Source: Peristeroidobacter soli
GTDB taxonomy: Bacteria > Pseudomonadota > Gammaproteobacteria > Steroidobacterales > Steroidobacteraceae
Assembly: GCF_004138485.1 (NCBI RefSeq)
Contig: NZ_RYEV01000005.1
Coordinates: forward strand, 792,827 to 856,826
DNA length: 64,000 nucleotides
Direction of reading: 5' to 3'
The notes under the pieces were generated by a model, which had not been told where the DNA came from, made no database searches, and saw only the letters and a list, made by a program, of their open reading frames with translations. This document shows positions 1 through 64,000 of this stretch, in pieces. Positions within the stretch are counted from its first letter, which is position 1; every line of letters begins with the position of its first letter. Both the position numbers and the translations under genes were made by a program.

Positions 1-1
1 G

Positions 2-181
2 AATACGGCGTCGAGCGCGGAGCGCGAGGCGCACGCCGCCTGGCGCGAGCGGCGCGAAGCCTATTTCACGGAAATGTTTCCGCGCAGCGACGATCGATTG
101 ATCGTCGACAACATGGCCGATCCGCTGCAAAGCCTGATCTCTTGGTTCCATCGTCATCGTCACGGCGGCGCTCGGGCCTGA
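2..181 (+). CDS. C-terminal end of a probable DUF58 protein (partial)
   Basis: An open frame enters from the left edge and stops at the TGA ending at 181, giving about 59 residues. The tail is charged and has a WRERREAYFTEMF segment and an ISWFHRHRH end. The stop lies ten bases before the GTG of the BatA-like gene, so the two are probably co-transcribed. DUF58 proteins commonly precede BatA in MoxR/Bat operons, and their C-termini often end in a similar L-x-x-F-x-R pattern. The assignment rests mostly on this context, because the visible segment is too short to identify a domain. Confidence 0.5.
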   Translation, partial: NTASSAEREAHAAWRERREAYFTEMFPRSDDRLIVDNMADPLQSLISWFHRHRHGGARA

Positions 182-191
182 GGCAGCGGAC

Positions 192-1235
192 GTGAATATA
201 TCCAGTGCAACGTTTCACGATCCGCTCTGGCTGCTGCTGTTGTTACTGTTGCCCGTCGTCGCCTGGCTGCGCCGGCGACGCAGTGTGCCCGCGCTGGTCG
301 TGCCCGGCGCGCATGAATGGCATTCGCCAGGCGCGACTACCTCAGCGCTCTGGCCGATTGCTTGCGCTTATTTCGGCATCGTCTTGCTCACGCTCGCATT
401 GGCGCGGCCGCAAGTGCTGGTTCCGCTGGACGACCATCAGCGACGCGGCTACGACTTCATGGTTGCCATCGATCTGTCCACCAGCATGTATGCGGAAGAT
501 TTCCAGCGTGGCGCCGCGACGGTCAATCGACTGCAGGCGGTCAAGCCGATCATCTCCGCGTTCATCAACGAACGCCCCGACGATCGCATCGGCATCGTCG
601 TGTTCGGCGGGCGTGCCTACACCTTCGCGCCGCTGACGTTCGATCACGAATGGCTGCGCAAGCAGAGCGCAAGGCTGTCCATTGGTCTGATCGAAGACGG
701 CACGGCGATCGGCGATGCGATTGGCGTATCGCTGCGCCGCTTGCGCGAGGGCAGGTCGGAAGATCAGCCGCGAACGGGATCGTTCATCGTGCTGCTCACG
801 GACGGCTCGAGCAACAAGGGGTCGCTCGATCCACGTCAGGCGGCGCAGCTCGCGGCGGATGAAGACGTGGTGATCTACACGATCGGTGCCGGCGCCGAAG
901 GGTTGGTGCCCACGCCCATCTTCGACTACGCCGGCAATCGCACCGGCACTGAGATGCGTGAGTCGGAGATCGATTCGCTGCTGTTACGAGATGTCGCCGA
1001 GAGCACTGGCGGATTGTTCTTTCGCGCGACCGATGCCAATGCCGTTCGCGATGCTTTCGCCCGCATCGATGAGGCGCAAAAGATTCAATTCGCGGCGTCG
1101 CCGCCGCTGGTCAGCCGCGAGCTGTTCCACGTGTTTGCACTGATTGGCGTCGTGTTGCTTGCGCTGGCGTCGTACGAGGCGCACTTCCGCGTCACTTCTT
1201 CCACCACAACCACTCATACAGGAATCGAACCATGA
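192..1235 (+). CDS. BatA-like von Willebrand factor A membrane protein
   Basis: This 347-residue protein has the BatA layout: a hydrophobic N-terminal segment (about residues 12-25), a second membrane segment (about 52-70), a VWA domain and a C-terminal membrane segment (about 315-332). The metal-site motif DLSTS begins at residue 94, and an LLTDGSS segment near residue 203 supplies the later acidic position. Bat proteins are membrane-anchored VWA proteins linked to MoxR ATPases and thought to act in envelope stress or complex maturation. Translation starts at a GTG ten bases after the upstream stop. The stop overlaps the next ATG (ATGA), so it is translationally coupled to the M81 gene, an unusual partner. 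Confidence 0.85.
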   Translation: MNISSATFHDPLWLLLLLLLPVVAWLRRRRSVPALVVPGAHEWHSPGATTSALWPIACAYFGIVLLTLALARPQVLVPLDDHQRRGYDFMVAIDLSTSMYAEDFQRGAATVNRLQAVKPIISAFINERPDDRIGIVVFGGRAYTFAPLTFDHEWLRKQSARLSIGLIEDGTAIGDAIGVSLRRLREGRSEDQPRTGSFIVLLTDGSSNKGSLDPRQAAQLAADEDVVIYTIGAGAEGLVPTPIFDYAGNRTGTEMRESEIDSLLLRDVAESTGGLFFRATDANAVRDAFARIDEAQKIQFAASPPLVSRELFHVFALIGVVLLALASYEAHFRVTSSTTTTHTGIEP

Positions 1236-2860
1236 AGATTTCGAGACGCGAGGTCCTGGCGGGCCTCGGTTTGGGGTCGGCCGCCGCGGCGCTGCCGATG
1301 GCCGTGGGCGCGCAGAACGCTGCCCGCTCCAACGCGGCCACGCGCAAGATCCGCATCGCGTGCATGCATTTTTCGCACGAGACGGTGACGTTCCTCCCGT
1401 ATGAAACCACGACGGAAGATTTCATTTACGAAGGCTCGCCTGCACGCGGTGAGGCGCTGTTGTCCTCTTCGCCGGATGGGTACATGGGCGGTTTCGTGAA
1501 GGTCGCGCGCGAGCATGCGAACGTCGAGCTGGTGGGCATCGAGTCGCCGCTGGGTTCGAAGAAGGGGTCAGGCTCAGGCTGGATCACCAAGGAAGCCTTC
1601 GAGCATTTCACCGAGCGCATGATCGCCGATCTGAAGGCGCAAGGCCCGTTCGATGGTGCTTATCTGTCCCTGCACGGCGCGATGGGCGTTCGTGACGTCG
1701 CCAAACCCGAGGCGACGCTGGCCCGGCGGGTGCGGGAGGTCATTGGACCGAAAGGCTTCATCGCCGGCACGTTCGATCCGCATGGCAACGAGGACGACGA
1801 GTTCCTGCGCTACGCGAATCTCGCGTTCTGTATCAAATACTACCCGCACTACGACGGTGCCCTGCAGGGCGAGCGCGCGGCCCGTACGCTCATTCGCTGC
1901 ATTCGGGGTGATTACAAACCGACCACCGCGACTGCCAAACCGCCCATCATTACGCCGTCGGTACTGCAATGGACCGGCCAATCGCCCTGGATGGATCTGG
2001 TTCAGCGCGCGTTGGTATGGGAAGCGCGTGAGACCGACGTGTATGTGAGTTTCTACTACGGTTTCGCGTTCATGGACGCGGCCGATGCGGGCATGACCTT
2101 CCAGGTCATGACCAACGGCGATCCGGAATTGGCGAAGCACGTCGCCAACGATCTGGCACAGACCGCCTGGCGGCTGCGCGACGAACTGGTTCACGGCACC
2201 AAGGTGTATCGTCACAAGGAAGGCGTGGCGCTCGCCAAGCAGGCGCTGCAGAAGGGCGCCGTGCCGTACGTGCTCGCCGACCACAGCGACCGCACCGGGG
2301 CCGCGACCTGGCTGCTCCAGGAGATCATCGATCAGAAACTCAGCGGTTGTTTGATCGGCACCATCGCCGATGAAGATGCGATCAATGCGTTGCGTAAGAA
2401 GGGCGTGAAGGTCGGCGACGATTTCGACATGGAGATCGGCGGCAAGCTCGATGTGTCCGCCGGCAAGCCGGTGCGCGTCGTTGGCAAGGTGCACACGGTC
2501 AGCGGCGGCTTGAGCCGAGGCAGCAGTCAGGCCGGCGGTTCACAGCTGTGGGTCAGCGTGAAGTTCGGCGACGGCAACGTGGTCGTGATCAGCCCGTATC
2601 TGAGCCAGATCGTGCAGCCACAGTCGTTCACGCAGCTCGGCATCGATCCAAATACGTTCAAGGGATTCGCGATCAAGTCGCGCGTGCATTTCCGTCGTGG
2701 CTTCTACGACAGCGGCTATGCGAAGACCATCCTGCTGGTCGAACCGGACGAGCCGTTCGTCGGCACCGTGCGCCTGGAGGCGCTGAACTACAAGTATCTG
2801 AAGCTCGACAAGTTCTATCCGTACGGCAAGAACGTGACTTATCCGCTGTCGAAGACTTGA
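1232..2860 (+). CDS. M81 family metallopeptidase (MlrC-like), exported
   Basis: This 542-residue protein resembles MlrC, the M81 enzyme known from microcystin breakdown. The N-terminus carries a Tat-like SRREVL motif at residues 4-9, a hydrophobic stretch and an A-x-A-like end near residue 27, so it is probably exported folded. The family's metal-site signatures are visible: HFSHETVTF (His49, Glu50), a LHGAM segment, DPHGN (Asp182, His184) and YPHYD. Length fits the family plus a signal peptide. Its start overlaps the BatA-like stop by four bases, so the two are made together. Substrate unknown; microcystin itself should not be assumed. Confidence 0.88.
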   Translation: MKISRREVLAGLGLGSAAAALPMAVGAQNAARSNAATRKIRIACMHFSHETVTFLPYETTTEDFIYEGSPARGEALLSSSPDGYMGGFVKVAREHANVELVGIESPLGSKKGSGSGWITKEAFEHFTERMIADLKAQGPFDGAYLSLHGAMGVRDVAKPEATLARRVREVIGPKGFIAGTFDPHGNEDDEFLRYANLAFCIKYYPHYDGALQGERAARTLIRCIRGDYKPTTATAKPPIITPSVLQWTGQSPWMDLVQRALVWEARETDVYVSFYYGFAFMDAADAGMTFQVMTNGDPELAKHVANDLAQTAWRLRDELVHGTKVYRHKEGVALAKQALQKGAVPYVLADHSDRTGAATWLLQEIIDQKLSGCLIGTIADEDAINALRKKGVKVGDDFDMEIGGKLDVSAGKPVRVVGKVHTVSGGLSRGSSQAGGSQLWVSVKFGDGNVVVISPYLSQIVQPQSFTQLGIDPNTFKGFAIKSRVHFRRGFYDSGYAKTILLVEPDEPFVGTVRLEALNYKYLKLDKFYPYGKNVTYPLSKT

Positions 2861-2869
2861 GTTTGAAGG

Positions 2870-2896
2870 GTGCCGCGGTGGGTCTCACCGCGGCAC
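2870..2896. terminator. Perfect hairpin between convergent genes
   Basis: An 11-bp perfect stem, GTGCCGCGGTG (2870-2880) with CACCGCGGCAC (2886-2896), encloses a five-base loop. It lies between the M81 stop and the BatE-like stop on the other strand. There is no good U-run, so termination on either strand is inferred from stem strength and position. Confidence 0.6.
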
Positions 2897-2903
2897 TCTC
2901 TCG

Positions 2904-4250
2904 TCAGCGGCTCGCGTAGAGCGGCATCAAAGCATTGCCGCGAACCCAGCCGGAAATCTCCCGATCTCCTTCCACCTTGCGCCAGCCCAGGAAGCTGCGG
3001 CCGGCGATCACCACCGAGCCGGCCGACAGTGGCGACGTTTCTTCCGTCGGCACCAGATCCGTTGGCACCGGACTCACATTCGCGTTCTGCACGAGCATCG
3101 CCGCTTCGGGTTGGTTGAACGCGCCATAGGCGTTCCAGCTCGCGACCGATGCGACCAGAACGATCGCACCAAGCGCGGTGACACTGCGACCGGTCCACAC
3201 GACGAGATCTCGTGACGCTTGCTGTCGGTGGGCCGGTGAGTACAGCGAGACCACCATGACACAGAATCCGGCCGCCGTGATGAGCGCGGCGAACAGTGCC
3301 AGACGCTGCCAGCCGGCGGGCGAGAGCAGTGTCGGCGCGCGCTGATACCAGGCGCCGGATAGCAACCGACGCAAGCTTCTATCGATCGTTTCCGTCTCTC
3401 CGAGCGCGGCGAGCAAGGCGTCGCGAGTATCCGAGCCGGTTGGATGCTGAACGAAAGCTGCGGCCGCGTGGGCGATGGCGAGATTCAATTCGCCCTGTTC
3501 GGTTTGATAGGCCGCGAGGTTGCGATGCGCGGCCCAGTCGTTCCAATTGTTTACCAGCGCGGCCTGCGCGTGCTCCGCGACTTCTGGGGCCAATGGCTCG
3601 GCCGGTATCGCTATTTCGGACGTCGGCGCCGGAGGAACGCCCAATCCGGAGGCCGGAGCGGGACTGCCTGACTCCGGCGGCGCCGACCACGGCACGTCGG
3701 CGATCGCCTGCGATCCGATTATCACGACGAACGTCGCGATTGCCACGGACGGCAGCCAATGTCCGAGACGATTCGGAAAGAGCCGTTCACGCTTCGGCAT
3801 GTCGACGGTGGCCGCGACGGTCGTTGCATGCTGTAGCCATTCACGCGTTGGGTCGGCATCCGGGCCGTACAAGCCGCGCTCTGTCGTTTGCCACAGCTCG
3901 CGCCAGCGGGAGCTCACTGTCGAGTCGCCGCTGAGCGTATGTGCCGCTTGTGATACTTCGCCGACGCACGGGGCCGAGGTGCGAATGTCCCAGACGCGAG
4001 CGGTCGCGCGCAGCCATGCGTGCAAGTGTGCTGGACGAGGCGGCGTGTCGATGCGCCCCAGCGATTTCAACAAGCGTCGCAGTTCCTTGATGCCGGCTCG
4101 CCGGACGCGATTCGGGCACTCCAGCAATGCGCGCCGCCACGCGAGCCCCAGCCAGAGCAGCGCGGGAACGGCGAGCGCCAATGCGATGAACCAGAACGGA
4201 TTGAGCGACCAGGGCGTCGCGGCGATCTCGCCCACGGGCAGCGGTTGCAT
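2904..4250 (-). CDS. BatE-like TPR/SH3 membrane protein
   Basis: About 448 residues. It has an N-terminal membrane segment (FWFIALALAVPALLWLGLAW), a cytoplasmic-looking stretch, a second membrane segment (VAIATFVVIIGSQAIA), a TPR-like region (WNDWAAHRNLAAYQTEQGELNLAIAHAAAAF), two further membrane segments and a C-terminal SH3-like module ending in GWRKVEGDREISGWVRGNALMPL. This layout matches BatD/BatE-type partners of VWA proteins. I chose the ATG at 4250 because AGAGG lies seven bases upstream; an in-frame TTG at 4268 would overlap the preceding gene. It is the last gene of the minus-strand LysR-HupE-Bat operon. Confidence 0.72.
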   Translation of the reverse strand: MQPLPVGEIAATPWSLNPFWFIALALAVPALLWLGLAWRRALLECPNRVRRAGIKELRRLLKSLGRIDTPPRPAHLHAWLRATARVWDIRTSAPCVGEVSQAAHTLSGDSTVSSRWRELWQTTERGLYGPDADPTREWLQHATTVAATVDMPKRERLFPNRLGHWLPSVAIATFVVIIGSQAIADVPWSAPPESGSPAPASGLGVPPAPTSEIAIPAEPLAPEVAEHAQAALVNNWNDWAAHRNLAAYQTEQGELNLAIAHAAAAFVQHPTGSDTRDALLAALGETETIDRSLRRLLSGAWYQRAPTLLSPAGWQRLALFAALITAAGFCVMVVSLYSPAHRQQASRDLVVWTGRSVTALGAIVLVASVASWNAYGAFNQPEAAMLVQNANVSPVPTDLVPTEETSPLSAGSVVIAGRSFLGWRKVEGDREISGWVRGNALMPLYASR

Positions 4251-4261
4251 GTGAAAACCTC

Positions 4262-6079
4262 TTACCAATCGAACTGATTCGGATCCGCCTGCGACTCTTC
4301 GGCCGACATCAGCTGATGCAGTCGACCGGGAGAATCCCGGCGCGCGGCTTCGTCCAGATTCTTTTTAGTGAGCTTGAGAATCGGATCTTCCGCGTCGCCG
4401 GGGCTGCTGGAGCGCGCCGGTCTGACGGCCGCGGCTCGGACATTGCTGGGAGGCTTCGGCTTCTTGCCACGCTGTGCTTCGGGCTGGCCTTCGGCGGTGA
4501 GATCGCCCAGCGTCGCATCTGTTTTCGCGGAGGCGCCTTCGCCGAAGGAGTCGTTCGCCGATTGCTGACTGCTGTCGCCAGTCACGACCGGCCGCTCGTT
4601 CTCTTCGTCCATCACCGCGTCGGGTGCCTGCGACTTGTCTTCCGTGGCTTCCGACGCCGGCGGTTCGAGCATCGCGGTGAGCTGACCTCGATAGTACGAC
4701 CAGTCCGCGATCGAGGTGTTGAGCCGTTCACCTTGTTGTGTGGCCTCGATGGCATCGCGAATCACGCCTTCGGCGACCGCGGTGCCGGTGCGTTGTGCAT
4801 CGATGCCATAACGCAGGGTCGCCTCGACCATCAAGCGCAGATCGAACGCATCGTAGCCACGCTGCGCCAGGTGGTCCGCAATCGCGCGCAGCCGCTGCGT
4901 GGGATTGCTGTCGAACTCTTCGCGCACCTGAAACTCCGCCTCGGAATCGAAGTGAGCGCGGGCGGACGGAGGGATCGCGAGGCTCAGCGCCACGGCGAAC
5001 GCGAGACAGGCGGCGAGGCGATTGGGCACCTCGGACGGCGGCTCTTCGCGATCGGCGTTGTCTTTGCGGATCTGACGCGGCTGCGGACGCTGCTGGAACT
5101 CGCGCAATAGACTGAGGAGCCCGAAAAGAATCGCCGGCACCAGCAACCACTGAAAGCGCTCGATTCCGGCGCTGCCCGCCGCATTGGCGACGCGGCCCTT
5201 GCGGCCAGTCTCGACGGTCTGCTTCAACAGTGCTTTCACATCGTCGCTGTCGGTCAGTGAGGTCGCATCGACATATTTGCCTGTCGTCCTGCGCGCGAGT
5301 GCCTCCAAGGTTGCTGGCATCAGCTTCGAGTGCACGGCATCGCCGTTGGCATCGGCGAGATAGCCGCCGTTCTGCAAGTCGGGGACGAACGCGCCGTTTG
5401 CGGTACCGAGGCCGATGGCGACCACGTGAATCTCGCGCTCCGCCATGCGTCCGAGCCGTTGCTCCCAGCCTTCGGTGCTGCTCTCGCCATCGCTGAGCAC
5501 GATGAGATAACGATCGCGGTCCGCCGCTTCACTGAAGCCGTCCAGCGCCGCATCGAGCATCTTCGAATAGTCCGAGCCGCCGCGGGGCAGGTAGTCGGTG
5601 TCGAGACTGGGAAGGAACTCGCGAATGATTCGATAGTCCGGGCTGAGCGGCACCTGCACGAACGCGGTGCCGGCGAAGACCACCAAGCCGACGCTCTCGC
5701 CTTGCAAGCTGTCGAGCAGGTTCTCGGTGAGCTGTTTGGCACGATCGAGACGGGAAGGCGGCAGATCCTCAGCCAGCATGCTCCGCGACAGGTCGACGGC
5801 GATCATCACTTCGCGCGTCTGGCTGAAGGACTGCGATGAGTCTTCGCCCCAGCGGGGCCGCGCGATGGCCAGCAGAGCGAAGGCAATCGCGAGTATCACG
5901 AACACGGTGACTCGAGTTTTCTCAGGCGGAGCAGGGCGCACGGTATTGCCTGAGATTGCCACGCGTCGCATGGCAGGCCAGCGCATCGCAGAGCCGCTTC
6001 GTGTCGCCCGGCGCAGCAGGATGAATCCGAGCACCGGCACGACCAGCGTCAGCAGCATCCAGGGATTTCCCCAGCTCAT
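4262..6079 (-). CDS. BatB-BatC-like fusion: VWA domain plus TPR-like region
   Basis: About 605 residues. It starts with membrane segments, followed by a VWA domain with the metal-site motif DLSRS near residue 95 and an LSDGESS segment near 200. A membrane helix near 310-325 (WLLVPAILFGLLSLL) closes the BatB-like part. A second hydrophobic stretch (LAACLAFAVALSLAIPPSARA) then leads into a TPR-like region and a long, charged, disordered tail. In many genomes BatB and BatC are separate genes; here they appear fused. ATG codons exist at 6088 and 6079; the second is better spaced from AGAGG. It lies 23 bases after the HupE-like stop. Confidence 0.8.
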   Translation of the reverse strand: MSWGNPWMLLTLVVPVLGFILLRRATRSGSAMRWPAMRRVAISGNTVRPAPPEKTRVTVFVILAIAFALLAIARPRWGEDSSQSFSQTREVMIAVDLSRSMLAEDLPPSRLDRAKQLTENLLDSLQGESVGLVVFAGTAFVQVPLSPDYRIIREFLPSLDTDYLPRGGSDYSKMLDAALDGFSEAADRDRYLIVLSDGESSTEGWEQRLGRMAEREIHVVAIGLGTANGAFVPDLQNGGYLADANGDAVHSKLMPATLEALARRTTGKYVDATSLTDSDDVKALLKQTVETGRKGRVANAAGSAGIERFQWLLVPAILFGLLSLLREFQQRPQPRQIRKDNADREEPPSEVPNRLAACLAFAVALSLAIPPSARAHFDSEAEFQVREEFDSNPTQRLRAIADHLAQRGYDAFDLRLMVEATLRYGIDAQRTGTAVAEGVIRDAIEATQQGERLNTSIADWSYYRGQLTAMLEPPASEATEDKSQAPDAVMDEENERPVVTGDSSQQSANDSFGEGASAKTDATLGDLTAEGQPEAQRGKKPKPPSNVRAAAVRPARSSSPGDAEDPILKLTKKNLDEAARRDSPGRLHQLMSAEESQADPNQFDW

Positions 6080-6101
6080 CGCACTCATCCTCTATCGATC
6101 G

Positions 6102-7208
6102 TTACAACGCGCGTTGCCACAGCCAGAACATCGCGCAAGCCGCGGCCGCGGACGAGCCGCCATACACCACGCCGGTCCGGTAAAAACGAGTCCCGCGCAG
6201 CAGGTAAGCGATGGGCAGAAAGACCGCGACGATCGCGAGCTGCCCGAGCTCCACGCCGAGGTTGAACCCGAGCAGCGTGCGCAGGATCGGTTCGCCTTCC
6301 GCACCGACTTCGCTCAACACATTGGCGAAGCCGAAGCCGTGCAACAGCCCGAATCCGAAGGCGATCCAGACGCCGCTCGCGCCGGCAGTCCGTGGCAGGA
6401 GATTGACGAGCGCGGCGACGAATACCGATGCGGCAATCGCCGACTCGACCAGCCGGGCGGGTAGCACGATCCAACCCAAGGCCGCGCAGCTCAGCGTGAT
6501 CGAGTGGGCGACGGTGAACGCAGACACGATGACGATCACGCGCAGAAACGATCCGGAGAAATCCGTGGCGGCTTCGCGCCCGTTCGGAGTGCGCCTGAGC
6601 ACGGCGGGAATCAGCAGCACCAGCAGGAACAGCACATGGTCGTAGCCGATCCAGATGTGCCAGACGCCGGATTTGAGCAGAGCGGGGAATGGCGTCCGGG
6701 TCACGTTGGCGCGCGAGAAGATCGTGGCGCCGCCGGGGGCGGTGGTCTCGACGCGCTGCGAGCCGGAGCCTTCCCAGATGACTTTCAACGACGCGCGGTG
6801 CTCGGGCCGTTGCTCGAATAGCAGTGTGTAGTCGACATCGAGGGCTTCGATGGGGCGGGGCGCGATGGCGGAGAATTCGGACATCACGAACGGTTCGCCC
6901 TGGCGCGTGCCGAAGGTGAGCTTGTCGAAATGCACGCCAGGGTTGGCGCCGTCCGCCAGGACGCGCAGGTTCGCGTCCAGGGCCTCTTCGATATCCTTGC
7001 GGCGATTCTCGATCTCCGGCCAGGCGATGTCGCCATCGCGATTGCTATCGAGGCTGAGGGCCGCGTCGAGATCGAGCAACGGCACCTGCCACTCGCCGCG
7101 AATGCGCGCCTGATCGACGTGCAACGTGAGCAAGGACTCGTGCGACGACTGGGCGTGCACGACAGCCGCCGTCAGCGACAGCAGCAGAATCGCGAACAGA
7201 CGACTCAT
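6102..7208 (-). CDS. HupE/UreJ family membrane protein with periplasmic N-domain
   Basis: This 368-residue protein begins with a signal peptide (SRLFAILLLSLTAAVVHA), then a periplasmic domain of about 170 residues with an EF-hand-like SLDSNRDGDIAWPE stretch. A six-to-seven helix HupE/UreJ membrane domain follows, with the family signatures HIWIGYDHVLF and HGFGFANVL. HupE/UreJ proteins are associated with nickel or cobalt entry in hydrogenase and urease loci, but neither enzyme is in this window, so the substrate is open. The start overlaps the LysR stop by four bases (ATGA), so expression is coupled to that regulator. A decayed relative of the same family lies at 27349-27560. Confidence 0.85.
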   Translation of the reverse strand: MSRLFAILLLSLTAAVVHAQSSHESLLTLHVDQARIRGEWQVPLLDLDAALSLDSNRDGDIAWPEIENRRKDIEEALDANLRVLADGANPGVHFDKLTFGTRQGEPFVMSEFSAIAPRPIEALDVDYTLLFEQRPEHRASLKVIWEGSGSQRVETTAPGGATIFSRANVTRTPFPALLKSGVWHIWIGYDHVLFLLVLLIPAVLRRTPNGREAATDFSGSFLRVIVIVSAFTVAHSITLSCAALGWIVLPARLVESAIAASVFVAALVNLLPRTAGASGVWIAFGFGLLHGFGFANVLSEVGAEGEPILRTLLGFNLGVELGQLAIVAVFLPIAYLLRGTRFYRTGVVYGGSSAAAACAMFWLWQRAL

Positions 7209-8188
7209 TGCACGGAGTGCAGGCGACGCTCTCTGTTCCTTAGAAAGCCGATCAGCTCCGTGGCGATCGTCTTGACCGACTGTACGAACGCCTTCTGCAC
7301 GCTGTTGAGCGGCCCCTCGGCGCGATAGACCGCATACAGGTTGATGTTCATGATGGGCTCGACGACCCGAGTTTGCAGTTCCGCGCCTGCCGACACGGCA
7401 GTGAACGGATCGACCAGTGCCAGGCCTTCGCCGCTGCATACGATGTCCTTGGCGATCTGATAGGTCTGCACCCAGGTCGAGATGCGTGCCGGCGGGTCGA
7501 GTTGCTCCAGATAGGCCTGCAACTGGCGGCCGAGTTGATCGGCGCGCGTAATGCCCAACAGCGTGGAGTTCGCCAGCGAGTCGATCGAGATCGGCTGTAC
7601 GGCGGCCGTTCGCGACCAGGTGTCCTTCGGTGCGATCAGCACCAGCGGTCCTTCGCACAGATGTTCGCAGCGAATGTCCGGATGCGACAGCTCTTGCAGC
7701 GTGATGCCGACATCGGCCTCGCGAAGAATGATGGATTTGAGCATCTCGGGCGAGTGCTGCGTCGACAGCTCGATCGAGGTTTGCCCGAGCGTCTGACGCA
7801 GCCGGGCCAGCGACTTGGGAACGATGGCGTTCGCCAGCGTCGGCGTGCTGATGGCGCGCAACGGATACTTGTCCGCGCGAGCGATGTTGGACACGAGCCG
7901 CTGCAGATCGCGCAGCTCTTCGAAGATTCGCTCCATTTGTCCCTGCAACAGCCGGCCTTCGGGCGTGAGGTGCCACTGGCCCTTCAAACGCACGAACAAA
8001 GGAAAGCCGAGCCGGCGCTCCGCCTGCTTCAGCAGCTTGGTGGCCGCCGGCTGAGAAATATTCAACAGCGAAGCCGCATCGGTCAGCGTTCCCGCCTGCA
8101 GGATGGCCTGGAACATTTCGATGTAGCGCAGATGCATGACCCCCAATGGAGCGAGGTCGGCGTTGGTATCGCGCAATGTCGATTGCAT
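7205..8188 (-). CDS. LysR family transcriptional regulator
   Basis: About 327 residues. The winged-helix N-terminus is clear: MHLRYIEMFQAILQAG followed by LTDAASLLNISQPAATKLLKQAE. The rest fits a LysR effector-binding domain. An ATG at 8188 (MQSTLRD) is chosen; a later ATG at 8137 (MHLRY) is also possible. The frame stays open further upstream, but that stretch shows no regulator-like sequence and would cover the probable promoter region. It is divergent from the TonB receptor-RND genes and coupled to the HupE-like gene, so it may control both sides. See the inverted repeat at 8373-8420. Confidence 0.88.
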   Translation of the reverse strand: MQSTLRDTNADLAPLGVMHLRYIEMFQAILQAGTLTDAASLLNISQPAATKLLKQAERRLGFPLFVRLKGQWHLTPEGRLLQGQMERIFEELRDLQRLVSNIARADKYPLRAISTPTLANAIVPKSLARLRQTLGQTSIELSTQHSPEMLKSIILREADVGITLQELSHPDIRCEHLCEGPLVLIAPKDTWSRTAAVQPISIDSLANSTLLGITRADQLGRQLQAYLEQLDPPARISTWVQTYQIAKDIVCSGEGLALVDPFTAVSAGAELQTRVVEPIMNINLYAVYRAEGPLNSVQKAFVQSVKTIATELIGFLRNRERRLHSVQ

Positions 8189-8552
8189 GCAACTCCCCGA
8201 ATTGCCGCGAGTGGGAACGGCGAGCGAAGTTGCAGCTTTCATGCCACGCAGCAAGGTGGCGGTGAGATCGTGCGTCGAGGCTCGCGCTAAAGAGGTCCGT
8301 ACATTGTCACAACATCGCGGCATGCATGATTTTTTGAACGTGCCCCGAAAAATTCGTGGCGCGCCGGATCGTGCACTGTTTGGAGTCCTGGCGTCGCGCG
8401 AAATTGCGACCAAACAGTGCGTGGCGCGCGCGGCAAGCGCAAGCACGGTGCGTATAACCCATCGTTATGCACTCGACCTGCCTTTTCATGCCGCTCTGGC
8501 GCGAGTGTTGCTAGCGTTGTAGCTGTACCACTTGCACCAGAGGATTGCGCCG
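8189..8552. other. Divergent regulatory region, no gene seen
   Basis: This 364-base gap separates the divergent LysR and TonB receptor genes. It holds a long inverted repeat (8373-8420) and a TATAAC hexamer (8453-8458) that could serve the plus-strand genes. Open frames crossing it look like extensions of neighbours with no domain content. Confidence 0.6.
8373..8420. promoter_or_regulatory. Inverted repeat, candidate LysR regulator site
   Basis: GCACTGTTTGG (8373-8383) is matched perfectly by CCAAACAGTGC (8410-8420), 26 bases apart. The pair is centred about 68 bases before the transcription start expected from TATAAC at 8453-8458, where LysR proteins often bind. A GTGGCGCGC direct repeat (8356-8364 and 8421-8429) flanks the outer side of each arm. 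The assignment to this LysR protein is inference. Confidence 0.45.
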
Positions 8553-11420
8553 TTGCTCGACTCAGTTCCAAAGATCAGGACGATCGGTCGCCCCATCCAA
8601 GGACTGAATGTTTTATTTGCATTGGCCCTCGCGTCGCCGCTCGCCGCTCAGGAAGTCACGACGACTCCGCCGGTGACCGATGAGCAGGGCGCTATCGAAG
8701 ATGTAGTCGTCACCGGCAGCCGCCTCGCGCGCACCGGCTACGAAACGCCCACACCGGTGACGGTGATCGGCGAGGTGGACATTCTGTCCTCCGGCCAGCC
8801 GAACATCGCCGACTTCGTCAATGAGTTGCCGTCCGTGGCGGGCAGCAGCGCTCCTTCCACTGCGAATCGCAGCTTGAGCAATGGCGCGGCCGGCATCAGC
8901 TCCGTGAACCTGCGCTCGCTCGGCAATGCACGCACGCTGGTGTTGCTGGATGGCCGTCGCTCGGTGGGCTCTCTCGCCCAGGGCACGGTGGACATCAACA
9001 CGTTTCCGCAGGGCTTGATCAAGAACATCGAGATCGTCACCGGCGGTGCGTCGGCGACCTACGGCTCCGACGCAGTCTCCGGCGTCGTGAACTTCATTCT
9101 CGACAAGAATTACACGGGCGTGAAATTCAACATCGAGGGGGGCGAGACCTCGTATGGCGACGATCAGAACTGGCAGGCGACGGTGACGGCGGGCGTGCCG
9201 TTCGCCGACGGCCGCGGGCATCTCTTATTCAATGCGGAGTCCGCGCGTCGCGACGGCGTCTACGGCATGCATCGCGAGTGGGCGGACGACGGCTGGTACA
9301 TGGTGAACAATCCGGCTTACCAGGCCGGCAACGGCGCGCCTGAGTACTTCGTGACCAACCATGCCGGCCAGAGCGTCATGACTCCCGGCGGCATCATCAC
9401 GAACACCGCTTTGCGTGGCACGTATTTCGGCGTGGGCGGCTCGGTGAATCAATTCGCGTACGGCGCCACACGCGACCCATGGACGGTGGGCGGGGACTGG
9501 GAGCTCGGACAATCGAACCAGCTCACGTCGCTCGAACCGGAGAGCAATCGCGACGGCGTGTTCACTCGTCTATCGTGGGAGCTGACCGAGAGCACCTCTG
9601 TGTTCGCCGAGGCATCGTGGAATCGGAACAGCGCCAAGCAGTGGGGTGGCGTGCAATCGGATAAGGGCACGATCGTCATCATGGCGGACAATGCGTTCAT
9701 CCCGGCGTCCGTGCGCCAGCGGATCGCCGAATACAACGCGTTGCCGTCCGCGGACATCACTCAATTCAATCTAGGCTCCTCGAACGCCGACATCCCGACT
9801 CGCGAGAGCGACAATGAGCGCACGGTGAAGCGCTTCGTGCTGGGTGCGGAGGGCTCGTTCCTGCTGGGCAGCGATTGGAAGTGGGATACTTATTATCAGC
9901 ATGGCGTCACCGACGCCGATGAGCGCTTGTACTCGGCCAACACCGCACGGCTGCGTCTGGCGCAGGACGCGGTGTTCCATCCCGTCACGGGCGAGATCGT
10001 CTGTCGTTCCTCGATCGCCAATCCTGGCAATGGCTGCGTGCCCTTCAATCGCATGGGCATCGGCGTCAACAGTCCCGAGGCGCTGGCCTATTTCATGGGC
10101 CATCCGGAACGCACGCAGAAGTTCGAGCAGGACGTGGCGGCGCTGAACTTCAGCACCAAGGTGAGCAATCCCTGGCTCGATCCCATCGGCGTGGCTTTCG
10201 GTGTCGAATATCGACGCGAAGAAATCTCGGGCTACGTCGCGCCGGAATATCAGGAAGGCTGGATCGTCGGTAACTTCCTGCCCACCTTCGGCGACTACAA
10301 CGTGCGCGAGGCCTACCTCGAAACACTCGTTTCGCTGCCGTGGCACCTGGAGTTCAACGGTGCGGCGCGCGGCACGGATTACAGCACGTCCGGTTTCGTG
10401 ACGACCTGGAAAGCGGGCCTCGCGTGGTCGCCGCTTGCGGACTTGCGTACGCGAGTGACACTGTCTCGCGACATTCGCGCGCCGAACCTGGAAGAGCTGT
10501 ACCAGGCGGGGCGGCGGCGTACCAACTCGCTGTCGGATCCGTTCTTCGGCGGTATCGCGCAACGCTTTACTGAAACGACGATCGGCAATACCGGGCTGCA
10601 GCCGGAGAAGGCGGATGCACTGACGCTCGGTGTCGTTTATCAGCCGTCGTTCGCGCCCGGCCTGGCGCTGTCGGTGGATTACTACGACATCAAGATCGAC
10701 GACGCGATCAGCATGGTGACGGCGCAGGACATCGTCGATCGCTGCTATGACGGCAATCCAACCTTCTGCGGCGCCTTCACGCGCGATCCGACCTCGCAAA
10801 CGGGTAACGAGCTGATCATCACCAATAGCCCGTTCAACTTCGTTTCCGAGCGTGCGCGCGGCCTCGATCTGGAGGCCAGCTATCGCTTCGCGCTGTCGGA
10901 TCTGGGCAGCTCGTTGCCGGGCAATGTCACGTTGCGTTCGCTGGCCACACATTACATCGAGATGTCCTCGAACAACGGCGTCGATCCGGAGACCGACCGC
11001 GCCGGGCAGAACACCAACGGCGGCCCGCCGGATTGGCAGTATCGATTGTCGGCGGCGTACACGCTGGATCAGCTGACGGTGCAGCTCACCGGACGTGGCA
11101 TCAGCTCGGGCACGTACGACAATACATACATCGAGTGCACCTCGGGGTGTCCGCAGTCGACGGCATTGGCTCGCACCATCAACACCAATCACATCGACGG
11201 CGCGTTCTATCTGGATGCCTTCATCGCGTGGACCCTGCAAACCGAGAGCCTGCGCAACCAGATCTTCTTCAAGGTGAACAACGTCACCGACAAGGATCCG
11301 GTCGTGGTCGGGCTCGGACCTGGCGACAGCAGCAACGTCGAGCCGGGCATCAATCGCGCGCTCTACGACTATCTCGGTCGCACCTTCCGCATCGGCTTTC
11401 GTATCGACTGGGGCTCATGA
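8553..11420 (+). CDS. TonB-dependent outer membrane receptor
   Basis: About 955 residues. A signal peptide (VLFALALASPLAA) precedes a TonB-box-like stretch (IEDVVVTGSR) and a plug domain with VNLRSLGNARTLVLLDGRR and VTGGASATYGSDAVSGVVNFIL. The rest is a 22-strand beta-barrel with NAPNLEELY-like and TGLQPEKADALTLGV segments near the C-terminus. I favour the TTG at 8553, because AGAGGA lies eight bases upstream; another TTG at 8532 is in frame. The stop overlaps the adaptor start (ATGA), which ties this receptor to an RND pump. The receptor belongs to the iron-complex/sugar superfamily; no ligand can be read from sequence. Confidence 0.88.
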   Translation: MLDSVPKIRTIGRPIQGLNVLFALALASPLAAQEVTTTPPVTDEQGAIEDVVVTGSRLARTGYETPTPVTVIGEVDILSSGQPNIADFVNELPSVAGSSAPSTANRSLSNGAAGISSVNLRSLGNARTLVLLDGRRSVGSLAQGTVDINTFPQGLIKNIEIVTGGASATYGSDAVSGVVNFILDKNYTGVKFNIEGGETSYGDDQNWQATVTAGVPFADGRGHLLFNAESARRDGVYGMHREWADDGWYMVNNPAYQAGNGAPEYFVTNHAGQSVMTPGGIITNTALRGTYFGVGGSVNQFAYGATRDPWTVGGDWELGQSNQLTSLEPESNRDGVFTRLSWELTESTSVFAEASWNRNSAKQWGGVQSDKGTIVIMADNAFIPASVRQRIAEYNALPSADITQFNLGSSNADIPTRESDNERTVKRFVLGAEGSFLLGSDWKWDTYYQHGVTDADERLYSANTARLRLAQDAVFHPVTGEIVCRSSIANPGNGCVPFNRMGIGVNSPEALAYFMGHPERTQKFEQDVAALNFSTKVSNPWLDPIGVAFGVEYRREEISGYVAPEYQEGWIVGNFLPTFGDYNVREAYLETLVSLPWHLEFNGAARGTDYSTSGFVTTWKAGLAWSPLADLRTRVTLSRDIRAPNLEELYQAGRRRTNSLSDPFFGGIAQRFTETTIGNTGLQPEKADALTLGVVYQPSFAPGLALSVDYYDIKIDDAISMVTAQDIVDRCYDGNPTFCGAFTRDPTSQTGNELIITNSPFNFVSERARGLDLEASYRFALSDLGSSLPGNVTLRSLATHYIEMSSNNGVDPETDRAGQNTNGGPPDWQYRLSAAYTLDQLTVQLTGRGISSGTYDNTYIECTSGCPQSTALARTINTNHIDGAFYLDAFIAWTLQTESLRNQIFFKVNNVTDKDPVVVGLGPGDSSNVEPGINRALYDYLGRTFRIGFRIDWGS

Positions 11421-12562
11421 CGAACGGATCTCGGACGGCGGCGATCAGTGCGGTCGTACTGCTCGCCGCTGGCATCTGGTTCTACGCACGAACGCCTGCA
11501 AAGCCCGCCGCCGCACCGGCGGGCGGCTCCGGCGTGCCCGTGACCGTGGCCGAGGTCGAGCGGCGGGATGTGCCTCAGCGCATTGCGGCGATCGGCACGG
11601 TTCAGTCGCTGCACACCGTCGTGCTTCGACCGCAGGTCACCGGCACGATCACCGAGGTGCTGTTCAACGAGGGCGAATTGGTCGAGCGCGGTGCTTTGCT
11701 GGCACGGATCGACGATCGCACCATCAGGGCGGCGCTGGCACAGGCACAGGCGGAGAAGGCGAGCGGTGAGGCGGACCTGCGCATCGCGGAGCTGGATCTG
11801 GCGCGATACAACGGCCTGAACGATCGCAGTATCGTGCCGCGCCAGACGCTCGAGCAGCAGGCGGCGCTGGTCGAGAAACTCAAAGCGGCGATTCGCGCGA
11901 GTGAAGCGCGTATCGAGGCGCAACGGGTGCAGCTCTCATTCACCGAGATTCGCTCACCGGTGCGCGGTCGGGTCGGCATTCGCCGGATCGATCCCGGCAA
12001 TCTGGTGCAAGTCGGCGACGAGCAAGGTCTCGTGACCGTCACTCAGGTCAACCCGATCTCCGTCATGTTCACGTTGCCGCAGGAGGTATTGCCACGGTTA
12101 CGGGATGTTTCCAAAGCGAGTCAAAGAATGCGTGTCACCGCGTTCGACCGCGATGGCAGCGCGCCTTTGGCCCAAGGGCGCCTGACGACGCTCGACAATC
12201 AGATCGACACCGCAACCGGAACCCTGCGTCTGCGCGCCGAGTTCGACAACGCGAGCAACGACCTGTGGCCCGGACAATTCGTGACCTTGCAGCTGGAGAC
12301 CGGCACGAGCGCGGGCGCGACTGTCGTGCCCGCGCACGCCCTCCAGCAAGGTCTGGAAGGACCGTTTGTTTATCGCGTGACAGATGCGGTCGCCGAGCCG
12401 GTCCCGGTGGTCACCAGTTATCTCGACGATGAGATCGCGGTCATCGCCACCGGCGTCATCCCCGGCGATGTGATCGTGATCGATGGGCAGTCGCGGCTCA
12501 GGCCGGGCGCGAAAGTGAAGGCATCGACAGCCAGCGGCAAAGAACATGTCGCCGGCACCTGA
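11417..12562 (+). CDS. RND efflux periplasmic adaptor (membrane fusion protein)
   Basis: About 381 residues. An N-terminal anchor (AAISAVVLLAAGIWFYA) is followed by a lipoyl-like half (VVLRPQVTGTITEVLFNEGELVERGALLARID), a coiled-coil hairpin rich in Ala, Glu and Gln, the second lipoyl half (IRSPVRGRVGIRRIDPGNLV) and beta-barrel domains. It resembles MdtA-type adaptors, which bridge an inner-membrane RND pump to an outer-membrane channel. The ATG at 11417 overlaps the receptor stop; its own end overlaps the pump start by 17 bases. No outer-membrane factor gene is present, so TolC-type channels must come from elsewhere. Confidence 0.9.
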   Translation: MTNGSRTAAISAVVLLAAGIWFYARTPAKPAAAPAGGSGVPVTVAEVERRDVPQRIAAIGTVQSLHTVVLRPQVTGTITEVLFNEGELVERGALLARIDDRTIRAALAQAQAEKASGEADLRIAELDLARYNGLNDRSIVPRQTLEQQAALVEKLKAAIRASEARIEAQRVQLSFTEIRSPVRGRVGIRRIDPGNLVQVGDEQGLVTVTQVNPISVMFTLPQEVLPRLRDVSKASQRMRVTAFDRDGSAPLAQGRLTTLDNQIDTATGTLRLRAEFDNASNDLWPGQFVTLQLETGTSAGATVVPAHALQQGLEGPFVYRVTDAVAEPVPVVTSYLDDEIAVIATGVIPGDVIVIDGQSRLRPGAKVKASTASGKEHVAGT

Positions 12563-15500
12563 GCCCGCGGCGATGAGCCGTGCCCAGGCGAGCCTGGCGC
12601 GCGCGACGATCTCGAGCTGGTGTGTCGCGCATCCCATCGGCACGACGTTGCTGACGATAGGGTTGATTCTGCTCGGCATCGTCGCCTATCCGATGTTGCC
12701 GGTCGCGCCGATTCCGGAAGTGGATCTGCCGACCATCGAGGTGAGCGCGTCGTTGCCGGGGGCCAGCCCCGAAACCATGGCCTCATCGGTGGCGACGCCA
12801 CTGGAAGTCCAACTGAGCGGCGTGCCGGGCATTCGTGAGATGACGTCGAGCAGCTCGCTCGGGCGCACGTCCATCACCTTGCTGTTCGAGCTCGAGAAAG
12901 ATATCGACGTGGCTGCCCAGGAAGTGCAGGCCGCGATCAACGGGGCGTCCGCCCGATTGCCCGCGGAACTGCCGAGCCTGCCGACCTGGAAGAAATCCAA
13001 TCCCAACGACAGTCCGATTCTCGGCCTGAAAATGCAGTCCGAGGTAATGACGCTGACTGCGCTGAGCGACATCGCTGAAACCTCGGTCGCGCGCCAGCTC
13101 AGTCAGATCGGCGGCGTGTCGGAAGTGAATATCTACGGTCAGCGTAAGCCCGCGCTGCGTGTGCAGGCGTCGCCGGAGAAGCTCGCGGCACTGGGACTGA
13201 CGTTTGCCGATCTGCGGCAGATCATTCAATCCGGCAGTGTGAATCGCGCCAAGGGGGCGATCTATGGCGAGGGTCGAGTCTCCACCCTGGCCACCAACGA
13301 TCAAATCTTTCGACCGGCGGATTACGACAACCTGATCGTGGCGTACAGACAAGGCGCGCCGGTGTTTCTGCGCGATGTCGCCAAGGTGTCGCTGGGCGCC
13401 GAGAACGACTACATAGCGTCCTGGCAGAACGGCAAGCCGGGCGTTTACATCATGGTCCGGCGCCAGCCTGGAGCGAACATCGTTGCTACCGCCGAAGCGG
13501 TGCAAGCGGCATTGCCGGCGATTCGGGAGCGCTTGCCGGCCAGCGTCGAGCTCGCGGTGCTCAACGACCGCACGCGCACGATTCGATCGTCGCTGCACGA
13601 AGTGCAGCTCACGCTGGCGGTGACGTTCGTGCTGGTCATTCTCGTCATGGGCGCCTTCCTGCGGCAGCTGTCGGCGACGATCATCGTCGCCTGCGTGTTG
13701 ACGGTGGCGCTGGTCGCGACCGTGGCCGCGATGTATGTACTGGGATTCAGCCTCAACAATCTGACCTTGGTGGCGCTGGTCGTGGCGGTGGGGTTCGTGG
13801 TCGACGACGCCATCGTCGTGGTCGAAAACATCCATCGACATCTGGAAGCGGGCGAGCGGATGCCCGCGGCGGCGCTCAAGGGCACAGCTGAGATCGGCTT
13901 CACGGTGGTCTCGATCAGTTTGTCGCTGGTTGCCGCTTTCATTCCACTGTTGCTGATGGGCGGCGTGGTCGGTCGTCTGTTTCGTGAGTTCGCCGCGACG
14001 CTGACGGCGGCGATCGTGTTCTCGGTGATCGCGTCGTTGACCCTGGCACCGATGATGGCCGCGCGCTTCATGAAGCCGTTGCCGGCCCATGAACCTGGAA
14101 CGACGAGTTTCAGTGACCGGCTGGTGGCGGGGTACGGCCGGGGGCTCGACTGGGCGCTTGGGCATCAGCGCATCGTGCTGACAGGGTTTGCGCTGACGAT
14201 CGGGATCGCAATCGCGGGCTACGTGTTCGTGCCCAAGGGATTCTTCCCGCTCCAGGATACCGCCTACATCGTCGGCTCCTCACGCGCCGCCGACGACGTT
14301 TCCTATTCCAGCATGGTGCAGAAACACCAGGCGCTCGCCGAGATCCTGAGTCGAGAGCCGGCAATCCAGGCAATCAGCCACGTGGTCGGCGCCGCGCCGC
14401 CTAACCCGAATCTGGCGAACGGACGTTTCTACTTGGTGTTGAAGGACCGGAGCGATCGGGACGTGTCCTCGGAGGAGCTCATCGAACGGCTGCGTTCGCA
14501 ATTGAATCAGGTGCCCGGCATCAATCTGGTCCTGCGTACCCAGCAGGATATCAATCTCGCCGGTCGTGGCTCGCGCTCTCAGTATCAATATGTGTTGAGC
14601 GGAGCCGACAGCGGCGAGCTGGGCGAGTGGGCCAATCGCCTCGCGGAGAAGTTGCAGAGCATGCCGCAGTTCCGAGACGTCTCCAATGAAATGCAATTGC
14701 GGGCGGCGGTGACGAAACTCACGATAGATCGGGTCGCGGCCGCCAGGTTCGGGTTGCGCGCGGAGGATATCGATCAGGTGCTCTACGACGCCTACGGCCA
14801 GCGCCAGATCAGCGAATATCAGAACGAGATCAACCAGTACAAAATCATCCTGGAAGCGGACCCGCGACAGCGCAGTCGGGCCGATAGCCTGCAACACTTC
14901 TATTTACGCTCGCCGACGACCGGTCGGATGGTGCCACTGGCGGCGGTGACGCGCGTCGAGCCGCCGTCGGTCGGCCCGTTGAGCATCACTCACGACGGCA
15001 TGTTTCCATCCGCAACGATCTCTTTCAACATGGCGCGAGGCATCGCCCTGGGCGAGGCGGTGAAGTTGATCGCGCAGGCGGAAGCGGAGGTCGGGGCGCC
15101 GGCCACCATCAAAGGAACATTCAAAGGCAACGCGCAGGCGTTCCAGGAAGCACTCGCCACTCAACCGTGGCTCATTCTGGCGGCGCTGGTCACGGTCTAT
15201 ATCATCCTGGGCGTGCTGTACGAGAGCTTCGTGCATCCGTTGACGATTCTCTCGACGCTGCCTTCGGCGGGCGTCGGCGCGATCTTCGCGCTGTGGGCCG
15301 TGGGGCAGGACTTTTCCATCATGGCGCTGATCGGCGTCGTGCTGCTGATCGGCATCGTGAAGAAGAACGGAATTCTGCTGGTCGACTTCGCGCTCGAACG
15401 GCAGCGCGCGGGCGCCACGCCAATCGCCGCCATTCACGAAGCCTGTCTGGTGCGGTTTCGCCCCATCATCATGACGACCGTGGCCGCGATGCTTGGCGCC

Positions 15501-15698
15501 GTGCCACTGATGCTCGGCTTCGGTACTGGATCTGAGCTGCGACAGCCCCTCGGTATCGCAGTCTTCGGCGGGTTGCTGGTGAGCCAGCTGCTGACGCTCT
15601 ACACGACCCCCGTGATCTATCTCTGGCTCGACCGGCTCTTTGCCGGCCGCGCGCCCGAGACCGAATCGATGTCCCCTTTGATGTTTGCGGAGAAATAG
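12546..15698 (+). CDS. RND multidrug-type efflux pump (MdtB/C-like)
   Basis: This 1050-residue protein has the full HAE1-type layout: one N-terminal helix, a large periplasmic porter domain, a block of six helices, a second periplasmic domain and a second six-helix block. The proton-relay aspartate pair is visible in VGFVVDDAIVVVENI, and the second half carries GIVKKNGILLVDF. The conserved N-terminal segment PVAPIPEVDLPTIEVSASLPGASPETM is typical. Such pumps exchange protons for export of drugs, bile salts or lipophilic compounds. The ATG at 12546 lies inside the adaptor gene, so the two are coupled. Substrate not deducible. Confidence 0.93.
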   Translation: MSPAPEPAAMSRAQASLARATISSWCVAHPIGTTLLTIGLILLGIVAYPMLPVAPIPEVDLPTIEVSASLPGASPETMASSVATPLEVQLSGVPGIREMTSSSSLGRTSITLLFELEKDIDVAAQEVQAAINGASARLPAELPSLPTWKKSNPNDSPILGLKMQSEVMTLTALSDIAETSVARQLSQIGGVSEVNIYGQRKPALRVQASPEKLAALGLTFADLRQIIQSGSVNRAKGAIYGEGRVSTLATNDQIFRPADYDNLIVAYRQGAPVFLRDVAKVSLGAENDYIASWQNGKPGVYIMVRRQPGANIVATAEAVQAALPAIRERLPASVELAVLNDRTRTIRSSLHEVQLTLAVTFVLVILVMGAFLRQLSATIIVACVLTVALVATVAAMYVLGFSLNNLTLVALVVAVGFVVDDAIVVVENIHRHLEAGERMPAAALKGTAEIGFTVVSISLSLVAAFIPLLLMGGVVGRLFREFAATLTAAIVFSVIASLTLAPMMAARFMKPLPAHEPGTTSFSDRLVAGYGRGLDWALGHQRIVLTGFALTIGIAIAGYVFVPKGFFPLQDTAYIVGSSRAADDVSYSSMVQKHQALAEILSREPAIQAISHVVGAAPPNPNLANGRFYLVLKDRSDRDVSSEELIERLRSQLNQVPGINLVLRTQQDINLAGRGSRSQYQYVLSGADSGELGEWANRLAEKLQSMPQFRDVSNEMQLRAAVTKLTIDRVAAARFGLRAEDIDQVLYDAYGQRQISEYQNEINQYKIILEADPRQRSRADSLQHFYLRSPTTGRMVPLAAVTRVEPPSVGPLSITHDGMFPSATISFNMARGIALGEAVKLIAQAEAEVGAPATIKGTFKGNAQAFQEALATQPWLILAALVTVYIILGVLYESFVHPLTILSTLPSAGVGAIFALWAVGQDFSIMALIGVVLLIGIVKKNGILLVDFALERQRAGATPIAAIHEACLVRFRPIIMTTVAAMLGAVPLMLGFGTGSELRQPLGIAVFGGLLVSQLLTLYTTPVIYLWLDRLFAGRAPETESMSPLMFAEK

Positions 15699-15701
15699 AG
15701 A

Positions 15702-15917
15702 GTGAATCAGTTGACGAGCCTCGGCACCACTTACGCGCCCCATTTTTCCCGTCGCAGCCGGCGCAATGAGTGGTCGAACGAGGATCTCCACCGCCTGCGA
15801 GACCTGGCGGCCACCGGCACGCCCCTGAATGCCATCGCCGCCGCGCTTCGGCGGACTGCGTCGGCGGTCAGAAACAAGGCGGGAATGCACGGGATTTCTT
15901 TGCGGTCGCCGCGCTGA
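15702..15917 (+). CDS. Small SANT/Myb-like HTH protein
   Basis: A 71-residue protein starting at a GTG four bases after the RND stop, with GGAGA about nine bases before it. The core WSNEDLHRLRDLAATGTPLNAIAAALRRTASAVRNKAG reads as a short helix-turn-helix of the type found in small proteobacterial GcrA/Myb-like proteins. The body is basic, which fits DNA binding. It probably rides on the receptor-RND transcript. Role unknown; local regulation is only a guess. Confidence 0.65.
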   Translation: MNQLTSLGTTYAPHFSRRSRRNEWSNEDLHRLRDLAATGTPLNAIAAALRRTASAVRNKAGMHGISLRSPR

Positions 15918-16211
15918 GGCGGCGGCGCTCAAGCCCGATCACCCTCCGCGCCGGCGAGCGGCGCTCCAAGCAGACCGAATAGAATGCAGTAGAAGCTGAT
16001 CGGCAATATCAGGAACCATCAAAGCGCGCGCTTGGGGCGAGCGGGCTCCCGGGTGACTGCGGCACTTCACCAGTCGACAGGGCTGACGTGCGGCACGACA
16101 TTGTTGTACGGTTGAGTCAGCCGAGCAATCGAAGATTCGGCACGGCGCGCCTCGCAGTTTCACGCTGATCGTGCGAGGATCGTCCCGATTCGATCATTGC
16201 GAGGATCGTCG
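15918..16211. other. Intergenic region
   Basis: These 294 bases hold no convincing gene. On the minus strand a short open segment (about 15944-16022) reads as a hydrophobic tail (FLILPISFYCILFGLLGAPLAG) but has no start, so it may be a decayed remnant. Two 13-base copies of TGCGAGGATCGTC (16172-16184 and 16198-16210) precede the next gene; the second supplies its ribosome-binding site. Confidence 0.4.
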
Positions 16212-17633
16212 ATGAATCGCCAGCCAAGGAATTCCGGTGCATCGTCAGCCTTGCTCGCGTTGATCCTGCTCTGCCTGCCCGCGTTCGCTCAACCTGAGAT
16301 TCCCGAGACTCCGGCCGGGCAGGCGTTCGCGGACTGGCTCACTTCTTTCAACTCGGCCGATCCGAAACAAGTCGCCGCTTTCAATCGGAAGTACCGCCGC
16401 AAAGGTGACGTCGCCGATACGTTGCAGTTTCGTGAGTACACGGGTGGGCTCGAGCTTCTGCAGTTGGAACGGAGCGCTCCCGACAACCTGCTGGCACTGA
16501 TGAGGGAGGGCGAGTCGCAACGGGGAATGTATCTGGAGGTGACCGTCAAGGGCGACGGTCGCGGTGACAATCTCATCATGGAGATTCGTCCGGCGTCGCT
16601 GCCGCCGCAGTTTGCGGCATCGAGATTGTCGATGGTCGATACGCTGGCCGCGCTACGAGATCGGGCCACGCAGAAGACTGCGGCGGATCGATTCTCCGGC
16701 GCGCTGCTGTTCGCGAGGAGCGAGCAGATTCTGCTCCAACAGGCCTGGGGATATGCCGATCGCGAGGCATCGCGAGCAGCGACGACCGAAACACAGTTCC
16801 GCCTGGGTTCGATGAACAAGATGTTCACGGCAGTGGCGCTATTGCAGCTCGTGGACGCCGGCAAGCTGTCGCTGCAAGGGACCGTCGGCCAGTATCTTCC
16901 GTACTATCCGAATCGTGACATCGCAACGAAAGTCACATTGCATCAGCTGCTCACGCATACCGGTGGAACGGGCGACATCTTCGGTCCGGAGTTCGACGTT
17001 CACCGCCTGCAACTCGAGGCGCACGCTGACTATGTGACGCTCTTTGGCACGCGTGGGCCGGTGTTCGAACCCGGTTCACAGGACGGCTATTCCAACTATG
17101 GATATGTCCTGCTCGGTCGTTTGATCGAAGTGGCCAGCGGCATGTCGTATTACGACTATGTCCAGCAGCACATCTACGCGAAGGCCGGCATGCAATCGAC
17201 GGGCTCCTTGCCTGAATCGCAAGTCGTGCCCGGTCGCTCTCTGGGATACACCAGGGAAGAGGGCCGGTTGGTGTCGAACGCGAGCTCACTACCATTTCGT
17301 GGAATGGCCGCCGGTGGCGGTTACTCCACCGTCGGCGACTTGTTACGTTTCGCGCAAGCGCTCGAAGCCGGCAGGCTCCTCCCGAAACAACTTCTTGCCG
17401 CCGCGACGTCACCAAAGAACCTCGGCGGCGGCTTCGGCTATGGCTTCGCCCTTCAGGGTGAGGGAGCGATGCGCTTCTACGGAGGTGTCGGGGGCGCGCC
17501 CGGGATGAATGGTGAGCTTAGAATCTACCCGGAGTTGGGATATATCCTGGTGGGGCTCAGCAACTTTGATCCACCCGCGGCGGAGAACATGGTGGAGTTT
17601 TTCTCGGCGCGGATGCCGATCGATCGGAGGTGA
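16212..17633 (+). CDS. Exported serine hydrolase (class C beta-lactamase/PBP family)
   Basis: This 473-residue protein has a signal peptide (SALLALILLCLPAFAQ), a helical N-terminal extension of about 150 residues and a serine beta-lactamase-like domain. The nucleophile motif S-M-N-K is at residues 200-203. A Y-S-N triad follows (YSNYGYVLLGRLIE), and the C-terminal part has a GGFGYGFAL segment. The family includes esterases, D-amino-acid peptidases and carboxypeptidases as well as true beta-lactamases, so resistance should not be inferred. ATG 16212 has GAGGAT five bases upstream; a TTG at 16197 is also in frame. It stands alone. Confidence 0.85.
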   Translation: MNRQPRNSGASSALLALILLCLPAFAQPEIPETPAGQAFADWLTSFNSADPKQVAAFNRKYRRKGDVADTLQFREYTGGLELLQLERSAPDNLLALMREGESQRGMYLEVTVKGDGRGDNLIMEIRPASLPPQFAASRLSMVDTLAALRDRATQKTAADRFSGALLFARSEQILLQQAWGYADREASRAATTETQFRLGSMNKMFTAVALLQLVDAGKLSLQGTVGQYLPYYPNRDIATKVTLHQLLTHTGGTGDIFGPEFDVHRLQLEAHADYVTLFGTRGPVFEPGSQDGYSNYGYVLLGRLIEVASGMSYYDYVQQHIYAKAGMQSTGSLPESQVVPGRSLGYTREEGRLVSNASSLPFRGMAAGGGYSTVGDLLRFAQALEAGRLLPKQLLAAATSPKNLGGGFGYGFALQGEGAMRFYGGVGGAPGMNGELRIYPELGYILVGLSNFDPPAAENMVEFFSARMPIDRR

Positions 17634-17673
17634 CATAAACCATCGCCAGGATGATCCGTCGTCCGCCAAGGCA

Positions 17674-17679
17674 TATACT
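17674..17679 (+). promoter_or_regulatory. Candidate -10 element for the 83-residue exported protein
   Basis: TATACT (17674-17679) lies 54 bases before the start codon of the next gene. The -35 region is poor, so this is a weak call. Confidence 0.3.
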
Positions 17680-17733
17680 GCTCCGGCGCGCGGGGGCGCG
17701 CGACATAAATAACTATTCGGAGCGGGCACTCGT

Positions 17734-17985
17734 ATGGATAGCACTCGGTTTCTTGCCGCCGCTGCCCTTGTGACAATCATGTACGTCGCCGCACCGGCGA
17801 CGTACGCAGCTGACCTCGCGACCACACTGACGATCGATCAGGTCACTGTGTATCCTCAAACCGCCGCGGTCGTGCTGCTGTGGAAGCTGCCGGGCACACC
17901 CAAGAAAACCGAATCGATTCATCACTACTATTCAGTGCGCTATCCGAGTGATCGCGCACTGTCGCCGGATGAGTCGGGCGGGTAG
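17734..17985 (+). CDS. Small exported protein of unknown function
   Basis: An 83-residue protein with a clear signal peptide (RFLAAAALVTIMYVAAPATYA) and likely cleavage after an A-x-A near residue 26. The mature part of about 57 residues includes a fibronectin-like strand pattern (ATTLTIDQVTVYPQTAAVVLLWKLPG) but is too short for a whole domain. A GGAG stands upstream at poor spacing. It is convergent with the FMN reductase gene, only seven bases apart. I do not recognise it. Confidence 0.55.
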   Translation: MDSTRFLAAAALVTIMYVAAPATYAADLATTLTIDQVTVYPQTAAVVLLWKLPGTPKKTESIHHYYSVRYPSDRALSPDESGG

Positions 17986-17992
17986 CGCGCGG

Positions 17993-18574
17993 TTACGCGT
18001 TCTCCCGCGCAGTCTTCAACGCCTTCGTCCACCACAACAAGTCGTCAATCGCCTGGTTGGCGACGCCATCCAACTCGGTCAGGTGCGGGGAGACGTCCTT
18101 GCCTTGGAAATGCGCGTACACGGCCGCAATCGGAATGTGAACGGCGTGGCGGATCGGCGCGAGGTGAAGTTCGACTGCGATCTCGCGTAGCTGCTGAATG
18201 GCGCGCGAGCCGCCGACGCCGCCATGGCCGACAAAGGTGACCGCCTTGCGGTGCCATTCCTGATAAACCCAGTCGATGGCATTCTTCAGTACCGCGGGCG
18301 GCGCATAGTTGTACTCGGGTGTCACTATGACAAAGCCGTCGGACGCCGCGATCGCCTGGGTCCAGCGCTTCACCACCTCGGGCCCGTACGCCGGCCGGCC
18401 CGGCATGCCGGGTGGCAGGGCGGCGTCGAAGAACGGCATCGGATAGTCGGCGAGGTCGAGCAGGCGCACCTCGATGCCTGCGCGCTGCTGCAGACGATCG
18501 AGGATCCAGCGTGCGGACTTCTCGGAGAAACGTCCCTGACGAACGCTGCCGACGATGACGGAAATGACGGTCAT
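17993..18574 (-). CDS. NADPH-dependent FMN reductase family protein
   Basis: A 193-residue flavodoxin-like protein. SVRQGRFSEKSARW near the N-terminus forms the phosphate-binding loop for FMN, and TPEYNYAPPAVLKNAIDW is the family's hallmark. GHGGVGGSRAIQQLR follows. Such enzymes reduce FMN, quinones, azo compounds or chromate with NAD(P)H. It is transcribed divergently from the HxlR regulator, and the gap between them holds an imperfect palindrome and three tandem repeats, so control by that regulator is likely. Confidence 0.88.
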   Translation of the reverse strand: MTVISVIVGSVRQGRFSEKSARWILDRLQQRAGIEVRLLDLADYPMPFFDAALPPGMPGRPAYGPEVVKRWTQAIAASDGFVIVTPEYNYAPPAVLKNAIDWVYQEWHRKAVTFVGHGGVGGSRAIQQLREIAVELHLAPIRHAVHIPIAAVYAHFQGKDVSPHLTELDGVANQAIDDLLWWTKALKTARENA

Positions 18575-18596
18575 GATGTGCTCTGCTCGATTGGGC

Positions 18597-18602
18597 TACA
18601 AT
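18597..18602 (+). promoter_or_regulatory. Candidate -10 element for the HxlR gene
   Basis: TACAAT (18597-18602) lies on the plus strand upstream of the regulator. The same hexamer occurs upstream of the OsmC gene (19205-19210) and sucA (55307-55312). The -35 region is weak. Confidence 0.35.
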
Positions 18603-18610
18603 GGTGGCCT

Positions 18611-18627
18611 GGTTACTTTTCGGAACC
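18611..18627. promoter_or_regulatory. Imperfect palindrome, candidate HxlR operator
   Basis: GGTTACTTTTCGGAACC (18611-18627) pairs at five of the six outer positions on each side. It lies between the divergent FMN reductase and HxlR genes, just after a TACAAT element. The link to this regulator is inference from location. Confidence 0.4.
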
Positions 18628-18664
18628 GACGCTAGGATGAGTACTGCAGGACGACGCCGCAAGA

Positions 18665-18721
18665 AGGCACTTTTTTGAGCGGCAGGCACTTTTTTTAGCC
18701 GGAGGCACATTCTTGATACCT
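18665..18721 (+). repeat. Three tandem 19-bp repeats before the HxlR gene
   Basis: AGGCACTTTTTT-like units begin at 18665, 18684 and 18703, an exact 19-base period. The first two units agree closely; the third (AGGCACATTCTT) diverges and contains both the GGAGG ribosome-binding site and the TTG start of the regulator. The spacing is near two helical turns, which would suit cooperative protein binding. The arrangement could also affect translation. Confidence 0.75.
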
Positions 18722-19150
18722 ACTGAGGAAGGCGACCACACCGAGTGTCGCGCGATCAGCGAGATGCTCGCCCGCATCGGCGACAAGTGGACCGTGCTGG
18801 TCGTGGAGCTGCTCAAGAGCGGACCGATGCGCTTCAATGAGATTCGTCGCACGGTGAGCAGCATCTCCCAGCGCATGCTCACGCTCACGCTGCGCGATCT
18901 CGAACGCGATGGCCTCGTGACGAGGACGGTGTATCCGACGATTCCGCCGCGAGTGGAGTACGAGTTGACGAAGCTGGGCCGCTCTCTCTACGAACCCATC
19001 TCGGCCGTGGCAGCGTGGGTGCGCAGGAATCGCCCGAGCATCGAGGCCGCACGCAAAGTGTTCGATGACGGCGGCACGGCGAAGCCCAGTCATCGACGTG
19101 GACCGAAGCGCGTGCCCATGCTGCCCAAACGTCCACGGATCAGCGGTTGA
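18713..19150 (+). CDS. HxlR family winged-helix regulator
   Basis: A 145-residue protein with the HxlR core: ECRAISEMLARIGDKWTVLVVELL (Cys12), MRFNEIRRTVSSISQRMLTLTLRDLERDGLVTR and the wing region YPTIPPRVEYELTKLG. HxlR proteins are dimeric repressors or activators that often sense electrophiles or redox state through the N-terminal cysteine and control nearby oxidoreductases. The TTG start has a perfect GGAGG seven bases upstream (18701-18705). A basic C-terminal tail after residue 115 is longer than usual. It is divergent from the FMN reductase, its likely target. Confidence 0.9.
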   Translation: MIPTEEGDHTECRAISEMLARIGDKWTVLVVELLKSGPMRFNEIRRTVSSISQRMLTLTLRDLERDGLVTRTVYPTIPPRVEYELTKLGRSLYEPISAVAAWVRRNRPSIEAARKVFDDGGTAKPSHRRGPKRVPMLPKRPRISG

Positions 19151-19243
19151 GATAACAGCGCAGGAATCCAAGCTGGGTGAGGGCAGGCACCGCCGTCCTC
19201 CATGTACAATGCCTCGGTCGAAAAGTCGATCTCAGAGGCGCCA

Positions 19244-19654
19244 ATGATCATTTCTGAAGTTGCCGTATTCGGCGAGGCTGGGGCCGCGCAGTACATCCAG
19301 CACGTCACTGCTGGAGCCCACCAGATGCTCGCCGACGAGCCCAAAGAGCGCGACGGTGGCGACGCCGGTCCGGCGCCTTTTGATTATTTTCTCGCGGCGC
19401 TCGGATCGTGCACCTCGATCACGCTGCGCATGTATGCCGATCGCAAAGGCTGGAACCTCGGCAATGTGTCAGTGAAGCTCGAGTACATTCGAGAAAGCAA
19501 AGAAGTCGCCAGGATCACTCGCGCGGTGTCGGTCTCCGCACCGATCAGTGAAGAGCAACGGGCCCGCCTGGCGGACATCATCGAGCGCACGCCCGTGACG
19601 CTCGCCATCAAGCAGGGGGTCGGGATCGCTTCGACCGTGTCGATCGGTCAATAA
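19244..19654 (+). CDS. OsmC/Ohr family protein
   Basis: About 136 residues. The OsmC core is visible: PFDYFLAALGSCTSITLRMYADRKGW carries the first redox cysteine. The second motif, normally C-P-V-x-x-T-L, reads ERTPVTLAIKQG, so the second cysteine is a threonine. Canonical OsmC/Ohr enzymes reduce organic hydroperoxides using both cysteines; this protein may work differently or use another thiol. ATG 19244 has AGAGG five bases upstream; TACAAT at 19205-19210 is a possible -10 element. An earlier ATG at 19202 overlaps that element and is less likely. Confidence 0.85.
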   Translation: MIISEVAVFGEAGAAQYIQHVTAGAHQMLADEPKERDGGDAGPAPFDYFLAALGSCTSITLRMYADRKGWNLGNVSVKLEYIRESKEVARITRAVSVSAPISEEQRARLADIIERTPVTLAIKQGVGIASTVSIGQ

Positions 19655-19778
19655 ACTGCCCGCTGAGGAAAAACGCCCCCGAGTTCGTCATGACGTTGGT
19701 TGTCGGTGCGGGGGCAGCTGTAACGATACAACGGCCCGTCCGTTTCCGTTGGACGCGGACTGGCCAGGATGAGTCCCG

Positions 19779-20243
19779 CTACTTCGCCGACTTCATGAAT
19801 TCCTCGGCGCGGCGACCCATCTCTTCGGGCGGGACATCTTCGACGTGCGTCGCTACTGTCCATACATGGCCGAAGGGGTCCTGCAGCGTCCCTGACCGAT
19901 CGCCATAAAACTGATCCTTCACGCCCTGCAGTTCCTTGGCACCGGCGGCCAGGGCCCGCTTGAAGACGTCATCGACTTTCTCGATATACAACATGAGACT
20001 CACGCCGGCGCCGCCGATGGACTTCGGGCTGCGATAGCCCAGCTCCGGGTATTCGTCGGCGAGCATGATCTTCGAGTCGCCGACGGACAGCTCGGCATGG
20101 GCGATCTTGCCGTCGGGTTTGGGCATGCGCATGTCTTCGGTGGCGCCGAACGCTTGTTTGTAGAAATCGATGGCCCGGCTCGCGTCGTCGACAATGAGGT
20201 AGGGCGTGATCGAGTGATAGCCTGCGGGGATGGGCTTGACCAT
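19779..20243 (-). CDS. VOC family protein (PhnB-like)
   Basis: A 154-residue vicinal-oxygen-chelate protein. It contains paired beta-alpha-beta-beta-beta modules: ITPYLIVDDASRAIDFYKQAFGATEDMRM and VSLMLYIEKVDDVFKRALAAGAKEL. The end, GDRSGTLQDPFGHVWTVATHVED, is typical of PhnB-like and bleomycin-resistance-like subgroups. These proteins bind metals or small ligands, and functions range from isomerases to stress proteins. It stands alone between OsmC and the MFS gene, convergent with OsmC. Exact role unknown. Confidence 0.85.
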   Translation of the reverse strand: MVKPIPAGYHSITPYLIVDDASRAIDFYKQAFGATEDMRMPKPDGKIAHAELSVGDSKIMLADEYPELGYRSPKSIGGAGVSLMLYIEKVDDVFKRALAAGAKELQGVKDQFYGDRSGTLQDPFGHVWTVATHVEDVPPEEMGRRAEEFMKSAK

Positions 20244-20420
20244 GATCGTTGGCTCCGGTGGTTGTGCTCGAAGACCTCAGCATAGGACCGAGACATGACA
20301 CCTGAAGGAGGGATTCCGGTCAATCGAGCCCGGGGCAACGCTTGAGGAAAACACCGACGAAGCGAAAGTTGCGCACTTTCTGACTATCTCGGGGCGCGAG
20401 CCGACCTGTATCGTACCTGG

Positions 20421-22010
20421 ATGAACAGTTCGGCGTTCATTTCCTGTGACGAGAGCGTCATTCGAGGCGCTCACGATGGCGCCACGCCTTGTGCGGAACG
20501 CTCCAGACCGTGGGTGCTCGCTGCAACCATCGTCGGCTCCAGCATGGCGTTCATCGATACGTCGGTGGTCAACGTCGCGCTGCCCGCCATTCAGGCCGAT
20601 CTCGCGACGCCGGTGCGCGAGGCCCAGTGGGTGGTCAACGCTTACATGCTGATGCTTGGCGCGTTGCTGCTCGTCGGTGGTGCGGCCGGCGATCGGTTCG
20701 GTCGACGCCGGATGTTTGTAATCGGCACCGTGGTGTTCGCGGTGGCATCCGTCGCTTGTGCCTGGGCGCCCGATGCATCGGCGCTGATCGCGGCCAGAGC
20801 GATTCAAGGCGTGGGTGGCGCGCTGCTCGTTCCCGGCAGTCTGGCGATCATCAGTGCGACGTTTCCCGAGAACGAACGAGGCCGTGCCATTGGCACCTGG
20901 GCTGGGTCCTCCGCGCTCACGACAGCGTTGGGCCCGGTGGTCGGGGGATGGCTGGTCGACACCTGGTCGTGGCGAATCATATTTCTGATCAACGTGCCGA
21001 TCGCGGCGGTTGCGGTCCTGATCGCGCTGTGGCACGTGCCGGAGAGCCGCGTCGAGTCGCGCGATGTGGCGGTGGACTGGGCTGGCGGCGCGTTGGCCGT
21101 CGTCGGGCTGGGCACGCTGGCGTATGGTTTGACGCTTGCGTCGGAGAGTGGCTGGAGTGGGGCGTCTGTGCTCGGCTCGCTGGCAATCGCGGTGGTTGCG
21201 CTGGGTTTGTTTGTGTGGCGTGAGACTCGGGCGCGTGTTCCGATGATGCCGCTCGAGCTGTTCCGGTCCAGAAACTTCAGCGGCGCCAATACGATCACGC
21301 TGCTGCTGTACTTCGCCCTGGGCGGGGCCATGTTCTTCATCCCGTTCAATCTGATTCGAATTCAAGGCTATTCGGCGGCCGCCGCAGGCGCGGCGTTTCT
21401 GCCTTTCAGCTTGATCATGGGCGTGCTGTCGCGCTGGTCCGGCGGGCTGATCGAGAAATATGGCGCCCGCACCTTGCTGACGATTGGACCCGCGGTCGTC
21501 GCCGCGGGCTTTGTGTTGCTCGCGATGCCGGGCATGGGGGGCTCGTACTGGACGACGTTCTTTCCACCCATGGCGGTGATCGGGTTTGGGATGGCGCTGA
21601 GCGTGGCGCCGCTCACGACGAGTGTGATGCGCGCTGTCGATGATCGTCACGCTGGTGTCGCATCCGGCATCAACAATGCAACGGCGCGAGTCGCGGGCAT
21701 GCTCGCGGTGGCCGTTCTGGGGATGGTTGCGGTCGCCTCGTTTGGCAACGCGCTCGACGAACGTCTGGAGACGATGTCGCTGTCGAATGAAACGCGTGAG
21801 CTGGTGCGTGCTGAAGTCCCAAAGCTCGCTGAAGCCGCCGCGCCGCCGTCAGGCGATGACGCGCAACGAATGGCGCTTCAACGAGCGTTCAAAGAGTCGT
21901 TTGTGCACAGCTTTCGGGTCGTGTCGCTGGTCGCAGCGGCGCTCGCTTTCGCGAGCGCCGTGTGCGGGTGGCTGACTATCGAATCGAACCGTCGTCTTCC
22001 CGCGGGATGA
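20421..22010 (+). CDS. MFS exporter, DHA2 (14-helix) type
   Basis: A 529-residue transporter of the EmrB/QacA group. Visible signatures are SSMAFIDTSVVNVALPAIQADL in helix 1, GDRFGRRRMFVIG in the first cytoplasmic loop, and RAIQGVGGALLVPGSLAIISATFPENERGRAIGTW, the DHA2 motif. Fourteen membrane segments fit the hydropathy pattern. Such proteins exchange protons for drugs or fatty-acid-like compounds. No EmrA-type adaptor neighbours it, so it may act alone. It ends 40 bases before the convergent TonB receptor. Confidence 0.9.
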   Translation: MNSSAFISCDESVIRGAHDGATPCAERSRPWVLAATIVGSSMAFIDTSVVNVALPAIQADLATPVREAQWVVNAYMLMLGALLLVGGAAGDRFGRRRMFVIGTVVFAVASVACAWAPDASALIAARAIQGVGGALLVPGSLAIISATFPENERGRAIGTWAGSSALTTALGPVVGGWLVDTWSWRIIFLINVPIAAVAVLIALWHVPESRVESRDVAVDWAGGALAVVGLGTLAYGLTLASESGWSGASVLGSLAIAVVALGLFVWRETRARVPMMPLELFRSRNFSGANTITLLLYFALGGAMFFIPFNLIRIQGYSAAAAGAAFLPFSLIMGVLSRWSGGLIEKYGARTLLTIGPAVVAAGFVLLAMPGMGGSYWTTFFPPMAVIGFGMALSVAPLTTSVMRAVDDRHAGVASGINNATARVAGMLAVAVLGMVAVASFGNALDERLETMSLSNETRELVRAEVPKLAEAAAPPSGDDAQRMALQRAFKESFVHSFRVVSLVAAALAFASAVCGWLTIESNRRLPAG

Positions 22011-22049
22011 CCGCAGCCGCGCTCCTTGAGTCGCGCAGCTTTTCCGGCC

Positions 22050-25043
22050 TCAGAACTTGATTGTCGCGCCCAGCGTGTAAGTGCGGCCGATATCGGTCTG
22101 GAACAGCGTGTCTTCGCGCGTGCTGTCGATGAACAGCGTATTGCGTTCCTCGGTGAGGTTCTGTGCTTCCAGAATCACCGTCAGATAGTCGTTGAAGTTC
22201 CACGAGGCCGCCGCGTCGAGATAGAACGTTTCGCCGTTTCCTTGCAGATCGCTGCCGGCTGAAGCGGGAATGCCGCGAATGTACTTGTCGCGGAAGGTGC
22301 CGGTGGTGCGAATGCTGAAAGTGCCGTCGTCGTAGAACAGCGTGCCGCTGGCTGAGTTCTTGGACAGGCCGACCAGATCCGCAGTGGTCGATGAAGTGAT
22401 GACGCCGCCGACGCTGGTCAGGATGTACTGGATCTCCGATTCGACACGCGTGTAGTTGGCGAGCACGCCGAAATGGCTCCACATCCCGGGTAGCATGTCG
22501 AGCTGCAGTTGCGCGTTGAGCTCGAAGCCCTTGAGCGGGCCGCCCTTGGTGTTCTCCAGGCGGCTGACGTTGAAAATCTCGCTCGGCAAGGTCGGCGTGC
22601 CGGCGAGCAGCGAGTCGGGCAGGCCGAGCTCGGTGTAGACGATCGGGCTGGTGATGCGCTGGATGTAAGTTTCGATGTCCTTGTAGAAGTATGCAGCCGA
22701 CAGCAGCGAGCCCGGGCGGAAGTACCATTCGAGGGCCACGTCCGCGGTCTTGGCGCGAATCGGATCGAGGAACGGATTGTTCACCGTGCCGGTACGCGTA
22801 GTGGCAGTGATCGTCGCGGTCGGGGTCAGGTTGCCGAGCTCGGGTCGGGACATCACTTTCGATGCCGAGAAGCGAGCCAGCAGGTCGGGCGTGAGATCCA
22901 CCACCACATTCAGCGACGGCAACGTGTCGCTGTATTCGCGATCCACCTGATTGCGCTGACCAACGGCCTGGAACGGTGCGCCCGCGGGGGCGACGACAGG
23001 GATATAGCCGACGGCGGACTGATCCGTTTTCACATAGCGAACACCGATATCGCCGCGCACCGGGAAGCGCCAGTCGCGGCCGCTGTCGAACTTGAACATG
23101 AAGAAGCCGCTGGTGACTTTCTCCAGGATCTGTGACTGGGCGGCGCCGCACTCGACCTCGCAGAAATCCATGTCGGCGAAGTTGAACACTTCACGCCACT
23201 TCTTGGAGTCGATCGCCACCCAGCTGGCTGGCGCGCCGGAGCCGAACGAGTCATTCAAGCCCGTGATGCGACGGGTGAGGTCGGCAAGGGTTACGCCGTT
23301 GGGCAGGGCCAGCGTCGCCGCCTGCGACGGCACCAGGTTGGAATTGCGACTGTGGAAATCGTTCTCGCGATATTGTCCGCCGAGCGTCAGCGCGATCTGG
23401 TCGGTGGCCTGCCACTCGCCGGCCAGATCGAAGTTGGCGATCTGGGTCACGTTGCGCGACGGCTTGCCTTGTGTGGAGAAGCCACCGAGCACGGTCTGAT
23501 TGCCGTCCGGAGTTGGCGCGTATTGGAAGCTGGCCGGATCGTTGACGTCGATGCCGAAGCCGATCAGCGGCGTCTCGCGACCGCCACGGAAATCGAGCGT
23601 GAAGTTCTGGGCATCGATGTGGTCCATGTAGGTTTGCAGACGCATCGGGCCGTCCCAGATGGAATTGGACCGGCCGGCCAGACCGCTGATCTTGAAGCTG
23701 TCGTTGAAGCGGTGCTCGAACGTCAGGTTGGCCTGCTCGAACGTGGACACGAATTGATCCACCAGCCCCTCGGAGCGCACATCGACGCCGTCGAACACCG
23801 CATATTCCAGCGAACCGTTCTTGTCGAAAGAAATATCCTTGACGGCCACCATCGGCTGGCCGTTGTTGGTGAGACTGCGGCCGAATGACAGACCGAGGAT
23901 GTAGTTGTCGCGACGCTCCACTTGATAGCGCGACAGCAAACCGTCGAGCGCGATGTCGGTGTTCTCGTTGGGTTTCCACTGCAGCGTCAGCGTGCCGCCG
24001 GTGCGCTCGGTATCTTGCTCGGAGTTCACATAGCGAGGCAGGCGAGGCAGGAAGGCGCCGCTGCCTGGGGTGTTGGGCGCATCCGCACGGCGCATGTTAT
24101 AGACGGTGTTGAAAGCCGCCAGGTTGCTTGAGCGAGGAGTGAGCGCGCTGCAATTCGATGCCGTTGATCCGCGGCTTCCGGTCACCGGGCTCGGCCCAGT
24201 GGCGGTCCAGCCGATCGGTGTGCAGTAAGGCAACAGGATCGGTGCGGCACTCGTGCCAATGTTGTTGCCGTTGGTATTGGCCGAGAGTACGTCGACGGCC
24301 GAATAGCCGACTTCGCGAATGTTCCGTTTCTGGAAGGCCGCGGACGCGAGCACGCCGAACGTGTTGTCGAAGAACTTTTGTGAGAACAGCATCGACGCGC
24401 GCGGATCCAGGTCCTCGCTGATGGTGTTGAACACGCCACGTCCTGTCAGGCTGAACACCCGGTCCTGCGCGAAATCGAACGGGCGGGGCGCCTTCAGATC
24501 GACCGTCGCCCCGAGCGAGCCTTCTTCGACGTCCGCGGATGGTGTCTTGCGAACCGCGAGCTGCGAGAAGATTTCGGTGGGGAAGACATTGAAGTCGAAG
24601 CTGCGGCCGTTGTTGCCGGCGCCGTAGATGTCGCTCGAACCTGCCTGCGCAGCGGCTTCCATGCCGTTGACTCGTACGCGAGTAAACAGAGGTCCGAGGC
24701 CGCGCACCGAGATGTTTCGGCCTTCGCCGCCGTCGCCGCGAGACAGCGTCACACCGGGGATGCGCTGCATGGATTCGGCGAGGTTGCTGTCTGGGAATTT
24801 GCCGATGTCTTCGGCGGCGATGACATCGATCGACCCGGTCTCCGCCCGCTTTTCGGCCAGCGCCGTGTTCAATGAGCCACGGAAGCCGGTGACTACGATT
24901 TCCTCCAGCTGACTGTTGTCTTGCTGAGGAGCAGGGCCGGTCTCGGCGGCGAGCGCTGCGAGGGGGATGACAAGGGAGCTACTCAATAGCGCCGCGGACA
25001 CAGCGGCAGAAACGACGGATCGACCACGATTCGACATCGGCAT
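22050..25043 (-). CDS. TonB-dependent receptor, carbohydrate-type subfamily
   Basis: About 997 residues. The signal peptide (SVVSAAVSAALLSSSLVIPLAALA) is followed by the TonB-box-like LEEIVVTGFRGSLNTALAEKRAETGSIDVIAAEDIGKFPDSNLAESMQRIPGV. That signature marks the large subfamily that imports plant or algal oligosaccharides in Xanthomonas and Caulobacter relatives. The barrel ends in YTLGATIKF with the expected terminal Phe. ATG 25043 has a GGGGGA ribosome-binding site. A perfect LacI-like palindrome lies 47 bases upstream, which supports a sugar-responsive role. The ligand is not deducible. Confidence 0.9.
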   Translation of the reverse strand: MPMSNRGRSVVSAAVSAALLSSSLVIPLAALAAETGPAPQQDNSQLEEIVVTGFRGSLNTALAEKRAETGSIDVIAAEDIGKFPDSNLAESMQRIPGVTLSRGDGGEGRNISVRGLGPLFTRVRVNGMEAAAQAGSSDIYGAGNNGRSFDFNVFPTEIFSQLAVRKTPSADVEEGSLGATVDLKAPRPFDFAQDRVFSLTGRGVFNTISEDLDPRASMLFSQKFFDNTFGVLASAAFQKRNIREVGYSAVDVLSANTNGNNIGTSAAPILLPYCTPIGWTATGPSPVTGSRGSTASNCSALTPRSSNLAAFNTVYNMRRADAPNTPGSGAFLPRLPRYVNSEQDTERTGGTLTLQWKPNENTDIALDGLLSRYQVERRDNYILGLSFGRSLTNNGQPMVAVKDISFDKNGSLEYAVFDGVDVRSEGLVDQFVSTFEQANLTFEHRFNDSFKISGLAGRSNSIWDGPMRLQTYMDHIDAQNFTLDFRGGRETPLIGFGIDVNDPASFQYAPTPDGNQTVLGGFSTQGKPSRNVTQIANFDLAGEWQATDQIALTLGGQYRENDFHSRNSNLVPSQAATLALPNGVTLADLTRRITGLNDSFGSGAPASWVAIDSKKWREVFNFADMDFCEVECGAAQSQILEKVTSGFFMFKFDSGRDWRFPVRGDIGVRYVKTDQSAVGYIPVVAPAGAPFQAVGQRNQVDREYSDTLPSLNVVVDLTPDLLARFSASKVMSRPELGNLTPTATITATTRTGTVNNPFLDPIRAKTADVALEWYFRPGSLLSAAYFYKDIETYIQRITSPIVYTELGLPDSLLAGTPTLPSEIFNVSRLENTKGGPLKGFELNAQLQLDMLPGMWSHFGVLANYTRVESEIQYILTSVGGVITSSTTADLVGLSKNSASGTLFYDDGTFSIRTTGTFRDKYIRGIPASAGSDLQGNGETFYLDAAASWNFNDYLTVILEAQNLTEERNTLFIDSTREDTLFQTDIGRTYTLGATIKF

Positions 25044-25062
25044 AGGTCCCCCAATCACGTTC

Positions 25063-25068
25063 GTTATA
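25063..25068 (-). promoter_or_regulatory. Candidate -10 element of the carbohydrate-type receptor
   Basis: On the minus strand TATAAC occupies 25068 down to 25063, about 20 bases before the start codon. The -35 region would fall near 25086-25091, touching the palindrome at 25090-25103. Confidence 0.4.
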
Positions 25069-25089
25069 TGAGCTGTTACCTCGGCACGG

Positions 25090-25103
25090 GGTAACCGGTT
25101 ACC
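25090..25103. promoter_or_regulatory. LacI/GalR-type operator palindrome
   Basis: GGTAACCGGTTACC is a perfect 14-base palindrome with the central CG typical of LacI-family operators. It overlaps the expected -35 region of the downstream receptor gene, so bound repressor should block the promoter. A GGTAAC half-site recurs on the minus strand at 25075-25080. Confidence 0.6.
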
Positions 25104-25477
25104 TCCGGCGCCCACATTTGTCCGAGTTAGGCGTCATCATGACAGCTCTTGATTGAAAGTGAAATATTTTGAAGCTAAATGATGGCTGGCGACAGGGGCC
25201 GATCGCAGGATGCTGCCGGGGTGAATCGCCGCGGTTCGCTGGTGATATTCGTAAATTCATGGGGTTAGAGCACGGCTTCGGCGCCTGCAACGGAGGTTCG
25301 GTGCATCCTGCGTCCGGAATCCGCGGCGTAGGGAACGACCCGATGCAGTGCGCCCGTGCCTGATGTCTTCAGTCTTCATTTCCTATCCGGGGACTTGCCG
25401 GGCGCGGAGCCCATTCGAGTCCTACCTTATGAAGACGGCTGCGGGGCGTCTTGATAGCAGACGACAGAAGGCAGACT

Positions 25478-25795
25478 CTAGATCGCGGCCAGCCGAAGGA
25501 CGGTGTCCGGGTAGCGCTGAACCATTCGAATCAGCAAGGCCGCCTGGGCATTGGGTTTCGCCCGGCCTTGTTCCCAGTTTTCGACGGTTCGCACGTTGGT
25601 ACGCAAGTAGCCTGCAAACAGTCCCCGGGAAAGATTCATATCCTTGCGAAGCTTGGCGAGCTCGCGAGGAGTGATTTTCGGAGCGGGCTTGATCTTGACG
25701 GTGTGCGTACGCAACGTTCGCTTTCCCGCGCGCTGCTCGGCGAGTGCATCGAAGCCTTCCGTCAGTTCCGCGAACAGATCGCGCTTTTTATTCAT
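25478..25795 (-). CDS. NadS-like HTH antitoxin
   Basis: A 105-residue protein of the NadS/HigA type. The DNA-binding helix-turn-helix is KITPRELAKLRKDMNLSRGLFAGYLRTNVRTVENWEQGRAKPN, about residues 40-82. The N-terminal part is variable and probably binds the toxin. Its ATG overlaps the toxin stop by eight bases, so the toxin gene comes first, the order found in HigBA-like systems. The antitoxin normally neutralises the toxin and represses the operon. Confidence 0.88.
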   Translation of the reverse strand: MNKKRDLFAELTEGFDALAEQRAGKRTLRTHTVKIKPAPKITPRELAKLRKDMNLSRGLFAGYLRTNVRTVENWEQGRAKPNAQAALLIRMVQRYPDTVLRLAAI

Positions 25796-26135
25796 ACATG
25801 CTCCTCATTCTCAGCTCGTCTTTGACGAGTCCTCTGAAGATTTCTCGTTGCCTGGGCGTCAGATCGGACGCCTCGTCCTTGTCGTACAGCGTAAACAGCC
25901 AGAACTCCGGCCCGCTGAGCCAGTAGTAATAAATCACGCGCAAGCCGCCGCGTTTGCCTTTGGACCTTCGAGTATCCACCCAACGCACTTTTCGAAGGCC
26001 TCCGGCTCCTTCGATCAGTTCGCCAGCTCCCGGGTTGGCCATCAGCGCCTCCTGTAACTTCTGGAAGCTGTCCTCGTCCAGGTAATCGGGGCGGTGCCGC
26101 TCGAACGCCGGCAATTCGACGAAAACTGCATTCAT
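25788..26135 (-). CDS. RelE/HigB-like toxin
   Basis: A 115-residue protein starting MNAVFVELPAFERHRPDYLDEDSF and containing GGLRKVRWVDTRRSKGKRGGLRVIYYYW and FWLFTLYDKDEASDLTPRQ. This is the PF06296-type RelE-like toxin that usually pairs with NadS. Relatives cleave mRNA on the ribosome. It is first in the operon. Its ATG follows a TATACT -10-like hexamer so closely that the message may have no leader. Confidence 0.9.
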   Translation of the reverse strand: MNAVFVELPAFERHRPDYLDEDSFQKLQEALMANPGAGELIEGAGGLRKVRWVDTRRSKGKRGGLRVIYYYWLSGPEFWLFTLYDKDEASDLTPRQREIFRGLVKDELRMRSMYE

Positions 26136-26138
26136 ATG

Positions 26139-26157
26139 AGTATACGCAAGTTACGTA
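26139..26157 (-). promoter_or_regulatory. Toxin-antitoxin promoter and overlapping operator
   Basis: On the minus strand TATACT spans 26144 to 26139, placing the expected transcription start at or next to the toxin ATG (26135). The inverted repeat TACG-N7-CGTA (26143-26157) overlaps it, a good position for autoregulation by the antitoxin. The -35 region is weak. Confidence 0.4.
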
Positions 26158-26166
26158 GAGAATGCA

Positions 26167-26185
26167 TCGGGCTTTTTTTGCCCGA
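26167..26185. other. Hairpin with a T-tract loop
   Basis: TCGGGC (26167-26172) and GCCCGA (26180-26185) flank seven T residues. The T-run is in the loop rather than after the stem, so this is not a standard terminator. It lies upstream of the toxin gene. Confidence 0.35.
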
Positions 26186-26396
26186 CGCGGTGAAGGGCGG
26201 CGACTGTCATGATGGCGGCATCACAGGGGTGGTTTGAGCCGTGTTGAGAAGCAAACGGGCGCGCTAAAACTGCTGGAATCAGCTGACTTTTGTGTTAGCG
26301 ATCGATGGCGAGTCGTTGTGCGTTCGCTCGGCTCTGGGGACGGCGGGTTCGTAATACCGTGTTACGCTCAGCTCAATGACTGTCGCCGGAGAAGCC

Positions 26397-27374
26397 ATGC
26401 GCGTTGCAATCGTGGGAGCGGGTGCGATTGGCACCTGGCTGGGTGTTCGACTGGCGAATGCCGGGCAGGAAGTGAGTGTGCTGGCGAGAGGGGAGACGCT
26501 GGCGGCGGTGAGGCGGCAGGGGTTGCGGCTCGTCATCGGTGGCGGCACGCGCATTGCGACGGTGAATGTCAGTGATCGTGCGGCGGATCTGGGTGAGCAG
26601 GATCTGGTGGTGCTCGCTGTCAAAGGTCAGGCATTGGCCGGTGTGGCGGAGTCGGTTGTGGCTTTGTTGGGGGAAGAGACAACGATTCTGTCGGCGATGA
26701 ATGGTATTCCGTGGTGGTTCTTTCACGGGTTACCTGTGGCTTACGCGGATACCTCGTTACGCTCGGTCGATCCTGATGGACGCGTGACTCACTTGATGCC
26801 GCCAGCGCGAATGTTAGGTGGCGTCGTGCACGCATCGTGCTCAGTGCAGACGCCCGGATGTTCGATTCATAAGAGCGGTAACGGACTCATCATTGGTGAG
26901 CCATCCGGCGGAACGTCAGCACGACTCGACGGCGTTGTCGCCGCGCTTCGCGCCGCGGAGTTCGATGTCACGGTCAGTCCGCAGATTCAGAAGGACATCT
27001 GGTACAAGCTCTGGGGCAACATGACCATGAACCCCATCTCCGCACTCACCTCGGCCACGTGCGATCTGATTCTCGATGATCCGCTCGTCAGCGGTTTCAT
27101 CTTACGGGTCATGGCGGAAGCGGCTGAGATCGGGTCGCGAATCGGCTGTCCCATCGCGGAGAGTGGCGAGGCCCGCATGGCGGTCACTCGCAAGCTCGGC
27201 GCCTTCAAAACATCCATGTTGCAAGATGCAGAGGCCGGTCGCTCGCTCGAGATCGACGCACTGGTCGCAGCGCCTCGCGAGATCGGGCGCATGGCGGGAG
27301 TGGAGACGCCGAATATGGATGCGCTGCATGGATTGATTCGGTTGTTTGCTAACCGCTCAGCACCCGCTCGATAA
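26397..27374 (+). CDS. Ketopantoate reductase family dehydrogenase (PanE-like)
   Basis: About 325 residues. The N-terminal Rossmann fold shows MRVAIVGAGAIGTWLGVRLANAGQEV, and the catalytic region shows KDIWYKLWGNMTMNPISALT, the conserved Lys/Asn motif of the family. PanE reduces 2-dehydropantoate to pantoate with NADPH, but many paralogues act on other 2-oxo acids. No pantothenate genes are nearby. ATG 26397 gives the usual N-terminus; an ATG at 26376 is also in frame. Its 3' end overlaps the antisense HupE remnant by 26 bases. Confidence 0.85.
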   Translation: MRVAIVGAGAIGTWLGVRLANAGQEVSVLARGETLAAVRRQGLRLVIGGGTRIATVNVSDRAADLGEQDLVVLAVKGQALAGVAESVVALLGEETTILSAMNGIPWWFFHGLPVAYADTSLRSVDPDGRVTHLMPPARMLGGVVHASCSVQTPGCSIHKSGNGLIIGEPSGGTSARLDGVVAALRAAEFDVTVSPQIQKDIWYKLWGNMTMNPISALTSATCDLILDDPLVSGFILRVMAEAAEIGSRIGCPIAESGEARMAVTRKLGAFKTSMLQDAEAGRSLEIDALVAAPREIGRMAGVETPNMDALHGLIRLFANRSAPAR

Positions 27375-27560
27375 ACCAGCCCAAGCCCACGGCGATGAGT
27401 GCGCCCGAGAGCACCGAGCTCGCTTTCAGCCCCCATTGACGTTTGAACATCCAGATCGTCAGCGGCAAGCACATCGCGACGATGCTCAGTTGGCCGAGCT
27501 CGACGCCGATGTTGAAGAACAGCAGTGTGCCGACCAGATCATCGCCCAGGCCCCAGTGGC
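27349..27560 (-). pseudogene. C-terminal remnant of a HupE/UreJ gene
   Basis: The minus strand encodes LVGTLLFFNIGVELGQL, then SIVAMCLPLTIWMF and a final hydrophobic helix ending at a TAG (27351-27349). This closely matches the C-terminus of the intact HupE-like protein at 6102-7208 (TLLGFNLGVELGQLAIVAVFLPI). The frame runs into a TGA at 27585-27583 with no start codon, and the rest of the gene is missing. It is the tail of a deleted gene, now under the panE-like end and the S10 peptidase promoter. Confidence 0.7.
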
Positions 27561-27579
27561 GTGAACGTTTGTCCGCAAC

Positions 27580-27608
27580 TCGTCATGCAGGTGTGCGCGC
27601 CCTATACT
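27580..27608 (+). promoter_or_regulatory. Candidate sigma-70 promoter of the S10 peptidase
   Basis: TCGTCA (27580-27585) and TATACT (27603-27608) are 17 bases apart. Transcription would begin near 27615, 27 bases before the start codon. Confidence 0.45.
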
Positions 27609-27641
27609 TGCCGCCCCTGAATTCGACAGGTAGACCGCACG

Positions 27642-29198
27642 ATGAAAAATCATGGCGTGATCGCCGCGCTGGCTGCATTGATCTGGTTCACGGCGCCCGT
27701 TGTATCCAACGCCGCCGAGCCAACGCCGCCGGCGGAGCAGGAAAAGAAGGCCGAGGACAAGCAGGAGAAGCCGAAGCCCGAACCGAAGCTGTGGACGTCG
27801 CGTCATCAGATTCGCATCGGCGGCAAAGCCATCGATTACGAAGCAACCACCGGCACGCTGTTGATGAAGGACGAGAAGGATGAGCCGATCGCGCTGTTCG
27901 GCTTCACGGCCTACGTTCGTCAGGGGCAGGACGCACGCACGCGTCCCATCGTGTTTGCATACAATGGCGGTCCAGGCTCAGCCTCGGCTTGGTTGCACAT
28001 GGGCATTCTCGGTCCGCGTCGCGCCGTGCTCGAAGACCTCAGCAGCAACACGCGCGGTCCCTTCAAAGTCGTCGACAACGAATTCAGCTTCCTCGATCGC
28101 GCCGACCTGGTGTTGATCGATCCGGTCGGCACCGGCTTCTCGCGCGCCGTCGGCAAGGCCGAGGGCAAGCAGTTCTGGGGCGTGGACAACGACATCAAGT
28201 CGGTCTCCGACTTCATCGTGCGTTACCTCGGTGAGTACCGCCGGTGGGCGAGTCCCAAGTTCGTACTCGGTGAGAGCTACGGTGGCATCCGCACCGGTGG
28301 CGTCACGTACGACTTGCTGACCCGTCACAACGTGGCGTTGAACGGCATCATTCTGGTGTCGCCGTATCTGGACTTCGTGAGTGGCACCGCCGGTTTGAAC
28401 ACCGACGCGGGCGATGCCAACTTCCTGTCGACGTATGCGTCGACCGCCTGGTATCACAAGGTGCTCAACCCGCAGCCGCCTGAACTGCAGCCGTTCTTGC
28501 GAGAAGTGGAGCAGTGGATCGAAGCCGTGTATCTGCCGGTGCTCTACAAGGGGGCGCGTGCGACGGCCGAGGAGCGGCAAAGAGCGCTCGAGGGTCTGGC
28601 TCGCTACACCGGCGTCAGCGCCGCCTACTGGGACGCGGCCAATCTGCGCATGGACGAAAATCATTTCCTGCAAGAATTGATGCGCGCCCAGGGCAAGACG
28701 ATCGGACGCATCGACTCGCGCTTCGCCGGCGGCATGCCGAGCCGGATTTCCGAAGCCACCGCATTCGATCCTTATGCAAGCGCCGTCGCTCCAGCAGTCG
28801 TCGCGACCTACAACGCCTACGTGCGCGATGAGCTCAACGTGGTTTCGGATCAGAAGTACGAGCTGTCGGCGGGGCTGTACAAGGATTGGGACGTGAGCCA
28901 CGTGCAGCCGGATACGAACGGCCAGAAGGTGCCGTATGCCAACGTGCTGCCCGATATTTCCTATGCGATGACCATGAATCCGAAGATGAAAGTACTGGTG
29001 CAGTCGGGCTACTTCGACCTGGCGTGCCCGTACGGCACCGTGAAGCACGCGATCGATCATCTCAACATCACGCCGGAGTTGCGGCGTAACGTGCATATCG
29101 AGTTCTACGAAGCCGGCCACATGATGTATGTGCACCCCGGCTCGATGGCCAGGTTCAGCGAGCACATCAAGACTTTCATCGACCAGAACGCGAAGTAA
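27642..29198 (+). CDS. S10 family serine carboxypeptidase-like protein, exported
   Basis: A 518-residue protein with a signal peptide (VIAALAALIWFTAPVVSNAA) and then a Lys/Glu/Pro-rich linker. The S10 fold is marked by FAYNGGPGSASAWLHMG (oxyanion region), GESYGG with nucleophile Ser212, Asp459 in SGYFDLACPYG and His493 in YEAGHMMYVHP, a complete triad. S10 enzymes remove C-terminal residues at acidic pH and are less common in bacteria than in eukaryotes. With the following M20 enzyme it suggests periplasmic peptide breakdown. Substrate unknown. Confidence 0.9.
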   Translation: MKNHGVIAALAALIWFTAPVVSNAAEPTPPAEQEKKAEDKQEKPKPEPKLWTSRHQIRIGGKAIDYEATTGTLLMKDEKDEPIALFGFTAYVRQGQDARTRPIVFAYNGGPGSASAWLHMGILGPRRAVLEDLSSNTRGPFKVVDNEFSFLDRADLVLIDPVGTGFSRAVGKAEGKQFWGVDNDIKSVSDFIVRYLGEYRRWASPKFVLGESYGGIRTGGVTYDLLTRHNVALNGIILVSPYLDFVSGTAGLNTDAGDANFLSTYASTAWYHKVLNPQPPELQPFLREVEQWIEAVYLPVLYKGARATAEERQRALEGLARYTGVSAAYWDAANLRMDENHFLQELMRAQGKTIGRIDSRFAGGMPSRISEATAFDPYASAVAPAVVATYNAYVRDELNVVSDQKYELSAGLYKDWDVSHVQPDTNGQKVPYANVLPDISYAMTMNPKMKVLVQSGYFDLACPYGTVKHAIDHLNITPELRRNVHIEFYEAGHMMYVHPGSMARFSEHIKTFIDQNAK

Positions 29199-29350
29199 CG
29201 GCGTCGAGGTCCGGGCACAAGCTCAACACCACGCTGTTGCTTCGCTATGTCGGCCGCAAGAGAGATCTTCCAGCCGGCCGCCTGAACGTGCAAAGCTTTT
29301 GTGGCGCGCTCCGATACATTACTGTCGGGGCGTTTCACAGGAGATTGCAC

Positions 29351-30973
29351 GTGATTAAAAAGAGTCCTGGAATCCTGGGCACGGTATTGGCCGCCTGCGC
29401 GTTGCAGGCCGCGCCGCCGGCCGCATTCGCGGAGGCGGCACCTGAACTGAAGAAGGCGACGCTCGCCGGCGTCGACAAACGGGCCAAGCTGGTGCAGGAG
29501 ATGGTGGACTCCATCTACAGCTTCGCCGAGCCGGGCTTCCAGGAATTCCGGACGTCGGAATACATCACCGGCATTCTCGAAAAGAACGGCTTCACCATCG
29601 AGCGGGGCGTCGCTGGCATTCCCACGGCGTGGACGGCGAAGTGGGGCAGTTCGGGGCCGTTGATCGCGCTGGGCAGCGACATCGACGCGTTGCTCGGCCT
29701 GTCGCAGCTGCCGGGTTCGCCGACCATCAAGGCGCAGGTCACCGGCGCGCCAGGGCATGGCGAGGGGCACAACTCCGGCATGCCGGCTATCGTCGCGGCC
29801 GCTCTGTCGGTCAAGGAAGTGATGGAGAAGAACAAGATCCAGGGCCGCCTGATGATCTGGCCGGGCGTTGCCGAAGAGCTGCTGGGCTCCAAGGCTTTCT
29901 ATGTGCGCGCCGGGCTGTTCAAGGACGTCGATGCGTCCATCTTCACTCATGTCAGCAAGGATCTGAGCACGTCATGGGGACCGGCCGGCAACAACGGCAT
30001 GGTGTCGGTCGAATACACCTTCCTCGGCAAGACGGCCCACTCGGCGGGCTCGCCCTGGTCCGGTCGCAGCGCGCTCGACGGCGTCGAGCTCATGAACATC
30101 GCATGGAATATGCGACGCGAGCATCTGCCGCTCACGCAACGCTCGCACTACGTGATCACGAACGGCGGCGGTCAGCCGAATGTCGTGCCTGGTGAGAGCA
30201 CGGTCTGGTATTACTTCCGCGATCAGACGTTCCCGGCCATTCGAGATCTGTACGAGATCGGTAACACCATCTCGCAGGCGGCCGCGCAGGCCACTGGCAC
30301 TACGGTGAGCCGCCGCCTGCTCGGCTATGCAGCGCCGAATTTCGGTAACAAGCCGCTGGCGGAAGCGGCGTACGAGAACATGAAAGCCATAGGCATGCCG
30401 CAATGGAGCGACGACGACCAGGCATTTGCGAGAGCCGTGCAAGAGGCGAACGGCTTCAAAGTCGAGAAGCTCGCGAGCGAGGTGGCGGCGCTGACCACGC
30501 CTGAGACCCGTGATAACGGTACGCGCGGCGGCTCCGATGATATTGGCGACATCATGTGGACGGTGCCGACGATCACGATCCGTTTTCCGTCGAATATTCC
30601 CAACGTCATCGGTCACAACGTCACCTCGGCCATGGCGATGGCCACGCCGATCGCGCACAAGGGCGCGGTGACGGGGGCAAAGGCGGTCGCGCTCACTGTG
30701 ATGGATATGGTGACGACGCCGGCACTGCTGGCCAGCGCCAAGGACTATTTCCACAACGAACAGCTCAAGGATACGAAGTACGACCCGGTGCTGACGGCCG
30801 AGGATCGGCCGGCCATTCATCTCAACAAGGAGTTGATGGACCGGCTGCGGCCGCAGATGACCCAGTACTACTACAACCCGAAGAAATACAGCAGCTACCT
30901 GCAGCAGCTCGGCATTGCCTATCCGGCCGCCGCGACAGCACCGGCGACGCCGTCGGGCGCGGCTCCTCGATAG
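29351..30973 (+). CDS. M20 family amidohydrolase/peptidase (AbgB-like), exported
   Basis: About 540 residues. A signal peptide (GTVLAACALQAAPPAAFA) precedes an M20D-like catalytic domain. Visible signatures are GSDIDALLGLSQLPG, GHGEGHNSG, the acidic PGVAEELLGSK and a late HNVTSAMAMATP segment. The cysteine usual in GHGCGHN of AbgB-type enzymes is glutamate here. M20D enzymes hydrolyse N-acyl amino acids such as p-aminobenzoyl-glutamate. The GTG at 29351 has AGGAG eight bases upstream; the frame is open further upstream but without export features. It follows the S10 gene by 152 bases. Confidence 0.85.
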   Translation: MIKKSPGILGTVLAACALQAAPPAAFAEAAPELKKATLAGVDKRAKLVQEMVDSIYSFAEPGFQEFRTSEYITGILEKNGFTIERGVAGIPTAWTAKWGSSGPLIALGSDIDALLGLSQLPGSPTIKAQVTGAPGHGEGHNSGMPAIVAAALSVKEVMEKNKIQGRLMIWPGVAEELLGSKAFYVRAGLFKDVDASIFTHVSKDLSTSWGPAGNNGMVSVEYTFLGKTAHSAGSPWSGRSALDGVELMNIAWNMRREHLPLTQRSHYVITNGGGQPNVVPGESTVWYYFRDQTFPAIRDLYEIGNTISQAAAQATGTTVSRRLLGYAAPNFGNKPLAEAAYENMKAIGMPQWSDDDQAFARAVQEANGFKVEKLASEVAALTTPETRDNGTRGGSDDIGDIMWTVPTITIRFPSNIPNVIGHNVTSAMAMATPIAHKGAVTGAKAVALTVMDMVTTPALLASAKDYFHNEQLKDTKYDPVLTAEDRPAIHLNKELMDRLRPQMTQYYYNPKKYSSYLQQLGIAYPAAATAPATPSGAAPR

Positions 30974-31042
30974 CGGGTCCGAAAGCCTCGGAGTGGGCGC
31001 GTCGTTTAAACTCGTCGCGCCCGTTTTGACAGGGATGGATGC

Positions 31043-31456
31043 ATGAGTTTCGTGAAAGTCATGTGGATGGAGCATTCGGAGCCCGGCGACAACAGCGACA
31101 TCGAGATCCAGGAGCCGTCCATCGCACAGATCGAGGAGGCGATCGCGGGCATGAATGGCTTCAGCTGCTCCTACGTCATGCTGTTTCCCAGCGACGAGAC
31201 CTCCGAGATCTATCTGGCGATTGCCGGCGGCACGCAGGGCTACTACTTCGTCTCGCATTGGGACGGTGTGGCAGGCGTGGAGATCGAACTGGCCAATCCC
31301 CGTGAGACCTCGCAGGACTACGTCGACGTCGAGCTCGGTCAGATCTCCAGGCGCAAGGCTTGTCAGCTGGTCGATCGGGACACGGCGCAGCGAGTGGCGA
31401 GGATCTTTGCGGAGACCGGGAAGCTCGCGGCGGAGTTGCCGTGGAAGCAGGCGTAG
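31043..31456 (+). CDS. Possible Imm1-family immunity protein
   Basis: A 137-residue acidic protein without signal or membrane segments. The order of elements (an N-terminal IAQIEEAIAGMN helix, a central YLAIAGGTQGYYFVSHWDG strand pair, an IELANP strand and a C-terminal helix DTAQRVARIFAETGKL) resembles Imm1 proteins, which neutralise toxins of contact-dependent or type VI systems. No polymorphic toxin is nearby, so it would be an orphan. The family call is tentative. The 70 bases before it show no clear operon link. Confidence 0.45.
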   Translation: MSFVKVMWMEHSEPGDNSDIEIQEPSIAQIEEAIAGMNGFSCSYVMLFPSDETSEIYLAIAGGTQGYYFVSHWDGVAGVEIELANPRETSQDYVDVELGQISRRKACQLVDRDTAQRVARIFAETGKLAAELPWKQA

Positions 31457-31461
31457 TGGCG

Positions 31462-34179
31462 CTAGCGGAATTCGTGAGTCACTTTGACGAACGTGAACCG
31501 CTGGCGCAGGTCGCCCTGAGACATGTCGTAGCCGGCGGACTGGCCGACTTCGGCGAACCGCGCCGGCTCGTCAAAGACATTCTCCACGCCCAAGGTGAGC
31601 CTCGACCCGCGTAGTCCGAGGAACCGGTCGAAGAGATGCTCGAGATCGACGGCGACCTTGAGATCGACCAGCGTCTGCGCCGGAATCATGCGACCGGTAG
31701 GCTCGATATACACATCTTCGTAGGCAGGCACGTGCCTGAGCGTGGTTGCGACTGTTCCGAACGGGCGTTGCAGTTCAATCGAGGCAACGGCGCGCCATCG
31801 AGGAATGGTGCCGTAGGGATTGGCGATGCCGGCCCGGTCCTGCTGCGGCAATCCAGGCAACTCGGCGCTCGAGTATTTGTCGACGACGGTGATAGCGAGA
31901 TTCGTTGTCACGTTGCCGAGCGACGTATCGGCGTCCAGCGATGCTTGCAGGTCTACGCCGTGGGTCTCGAGTCGGCCGCCATTGATTCGCGTGATGTCGA
32001 TGCGTCGTAACGGCCCGGGCCGCCCGATGGCCTGGTCGGCTTCAGTCGTGCTGCTGCGGATGATCTGATCCGAATAGATATTTTCGTGGGCCAGCAGGAA
32101 AGACAGAGAGGGCACGGTGATGCGATCATCGAGCCGGATCCGCCAATACTTTGCTCCCAGTTTCCTCAACCAGCGCGCCTCGGGCAGCCACGAGAATCCG
32201 GCCGTGAAGGTGTGCGCTGTCACAGGTTCGAGCCTGGCTGGGCTGCCAACGAGGACGTCCACGACGCTTGCCTCTTGCCGCGCCGGGTCGAAAACGCCCG
32301 TCTGGAAAAGCCAGGCGGGTTGCGACAGGTTTGCCAGCGACGCTGCCCGCACGCTCTTGCCGCTCGCAGCGCGTACTTTGAATGAATCGAGCGGCTGCCA
32401 CTCCAGGGCGAGTTGCGAGCTCAGCAAATCACCGACGTCGCTGACCCGATCGATTCGTGAGCCGGCGCTGAGCGTCGTCGAAGCAGTCAGTGGTATGCCG
32501 AGCTGAGCGAATGCCGATGCCACCTGCCGTTGTAGCGGTGCCGAAGTGCTCATGGCCGAGTGGGTGTGTTCCCATTCACCGCCGAGCAAGGTCGAGATCC
32601 GGCGCGGGCCGATGCCGAGCTCGCCGCGCAGGGTGCCGGTGAGTGTGGTGGTGTCGGACTGAAAATAGGTACTGCCGGGCGAGTCGCGGATCTGCTCGAG
32701 CAGCCTTTGATCCCAAGGGGATGCAGGATCGAACACGTTGAGGGCGCGACTGGGATCGCTCTGGGCCAGGGCTTCGTCGAGGCGTTGCTGATCCAGATCG
32801 TTGGATGAAACAACCCTGGCGTTCTCCTGCGTGTTGGCCGCGGCGAACTCCCAATGCCACGACGGCCGGTCGCCTTTGATACCGACGACCGAGCGTACCA
32901 GTGTGGTTTGAGTGTCGCGTCGTCGGGGGCCCACTTCCGGCAGGAGGCGAGAGACCAGCACCTCGGTATCGAAGGGATTGTAAGGGTTGGACGCGGGCAC
33001 GACTTGTGACACCACAGGTGGGCTGAACTGCTGCCGCACCTGCCGGTCCGTGAGCAGAAGTTCGCCAAACGCCGTCAGACGCTCGGCGAGCTGGAGGTTG
33101 CTCGAAGCGACCACACTGTTGCGTCTCACCGAGGGCAGCACGGAGTAGTAGCTATTCACGCTTGCTCTGTCGATGCGATAGTCGCTGCCGCCGAAACGCC
33201 GATAGTCCTGATTACGCCAGCGATCACGCGCTGCTCCTAGTAAGGGGGCGCGATCGAAATGCTCCAACACGATGCTGCTCGTGAGGCGCCGCCCGCCGAG
33301 GCCTGCAGCGAACCCGACGAGACGTTCGGTGGCTCCTCCGTCAGAGCCGCCATACTGGATCTCCACAGTGGGTTTCGCGATTTGCTTCCTCAGTTCGAGA
33401 TTCACCAAGCCGCCGGCCGCGGACGGTCCGAACTCCACGGCTGTTGGCTCGAGTTCGACACTCATGCCCGCGATCGCCCCGATCGGTAGCAGGGACAGGT
33501 CGAAGCTGCCAGCGCTTTCACCTACCGTCGGCGGCACGCGCCGGCCGTTGAGAGTGACGACGGTGGCATCGAAGCCGAGTCCGCGAAGCTCGGCGAACTG
33601 AGCGCCATTGGCACGGCGGTTCATCGGAAACGGTTGCTGGCTCAGGTTGATCAACAGACTGCCGGTCTGTGACGGGCTCCGCTTCTCGATGTCTTCTCTA
33701 TCGAATGTGATCTCGGCGGAGGAGCTCGATGGCACTTTTCGAAAGTGCCGTTTCGCGGATACGACCACCGTCGGTTCGGGGGCGGTCTCGGCTCGAAAGG
33801 TCGGCGGTCCTCGCCGGGCCGGCGCTCTGGCTCTCTCATCGACTGGCCTGGGAGCGGTCAAGATGATGAAGGCATCATCCTGCATGGTAAAGCCGAGCGG
33901 GGTGGAGCGCAGCAGTGCTTTTAGTGCCTCCTCCGCGGTATAGCTGCCCATGACCGGACCGAGCTCGAACGGCGGCTCATCGATACTGATGACGCGTCGG
34001 CCGGTCTGACGTTTGAAAGCTTTCAACGCATCGATCGCCGGCTGACGGGGAATATTCAGCCGATAGGTGGCGCTCGTCGTGGCGGCAGCAGCCAATGGGC
34101 CGCGCGCCCCGGCCAATGCGGCGATCCATACAAACAATGATAGTGCTCCAGCGAATATGGAGCGCGCAGAGTTCCCCAC
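31462..34179 (-). CDS. TonB-dependent transducer with STN signalling domain (FecA-like)
   Basis: About 905 residues if started at GTG 34179. A signal peptide (IFAGALSLFVWIAALAGARGPLAAA) precedes an STN domain (YRLNIPRQPAIDALKAFKRQTGRRVISID through LLRSTPLGFTMQDDAFIILTA). A Pro-rich linker, a plug (IEKRSPSQTGSLLINLSQQPFPMNRRANGAQFAELRGLGFDATVVTLNGRR) and a barrel ending in FVKVTHEFR follow. STN domains contact a FecR-type anti-sigma protein to report ligand binding. Longer in-frame starts overlap the divergent sigma gene. The divergent sigma/FecR pair completes the system. Confidence 0.88.
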   Translation of the reverse strand: MGNSARSIFAGALSLFVWIAALAGARGPLAAAATTSATYRLNIPRQPAIDALKAFKRQTGRRVISIDEPPFELGPVMGSYTAEEALKALLRSTPLGFTMQDDAFIILTAPRPVDERARAPARRGPPTFRAETAPEPTVVVSAKRHFRKVPSSSSAEITFDREDIEKRSPSQTGSLLINLSQQPFPMNRRANGAQFAELRGLGFDATVVTLNGRRVPPTVGESAGSFDLSLLPIGAIAGMSVELEPTAVEFGPSAAGGLVNLELRKQIAKPTVEIQYGGSDGGATERLVGFAAGLGGRRLTSSIVLEHFDRAPLLGAARDRWRNQDYRRFGGSDYRIDRASVNSYYSVLPSVRRNSVVASSNLQLAERLTAFGELLLTDRQVRQQFSPPVVSQVVPASNPYNPFDTEVLVSRLLPEVGPRRRDTQTTLVRSVVGIKGDRPSWHWEFAAANTQENARVVSSNDLDQQRLDEALAQSDPSRALNVFDPASPWDQRLLEQIRDSPGSTYFQSDTTTLTGTLRGELGIGPRRISTLLGGEWEHTHSAMSTSAPLQRQVASAFAQLGIPLTASTTLSAGSRIDRVSDVGDLLSSQLALEWQPLDSFKVRAASGKSVRAASLANLSQPAWLFQTGVFDPARQEASVVDVLVGSPARLEPVTAHTFTAGFSWLPEARWLRKLGAKYWRIRLDDRITVPSLSFLLAHENIYSDQIIRSSTTEADQAIGRPGPLRRIDITRINGGRLETHGVDLQASLDADTSLGNVTTNLAITVVDKYSSAELPGLPQQDRAGIANPYGTIPRWRAVASIELQRPFGTVATTLRHVPAYEDVYIEPTGRMIPAQTLVDLKVAVDLEHLFDRFLGLRGSRLTLGVENVFDEPARFAEVGQSAGYDMSQGDLRQRFTFVKVTHEFR

Positions 34180-34233
34180 GTACCTAGAGATCGGACAAGC
34201 AACTCCCTGTGCCCTGTGGGCAACGGCAATTTC

Positions 34234-34263
34234 CGGGTGACGTCGATTTTTGCGGGTCACCCG
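34234..34263. promoter_or_regulatory. Perfect inverted repeat in the transducer/sigma intergenic region
   Basis: CGGGTGAC (34234-34241) pairs perfectly with GTCACCCG (34256-34263) across 14 bases that include TTTTT. It sits midway between the divergent genes and could be a regulator site for one or both promoters. No binding family is obvious. Confidence 0.45.
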
Positions 34264-34309
34264 CTTTCTCGCGCCAGTCGTACGCAGGAGACCTACGAAC
34301 GAGGCGTGC

Positions 34310-34861
34310 ATGGCCGCCATAAAAACCACGAAGCCGGGAGCACCGGCGACAACCGAACAGTCGCCGAGCGCCGGTCGACTGCACGACGCCTATCGGGCGA
34401 GTCGGCAGCGCTTGATGAATCTGGTACGACGCCACGGCGCTTCGAAAGAGGACAGTGAAGATGTCGCTCAGGCCGTTGCGATGAAAACGCTGCGTCGTGA
34501 GCGGACCGAGCCCGTTGCGAATATCAAAGGGTACTTGTACGTCGCGGCCAGGAACGCCGCCAGGGACCTGCACACGGAGCGCTCCTGGGAGTCGGGCGGA
34601 CGCACAGACTTGCTCAGCGTGTGTGCGACGGTCGCGCAGTCGGCGGAAGACACGGTTACGACGCATGATCTGTTGGTCAAAGCGCTCGAGCAGCTTCCTC
34701 CGGAACAGATGCAGGCGCTGTGTCTGGCGAAGATCGATGGACTCACCCATCAGCAGATCGCCACGGAGATGAACATCTCCCCACGTCGGGTGCGGACCTT
34801 ACTCGCCAAGGCGCTCGATCATTGCGTCGAAGTCTGCCGCGCGGCGGGCGGTGCCTCGTGA
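34310..34861 (+). CDS. ECF sigma factor (FecI-like)
   Basis: About 183 residues. Region 2 reads LHDAYRASRQRLMNLVRRHGASKEDSEDVAQAVAMKTLRRE, and region 4 reads LEQLPPEQMQALCLAKIDGLTHQQIATEMNISPRRVRTLLAKALDHC. Spacing matches iron-type FecI sigma factors. ATG 34310 has GAGG five bases upstream; the frame extends to 34250 but the added residues look non-coding. It overlaps the FecR start (GTGA). It is expected to direct transcription of the divergent TonB transducer upon signalling. Confidence 0.92.
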   Translation: MAAIKTTKPGAPATTEQSPSAGRLHDAYRASRQRLMNLVRRHGASKEDSEDVAQAVAMKTLRRERTEPVANIKGYLYVAARNAARDLHTERSWESGGRTDLLSVCATVAQSAEDTVTTHDLLVKALEQLPPEQMQALCLAKIDGLTHQQIATEMNISPRRVRTLLAKALDHCVEVCRAAGGAS

Positions 34862-35823
34862 GGCCGAACCGGGGAACGAAGGCCGAACGGCGGCGGCGTG
34901 CCCAGGCTTCCGCGTGGACGATGCACCAGGGGGATCTGACGGACCGTCAGCTCGCTCAGTTCGAGAGCTGGCTGGAATGCGAAGAGAACCGCCTGGCGTT
35001 GGACGAGGCGCTGCGTACATGGATTCAGATGGACGAGTTGTTGGCAGCGATTCAGGCGCGGGCGCGGGCGCGGGCGAAGGTGCGTCGACGTAACAAGTGG
35101 CTGGCACTGGTGGCTGCTGTTGCTGCTTTCGCAGTCATCGGAACGTTGCTGGTGATGAAGGACCGCCCGCAGCTGCAAATCGTGGAAGCGGGCCAGGAGG
35201 CGGTGATCGACTACAGTCTGCAGGACCGTTCGGTCGTGAACCTGCGGCCAGGCACTCGACTGAGTTTCGCGGTGAGCGATGCGGAACGACTAGCGCGCAT
35301 GACGCAGGGCGAAGCTTTGTTCGAGGTGGCGACCGATCCGCTGCGGCCGTTCATCGTCAATGCGGGCGAGCATTTCATCAAGGCGGTTGGCACGCGATTC
35401 GCGATTCGCCTGCACGATACTGCTCCCTTGGTGATCGTCCAGGAAGGAATGGTTGCGGTAACGCGCTCGGGCGTGGACAGAGAGGTGCGAGTGACGGCCG
35501 GCGAGCAACTGGAAGTCGCGCGCGGCGGCGAGATCATCGTCAGCAAGGTCGACGCGAAGGCGCTGTTGAAATGGGCGCGCCGGCCCGTCGACGTCTCCGA
35601 CATGACGATTGGCGAGGTGGTCGACGCGCTCAATCGCCATAACAAGGTGCGGATCGAGATCGTCGATGCCGAGGTCGCCCGCAAAGTGTTGAATCTGGGC
35701 TATTACTATCTCGACGAACCTGAGGGCTTCGTCAACTCCCTGACGGTCGATGGCAAATTCGCCGTCGAACATTCCGACCCCGAGACCTTGCGGCTGTCGA
35801 AGGGGCCTCGATTCCAGCACTGA
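34858..35823 (+). CDS. FecR-like anti-sigma regulator
   Basis: About 321 residues. The N-terminal cytoplasmic part (AQASAWTMHQGDLTDRQLAQFESWL) is the sigma-binding DUF4880 type. One membrane helix (WLALVAAVAAFAVIGTLLVM) is followed by a periplasmic FecR domain (LQDRSVVNLRPGTRLSF, ALFEVATDPLRPFIVNAGEHFIKAVGTRFAIRL) and a C-terminal STN-like region (LNRHNKVRIEIVDAEVARKVLNLGYY). It senses the transducer's STN domain and controls the sigma factor. The GTG start overlaps the sigma stop by four bases. Confidence 0.92.
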   Translation: MRPNRGTKAERRRRAQASAWTMHQGDLTDRQLAQFESWLECEENRLALDEALRTWIQMDELLAAIQARARARAKVRRRNKWLALVAAVAAFAVIGTLLVMKDRPQLQIVEAGQEAVIDYSLQDRSVVNLRPGTRLSFAVSDAERLARMTQGEALFEVATDPLRPFIVNAGEHFIKAVGTRFAIRLHDTAPLVIVQEGMVAVTRSGVDREVRVTAGEQLEVARGGEIIVSKVDAKALLKWARRPVDVSDMTIGEVVDALNRHNKVRIEIVDAEVARKVLNLGYYYLDEPEGFVNSLTVDGKFAVEHSDPETLRLSKGPRFQH

Positions 35824-35859
35824 GGACGGCGATGCCGCCGCATGCGCTACCATCGCGGC

Positions 35860-36930
35860 ATGAGCAACGTCCAAGCGCTACTGGCCCTGCTGGGCATCGA
35901 GCATCCCATCATTCAAGCCCCGATGGCCGGCGTTTCGACGCCGGCACTGGCCGCGGAGGTGTCGAACAGCGGCGGTCTGGGCTCGCTCGGATTGGGGGCG
36001 AGTAACGTCGAGCAGTCGCGAGCGGCGATTCGGGCGACGCGAGCGCTCACGTCGCGGCCGTTCAATGCCAACTTGTTTTGTCATCGGCGTGCGACGGCGG
36101 ATGCCGCGCGCGAGGCGGCGTGGCTGGCGTATCTGGAGCCGCACTTCATCGAGTTCGGCGCCCGGCCGCCGCAGGCGCTGAAAGAAATCTACGAGACGTT
36201 CGTCGACAACGAAGCGATGCTGGCCATGCTGCTCGAGGAGCGGCCGGCGATCGTGAGTTTTCATTTCGGTCTGCCGGCGGCGCAATGGGTCAAGCGATTC
36301 CGTGCCGCCGGGATCGTGACGCTGGCCTGCGCGACGAATGCAGCGGAGGCGACGCTCTGCGAGCGCGCAGGTGTGGATGCAATCGTCGCGCAGGGCGTGG
36401 AAGCGGGCGGTCATCGCGGAGTGTTCGAGCCCGAGCGCGGTGATGACGGCATCGGCACGTTCGCGCTGATTCGAATGCTCGCGAAACAGTGCGCTGTGCC
36501 TGTGATCGCCGCGGGTGGCATCATGGATGGACGAGGCATTGCCGCTGCAATGACGTTGGGCGCTTCCGGCGTGCAACTGGGAACTGCGTTCGTGCTCTGT
36601 CCTGAGTCGTCCGCGAATGCGGCCTATCGAGAACAAATGAAGAGCGAGCGTGCGCGCCACACGCAGATCACGGCGGCTATTTCCGGTCGAGGGGCGCGGG
36701 GACTGCCGAATCGGATGTATGAATTGATTCGCGCAGGCGCGCCAGCATTGCCGGATTACCCGATCGCCTACGATGCCGCGAAGGCCTTGCACGCGGCGGC
36801 GAGCGCGCAAGGCAATCATGAGTTCGCGGCGTATTGGGCCGGGCAGGGGGCGCCGCTGGCCCGCGAACTGCCGGCGGCGGTGCTGATGAGCCAGCTCGTT
36901 CAAGAGTGGCGTGCGGCGTGCGGCGAATAA
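35860..36930 (+). CDS. Nitronate monooxygenase family flavoprotein
   Basis: About 356 residues with a TIM-barrel FMN enzyme pattern: [28 protein letters not shown] at the N-terminus, [10 protein letters not shown] for flavin binding and [32 protein letters not shown]. The family oxidises alkyl nitronates such as propionate 3-nitronate, using oxygen. Two ATGs exist (35842 and 35860); the second gives the usual N-terminus. It lies 36 bases after the FecR stop, but a functional link is not apparent. Confidence 0.88.
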
Positions 36931-36967
36931 TAGAATCGCCCGCTTCCGATGAGCTGATGAGAAACGG

Positions 36968-37801
36968 ATGACCGTAACGTCGCAGACCGCCGACCCGCGC
37001 GTGCCACTCCGATGTCGCTTGTGCGACGGAGCGCTCGTGCCGCGCTTTTCGCTGCGAGTTCTCGAAAAACACGACGTTGCGTACTTGCGATGCGAGCAGT
37101 GCCAGTCGCTGCAGACCGAGCCGCCGTACTGGCTCGATGAGGCCTACCGCGAGAACAACTTATCGAATCTGGATACCGGCGCGGTCCAGCGCAATCTGCA
37201 GAATCTGGCGGCGTGCTGGTCGATCGCGAAGCTGCTGGGCTTGAAGAATGTGCTCGATATCGGCGGCGGCGATGGCTTGCTCTGCCGCCTGTTGCGTGAC
37301 TACGAGATCAACTGCTACGTGCACGATCGTTACGCGAGGCCGACCTACGCGCAGGGGTTCGAACATCCGGACTTCGCAACACCCGAGTTGATCGTCGCGT
37401 TCGAAGTCCTGGAGCACTACCCGCAGCCCCGCGACGATCTGGAGGCTCTGTTCAAACAGGGGCCGAAGGCGGTGCTGGCCAGCACCGGCCTCTACACGAA
37501 TCAAGGCGAGGACTGGTGGTACCTCGCGCCTCAGGCCGGGCAGCACATCTTCTTTTACAGCCGCCGGGCGCTGGATCAGGTGGGGCGCAAGTACGGCTAT
37601 GACTTGCTGGTCAGTGGCGGGTACCTGTTGTTTCTACGCTCGGGCACGTTCGCGGGCATGCGTCCGGCGCTCGCAAAGCTCATGCTCAAATCCAACGCGC
37701 GCCGCTGGATCAAGGCGCTGCTCGTCATGCGTTCGGCCGAGGGCGTGTGGAAAGATCACACGCAGCAGATCGAGAAATCGAAATCAGGCGTGCGTCGCTG
37801 A
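36968..37801 (+). CDS. SAM-dependent methyltransferase with zinc-ribbon N-terminus
   Basis: A 277-residue protein. Cys16 and Cys19 (CRLC) and the pair CEQC near residue 42-45 form a probable zinc ribbon, as in sugar C-methyltransferases and related enzymes. The SAM-binding motif is NVLDIGGGDGLLCRLLRD near residue 94, followed by a LIVAFEVLEHYPQP segment. Substrate unknown; this architecture is frequent in cell-surface polysaccharide loci. The 3' end overlaps the convergent LacI gene by 18 bases. Confidence 0.82.
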   Translation: MTVTSQTADPRVPLRCRLCDGALVPRFSLRVLEKHDVAYLRCEQCQSLQTEPPYWLDEAYRENNLSNLDTGAVQRNLQNLAACWSIAKLLGLKNVLDIGGGDGLLCRLLRDYEINCYVHDRYARPTYAQGFEHPDFATPELIVAFEVLEHYPQPRDDLEALFKQGPKAVLASTGLYTNQGEDWWYLAPQAGQHIFFYSRRALDQVGRKYGYDLLVSGGYLLFLRSGTFAGMRPALAKLMLKSNARRWIKALLVMRSAEGVWKDHTQQIEKSKSGVRR

Positions 37802-38878
37802 GCTGCGCGGTGTGACTTCCGGCAGCCGCTGTTGTCGCGGCCCCGCGCTCGACTCACGTTCGATGAGCGTGCATGGCAGGACTTTCTGAGTTCGTTTGTT
37901 TTCATCCGCGTCGCCGGCCATCGCCGCGGCGTGCAGCATGCGAATCGCGCTTTGAGCCATCTCCGCAATGGGTTGGCGCGCGGTGGTGATTGCCGGTGAA
38001 ACGATGGACGCGATGGGTGTGTCGTCGAAGCCGACGATGGTCAGATCCTCGGGCACGTTGAGATGATGACGATGCGCGACCGAGATCGCCGCCGCGGCCA
38101 TATCGTCGTTGCAAGCGATGATGGCGGTGCAGGCGGGGAAGGACTTCAGCAGGCGCTCCGTGGCGGCGAGCCCCGATTGGAATGTGAAATAGCCTTGCTC
38201 GACCGGGCACTCGGTGAGGTCCGCCGACGCCATGGCTCGCAGATGTCCACGCAAGCGCTCGGCTCCGCCCTTGGAGGCGGGATCGCCGGCGATGAAGCCG
38301 ATGTGCCGATGACCGAGCTCGATGAGCCGCGCGGTCATCCGGCCGGCAATGTCGAAATGGTCGGCGGAGACACTGAACGGATGAATCTCCAGGTTGGCCG
38401 GCGAGATCGCGACCCAGCGGGCCTTCGCTTCACGCAACAGTTCGAGCACGTCCGGCGCGTCGCACGCCGGCGAGGGCAGCAGGAACGACGTCACTCCACT
38501 GCGCAGGAGGGATTCGATCTCGGAAGTGCGGTCGAGAGAGTCGGCATCGGCGGTCAAAGTGAGTTGCATGCCGAGCTTGCTCGACTCCTTGAGCGCGCCG
38601 GTCAACAGCTCGCTCAGAAAGGCCTGGCTGGGGTTTGAGTACACCAGGCCGACGCGCGACGGACCGGAGCCGGCCAGGGCGCGCGCCGAAACATTCAGCC
38701 GGTAGTTCAGCTTTTTGACGGCCGCCATGACCCGCTCTTGCAGCGGGGCGCGTACCAGATGTCCACCCCGCAGGACGCGGGACACGGTCATGCGTGAGAC
38801 GCCGGCTTCGTCCGCCACATCGTCGATCGTGACTTCTTGTACCTGACGACGAGGTCGCCGTTTGTCCTGCGTAGCCAG
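37784..38878 (-). CDS. LacI family transcriptional regulator
   Basis: About 364 residues. The N-terminal helix-turn-helix and hinge are clear: VTIDDVADEAGVSRMTVSRVLRGGHLVRAPLQERVMAAVKKLNYRLN. The sugar-binding-like domain follows, with GLVYSNPSQAFLSELLTGAL and TIVGFDDTPIASIVSPAITTARQPIAEMA. No ATG, GTG or TTG lies in frame between the OlsF-like stop and the HTH. The best candidate is a CTG at 38878 with GGAG six bases upstream. The gluconate (GntR) subgroup is a fair guess for the N-terminus. Targets unknown. Confidence 0.85.
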   Translation of the reverse strand: MATQDKRRPRRQVQEVTIDDVADEAGVSRMTVSRVLRGGHLVRAPLQERVMAAVKKLNYRLNVSARALAGSGPSRVGLVYSNPSQAFLSELLTGALKESSKLGMQLTLTADADSLDRTSEIESLLRSGVTSFLLPSPACDAPDVLELLREAKARWVAISPANLEIHPFSVSADHFDIAGRMTARLIELGHRHIGFIAGDPASKGGAERLRGHLRAMASADLTECPVEQGYFTFQSGLAATERLLKSFPACTAIIACNDDMAAAAISVAHRHHLNVPEDLTIVGFDDTPIASIVSPAITTARQPIAEMAQSAIRMLHAAAMAGDADENKRTQKVLPCTLIERESSAGPRQQRLPEVTPRSSATHA

Positions 38879-38949
38879 CGCTGTCTCCGCCAGAATTTGA
38901 CCGCAGCGCGAGGATGCGCTGCGGCTCGGCGGGGCGTCAAGCGGGCGAC

Positions 38950-40734
38950 TTAAGGTCCAGTCGCAGCTTTCGTGGCGTTCAGGAATTGCTCGGCGGCTTC
39001 CCGGCCCATGTATTTGAAGAGCTCGCGCTGTTCGACGCGAGTCAGGTCGACGACGATCATGCCGTCGACCACGTCGCTGAAGTTGGCGTCGACATTGAAG
39101 CCGACGACGCGGGCGCCGAGCTTCAGATACTGTCGCAGCAGCACCGGCACGCCCTTGCCATCCGGCTCGATCTTTTCCATCAGTTGCGACAGGCCATCGA
39201 GATCGCCGAGCCCGGCGAGATCGCCGCTCAACGCGGCCAGCGAGTGGGTGCGACGGAACGGCCGTCGGGGCTTGATCAGTTGCGCCAGCTGATGATCGAA
39301 GCAGCGCCGCTTGATGAAGTCCACCAGCAGCGCCTGCGAATGCGGCCGGTATTCGGCGCTCATGCTGACCGGTCCGATCAGCACGTTGTAGCGCGGATGA
39401 CGGACCACGTATTGAGCGATGCCTTTCCATAGCAGCATCAACGCGCCGAAGTTGCGTTGATGCTCGGGCACGATGAAGGAACGTCCCAGCTCCAGCGCGT
39501 TGCCCACGGCACGCAGGAATGGCGCGCCGTAAGAGAACAATGAGTGGGTGTAGAGCCCGCGTCGGCCGTGCCGGGACAGGATCTCGTCGACGTGACCGAT
39601 CCGGTACGCGCCGATGATCGTGCGCTTCTGCGTATCCCACGAGAACATGTGGACGTAGTGATCGTCGTACTTGTCCAGATCGCGGCTGCGGCCGGTGCCT
39701 TCATCGACCGCGCGGAAGGCGATCTCGCGCAGACGACCGATTTCACGCAGCGTCCATGGAATCTGTTCGGCGCGAGCGAACATCACTTGCGCGCCTTGCA
39801 TCGAGGCGAGCACGTTCTGCGGCGGCAGATTGCTGATCTCCGCTTCGAGCAGGGCGCTTGCAACCGGCTCGGCAGTGGGCTCCGGAGTGCGAGCGACGCG
39901 ACGCTGAACGGTGCGATGGGCTTCCAATGCATAGGTGCTCAAGCGCAGCGAGCGCGCCAGCGCCACATCGTCAGTCTCGCCGGCGAGCGTGCTCGCCTTG
40001 ATCGCGCGACCGACGGTGACTGGGATCACGTGATTGCGTTTGTTCAGAAACTCGTGCGTCAGCATCACCGTGCGCATGCGTGGATGGAGCAGGCCGAGCG
40101 TCTGGAAGATCGAGCTGTTGCCGCCGCCGAAGTGCAGCGGAATGACCGGGCAGCCGCACTTTCTCAGCAAGCGAGCCGCTGTCTGACTCCATGGTGGGTC
40201 GCAGACGCGTCCGGCGGAAAGATGCAGGTGAGACACGACACCTGCAGGAAACAAGATGATCAGTCCGCCATCATGGACGTGCCGGAGCGCGGCGCGCATG
40301 CCGCGAACATTGGCCTGAGCGGCGCGAGATCCGCCGAAGACATCGACCGGAATGATCGCATCGCTGAGCTCCGGGATTCGTTGCAGCAGCTGATTGCCGA
40401 GCAGCTTGCTGTCGGCACGCAGGCTGAGCAGCAGCTGAATCAGATACAACCCTTCCAGACCGCCGTAGGGATGGTTCGCGACGATCGCGACCGGGCCGGT
40501 CTTGGGAATCGCTTCGAGGCGCGCCGGATCCAGCTCGAAACGAACCTGCAATAGTTCGAGCGCTTCGCGCGCGAACTGTGCCGGCGACAGATCGCGCCCG
40601 GCGAGCTGGCGATGAATGTTCGCCAGTCGCTGAAATGCGAGCGCGCGCTCGGCGACATTCAGAATGAGAGGACCGACCGCGGGAACGCGCTTCAACGGTC
40701 CAGTGAGTTCGAACGGTGACGCGGAGATCGGCAT
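38950..40734 (-). CDS. olsF: OlsF-like bifunctional acyltransferase (ornithine lipid synthesis)
   Basis: A 594-residue two-domain enzyme. The N-terminal half is a PlsC-like O-acyltransferase with NHPYGGLEG near residue 87, where the usual Asp of NHPxGGxDG is Glu, and FPAGVVSH. The C-terminal half is a GNAT-type N-acyltransferase with FARAEQIPWTLREIGRLREIAFRAVDEGTG and YNVLIGPVSMSAEY. In Serratia OlsF the C-terminal domain adds the first acyl chain to ornithine and the N-terminal domain the second, making phosphate-free ornithine lipids. The arrangement matches. Activity on ornithine is inferred; other amino acids are possible. Confidence 0.82.
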   Translation of the reverse strand: MPISASPFELTGPLKRVPAVGPLILNVAERALAFQRLANIHRQLAGRDLSPAQFAREALELLQVRFELDPARLEAIPKTGPVAIVANHPYGGLEGLYLIQLLLSLRADSKLLGNQLLQRIPELSDAIIPVDVFGGSRAAQANVRGMRAALRHVHDGGLIILFPAGVVSHLHLSAGRVCDPPWSQTAARLLRKCGCPVIPLHFGGGNSSIFQTLGLLHPRMRTVMLTHEFLNKRNHVIPVTVGRAIKASTLAGETDDVALARSLRLSTYALEAHRTVQRRVARTPEPTAEPVASALLEAEISNLPPQNVLASMQGAQVMFARAEQIPWTLREIGRLREIAFRAVDEGTGRSRDLDKYDDHYVHMFSWDTQKRTIIGAYRIGHVDEILSRHGRRGLYTHSLFSYGAPFLRAVGNALELGRSFIVPEHQRNFGALMLLWKGIAQYVVRHPRYNVLIGPVSMSAEYRPHSQALLVDFIKRRCFDHQLAQLIKPRRPFRRTHSLAALSGDLAGLGDLDGLSQLMEKIEPDGKGVPVLLRQYLKLGARVVGFNVDANFSDVVDGMIVVDLTRVEQRELFKYMGREAAEQFLNATKAATGP

Positions 40735-40875
40735 CGATCAGTCAAGCTCACGCCTTGGATGGGCGCGTAACTTAGTCGGGAAAGATGACAATCGCGTTGC
40801 GCTCGTGAGCGCCGGGCGAAATATGAGACGCCGGGCACACGATCGCGTGCGGGCCGATACACGGCCCCGGGTGGA

Positions 40876-41430
40876 TCAGTTCCGACCGAGCGATGTTTGC
40901 TTCAGCGGTTGTTTGACGAAGGTGTTGGAGTACGGCACCTGACTGGTCGGCTCGCCGCCGCCGTCGTCGTCGGTGGCAATCATTCTGAGCCTGAGATCGG
41001 CATAGGTCTTCACCAGCGAGGCGCGCACCGTGTCGACGTTGGTGTCCATGATCGCGGCGATTTCACTATGTTTCTTGCCGAGCTTGAAATAGCGCAGGAT
41101 CTGATAATCGCGCTCCGGCAATTCGCGCAGATAACGCTCCATCGTGGCTTCCTCGAACGGCCGCGACTGGAACCCCAGCTTGGCGAGCTCGTTGACGGCG
41201 CGGTCGATGATGGGCCTGGCATCGACGTCTTCCGATTCAGTGATCGAGAGTTTGCGCAGGTCGGCGGCGGTACGATCCAGGATCCGACTGACCGCGTCAT
41301 TGGGCATGCCGAGATCCCGGGCAAGTCGGGCACTGGCGATGGATTCCGAGCCTCGCTGCCAGCCGAATCGCTCCAGCCATTGGAGCATCTTGGTACGCAG
41401 GGACCTCATCTCTTCTTCGAATGCCTGCAT
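40876..41430 (-). CDS. Sigma-region-4-like HTH protein
   Basis: About 184 residues. A C-terminal HTH reads YLRELPERDYQILRYFKLGKKHSEIAAIMDTNVDTVRASLVKTYADLRLRM, like region 4 of sigma-70 factors or LuxR-type HTHs. A second, upstream HTH-like stretch (ASARLARDLGMPNDAVSRILDRTAADLRKL) is also present. There is no sigma region 2, so it is not a complete sigma factor. It starts at tandem ATGs (41433/41430) divergently from the AAC(3)-like gene. A role as small regulator is inferred. Confidence 0.65.
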   Translation of the reverse strand: MQAFEEEMRSLRTKMLQWLERFGWQRGSESIASARLARDLGMPNDAVSRILDRTAADLRKLSITESEDVDARPIIDRAVNELAKLGFQSRPFEEATMERYLRELPERDYQILRYFKLGKKHSEIAAIMDTNVDTVRASLVKTYADLRLRMIATDDDGGGEPTSQVPYSNTFVKQPLKQTSLGRN

Positions 41431-41561
41431 CATTGGCTTGGCCTGAGGTATATGACGCCAGAACGAAAGTTAAAGTATTTCGGCAGTAATGCACAATACG
41501 CAGGGAAGGCGGCCACAACGCCCGAATCCCTGGAAAATAAGTGTTTCGAGGAAGGCTACCG

Positions 41562-42377
41562 GTGGAAGTACTAACGGATAACGACGGGGAGCTCGGCAGC
41601 GTAATGTCACAATTGCGCATCCTGGGCGTGAGGCGCGGCGGTGTGCTGCTAGTGCACACGTCATTTCGTGCAGTGCGTCCGATCGAGCGCGGGCCGCTGG
41701 GGCTGATCGAAGCTTTGCGAGATGCGTTGGGTCCCGAGGGAACGTTGGTGATGCCGTCGTGGACTGAGCTGGATGACGAACCGTTCGACGCGCACACGAC
41801 GCCCAGCGCTCGCGATCTCGGTGTCGTCGCGCAAACATTCTGGCGACTGCCCGACGTTCGCCGTAGCAATCATTTCCATGCATTCGCGGCGCTCGGCCCC
41901 CAAGCCGATGTCATCACTGCAGATCCACTGCCGCTGCCGCCGCACATTCCGGCGAGCCCGGTGGGGCGAGTGCATGATCTGGATGGCCAGGTGTTGTTAC
42001 TCGGCGTGGGTCACGATGCCAACACGACGCTGCATCTGGCGGAGCTGATCGCCGGGGTGCCGTATCGAACGCCGAGTCATTGCACGGTGCTGGAGCACGG
42101 CCGGCCGACTCGTATCGACTACGGCGAGAACAATCACTGCTGTGCGCGCTTCGCGCTGGCGGACGATTGGTTACGGTCGCGAGAGCTGCAGGCTGAAGGA
42201 CGAGTGGGGCAGGCGCACGCCCGACTCGTCGGATCGCGCGACGTCGTCAGTGTCGCGCTCGAATATCTATCCAGGGACCCGCTGTTATTTCTGCATCCCG
42301 TCGGCGCGGGATGTGAGGAATGCGATGAAGCTCGTCAAACGGTCGGCACGGCGCCTTTCATCAGGAACACGGGCTGA
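41562..42377 (+). CDS. AAC(3) family N-acetyltransferase
   Basis: About 271 residues. Family signatures are GVLLVHTSFRAVRPIERGPLGLIEALRDALGPEGTLVMPSW, RRSNHFHAFAALGPQA (the conserved R-S-x-H/F-A-x-G block) and VGRVHDLDGQVLLLGVGHDANTTLHLAE. The family includes aminoglycoside 3-N-acetyltransferases and housekeeping relatives such as YokD and FrbF. Nothing points to a mobile context, so a resistance role should not be assumed. The GTG at 41562 has AGGAAGG upstream with good spacing. The end overlaps a convergent small gene by 43 bases. Confidence 0.88.
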   Translation: MEVLTDNDGELGSVMSQLRILGVRRGGVLLVHTSFRAVRPIERGPLGLIEALRDALGPEGTLVMPSWTELDDEPFDAHTTPSARDLGVVAQTFWRLPDVRRSNHFHAFAALGPQADVITADPLPLPPHIPASPVGRVHDLDGQVLLLGVGHDANTTLHLAELIAGVPYRTPSHCTVLEHGRPTRIDYGENNHCCARFALADDWLRSRELQAEGRVGQAHARLVGSRDVVSVALEYLSRDPLLFLHPVGAGCEECDEARQTVGTAPFIRNTG

Positions 42378-42616
42378 TTCGCGGCCTTCGACGACACGCT
42401 GATCCACTGCCACGCATCGATGCTCGGAGGCAGGTCGGTGCTGGCATCGTCGATCAGTTCGCAGCCGCTGCTGTGATGACTCACGCTCTGCGCCGCCGCG
42501 TCCGCGGACGGAAACGAGCCGACGAAGTCGTCGTTGAGCCACAGCTCGCAGCTCATGGCGTCGTCGGTGGCCGCGCGGATGGTCAGCGTGCCCGCGGGAA
42601 TGACAGTGGCGTACAT
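42335..42616 (-). CDS. Hypothetical 93-residue protein
   Basis: I do not recognise this protein. ATG 42616 has a strong GGAGG five bases upstream, which supports translation. The sequence is acidic with no signal or membrane helix; ELWLNDDFVGSFPSADAAAQSVSHHSSGCELID reads as a compact strand-helix unit. Its 3' end overlaps the AAC(3)-like gene tail to tail. The upstream gap contains a palindrome at 42710-42724. Confidence 0.6.
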   Translation of the reverse strand: MYATVIPAGTLTIRAATDDAMSCELWLNDDFVGSFPSADAAAQSVSHHSSGCELIDDASTDLPPSIDAWQWISVSSKAANQPVFLMKGAVPTV

Positions 42617-42909
42617 GAGAACCTCCGTCCGCTGATTCGCTGTTGTCAGAGGTCGAAACCATATGCCTGCCGGGCTCGGTTTTACAATCGGATTTCCGTA
42701 GGAGATCGGCGACAATTATTGTCGGCGAATCGGCGCAACAGGTCGAAGGAGGGCGTGCGCGTCGCGACCTAACCTGAGTTATACGCGCACGAAGTGTGGG
42801 ATTACGCGGGCTTAGGGGACGATGCGCGGCTGTGTCTCAACTCCAGCCGCCGCATGTCACTGCTGTTGCTTGCACGCGTCATTGAAGCATATGACGCGTT
42901 TTTACAAGC
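42617..42909. other. Gene-free stretch with palindromes and a terminator
   Basis: These 293 bases hold CGACAATTATTGTCG (a 15-base perfect palindrome, 42710-42724), a 9-bp inverted repeat CGTGCGCGT (42754-42762) with ACGCGCACG (42783-42791), and a plus-strand terminator at 42874-42903. No open frame looks coding. A small RNA is possible. Confidence 0.5.
42874..42903 (+). terminator. Rho-independent terminator with no assigned gene
   Basis: ACGCGTCAT (42874-42882) pairs perfectly with ATGACGCGT (42891-42899) across eight bases; a TTTTT run starts at 42899. Its polarity is plus, although the closest gene end is on the minus strand. Confidence 0.65.
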
Positions 42910-43653
42910 TTACTTCTTGCCGTTCTTGCCCTTGGGCTCGTCCTTGGCTTCTTCGGTCAGGCTCTTGTCGAGCTCGGGCAGCGCCGGCAGGTCCTTATCA
43001 TCGGCCAGCAGCGGCTTGAGCTGTTCGTGCAGCTTGGTCGCCAATGCGTGGGTCTCGGTGTACGCGGTCACCAGCTTGGCGCTCTTTTCGTTCGCCTTGG
43101 TGAGCTGCTCCTCGGTCTGCTGCTTTTCCTTGCGCAGTGTCGCCATGTTGGATTCGGCCTGACGGCGGCCATCGGCCTCGTCCTGCTTTTCCTTGCGCAG
43201 CGCCTTGAGCTTCTTCACCACGTTTTCCGGCGTGTCCGCCAACGCGGCGTTGATCGCCTTGACCGTCTTGTCCCTCTCGGCCACGACGCTCTTCATCTGC
43301 TGCATTTCTTTGGTGAAGTTGGCGCGCTCGATCTCGATCTGGCGAGAGGCGCTGTCCTGCGCGATGCGGACCTCGTCGGCGGAGGCCACGGCGATGGCAC
43401 GTGCCTTCTCGGCGATCTGCAGCTTCTTCTCCATCTCGGTGATCGCCGTCTTCGCTTCCTGGCGGGCGACGGCCACGCTCGAGTCGGCTTCGGCAATCTT
43501 CTTGATGACTGCGTCGAGCGCTACTTTGAGTTCATCCTGAGAGCAGTTGGGATCCAGCTTCAAGGCATCGGTCGCCGACCGCATCAAAATCTGCTTGCTG
43601 ATCGCAAGCTCTTTCCAAACTTTCAACTGCAGCTCAAGTTGCGCTTGTTCCAC
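42910..43653 (-). CDS. Coiled-coil protein of unknown function
   Basis: About 247 residues, rich in Ala, Glu, Lys and Gln with few aromatics. Heptad-like patterns run through most of it (ARQEAKTAITEMEKKLQIAEKARAIAVASADEV, ESNMATLRKEKQQTEEQLTKANEKSAKL), so a long coiled coil is expected. The C-terminus is Lys/Glu-rich and disordered. No signal peptide. The GTG at 43653 has AGGAA upstream at good spacing; a TTG at 43689 is in frame with no clear site. Homologues of this kind are usually cytoplasmic scaffolds, but I cannot name one. Confidence 0.7.
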   Translation of the reverse strand: MEQAQLELQLKVWKELAISKQILMRSATDALKLDPNCSQDELKVALDAVIKKIAEADSSVAVARQEAKTAITEMEKKLQIAEKARAIAVASADEVRIAQDSASRQIEIERANFTKEMQQMKSVVAERDKTVKAINAALADTPENVVKKLKALRKEKQDEADGRRQAESNMATLRKEKQQTEEQLTKANEKSAKLVTAYTETHALATKLHEQLKPLLADDKDLPALPELDKSLTEEAKDEPKGKNGKK

Positions 43654-44028
43654 ATTCACTTCCTGGGGTTGGTTACGGGGAGTAGACAAAACGATAGCTC
43701 GCCATTGAGGCCAATTATTGGACAGACAGGCAGAGGGAGATTTTCGGGGCGCGGATTGTATGCCAAAACGCGGCCGCTGGGGCCGCCTCTAACACGGGTT
43801 TCACCGTGAAATTCGACTCAATCGGGGGTCAGATTCGCACTCAATTCGCTTCCAGTTCGTCTCAAAGCGCCGCGACGGCGGCCCTCGGGGCGCCTCGGGA
43901 CGTGCTCCCGAGATGGGGCAGGCCCTGAAAAATCCAAGGCTTAGGCGCAAAAATTATAGTCCGACGGGCGCTCGCGCGGGGGCGCGGGCCGCACCCCCTG
44001 AGTCGGCAGAATCCGTTGGACCTTGAGC
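43654..44028. other. Gene-free stretch between coiled-coil and diguanylate cyclase genes
   Basis: This 375-base stretch has two hairpins, GCGGCC/GGCCGC near 43770-43786 and CTCGGGA (43894-43900) with TCCCGAG (43906-43912). Neither has a proper U-run. The first is followed on the minus strand by TTTTGG and a TACAAT hexamer (43760-43755) that could start the coiled-coil transcript. Nothing looks coding. Confidence 0.45.
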
Positions 44029-45738
44029 TCATGCGGTCAGGGCTCCGGCGATCTGAACCCGGTTCCGACCTGACCTTTTTGCATCGTAGACGGCCTCATC
44101 CGCGCGAGCGATGAGGTGTTCGCCCCAGACCCCGAGGGTGTCGCTCGTTGCCACTCCGATGCTACAGGTCACCCGGATGGGCTCGCCGAAGCCCTCGACC
44201 CGCACGTCGGCGACCCGATGACGGATGCGTTCAGCGATGGGGCCGGCGGCCGAGATGTCGGCGCTGCTCAGAATGACCACGAACTCCTCCCCGCCATACC
44301 GGCCGATGACATCCGACTGGCGCAACTCGGCGTGGATGGGGTCGATGATGGCGCGCAGACAGGCATCGCCGGCCTGATGGCCGCGGGTGTCGTTGATCTC
44401 CTTGAAATGATCCAGGTCGATGAACAACAGCGCGATGGGCAGGCCGCGTGCCCGTGCCCGCAGACAGGCCGCCTCGAGGCGTTCGACCAGCGAGCGCCGA
44501 TTCAGCACGCCAGTGAGAGGATCGGTCTGTGCACGTTTTTCAGCATCGGACAGTGCCAGCCGCTGATCGCGCAGTCGATCGGCGACGCCCAGCGCGATCA
44601 GCACGGCGGCGGCGACCATCGACAGCGGCAGGCCGTAATAGAGCAGGCCTTCGGCGCCTTCGGGATCGGTGAGCAACAGTCGAATGGCCGTGGCGATGGT
44701 GAACCCTTCGAGCAGTCCCCAGGCGATCAGGAACCAGCCGGCGGCCCGGTTGTTTCGCTGCCAGGCCAGGAAGGCGACCACCAGTGTGAAGATGGCGGAG
44801 CCCAGGAACACCAGGTTGCCGATCGCGGCCACCACACCGCCCAGGCCGATATGTTGAGCGAGGTTGGCGAAGGCGAGCACCACGAACGTGCCCGCCATCC
44901 AGCCGAAGATCGAATAGACCTTGGGCGAATACAGACGCAGCTCGGCGATCTCACGCACGAACAGGCAGGCGGCCGCGCCGCTCAGCGCGGCTGTGACGTT
45001 CCATGTGTAAGACATAACGGAGGCGCCCAGCTCCAGCACGGGCCATTCGAAGCCCTGGCCGGAGAGGTAGGCGACATATAACGCCTGCAGTGAGAACAGC
45101 GTCGCGTAAAACAGCAGCAGGCGGTCGGAGAGCACCAGCCAGATCAGCAGTGACGAGAACGCCATCGCCATCAGAGCGCCGAACGCGATGGCGATCATGC
45201 GTGCGTGTTCGGCACCGGTCGCGAGTGTTTGCTCGAGCGTGGAGACCGAGAACATCAGCCCGTCCCAGCCCTGACCCTGCGGATCGATGCGAACGAACAG
45301 CAGCTGACCCTCGGTCAGGCGCTCGGGCAGGGCGAACACCAACTGATGCATGCCGCGGAAGCCGGGCAGGTGAGTTGCCGTTCGCAGCGGCACGGTGCGG
45401 CCGTTATCCAGCGTGTAGGCCTGGATCTGCAGATGCCGGCTCTTGCTGATGTTGAGCGTCGGCACCGCGCCGGGCGTGGAGTTTTCTTCGGCGCGAAGTC
45501 GCAGCCAGAACGCACTGTCGAGCTTGCGAGCGGCGGCAACGTCCAAGGGTTTGAAGCGTGTGTCGAGTGAGCCGCCGGTCAATGTATCGATGCCGACATC
45601 GCCGGTGGCCGGGTCGAGCAGGTCGACTTTCAGGCTGGTGCCGCTCGCGACGATCGACGCCGCGGCGCTGGCCGGGCACGGCAGGGCCAGCAGGCAGGCG
45701 CCCAGCGCCAGCAGCCACGTGGCCAACCATTCACGCAC
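44029..45738 (-). CDS. Diguanylate cyclase with 7TMR-DISM sensor
   Basis: About 569 residues. A signal-like segment (ATWLLALGACLLALPCPASAAA) precedes a periplasmic DISMED2-like domain (residues about 30-170), seven membrane helices and a GGDEF domain. The domain has DPLTGVLNRRSLVERLE and the active-site GGEEF near residue 480. The inhibitory I-site RQSD lies five residues before it, so product inhibition is expected. It makes cyclic di-GMP in response to an extracytoplasmic cue. The GTG at 45738 has GGGGAGG six bases upstream, which decides the start against a longer frame. Confidence 0.92.
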   Translation of the reverse strand: MREWLATWLLALGACLLALPCPASAAASIVASGTSLKVDLLDPATGDVGIDTLTGGSLDTRFKPLDVAAARKLDSAFWLRLRAEENSTPGAVPTLNISKSRHLQIQAYTLDNGRTVPLRTATHLPGFRGMHQLVFALPERLTEGQLLFVRIDPQGQGWDGLMFSVSTLEQTLATGAEHARMIAIAFGALMAMAFSSLLIWLVLSDRLLLFYATLFSLQALYVAYLSGQGFEWPVLELGASVMSYTWNVTAALSGAAACLFVREIAELRLYSPKVYSIFGWMAGTFVVLAFANLAQHIGLGGVVAAIGNLVFLGSAIFTLVVAFLAWQRNNRAAGWFLIAWGLLEGFTIATAIRLLLTDPEGAEGLLYYGLPLSMVAAAVLIALGVADRLRDQRLALSDAEKRAQTDPLTGVLNRRSLVERLEAACLRARARGLPIALLFIDLDHFKEINDTRGHQAGDACLRAIIDPIHAELRQSDVIGRYGGEEFVVILSSADISAAGPIAERIRHRVADVRVEGFGEPIRVTCSIGVATSDTLGVWGEHLIARADEAVYDAKRSGRNRVQIAGALTA

Positions 45739-45923
45739 GATTTGCCTCCCCAGCCCAATGATGTCCCGACGGTGCCAGTCCGAGCCCGACATCCCCCCGC
45801 AGGGAACGGCGCGAAGCTTAACATGGGACACCCCGGCAATATTTGGGCGCGCCTAACGTTTTGCTTCAGGCATCCAAATCGGTGCGTACGCCGAACCTTT
45901 GTTCAGGTTGCACCAACTTGGTT

Positions 45924-46574
45924 ATGACAATGCGCGGCTTGAGCAAGATTCTTGGACGCGGCCTGGCGGCGGCGCTGCTGGCACTGGGCGCGACGCCTGC
46001 GTCGGCCAATCAGACCTGGGATTTCCGGGTGTTCCTGGATCAGAAGGAGATCGGCACGCATCGCTTCGATCTGGTCGATCGCGACGGCGAGCGTGAGCTC
46101 ACGAGCGAGGCGCGCATGGCGGTCAAACTGCTGTTCGTGACCGCGTACACCTACGATCATCACGACGTCGAGCATTGGCATGGCGACTGCGTCACCAGGC
46201 TGTCGTCGACCACCGATGACAACGGCGAGAAACATCGCGTCGATGTGCAGCGTCGGGACGGCGAGACGGTCGTGAGAACGCTCGACGGCACGCAGCGGCT
46301 GGGAGAGTGCGTGCTCACCTTTGCTTACTGGAACCCCGCGATGTTGCGGCAGACGGAGCTGCTCAACTCTCAGGATGGCGAACGGGTGAAGGTGAAGATC
46401 ACCGATGCCGGCGCCGACGCGATCGACGTGCGCGGCGTGAAGACGCCGGCGCGTCGCTACGAATTGCGCAGCGAGAAGCTGTCGATCGATCTTTGGTATT
46501 CGGAGCAACAGCAATGGCTGGCGCTGGAGTCGAAGACCAAGCGCGGCCAGAAGCTGATCTACAAACTGAAATGA
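45924..46574 (+). CDS. DUF6134 family exported protein
   Basis: About 216 residues. A signal peptide (LGRGLAAALLALGATPASA) precedes a beta-rich domain: WDFRVFLDQKEIGTHRFDLVDRDGERELTSEARM, VTAYTYDHHDVEHWHGDCVTRLSSTTDDNG and ARRYELRSEKLSIDLWYSEQQQWLALES. This matches the DUF6134 pattern, a periplasmic family of unknown function. It is divergent from the diguanylate cyclase and shares its 185-base upstream region. The ribosome-binding site before ATG 45924 is weak. Confidence 0.7.
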   Translation: MTMRGLSKILGRGLAAALLALGATPASANQTWDFRVFLDQKEIGTHRFDLVDRDGERELTSEARMAVKLLFVTAYTYDHHDVEHWHGDCVTRLSSTTDDNGEKHRVDVQRRDGETVVRTLDGTQRLGECVLTFAYWNPAMLRQTELLNSQDGERVKVKITDAGADAIDVRGVKTPARRYELRSEKLSIDLWYSEQQQWLALESKTKRGQKLIYKLK

Positions 46575-46625
46575 GCCCATGCCGATTCGCGGCCGGTGCC
46601 GCGATCTGACGATTGCTGAGGGTTG

Positions 46626-46654
46626 CGCGGGCGAGCGCTGGCCGCTCGCCCGCG
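46626..46654. terminator. Perfect 12-bp hairpin between convergent genes
   Basis: CGCGGGCGAGCG (46626-46637) pairs with CGCTCGCCCGCG (46643-46654) over a five-base loop. It lies between the DUF6134 stop and the acyl-CoA dehydrogenase stop. There is no U-run, so a bidirectional terminator role is inferred from position. Confidence 0.55.
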
Positions 46655-46666
46655 TATCGGCTCGGG

Positions 46667-47809
46667 TCAAGTCGCGTTGGCGGAAGCGATGAACTGCTGA
46701 GTGTGGAAGTCCGTGTCTCCCAAGGTCAGATCGATGGCGGTCAGACGTTTGAAGTAATGACTCACCATCAGCTCCTCGGTCATGCCCATGCCGCCATGAA
46801 GCTGCACGGCCTGCTGACCGATGAACCGGCCGGCCTGCCCGATGATCACCTTGGCCGCCGACAGCGCGCGGCGTCGCTCGCCCGCATCCGCATCGAGACT
46901 TTTGATGGCCGCGAGATAGCTCATCGAACGGGCCTGCTCGCCATGCAGGAACATGTCCGCCATCCGGTGCTGGAGCACCTGGAACTTCGCGATCGGCTGA
47001 CCGAACTGTTTACGGTTCCTGGTGTAGTCGAGCGTCGTGGCATTCACCGCTTTCATGATGCCCACGGCTTCGGCGCACAACGCGCTGAGCGCCTGGTCGT
47101 GAGCCGCTTCGATGGCGGCAAATGCTTTGCCTTCCGCGCCCACGAGAGCGGCGGCGGGGACTGAGACTTTCTTCAGCTCGATGTCGGCGGCGCGCAGGCC
47201 GTCGATCGTGCCGTAGTCCTTCACCGTCACGCCCGCGGCTTTGGGATCGATACGAAATACGCTGATGCCGTCGGTGCCGTCTGGTTGGCCGCTGGTGCGG
47301 GCGCTGACGAGCAGCTCATCCGCCGCGCCGCCGCCGATGATGACGTTCTTGAGACCGTCGATCACGTAACCGCTGGATGTTTTCTCCGCGCGCGTCGTGA
47401 CGTGATTGATCTCACCGCGAGTCAGTGGCTCTTGATGCGCGAGGATGACGATGCGCTCACCCGAGGCGATGTTCGGGAGCAATTGCTCAGCCGCGCTCTT
47501 GTCACCAATGTGAGTCAGAAACACCGGGGTGATCACCGCGGCGGCCAGGAAAGGCTCCACCACCAGACCCTCGCCCAGCGCATTCATCACCAGCATCGTT
47601 TCCACCGGGCCGTTGCCCAGGCCGCCATGCTCTTCGGGGACGTTGAGCGCGGTCAGGCCGAGGTTCGCGAGCTCTTTCCACAGGTCGCGGCTCCAGCCGC
47701 CTGGACCGTGGAGAATGCCGCGCCGGGCCTCGAACGAGTAGTTGTCGCGGACGAAGCGCTGGACCGTGTCGGCCAGCAGCTGCTGTTCTTCGCTGAAATT
47801 GAAATCCAT
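46667..47809 (-). CDS. Acyl-CoA dehydrogenase, shorter partner
   Basis: A 380-residue flavoprotein. The N-terminus MDFNFSEEQQLLADTVQRFVRDNY and the C-terminal GRFIGQQAVQLHGGMGMTEELMVSHYFKRL are family hallmarks. It oxidises the alpha-beta bond of an acyl-CoA and passes electrons to ETF. It starts 13 bases after the longer dehydrogenase gene; paired genes of this kind often form heteromeric enzymes for steroid side chains, terpenes or branched acids. The substrate cannot be fixed from sequence. Confidence 0.92.
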   Translation of the reverse strand: MDFNFSEEQQLLADTVQRFVRDNYSFEARRGILHGPGGWSRDLWKELANLGLTALNVPEEHGGLGNGPVETMLVMNALGEGLVVEPFLAAAVITPVFLTHIGDKSAAEQLLPNIASGERIVILAHQEPLTRGEINHVTTRAEKTSSGYVIDGLKNVIIGGGAADELLVSARTSGQPDGTDGISVFRIDPKAAGVTVKDYGTIDGLRAADIELKKVSVPAAALVGAEGKAFAAIEAAHDQALSALCAEAVGIMKAVNATTLDYTRNRKQFGQPIAKFQVLQHRMADMFLHGEQARSMSYLAAIKSLDADAGERRRALSAAKVIIGQAGRFIGQQAVQLHGGMGMTEELMVSHYFKRLTAIDLTLGDTDFHTQQFIASANAT

Positions 47810-47822
47810 GATCTGCCCGTTC

Positions 47823-49022
<1,200 letters not shown>

Positions 49023-49172
49023 GGGCAACCTGCTTTGACTGCTATGCAGAACAATAATTCTCGATGCAGATCGGGATGATAGGGGCTCGACCTTTCCATC
49101 CGCAACCGAGCGAAACCGCGGCGAGGGTAGCGGGGTCTCGCGCTGTCAGGGCGCATTTCCTCCCGATGGGTT

Positions 49173-49185
49173 CTTGCCTGGCAAG
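49173..49185. promoter_or_regulatory. Palindrome near the middle of the divergent region
   Basis: CTTGCCTGGCAAG is a perfect 13-base palindrome about 150 bases from either start codon. It may be a regulator site, but it differs from the palindrome at 49268-49282. Confidence 0.35.
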
Positions 49186-49216
49186 GCATGCTCACCTACC
49201 TTGAACGACGGGCGGC

Positions 49217-49243
49217 TTGGTTGCGCAGTGCGGGTATGATAAT
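49217..49243 (+). promoter_or_regulatory. Candidate promoter of the acyl-CoA ligase
   Basis: TTGGTT (49217-49222) and GATAAT (49238-49243) are 15 bases apart; shifting the -35 by one base gives 16. Transcription would start near 49250, just before the palindrome at 49268. Confidence 0.4.
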
Positions 49244-49267
49244 TTTCGAGCAGAATGAGCGCCCGCA

Positions 49268-49282
49268 TTGTGGAATCCACAA
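49268..49282. promoter_or_regulatory. Candidate IclR-type operator
   Basis: TTGTGGAATCCACAA is a perfect 15-base palindrome, similar in style to IclR-family operators, about 39 bases before the ligase start codon and just after its predicted promoter. The IclR gene lies directly downstream of the ligase. Binding is inferred. Confidence 0.5.
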
Positions 49283-49320
49283 CAAGGGTGCGGACAAGGA
49301 CCAGTGGGGGGATTGGGCGC

Positions 49321-50979
49321 ATGTCCCAAAAGCATTTCGATTTCTGGCCTGTAGGGCTGCCACGCGATATCACCGCGCCGGCGACCAATCTGTTTTACAA
49401 CGTGGAAGTTTCCGCGACTCGATATCCAGACAAAGCCTACCTGATCTTTTTCGAGGCGCCGCTCAGCTACTCGCAGTTCAAGGATGAAGCCGAGCGCCTC
49501 GCCGGCCACCTCCAGCAGGACTGTGGCGTCAAAGCCGGCGACCGCGTGCTGCTGGTGATGCAGAACAGTCCTCAGTTCATCCTGGCCTATTACGGGGTGT
49601 TGCGGGCGAATGCGGTGGTCGTCCCGGTGAACCCGATGAGTGTGACCGCCGAGCTCGAGCACTATCTCGAGGACAGCGGCGCCAAAGTCGCTCTGGTGGC
49701 CCAAGAGGTTTATCCGCAGCTGCAGCCGCTGCTGGGCAAACTCGATCGCACCATCGTCGCGGCTTACAGCGACTACATCAAACCGACGACCGATCTGCGC
49801 ATGCCCGAGGTGGTGAGCGCGCCGAGGCAATTGATCGAGGATGCGAATGTGACTCTGTGGGTCGATGCGCTGGCGGCGCAGCGTACGCCGGGGCCGCTCA
49901 CCGCCGGTCCCGACGATCTTTGCGTGATTCCTTACAGCTCCGGCACGACCGGCCGGCCGAAGGGCTGCATGCTCAGCCATCGCAATGTGATGCACACCTT
50001 GCTCACCAACGCGTTCTGGTTCGGCGGCAATTCCGATACCAGCCAGCTGGTCGTGCTGCCGTTCTTCCATGTCACCAGCATGCAAGGGGGCATGAACGCG
50101 CCGATGTATTACGGCGGCACCATCGTGCTGATGTGCCGTTGGGATCGCGAGGTCGCGGCCGAACTGATTCAGCGTAACAAGCTGATGTCGTGGACCGCGA
50201 TCGCGACCATGGTGATCGACTTTCTCGCCAATCCGAAGCTCGATCAGTACGACCTTTCATCGCTCATCAAAGTGAGTGGCGGTGGCGCGGCCATGCCGGC
50301 GGCCGTGGGCGAACGGTTGCAGCAGCTGATCGGCTCGCCATATATCGAAGGCTACGGTTTGACCGAGACCATCGCGCCGACGCACGTCAATCCGCCGCAC
50401 CGGCCCAAGCGTCAGTGTCTCGGCGTGCCGATCTTCAACACCGACTCGCGCATCATCGATCCTGAGTCATTGCAAGAAGTGGCGCAGGGCACGGTCGGCG
50501 AGATCGTGACCCACGGGCCGCAGATCTTTCAGGGCTACTGGCGCAATCCGCAAGCCACCGAGGCGGCGTTCGTCACGCTCGATGGCAAGCAGTTCTTCCG
50601 CACCGGCGATCTGGGCTATGTCGATGAGGATGGTTATTTCTTCCTGGTCGACCGGCTCAAGCGAATGATCAACTGCTCCGGCTTCAAGGTGTGGCCGGCG
50701 GAGATCGAGGCGCAGATGTATCAACATCCGGCCATCCAGGAAGCCTGTGTGATCGCGGCCAGGGATGCGCATCGTGGCGAGACCGTGAAAGCCGTGGTGG
50801 TGCTGCGGGCCACTCACAAGGGCAAGGTGAGCGAAGCGGACATCATCGAGTGGACCCGCCAGAACATGGCGACTTACAAACATCCGCGGGTGATCGAATT
50901 TGTCGACGCGTTGCCGAAGTCGGCGACCGGCAAAGTTCAATGGCGTCAGTTGCAGGAAGCCGAAATGGCGCGAGCCTGA
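49321..50979 (+). CDS. Acyl-CoA ligase (AMP-forming)
   Basis: A 552-residue ANL-superfamily enzyme. The P-loop motif YSSGTTGRPKGCMLSH is near residue 205, the A5-like motif is YGLTETIAPT, and FRTGDLGYVDEDGYFFLVDRLKRMI plus a late ATGKVQ complete the C-terminal domain. It activates a carboxylic acid as acyl-AMP and forms the CoA thioester. Location between acyl-CoA dehydrogenases and an IclR regulator suggests a catabolic acid. The ATG at 49321 was chosen; the earlier in-frame ATG at 49255 would carry the operator in coding sequence. Confidence 0.92.
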   Translation: MSQKHFDFWPVGLPRDITAPATNLFYNVEVSATRYPDKAYLIFFEAPLSYSQFKDEAERLAGHLQQDCGVKAGDRVLLVMQNSPQFILAYYGVLRANAVVVPVNPMSVTAELEHYLEDSGAKVALVAQEVYPQLQPLLGKLDRTIVAAYSDYIKPTTDLRMPEVVSAPRQLIEDANVTLWVDALAAQRTPGPLTAGPDDLCVIPYSSGTTGRPKGCMLSHRNVMHTLLTNAFWFGGNSDTSQLVVLPFFHVTSMQGGMNAPMYYGGTIVLMCRWDREVAAELIQRNKLMSWTAIATMVIDFLANPKLDQYDLSSLIKVSGGGAAMPAAVGERLQQLIGSPYIEGYGLTETIAPTHVNPPHRPKRQCLGVPIFNTDSRIIDPESLQEVAQGTVGEIVTHGPQIFQGYWRNPQATEAAFVTLDGKQFFRTGDLGYVDEDGYFFLVDRLKRMINCSGFKVWPAEIEAQMYQHPAIQEACVIAARDAHRGETVKAVVVLRATHKGKVSEADIIEWTRQNMATYKHPRVIEFVDALPKSATGKVQWRQLQEAEMARA

Positions 50980-51029
50980 AGGCCCGATCGAATCGAACAA
51001 GGTAGTACGAACCAGCTGGGGAACATTTT

Positions 51030-51881
51030 ATGGCGACCAGAGCATCAGAAACGACTCGCATGATCGAGACGACCGGCGCGGCCAGCGCCGCACCGAAGCC
51101 GCACGTGGGCAAACAGGACCGGCATTTCGTCACCGCGCTGTCGCGCGGCCTGGACGTGCTGTCGTGCTTCCGTAGCGGCAGCCGGCTGCTGGGCAATCAG
51201 GACATCTCCGAGCGCTGCCGGCTGCCCAAGTCGACGGTGTCTCGTCTGACTTACACGCTCACCAAGCTGGGCTATCTCCATTATGTGAAGGAGTCCGGTA
51301 AATATCGCCTGGGCACCGCGACGCTGGCGCTCGGCAGCGCGGTGCTGGGTCGTTTCGAAGTCCGCGATCTGGCGCGCCCGCTGATGCAGGAACTGGCCGA
51401 TGCGACCGGCACCTCGGTGGCTCTGGGCGCACGCCAGCGGCTCAGCATGGTCTGCGTCGAAGTCTGCAAGGGCAACGCGGTGCTCTCATTAAATATGGAA
51501 GTGGGCATGCGCCTGCCGCTGGCGACCTCCGCCATCGGTCGCGCCTATCTCTGCGTGTGCAGCGATACCGAGCGCGCCGATCTGCTCGATCAATTGAAAG
51601 AACTGGATCATCTCGCCTGGCCGGGCTTGAAGCAGGGCATCGACAAGGCGCTCGGCATGTATTCGGAGCTCGGCGTGTGCAGCTCGTTCGGCGAATGGCA
51701 GCCCGATGTGAACGGCATCGCGGTCGGTTTCCGGCCGGGCAACGGTCTGCCGCCGATGTCCATCAACTGCGGCGCGCCGGCCTTCAAGGTGTCGCAGGAA
51801 TATTTGCTCACCGACGTGCGGCCGCGGCTGGTGGAGCTGGTTCGTCGCATCGAAGAAGGGTTGGGTCAGGCCCGCGCCTGA
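51030..51881 (+). CDS. IclR family transcriptional regulator
   Basis: A 283-residue protein. After a 30-residue tail the winged helix reads FVTALSRGLDVLSCFRSGSRLLGNQDISERCRLPKSTVSRLTYTLTKLGYL, followed by the IclR ligand domain (LARPLMQELADATGTSVALGAR, LATSAIGRAYLC). IclR proteins bind small aromatic or organic acids and control adjacent catabolic genes. It follows the ligase by 50 bases and probably regulates the divergent dehydrogenase/ligase set. A strong hairpin follows its stop. Confidence 0.92.
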   Translation: MATRASETTRMIETTGAASAAPKPHVGKQDRHFVTALSRGLDVLSCFRSGSRLLGNQDISERCRLPKSTVSRLTYTLTKLGYLHYVKESGKYRLGTATLALGSAVLGRFEVRDLARPLMQELADATGTSVALGARQRLSMVCVEVCKGNAVLSLNMEVGMRLPLATSAIGRAYLCVCSDTERADLLDQLKELDHLAWPGLKQGIDKALGMYSELGVCSSFGEWQPDVNGIAVGFRPGNGLPPMSINCGAPAFKVSQEYLLTDVRPRLVELVRRIEEGLGQARA

Positions 51882-51908
51882 ATCCAAGTCGAACCGCGTT
51901 TCGATATG

Positions 51909-51945
51909 AACGGCGCGCATCGAGAGGTGCGCGCCGTTTGCTTTG
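51909..51945 (+). terminator. Terminator after the IclR gene
   Basis: AACGGCGCGCA (51909-51919) pairs perfectly with TGCGCGCCGTT (51928-51938) over an eight-base loop, followed by a T-rich TGCTTT. It separates the acyl-CoA module from the exopolysaccharide genes. Confidence 0.7.
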
Positions 51946-52075
51946 GTGCGCTGTAACCGGGTTGTCATCGACTCCAGACGTCGTTGCCAGCCGACGCCCA
52001 TGCAAGCTGGAACTTTTGTGCAGCAACGCCAGTTACGAGGCAGCTGTTGGTAATTTAGTAAGCATCCGGCGAGTC

Positions 52076-53569
52076 ATGCGCGAAGCCCTTCAAGCAGAGA
52101 ATTCACGCGCTGATTCGCGCGGCTCGGCTGGGCATGCTTCCAGTGAAATGAGCGCGGCGCTGCGTCGTCGAAACCAGCGCGTTCATCATGGCACGTCCGA
52201 GCCGCCGACCGTCGCTCTGCTTCGACACGTGCTGAACCCTTCAGTCATCGTGTTGAGCCTGATGTTGTGTGTTTTCCTGTTTTCTCAGGAATTGACGCCG
52301 TCCTATTTCGCGCTCGCCGCGCTCGCCTTCCTGATCGCCTCACAAGTGGTGAGTGAACCGGTGATGGATTGTTCGGCCCGCAACGGTCTGACCAATCTGC
52401 TTCAGCATCGCATCTTCGCCGAGTGGCTGCTGGTCTCGGCGGCGTTGTTGCTCATGGCGTTCGCCTTCAAGGTCACTGAGACTTTTTCGCGACGGGTAAT
52501 TCTTACCTGGTTCGCGATTACTCCCTTCGTGGTCGTGGCGGCGGAGGCGGGGCTGCGTCGTTACACGGCGTTCTCGGCCCTGCGCGGCAAGATTCAGCAG
52601 AGCCACGTGATCATCGGCGCGAATGAGGCTGGCTCGCGTCTGGCCCGGCGCCTGATGGCACATCCGCATCTCGGCCTGTTCAAGGGCTTCTTCGACGATC
52701 GCGACACCGCGCGTCTGCCCGACATGCCTCAGGAGCAGTTGCTCGGCGGTATGTCGGACATCGTCAACTACGTGCGCATCAATGCCGTCAGCAACATCTA
52801 TATCTGTCTGCCGATGCGCGCGGACGAGCGCGTCAACAAGTTGCTCGAAGAGTTGAAGGACACGACTGCGTCCGTGTACTTCGTGCCTGACATCTTCATG
52901 TTCGATCTGATTCAGGCCCGGGTTTGTGACATCGACGGCATTCCGATGCTCGCGGTGTGCGAGACGCCGTTCGCCGGCCTCGACGGCGTGATCAAGCGCG
53001 CCAGCGACATCGTATTCTCTTCGGTGCTGTTGTTGATGCTCTGGCCGCTGCTGCTGCTGATCGCCCTCGGCGTGCGGATGAGCTCGCCGGGTCCCGTCCT
53101 GTTCCGGCAACGCCGCTACGGCATGTACGGTGAAGCCATCAACGTGTTCAAGTTCCGAAGCATGACGGTGTGCGAGGACGGCGCCAAAGTCACGCAGGCA
53201 CAGAAGAACGATCCGCGCGTCACGCGCTTCGGCGGTTTCCTGCGCCGGACCTCGCTGGACGAACTGCCGCAACTCTTCAATGTGTTTCTCGGCTCGATGA
53301 GCCTGGTCGGGCCGCGGCCGCACGCCGTGGCTCACAACGAGGAATATCGCCGCATCATCGAAGGCTACATGCTCCGCCACAAAGTGCGGCCGGGGATCAC
53401 GGGCTGGGCGCAGGTGAACGGCCTGCGCGGCGAGACCGACACGGTCGACAAGATGCAGCGCCGGGTCGAATTCGATCTGGACTATCTGCGCAACTGGTCC
53501 CTGGGACTGGACCTCACCATTCTGTTCCGGACCGCTTCGCTGGTGTGGCGCGACCGGAACGCCTATTGA
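52076..53569 (+). CDS. Undecaprenyl-phosphate sugar-1-phosphate transferase (WcaJ-like)
   Basis: About 497 residues. Four N-terminal membrane segments are followed by a nucleotide-binding-like domain ([16 protein letters not shown]), a fifth membrane segment and the catalytic domain: [52 protein letters not shown], and [39 protein letters not shown]. Such enzymes load the first sugar phosphate on undecaprenyl phosphate to begin exopolysaccharide synthesis. No glycosyltransferases or export genes are in view, so the rest of the pathway must be elsewhere. Start choice is uncertain; ATG 52076 lacks a strong site. Confidence 0.9.
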
Positions 53570-53580
53570 AGGGTAGAGCC

Positions 53581-53682
53581 ATGCGTAAAACACAACTCCA
53601 CGTCTGGATCGCCATGATGTTCTGCGCGCTCGCGATGGCGGCGCAGGCGGTCAAAGCCGGCGCCTTCCAGCTGCCGTTCTGA
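53581..53682 (+). CDS. 33-residue exported peptide between exopolysaccharide genes
   Basis: This small frame begins at ATG 53581, eleven bases after the sugar-transferase stop, with AAGGG seven bases upstream. Residues 1-5 are basic, 8-21 hydrophobic ([14 protein letters not shown]), and A-Q-A and V-K-A sites allow cleavage, leaving a mature tail of 7-10 residues (GAFQLPF or [10 protein letters not shown]). Its stop is two bases before the next ATG, which itself has no clear ribosome-binding site, suggesting coupled translation. Function unknown. Confidence 0.6.
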
Positions 53683-53684
53683 TC

Positions 53685-55160
53685 ATGCAGGAGCCGAATG
53701 CCAGTGACGCCGGCACGGTCCGGCTCGCCGCGCTCCTTCGTCATTTGCAGTCGGAGCCGATCGAGCACGTCGTCTCGGAAGAGCTGACCGACGAGGCCTG
53801 CTCGGGCGTGGAGCTCACCGCGACGATCGTCGTGGCATCGGAAACTTTGCCGCTGTTGCCCCCGGTATTGAATGAATTCTGTCGCCGGCACGAGATGCAA
53901 CTGGTGCATCACTGGTGCCGGGGCAGCGATGAGCTGTTCCTGTTGAGCTGGCTCAACGAACGGCAGCGACCCGACTTCATGGCCCTGCACGTGAAGCGGC
54001 ACGCCGCGAAGCAGGGCAGCTGGTGGCAGCGAAAGCGCGATCAGTGGCGACGCTGGCGTGAGCCGTCGGGATTGCTGATCGCGTGTATCGGCCCGGATGG
54101 CAGTGGCCGCAGCAACGTGGCGGAGCACTTGGGTGCCCAGCCACTCGCGCCGTTCCTGGCGGCTCACAGAATGGAGCTTCGACCGCACATCGTGCGGCCC
54201 GTGCCGGTGGATCCGGAGTCCCGCGTGCCGCGCGGCCGGCTCGGCACCATGGCCAAGCTGATGATGTTCGTCGCCGATTACTGGTTGGGCTATTGGTGGC
54301 AGATCCGTCCGAAGCTGGTGGCCTCCACCATGGTGGTGTCGAACCGCTATTTCGACGACATCCTGGTTGACCCGGGCTACTACCGCATCGATCGCTTGCG
54401 CAGGCTGGCTCGCTGGCTGTTGCCCTGGATTCCGCGTCCCGGGCTGTGGCTCGTGTTCGATGTGCCTTGCGAAGTCTTGCAGACGCGAACGCGTGAGGTG
54501 GCGGCGGCGGAGGCCGCACGATTGCGCAGTGAATACCGCAAAGTGCTTCGGCGTCGTCGTGAAGATGTGGTCGTGCTGGATGCCGAGCAGCCGATCGATG
54601 AGGTGTGCGCAGAGGCGGAGCGAGCGATCGTCGCGCAGCTTGCGAGCCGGACCGCTCGACGCCTCGGCTTGCCCGACACGAGCAAAGACAATCCGACGTC
54701 GACGGACGTGCTGCTGTTCTTCTGCCGGCGACACGTGCCGGTGCTGAGTAAGCTGATTCGTGTGCTCTTCAACAGCGACATCCATTGCCGCTTGCCGGGC
54801 GATGTCCACATGCCGCATCCCTATGGCATCGTCCTGCACCGACAGGCGGTCATCGGTCATCGAGTCACGATCATGCAGCAGGTCATGATCGGCAGTCGCG
54901 ATGGCGACCCCAACATCGCTCCCGTCATTGGCGATGACGTCACCATCGGCGCGGGCGCGCGGGTTCTGGGCGACGTGCGTATCGGTAAGGGCGCCACCAT
55001 CGGCGCCAATGCGGTCGTGACCCGCGACATTCCTCCGGGCGCGACGGTCGTCGGCGCGGATCGTATCGTGGCCACTAGTCGCAATTCGGCGACGCCGGGC
55101 GGTGAGGCTGCCAAAGTCGCTAAATTTCCGCGTCCGCCGCGTCAAAAACCTGCTGCTTGA
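53685..55160 (+). CDS. Kinase-like P-loop/hexapeptide acetyltransferase fusion
   Basis: A 491-residue protein with three parts. Residues 1-115 resemble a worn nucleotidyltransferase-like domain. Residues about 130-325 are a thymidylate-kinase-like P-loop domain with GPDGSGRS at 136-143, where Arg142 replaces the Walker A lysine. Residues about 350-475 are a left-handed beta-helix acetyltransferase of the serine O-acetyltransferase type ([66 protein letters not shown]). Location suggests polysaccharide acetylation. I cannot name a characterised homologue with all three parts. Confidence 0.8.
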
Positions 55161-55306
55161 ACGCTGAAATCCCCGCCGCCGACCCCATCATGCACCAGGA
55201 ATGGACAGCGGGTTGACCAAGGGCCCGGCGGGGTCGAGGTGTGAAATCGATCTCGCCTCGCGTGCGACTTATCACACTGCGTTTCTCAACGGCGGCGTGG
55301 TTCGGC

Positions 55307-55312
55307 TACAAT
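55307..55312 (+). promoter_or_regulatory. Candidate -10 element for sucA
   Basis: TACAAT (55307-55312) lies 77 bases before the sucA ATG. The -35 region is weak. Confidence 0.4.
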
Positions 55313-55388
55313 GCCGGCCCTCTAAAGTGCTGTATACGGCCCCGACGGGCCCAACCTTCCTCAGTTCTAACAGGAACTTGCGAGCGCA

Positions 55389-58283
55389 ATGAGCGACTCT
55401 TTGCGAGCTTTGCTCGACTCTACGCCTCTCGGGGCTGGCAACGCCCCCTACGTCGAATCTCTCTACGAACAATTCCTTGCTGATCCGGGATCGGTCGAGC
55501 CCAGGTGGCGCGACTACTTTGCCGGTCTAATAAATAGCGGGGGCAAAGCGGGCGGCACCACCGATGTGGCGCACGGCCCGATTCGCGACGCGCTCGCCAA
55601 GCGTGCCTATACGATCGGTGCTCCCACTGCGGCGGCCCCCGCGACGCCGGCCGGCGATGCCGCGGCGGCCAAGCAGGGCGCCGTGTCCCGACTGGTGCAG
55701 GTCTACTCGAACCGGGGCCATCTGGTCGCCGACATCGACCCGCTGGGTCTGATGAAGCGTCCGGTGCCCGAAGTGCTCGAGCTGTCGCACTTCGGTCTGA
55801 GCAACGCGGACCTGGAGACCGAGTTCTTCACCGGCAGCCGCACCGATGCGATCGCGAAGCGCATGAAGCTGAAGGACATCGTCGCTCAGCTGCGCCAGAT
55901 CTACTGCGGCACCATCGGCGCCGAGTTCGCCCACGTCTCCAACTCCACCGAACGGCTGTGGTTGCAGAACCGCTTCCAGGAAGGCCGCGTCACCAACCGT
56001 TACTCCGCTGAAGAGAAGAAGACGTTCCTGCGTCATCTGACCGCGGCCGAGGGTCTCGAGCGTTATCTCGCCACCAAATATCCGGCGCAGAAGCGCTTCT
56101 CGCTGGAAGGCGGCGATGCGCTGGTGCCGCTGGTCGACGATCTGATCCAGCAGGGCGGCCTGCGCGGTATAGAAGAAATGGTCATCGGCATGGCCCACCG
56201 CGGTCGCTTGAACCTGCTGGTGAACGTGGTCGGCAAGTCGCCGCAGAAACTGTTCTCCGAGTTCGAAGGCATCTACGACACCAACCACATGCAGGGTTCG
56301 GGCGACGTGAAGTACCACAAGGGCTTCTCGACCGACATCAAGACCCCGGCCGGCAACGTGCACGTGGCGATGGCGTTCAACCCGTCGCACCTCGAAGTCG
56401 TGAACCCGGTCGTCGAAGGCTCGGTGCGTGCCCGTCAGCAGCGTCGCAGCGACACCAAGGGCGATAAGGTCCTGGCGCTGCTGCTTCATGGCGACGCCGC
56501 GTTCGCGGGTCAGGGCGTCGTGATGGAAACGTTGCAGATGTCGCAGGTGCGCGGTTTCTACACCGGCGGCACCGTGCACGTGATCATCAACAACCAGGTC
56601 GGCTTCACCATCTCCAAGCCCGAAGATGCGCGCTCGACCATGTATTGCAGCGACGTGGCCAAGATGATCGAAGCGCCGATCTTCCACGTGAACGGCGATG
56701 ACGTCGAAGCGGTCGCGTTCGTGACCCGCCTCGCGCTCGATTACCGCATGACGTTCCACAAGGACGTCGTGATCGATCTGGTCTGCTATCGCCGCCTGGG
56801 TCACAACGAGTCGGATGAGCCATCGGCCACGCAGCCGGTGATGTACCAGAAGATCCGCGCGCACAAGACACCGCGTCAGATCTACGCCGAGCGCCTGGTC
56901 GCCGAGAACGTGATCGCCATGGCGGATGCCGATGCGATGGTCGATCAGTACCGTCGCGAGATGGACGAGGGCAAGTCGCAGGCCAAGCAGTCGCTCGGTC
57001 TGATCGGCAACAAGCACACCGTCGACTGGACCAAGTATCACAATGTCGATCTCACCGAGGTGGTGAAGACCGGCGTGCGCATCGAACAGTTGCGCGAGTT
57101 GGCCACCAAACTCACGACGCTGCCGGCGAATCTGTCGTTGCACCGTCAGGTCGCGAGGATCGTCACGGATCGCGAGAAGATGGCCGCCGGCCAGTTGCCG
57201 CTCGATTGGGGCTTCGCCGAGAACCTCGCGTATGCGTCGTTGTTGACCGAGGGTTATGAAGTGCGTCTGATCGGCCAGGACAGCGGTCGCGGCACGTTCT
57301 TCCATCGTCACGCCGTGTGGCACGACCAGAACAGCGTCGAGAACTACATTCCGTTGCAGCACCTGGCGCCGAGCCAGCCGCGCTTCGATGTCTACGACTC
57401 GTTCCTGTCCGAAGAGGCGGTGCTCGGCTTCGAGTACGGCTTCTCGACCACCGAGCCGAACAGCCTGACTATCTGGGAAGGTCAGTTCGGCGACTTCGTC
57501 AACGGCGCGCAGGTCATCATCGACCAGTTCATCAGCTCCGGCGAAGCGAAGTGGGGTCGTCTGTGCGGACTCACCATGATGTTGCCGCACGGCTACGAAG
57601 GCCAGGGTCCGGAACATTCCTCCGCGCGTCTGGAGCGCTTCCTGCAGTTGTGCGCCGAGCAGAACATGCAGGTGTGCGTGCCCTCGACGCCGGCGCAGAT
57701 GTTCCACATGCTGCGTCGTCAGATGAAACAGAGCTTCCGCAAGCCGCTGGTCATCATGACGCCGAAGAGCCTGCTGCGTCACAAGCTGTCGGTGTCGCAG
57801 CTGGACGATCTCACGCACGGCTCGTTCCGTACCGTCATCGACGAGGTCGACGACATTCAGCCGGCCAAGGTCACGCGCGTCGTGTTCTGCTCGGGCAAGG
57901 TGTATTTCGACCTGCTCGATTCGCGTCGCGGTGATGGTTTGCACAACATCGCCGTGGTGCGTGTGGAACAGTTGTATCCGTTCCCGGCCGAGGAATACGC
58001 GGCCATCATCAAGAAATACCCGAACGCAAAGGAAATCGTCTGGTGTCAGGAAGAGCCGCAGAATCAGGGCGCCTGGTATCAGATCCGCCATCGTCTGCAG
58101 GAGTCGCTGTCGAAGGATCATCAGCTGCTGTACGCAGGTCGCGCCCCCGCGGCCGCTCCCGCCACCGGCATCGCCCAGATGCACCAGGAACAACAGCAGG
58201 CGCTGGTCGACGCCGCGCTGCGCTCCACCAGCACCGAAGAATCCCTCCGGCACACCACGCGGCTGAAGGCCGCGCAGAAGTGA
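55389..58283 (+). CDS. sucA: 2-oxoglutarate dehydrogenase E1 component
   Basis: A 964-residue thiamine-diphosphate enzyme, close to the usual 930-950. It begins with the SucA-type N-terminal domain ([24 protein letters not shown]), then has [38 protein letters not shown], the ThDP motif VNGDDVEAV and C-terminal [14 protein letters not shown] and [23 protein letters not shown]-like blocks. It decarboxylates 2-oxoglutarate and transfers the succinyl group to E2 in the TCA cycle. First gene of a three-gene operon. Confidence 0.97.
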   Translation: [964 protein letters not shown]

Positions 58284-58309
58284 GCCGCGAGCAATAACAG
58301 GATCAAGTG

Positions 58310-59527
58310 ATGACAATCGAAATCAAAGTCCCGCAACTGCCCGAGTCCGTTACCGACGCAACCCTGGTGTCCTGGCACAAGCAGCCCGGCGAGGCCGTCA
58401 GCCGCGATGAGAATCTGGTCGACCTGGAAACCGACAAGGTCGTGCTCGAAGTGCCGGCACCGTCGTCCGGCGTGATCAAAGAGTTGAAGGTTGCGAACGG
58501 CGCGACCGTGACCAGCGGTCAGGTGCTCGCGATTCTGGAGGCGGGCGAGGGCGCGGTTGCCGCGGCTCCTGCTGCCGCCAAGGCCGAGGCTCCGGCGGCG
58601 GCTGAAACAAAAGCTGCTGCCGCCAGCGGCGGCAAGTTGGCGCCGGCTGCCAAGCGCATGGTCGAAGAGCACAAGCTCGACGCCGCGCAGATCGCCGGCA
58701 GCGGCCGCGATGGCCGCGTGAGCAAGGGCGACGTGATTCAACACATGGCGGGCAAGTCGTCGGCTCCGGCCGAAGCGAAGGCGCCTGCCAAGGCACCGGC
58801 GGTCAAGTTGCCGGCGGCGGTGGGTTCGCGCAATGAACAGCGCGTGCCGATGACTCGTCTGCGGGCTCGCATCGCCGAGCGTTTGATTCAGGCGCAGTCC
58901 ACCGCGGCGATGCTGACGACGTTCAACGAAGTCGATTTGACGGCGGTGAACGAAATCCGTGCCCGCTACAAGGACAAGTTCGAGAAGGTGCACGGCGTGA
59001 AGCTGGGCTTCAGCTCGTTCTTCATCAAGGCGGCGATCGAAGCGCTGCGCAAGTTCCCGGCGGTGAATGCCTCCATCGATGGCAACGACGTCGTGTATCA
59101 CGAGTACTACGACTTCGGCGTCGCCGTCTCCACCGAGCGGGGTCTGATGGTGCCGGTGATCCGCAATGCCGAAGCGCTGAGCTTCGCGGAGCTCGAGCAG
59201 GCCGTGGGCGACTACGCGAAGAAGGCGCGCGATGGCTCGATCTCCCTGGAAGAGCTGACCGGCGGCACGTTCACGATCACCAACGGCGGCGTGTTCGGCT
59301 CGCTGATGTCGACGCCCATCCTGAATCCGCCGCAGGTCGCCATCCTCGGCATGCACAAGATCCAGGAGCGTCCGATGGTGGTCGACGGCGAGATCAAGAT
59401 CCGCCCGATGATGTACCTGGCGCTCACTTACGACCATCGCATCGTCGACGGTCGCGAGTCGGTGCAGTTCCTGGTGGCGATCAAGGACGCGCTGGAAGAT
59501 CCGGCCCGCCTGCTGCTGCAGCTGTAA
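58310..59527 (+). CDS. sucB: Dihydrolipoyl succinyltransferase (E2)
   Basis: A 405-residue E2 protein. The single lipoyl domain has the modified Lys43 in [11 protein letters not shown], followed by an Ala/Pro/Lys-rich linker, a peripheral-subunit-binding domain ([35 protein letters not shown]) and the catalytic domain ending in the active-site [16 protein letters not shown]. It forms the complex core and transfers succinyl to CoA. ATG 58310 was chosen over a GTG three bases earlier. It follows sucA by 26 bases. Confidence 0.97.
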
Positions 59528-59542
59528 CACTCGATCCATGAC

Positions 59543-59571
59543 CCAGGGCGCTGTCCCTTGCAGCGCCCTGG
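59543..59571 (+). other. Stem-loop between sucB and lpdA
   Basis: CCAGGGCGCTG (59543-59553) pairs perfectly with CAGCGCCCTGG (59561-59571) over seven bases. No T-run follows, so it may be an RNA processing or stabilising element that sets the relative amounts of E2 and E3. Confidence 0.5.
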
Positions 59572-59617
59572 CTCGTCCCCATTTCCACTCTAAAGAAACA
59601 AGCATCGCGGAGCTCGC

Positions 59618-61045
59618 ATGTCTTCTGAATACGACGTCATCGTCATCGGCGGCGGTCCCGCCGGTTATCCCGCCGCCATCCGTGCTGGCCAGAACAAGCT
59701 CAAAGTGGCCTGTATCGACGAGTGGGTGAACAAAGACGGCTCGTATGCCTTCGGCGGCACCTGCTTGAACGCCGGCTGTATTCCTTCCAAGGCGCTGCTC
59801 GAGAGCTCCGAGCTGGTGCACCGTGCTCAGCACGAGTTCGCCGTTCACGGCATCAAGGTCGGCGACGTGTCGGTCGATGTCGCGACCATGCAGAAGCGTC
59901 GCGCCGGCATCGTGAAGGCCTCGACTCAGGGCATCAACGCGCTGTTCAAGGCGGCTGGCGTCACGGGTCTGCAGGGTCACGGCAAGCTACTCAAGGGCAA
60001 CAAGGTCGAGTTCACCGGCAAGGACGGCAAGAAGGAAGAGCTGACGGCCAAGCATGTGATCCTGGCTTCCGGCTCCTCGCCCACCGAATTGAAGAGCATG
60101 CCGTTCGACGGCAAGCAGATCGTCGACTCCTGGGGCGCGCTGGAATTCGACGCCGTGCCGAAGCGTCTGTGCGTCGTTGGCGCCGGCGTGATCGGTCTGG
60201 AGCTGGGCAGCGTGTGGCGTCGCCTGGGCTCGGAAGTCGTGGTGCTCGAAGCCCTCGATACTTTCCTGCCTGCCGCCGATGGCGCCGTGTCCAAGGAAGC
60301 GCTCAAGCACTTCAAGAAGCTCGGCCTGGACATTCGCCTGGGCGCGAAGGTCAGCGGCGCCGACAAGTCGGCCAGCGGCGTGAAGCTGAAGTACACCGAC
60401 GCGAAGGGCGAACAGACCCTCGAAGTCGACAAGGTCGTGGTTGCGATCGGCCGCCGTCCGTTCACCAACGGTCTGCTCGGCGAGGGCACCGGCGTGCAGA
60501 TCGACGAGCGCGGTTTCATCAAGGTCGATCACGACTGCAAGACCGGCGTCGCCAATGTATGGGCGGTCGGTGACGTGGTGCGTGGCCCGATGCTCGCGCA
60601 CAAGGGCAAGGAAGAGGGCGTGATGGTCGCCGACCTGATCGCCGGCAAGATCGCCGAAGTGAATTACAAGACCATTCCTTCGGTCATCTACACCGCGCCG
60701 GAAATCGCCTGGGTCGGCCAGACCGAAGAGGAAGTGAAGAAGAGCGGCCGTGCTTATAAGGTCGGCTCGTTCCCGTTCCTCGCCAGCGGTCGCGCCCGCG
60801 CCATGGAAGCCACCGCCGGCTTCGCGAAAATCGTCGCGGCGACCGATGACGATGAGATCCTGGGCGTGCACATCATCGGCCCGATGGCCGGCGAGCTGAT
60901 CGCCGAAGCCGTGCTGGCGATGGAGTACTCGGCCTCGACCGAAGACTTGCAGCGTACCATCCATGCGCATCCGACCCTGTCCGAAGCCGTGCACGAGGCG
61001 GCGCTGGCGGCGGACAAGATCGCGATCGATTTCCCGAATCGATAA
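59618..61045 (+). CDS. lpdA: Dihydrolipoyl dehydrogenase (E3)
   Basis: A 475-residue flavoprotein disulfide reductase. FAD motif DVIVIGGGPAGYPAAI; redox cysteines Cys49 and Cys54 in GGTCLNAGCIPSK; NAD motif VVGAGVIGLELGSVW; second FAD motif NVWAVGDVVRGPMLAHKGKEEG; the C-terminal catalytic HAHPTLSE supplies the active-site His. It reoxidises the E2 lipoyl group and makes NADH. GGAG lies five bases before the ATG. It ends the operon; a strong terminator follows. Confidence 0.97.
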   Translation: MSSEYDVIVIGGGPAGYPAAIRAGQNKLKVACIDEWVNKDGSYAFGGTCLNAGCIPSKALLESSELVHRAQHEFAVHGIKVGDVSVDVATMQKRRAGIVKASTQGINALFKAAGVTGLQGHGKLLKGNKVEFTGKDGKKEELTAKHVILASGSSPTELKSMPFDGKQIVDSWGALEFDAVPKRLCVVGAGVIGLELGSVWRRLGSEVVVLEALDTFLPAADGAVSKEALKHFKKLGLDIRLGAKVSGADKSASGVKLKYTDAKGEQTLEVDKVVVAIGRRPFTNGLLGEGTGVQIDERGFIKVDHDCKTGVANVWAVGDVVRGPMLAHKGKEEGVMVADLIAGKIAEVNYKTIPSVIYTAPEIAWVGQTEEEVKKSGRAYKVGSFPFLASGRARAMEATAGFAKIVAATDDDEILGVHIIGPMAGELIAEAVLAMEYSASTEDLQRTIHAHPTLSEAVHEAALAADKIAIDFPNR

Positions 61046-61082
61046 TTCGAGTCGAAGCGGGCTCATTCCCGCCGGAAGACCT

Positions 61083-61204
61083 ACCCCCTGTCCCCCTCCC
61101 GTGATCGGGAGGGGGAACGTGTTTTTTTTTTTGTGCGGAAGGGATGTTGCCGAAATAAAAATTTGATTCCCGCTCCCGTTCACGAGAGGGGGCCAGGGGG
61201 TGGG
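61083..61204. repeat. Inverted REP-like repeat pair (BIME-type)
   Basis: The first unit (about 61083-61117) and the reverse complement of the second (about 61167-61204) share an A-C-C-C-C-C-T-G start, a C-rich run, CGTGA, CGGGAG and GGGAA end. They face each other across 50 bases. Such elements are known as extragenic palindromes in gammaproteobacteria; here one also acts as terminator. Confidence 0.6.
61092..61132 (+). terminator. Strong Rho-independent terminator after lpdA
   Basis: CCCCCTCCC (61092-61100) pairs with GGGAGGGGG (61107-61115) over six bases; eleven T residues run from 61122 to 61132. It ends the sucA-sucB-lpdA transcript and forms part of an inverted REP-like pair. Confidence 0.88.
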
Positions 61205-61235
61205 TCCGACGGCGGAATCGGCTATTCTCCGGCCG

Positions 61236-62549
61236 ATGCACTCCAATAATCCCGACGCACTGCTATCCCGCGAGCTCGGCACCCGTCAGCTGGCGGCAAC
61301 CATTTTCAACTACACGGTGGGCAGCGGCATTTTCGTGCTGCCGGCGTTCGCCGTCTTGCAGCTCGGCACCGCCGCGCCGCTGGCCTATGTGGCCTGCGCC
61401 ATCATCATCGGCCTGGTCGTCATGTGCTTCGCCGAAGCGGGCAGCCGGGTCTCGGCCACCGGCGGCCCGTATGCCTATGTCGAAACGGCAATCGGACCGA
61501 TGTGGGGCTTCGTGGCCGGATGTCTGGTGCTGGCCACGGGCACCGCGGCGGCCGCGGGCGTTTGTAACGTACTGGCCCGATCCATTCTGACGCTGGCGCC
61601 CGGCAGCCCGGCCTGGGTTTACAAGATCGTGGTCGTGACGCTGGTCGGAACCCTGGTCGCGATCAACTATCGCGGTGTCAAAACCGGCGCACGGGTCATC
61701 GAGGCGGTGACCGTGGCCAAATTGTTACCGCTGCTGGCGTTCGTGTTCATCGGCGTGTTCTTCATCGAGCCGTCGAATCTGGCGTGGACGCACGTGCCCG
61801 AAGCGAGCACCGTGCTGGGAACGGCGGGCATCGTGATCTTCGCGTTCTCGGGCATCGAAGGCTCGCTGATGCCGAGCGGCGAGGTGAAGAATCCCGCCAA
61901 GACCGTGCCGCGCGCGGCGTTCATGGCGTTGGGCGCGGCGACGTTGTTATATCTGGCGATTCAGTTCGTGGCGCTCGGCGTGATGGGAGCGGACCTGGCG
62001 AACGACCGCACGACGCCGCTCGCGAGCGCCGCGGGCTCCATCGTCGGGCCGGTCGGGCGCACGATCCTGGTCGTGGGCGCGGTGATCTCGATGTTTGGCT
62101 ACTTGAGCGCGAATGTCTTGTCGGAGCCGCGCGGATTGTTCGCGATGAGTCGCGACCGGTTCCTGCCGCCCATCCTGACCGCGGTTCATCCGACGTTTCA
62201 CAGTCCGCACAAGGCCATCGTCATCTATGGCGTGATCGTGGCGTCGATCGCGCTGTCCGGCACCTATGAGACTTTGACCATCTTTGCGAATCTGTCGGCG
62301 TTGATGCTTTATTTCCTGTGCGCCATCGCGGCGTACGTGCTGCGGAAGAAAGATATCCGTACCGATGGCGAGCCGTATCTCACGCCTGGGGGACCGTTGG
62401 TGCCGATCGCCGCGTGCCTGTCGTTGTCGTGGTTGTTCTATGAGACCGTGACGCGTGAGCAGTTCGTGGCGTTGCTGATCGTGCTGGTGGTGGTGTTTGT
62501 ATTGTACGGGCTGAGAACGTGGCGACTGAAGGCCGCTCAGACCGCGTAA
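61236..62549 (+). CDS. APC family amino acid permease
   Basis: A 437-residue transporter with about 12 membrane helices. The N-terminus (LSRELGTRQLAATIFNYTVGSGIFVLPAFAV) is the APC helix-1 motif, followed by CFAEAGSRVSATGGPYAYVETAIG and IFAFSGIEGSLMPSGEVKNPAKTVPRA. It imports an amino acid or related compound; the ligand is not deducible. ATG 61236 has no clear ribosome-binding site, and a TATTCT hexamer sits at 61223-61228, so a leaderless message is possible. An in-frame start at 61200 is less likely. Confidence 0.88.
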   Translation: MHSNNPDALLSRELGTRQLAATIFNYTVGSGIFVLPAFAVLQLGTAAPLAYVACAIIIGLVVMCFAEAGSRVSATGGPYAYVETAIGPMWGFVAGCLVLATGTAAAAGVCNVLARSILTLAPGSPAWVYKIVVVTLVGTLVAINYRGVKTGARVIEAVTVAKLLPLLAFVFIGVFFIEPSNLAWTHVPEASTVLGTAGIVIFAFSGIEGSLMPSGEVKNPAKTVPRAAFMALGAATLLYLAIQFVALGVMGADLANDRTTPLASAAGSIVGPVGRTILVVGAVISMFGYLSANVLSEPRGLFAMSRDRFLPPILTAVHPTFHSPHKAIVIYGVIVASIALSGTYETLTIFANLSALMLYFLCAIAAYVLRKKDIRTDGEPYLTPGGPLVPIAACLSLSWLFYETVTREQFVALLIVLVVVFVLYGLRTWRLKAAQTA

Positions 62550-63874
62550 CACCCGCGCCGACCTTCCTGCGTCGGCATCCGGCGCTCTGGGTTGAATGGC
62601 TGCGACTGGTGAATTCGCTGTCGCGCCTGCGCGGCGACGGACGTCGCGCGGTGCTGCTCATTCTCTGTGCTGTCGCGGTTGTCATCGCGCTGATGTTTTC
62701 AGTGTCGGGGCACTTGGCCGGTGCGGTCGCGACGCTGGCGGAATACTGGGTGTTGCTGGCGGTGGTCGCGGCGATTTATGCGGCGACCTCCGTGAGTGGG
62801 CGGCGGCGACAGCTCGAGGAGTCGAAGTCACAGTCGTGGTTGATTGCCACGCCGATTCCGCCGCGAAGTTTGCTCATATCGCAGGCGATTCGTGTGCTGC
62901 TGCCTCTGTGCGCACTCGCCGTGATGGTAGTGATGGTGCCCGCGCTGGTCGCGCTGACGACTGACGGCATCACTGCCGCGGCTGAGAAGGTTGCGAGCGC
63001 TGCCGCCGGCGGATTGTTCATCGGTGGAGTGTTCGGATGGTGGACTGCGCGTCGAGCGAAACCGTTAGGCGTCGTGCCGTCGCGGTATGTGCCACAGCCC
63101 CGCGTTCGTCGTACGGCTGTTGCGCGGTCCTCACAGGTTTCCGGTGAAGCCGCGCAGACATCGCGCCAATTTACGGAAGACTCGGCACAGCCGTTACATC
63201 GGCCTGCGCATGAGTCGCACGAGTCGGTGCAGCCGTCGCACCGGCCTGCGCACGAGTCGCACGAGTCGGCGCAGCCGTCACGTCAGCTTACGCGAGCTAC
63301 ACAGTCTTCGGGCGCGGTCGCGCAGGCCACTGGCGAGTATGCAAGCGCTGATATGCGGCCTGATTCGGCCGGGCTGGCCGGTTGGCCCATCGCGCAGGTT
63401 TTGTCCTGGAGCCGTCCGGAAAACTCGCGGTATGTGCTGGTCGCCGCGTTGCTGGCGGTGCAGGGCGGGTCGTCGGCGGTCGCAGGCTTGTCCGTGGTCG
63501 CGATGTACTTCGTTGCAAGTTACCTGGCCGCGTTGGTATCGGCGATGACGACCGTCGCGAAGTCCGCCGCCCTCTGGTTGCGTGCGACTCCGATCACGTT
63601 GATGGGATTCGTCTGGTCCGTGTCCCGGCGGGCACTCGTTCATCAGCTCATCGGTATCGCGCTGGCGATCGTCTGCATGATCCTGCTCGGTGCGCCGGTC
63701 GGCATGGCGCTGCAGGTCGCCGCGCTCTGGATCGGGTTGTTCATTTCGATCTCTGGATGGGCGCTGGTCGATCATTATCGGGGTCGATCGCCGCTGGTGA
63801 AGATCGCGCTTTCGGTCGCGGCGTTCGCTGCTGTGGCGACCGTCTTGCAGCTACGCGCGGGAGCAAAGACATGA
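62519..63874 (+). CDS. ABC exporter membrane subunit with repeat-bearing loop
   Basis: A 451-residue protein with two hydrophobic blocks (about residues 43-155 and 310-450) separated by a long polar loop. The loop includes two 14-residue repeats (HRPAHESHESVQPS-like). It begins with a GTG inside the end of the APC gene, and its stop overlaps the following ATPase start (ATGA). With the ATPase it probably forms an ABC-2-type exporter. Family beyond that is unknown. The N-terminal LRRHPALWVEWLRLVNSLSRLRG stretch is cytoplasmic. Confidence 0.7.
   Translation: MATEGRSDRVTPAPTFLRRHPALWVEWLRLVNSLSRLRGDGRRAVLLILCAVAVVIALMFSVSGHLAGAVATLAEYWVLLAVVAAIYAATSVSGRRRQLEESKSQSWLIATPIPPRSLLISQAIRVLLPLCALAVMVVMVPALVALTTDGITAAAEKVASAAAGGLFIGGVFGWWTARRAKPLGVVPSRYVPQPRVRRTAVARSSQVSGEAAQTSRQFTEDSAQPLHRPAHESHESVQPSHRPAHESHESAQPSRQLTRATQSSGAVAQATGEYASADMRPDSAGLAGWPIAQVLSWSRPENSRYVLVAALLAVQGGSSAVAGLSVVAMYFVASYLAALVSAMTTVAKSAALWLRATPITLMGFVWSVSRRALVHQLIGIALAIVCMILLGAPVGMALQVAALWIGLFISISGWALVDHYRGRSPLVKIALSVAAFAAVATVLQLRAGAKT
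63200..63283 (+). repeat. Two 42-bp tandem repeats in the ABC membrane subunit gene
   Basis: Units at 63200-63241 and 63242-63283 differ at few positions and keep the reading frame, adding 14 residues each. A partial copy precedes them. They lie in the polar loop, where length variation is tolerable. Confidence 0.85.
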
Positions 63875-64000
63875 CTTCGATCGTGCTCGATGTTCGTCAG
63901 GTGCATGCCAGGTACGGTAAGCGTGAAGTGCTGAGCGGCGTGAGTTTGCAGGTGCCGGCCGGCGAGTGGTTCTGTCTGCTCGGGCCGAATGGCGTCGGCA
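63871..64000 (+). CDS. ABC transporter ATPase, N-terminal part
   Basis: The frame opens at ATG 63871, overlapping the membrane subunit stop by four bases, and runs off the right edge. The visible 43 residues (LDVRQVHARYGKREVLSGVSLQVPAGEWFCLLGPNG) are the typical start of an ABC ATPase up to the Walker A motif, which is cut. It powers the exporter formed with the preceding gene. Confidence 0.9.
   Translation, partial: MTSIVLDVRQVHARYGKREVLSGVSLQVPAGEWFCLLGPNGVG

Follow-up and report, generated by a model that had tools for sequence, protein, structure and literature searches.

The window, which is the whole stretch of 64,000 nucleotides that was analysed, contains a gene coding for a fused protein of 491 amino acids. 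It is preceded on the same strand by a wcaJ gene at a distance of 115 bases. The features annotated at this locus are as follows.

52076..53569, + strand: wcaJ, undecaprenyl-phosphate glucose phosphotransferase (TIGR03023, 517 bits against a cut-off of 410.75), upstream of the fused gene; the start is an estimate (497 aa, candidate start)
53581..53682, + strand: hydrophobic micro-ORF of 33 aa between wcaJ and the fused gene, ending two bases before the latter
53685..55160, + strand: fused gene, 491 aa; nucleotidyltransferase-like remnant, putative pseudokinase of thymidylate-kinase fold and hexapeptide acetyltransferase (ORF, Pfam, NCBIfam)
53685..53999, + strand: nucleotidyltransferase-like remnant, aa 1-~105 (alignment with full-length relatives)
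54063..54689, + strand: thymidylate-kinase-fold domain, aa 127-335 (phmmer match to Thermus thymidylate kinase; Foldseek), predicted to be catalytically dead or crippled
54090..54116, + strand: P-loop GPDGSGRSN, aa 136-144; the Arg142 codon CGC at 54108-54110 replaces the Walker A lysine
54342..54356, + strand: NRYFD, aa 220-224, equivalent of the thymidylate kinase DRY motif (Thermus D90-R91-Y92), with Asp changed to Asn220
54690..55079, + strand: acetyltransferase domain, aa ~336-465, a helix and a left-handed beta-helix; Asp365 and His378 kept, Pro377, Ile411 and Ala412 at serine-binding positions

In the list of open reading frames the fused gene starts with an ATG at 53685 and its stop codon ends at 55160. 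Three full-length homologues align to it with 77-84% identity and the G+C content at the third codon position of the sense frame is 0.78. A rival antisense open reading frame spans 53514-55145, but both the homologues and the codon composition speak for the sense frame, and the possibility of an artefact was rejected. The end of a WcaJ frame was also seen 5' of the homologues at eight other loci (L036, L037, L038, L040, L041, L042, L043 and L014), the last of these belonging to genome G013, where wcaJ is again directly upstream. The next gene on the + strand, at 55389, resembles by eye the 2-oxoglutarate dehydrogenase E1 gene sucA, and the window has no full exopolysaccharide cluster beside the fused gene. 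Three polysaccharide regions were listed in the same genome (G000), none of which could be paired with the fused gene. Close homologues are carried by Peristeroidobacter agariperforans, Steroidobacter agaridevorans and S. gossypii, which places the window in the Steroidobacter group.

The initial annotation had proposed a kinase-like domain followed by an acetyltransferase, and this domain order was recovered in our searches. Residues 129-309 match the Thermus thymidylate kinase (TMK) with an E-value of 4e-6 (phmmer) and residues 358-474 resemble serine acetyltransferases with an E-value of 5e-16 (sequence search). In the Pfam scan the Hexapep family (PF00132) scored 49.5 bits, above its cut-off, and the match to Thymidylate_kin (PF02223) was weak with 17.2 bits against a cut-off of 27. 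A predicted model was built from 15 sequences, with pLDDT blocks of 62-91 in the N-terminal piece past the first ten residues and mostly 66-93 in the kinase domain, where one block scored 53. TMK structures top the Foldseek list obtained with this model (best E-value 1.2e-7), in agreement with the kinase-type fold proposed earlier, and a profile search of the PDB with the kinase alignment gave no match at 1e-12, a threshold that was too strict. The acetyltransferase blocks are of low confidence (pLDDT 26-52), thus the fold of this part rests on sequence and not on the model.

The P-loop GPDGSGRS departs from the Walker A consensus GxxGxGK[ST] at the lysine. Alignment places Arg142, which had been noted from the sequence of the window, at Lys16 of Thermus TMK, with Asn144 at Thr18 and Asn220 at Asp90; the Foldseek list includes the TMK mutant entries K16M, T18V and D90L, in which crystallographers mutated the same three positions, and the numbering agrees. 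Arginine was found in all four close clade members with a sequenced P-loop (the window, L036, L037 and L038/L009), the contig of a fifth member (L010/L039) ending before the loop, so that no loop was counted for it. Lysine occupies the position in 4/4 of the remaining genus members whose loop is intact, as well as in 17/17 outgroups, which are not independent of each other (L094-L096 are from one genus and L046/L049 from one family) and which exclude L045 (a near copy of L044), L092 (identical to L047) and the stand-alone kinase L058, where lysine was seen by eye. For five of these outgroups (L093-L097) lysine was demanded by the pattern requiring GK with which they were excised, although the loci themselves came from a profile search and 5/5 then matched the pattern. 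The patterns used to collect the close Steroidobacter-group homologues and L044/L045 lie outside the P-loop. One search matched 53 genomes, of which only the eight with E < 1e-20 were inspected, and many of the remaining ones are probably ordinary thymidylate kinases.

The clade carrying arginine (five rows, one of them without the P-loop) forms a single branch in the tree with a support of 100/99. Together with arginine in four of four members and lysine in all outgroups, this makes a single change from lysine to arginine that then stayed the simplest reading, and by this comparison Arg142 is a derived, clade-fixed change. It was suggested earlier that lysine throughout the homologues would make Arg142 a chance variant. 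Lysine does prevail in the wider family, whereas the residue is conserved as arginine in the close clade, and as it occurs in four separate assemblies a chance variant or a sequencing error was rejected.

Other positions of the kinase domain were also found to be altered, for the most part in Lys-bearing genus members too. The DRY-position aspartate is present in 16 of the 17 outgroups and is retained in the clade member L009/L038; Asn220 is common to three of the four Lys-bearing genus members. Lys269 of the LID is present in 17/17 outgroups and is gone from all ten genus rows, including the four Lys-bearing members. The decay of catalytic residues thus apparently began before the arginine appeared and may also have impaired the Lys-bearing genus members, so these two changes do not mark the Arg clade in particular as dead. 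Losses of outgroup-conserved residues restricted to the Arg clade are those at Arg142, Tyr232 (replacing a residue kept in 16/17 outgroups) and Met216. Among 37 positions conserved in the outgroups, 24 are kept in the window, 25 in each of the four Lys-bearing members and 19 in G013. On the other hand, Gly136, Gly139, Gly141 and Ser/Thr143 of the P-loop are retained in 4/4 members of the Arg clade, and Arg221 and Tyr222 in 5/5.

The kinase domain was found to be under purifying selection. Within the Arg clade dN/dS values are 0.061-0.142 for the kinase domain (10 pairs), 0.016-0.075 for the acetyltransferase (10 pairs) and 0.127-0.254 for the N-terminal piece (6 pairs), as obtained by simple Nei-Gojobori counts in which some pairs are near saturation. 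The kinase domain is therefore probably retained as a non-catalytic part. Its two halves differ in the Arg clade, where 19 of 42 columns are variable in the P-loop half and 11 of 80 in the acceptor half (Fisher p 0.0003), as against 25/42 and 40/80 in the Lys group (p 0.34); the contrast between the two groups has a z of 2.1 and is a lead and not a clean test, as the half-domain boundaries were picked after viewing the alignment. The acceptor half is nearly as conserved in the Arg clade as the acetyltransferase, which has 12 variable columns out of 118. The domain has the traits expected of a pseudokinase, i.e., a kinase fold, missing catalytic residues, conservation and selection, and we infer that kinase activity has been lost in the window protein.

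The N-terminal domain has also decayed. In other relatives the whole nucleotidyltransferase-like domain has about 230 residues, of which the window keeps the first ~105. In the four Arg proteins 26 residues span a stretch that is 135-145 residues long in five other members of the genus (including L014), which corresponds to a deletion of 109-119 residues from the second half of the domain in the Arg clade. An aspartate triad (D38/D40/D96, formed by SDIDI and a third Asp) is invariant in the eight outgroup domains, and the window domain is without the DxD as well as without the second half. Of the genus members whose sequence extends this far, none keeps both DxD aspartates, L011 keeping the first. 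This motif and the predicted topology suggest a Pol-beta-type nucleotidyltransferase; searches of the outgroup domain against Pfam and NCBIfam gave no convincing match (best E-values 0.015 and 0.0095), and three weak matches were found in the PDB, one of them a nucleotidyltransferase-like protein at E 0.57. The N-terminal domain had been described as degenerate and as possibly adding a third function. It is indeed degenerate, but a lost function is more likely than an added one, the domain being in all likelihood a decayed nucleotidyltransferase.

The kinase domain might be vestigial, i.e., a stable fold left behind when the kinase function was lost and retained solely as a folded N-terminal extension required by the acetyltransferase, with no role in substrate binding. 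One observation in favour of this explanation is a homologue in which the same domain is decaying:

L102:8611-10386, - strand: homologue in G013 (L014), a 591-aa open frame that follows wcaJ, with the P-loop VPQGTSK

In this ruined P-loop the lysine stands and the glycines are gone. The kinase branch length is 0.84 compared to 0.16-0.17 for the nearest rows, and 132 of 208 kinase positions differ from the window as against 95/208 in both L041 and L042, which bear the lysine. The incomplete DxD of all genus members with sequence in that region points the same way. However, the G013 protein is ambiguous, as the catalytic histidine of its acetyltransferase is replaced by arginine (MPRPYG) and this domain is also slightly faster, with 35 of 117 differences to the window compared to 30/117 for L041. 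The whole protein may be decaying, and we rejected G013 as an example of a kinase lost beside a sound acetyltransferase; it is not clean support for a loss of the kinase only. The purifying selection on the kinase domain in the Arg clade and the conservation of its acceptor half also speak against a mere leftover, and we consider this explanation unlikely.

A second alternative, which we regard as distinctly improbable, is that the kinase is active with Arg142 taking over the phosphate contact, making the protein a bifunctional kinase and acetyltransferase. The retained P-loop glycines, Ser/Thr143, Arg221 and Tyr222 are consistent with activity, and a number of the remaining changes occur in the Lys-bearing relatives too. 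Nucleotide binding may survive a change from lysine to arginine, and a residual kinase activity is conceivable. Against this, both Arg142 and Tyr232 replace residues that are kept in all or nearly all outgroups, conservation within the domain is now lower in the P-loop half, and the K72R mutant of RecA was reported to bind ATP without hydrolysing it (PMC4786428).

In the acetyltransferase domain, alignment with E. coli CysE and WcaB places Asp365 and His378 at the catalytic dyad of CysE. The aspartate is kept in all seven fused proteins aligned and the histidine in six, the exception being G013. At the positions of CysE Asp157, Arg192 and His193, the serine-binding residues, the window has Pro377, Ile411 and Ala412, with Pro377 and Ala412 common to 7/7 aligned fused proteins. 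An ordinary CysE was rejected on these residues. The domain has the beta-helix and the catalytic Asp/His in common with CysE and EpsC, but it scores 82.9 and 91.6 bits in NCBIfam, below the cut-offs of 210.65 and 150 respectively. WcaB, the colanic acid O-acetyltransferase of E. coli, likewise belongs to a polysaccharide context and has a serine-acetyltransferase-type domain from which the serine-binding residues are missing; the absence of the serine contacts in both argues for a sugar acceptor. WcaB differs in being stand-alone and in having Glu at the position of Asp365; the identity is 30% and the window domain reaches 53 bits against a WcaB cut-off of 194.65. The serine-acetyltransferase-type beta-helix proposed earlier is thus upheld in fold only, the serine-binding residues being absent, and from its residues the domain looks like a polysaccharide O-acetyltransferase. 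That it instead serves the cell as serine acetyltransferase in cysteine synthesis, under regulation by the kinase part, is very improbable even though no gene of its genome (G000) is above the NCBIfam CysE cut-off and the fused domain is the second-best match there (85.5 bits), given that only 8 of 14 control genomes have a gene passing this cut-off so that a miss means little, that the serine-binding positions are replaced, that a better CysE-like match (90.1 bits) lies elsewhere in the genome, and that 4 of the 14 genus genomes, some of them drafts, have no kinase match at 1e-15.

At this threshold the kinase domain was found in 10/14 genus genomes and in none of 186 other family genomes sampled. 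The family is spread patchily, with a match in 6 of the 398 genomes sampled for the phylum and in 5 of the 296 sampled for the order, the genome of the window being counted in both. Genome G249 carries a three-domain homologue in which the motifs of each domain are intact, and its neighbours are a sugar transferase, Poly_export, Wzz, GDP-mannose dehydratase, a flippase-type protein, a pyruvyl transferase and a glycosyltransferase. A relative in G255 has an O-antigen-ligase-type protein and glycosyltransferases nearby. Ten neighbours of the relatives L044, L046, L050 and L051, chosen by eye as likely polysaccharide genes, were scanned and comprise six glycosyltransferases, one flippase-type protein, one Wzz-type protein and two without a match. 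In the scanned neighbourhoods, glycosyltransferase, flippase-type or Wzz genes stand near relatives assigned to Pseudomonadota, Bacteroidota, Campylobacterota, Chloroflexota and Aquificota. These phylum labels are those of metagenome bins and may be wrong; a near-identical stretch (L044/L045) stands under two labels. Two relatives on Leisingera plasmids, annotated as hypothetical proteins, lie amid flippase, EpsG, glycosyltransferase and dTDP-rhamnose genes. These nucleotidyltransferase-kinase proteins of polysaccharide clusters are direct homologues of the first two domains of the window protein. They differ from it in keeping the P-loop lysine (17/17) and the nucleotidyltransferase triad (8/8), and an acetyltransferase is carried by only one of the 17 outgroups (L055, as read from its ORF). 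A family that is unnamed in the libraries used, composed of a nucleotidyltransferase, a TMK-like kinase and sometimes a third domain, is now tied to polysaccharide genes.

Taken with the domain order, the clade-fixed arginine, the pattern of losses, the purifying selection and the position of the gene, the explanation that we favour, with a probability of roughly 0.6, is a polysaccharide O-acetyltransferase that carries a pseudokinase adaptor. Beta-helix acetyltransferase domains of this type are trimers. The C-terminal beta-helix would transfer an acetyl group from acetyl-CoA, by means of Asp365 and His378, to a sugar hydroxyl of an exopolysaccharide unit, as suggested by the residues and the gene context. 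The middle domain descends from a kinase that is joined to a nucleotidyltransferase in gene clusters for polysaccharides, and in the Arg clade the Walker A lysine has been lost and half of the adjacent nucleotidyltransferase domain deleted. The strong conservation of the acceptor-side half suggests that the former kinase acts as a non-catalytic adaptor, which would bind or position a glycan or a nucleotide-linked substrate, or dock the enzyme to a partner. The hand-over of a nucleotide-linked substrate to the acetyltransferase, which had been proposed earlier, is one possible form of this adaptor role. A more specific version, in which the NMP-kinase fold has become an arm of the acetyltransferase that binds the substrate or senses a nucleotide, is doubtful; here acetylation within one polypeptide would have replaced a kinase step of polysaccharide synthesis, with the arm recognising the old acceptor and the beta-helix acetylating it.

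Precedents for the pseudokinase adaptor come from other proteins, i.e., RecA K72R and EcpK, neither of which shows binding by the kinase domain of the window. EcpK of Myxococcus xanthus is a tyrosine pseudokinase that has been proposed as a scaffold in exopolysaccharide synthesis and also has a P-loop kinase fold without catalytic motifs (PMC12004946). According to the same source it has a BY-kinase fold, is described as having no consensus Walker motifs, is stand-alone and binds a co-polymerase, whereas the window domain is TMK-like and fused to an acetyltransferase. The best match of the middle domain remains thymidylate kinase (PF02223; Thermus thermophilus TMK, 5x7j), with which it shares the fold and the order of the motifs. 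It differs from this enzyme in its altered Walker A lysine, DRY aspartate and LID lysine, in being fused and in scoring below the Pfam cut-off, and there is no sign of thymidylate use. Neither a fusion of thymidylate kinase and acetyltransferase nor such a kinase family in polysaccharide synthesis was found in the open-access literature, as judged by titles. The homologues form a natural series, from all motifs intact (G249), through loss of the nucleotidyltransferase motif with the lysine kept and arginine with selection, to open decay (G013), which makes it possible to ask directly how a dead kinase domain still serves the enzyme beside it.

In other bacteria (L044, L054 and L095) the nucleotidyltransferase-kinase pair continues into a part that, judged by eye, resembles an APH-type phosphotransferase (HGDF.PWN), for which Pfam made no call in the L054 protein. 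Leisingera sp. NJS201 has a separate gene, annotated as a phosphotransferase, two genes upstream. A search for the micro-ORF with a pattern beginning MRKTQ did not find it in L041, L042, L043, L102 and L101. Its position and sequence pattern are common to L036, L037, L038 and L040, silent and non-silent codon changes are about equal in number and thus give no sign of selection, and its product is possibly a small membrane or secreted peptide.
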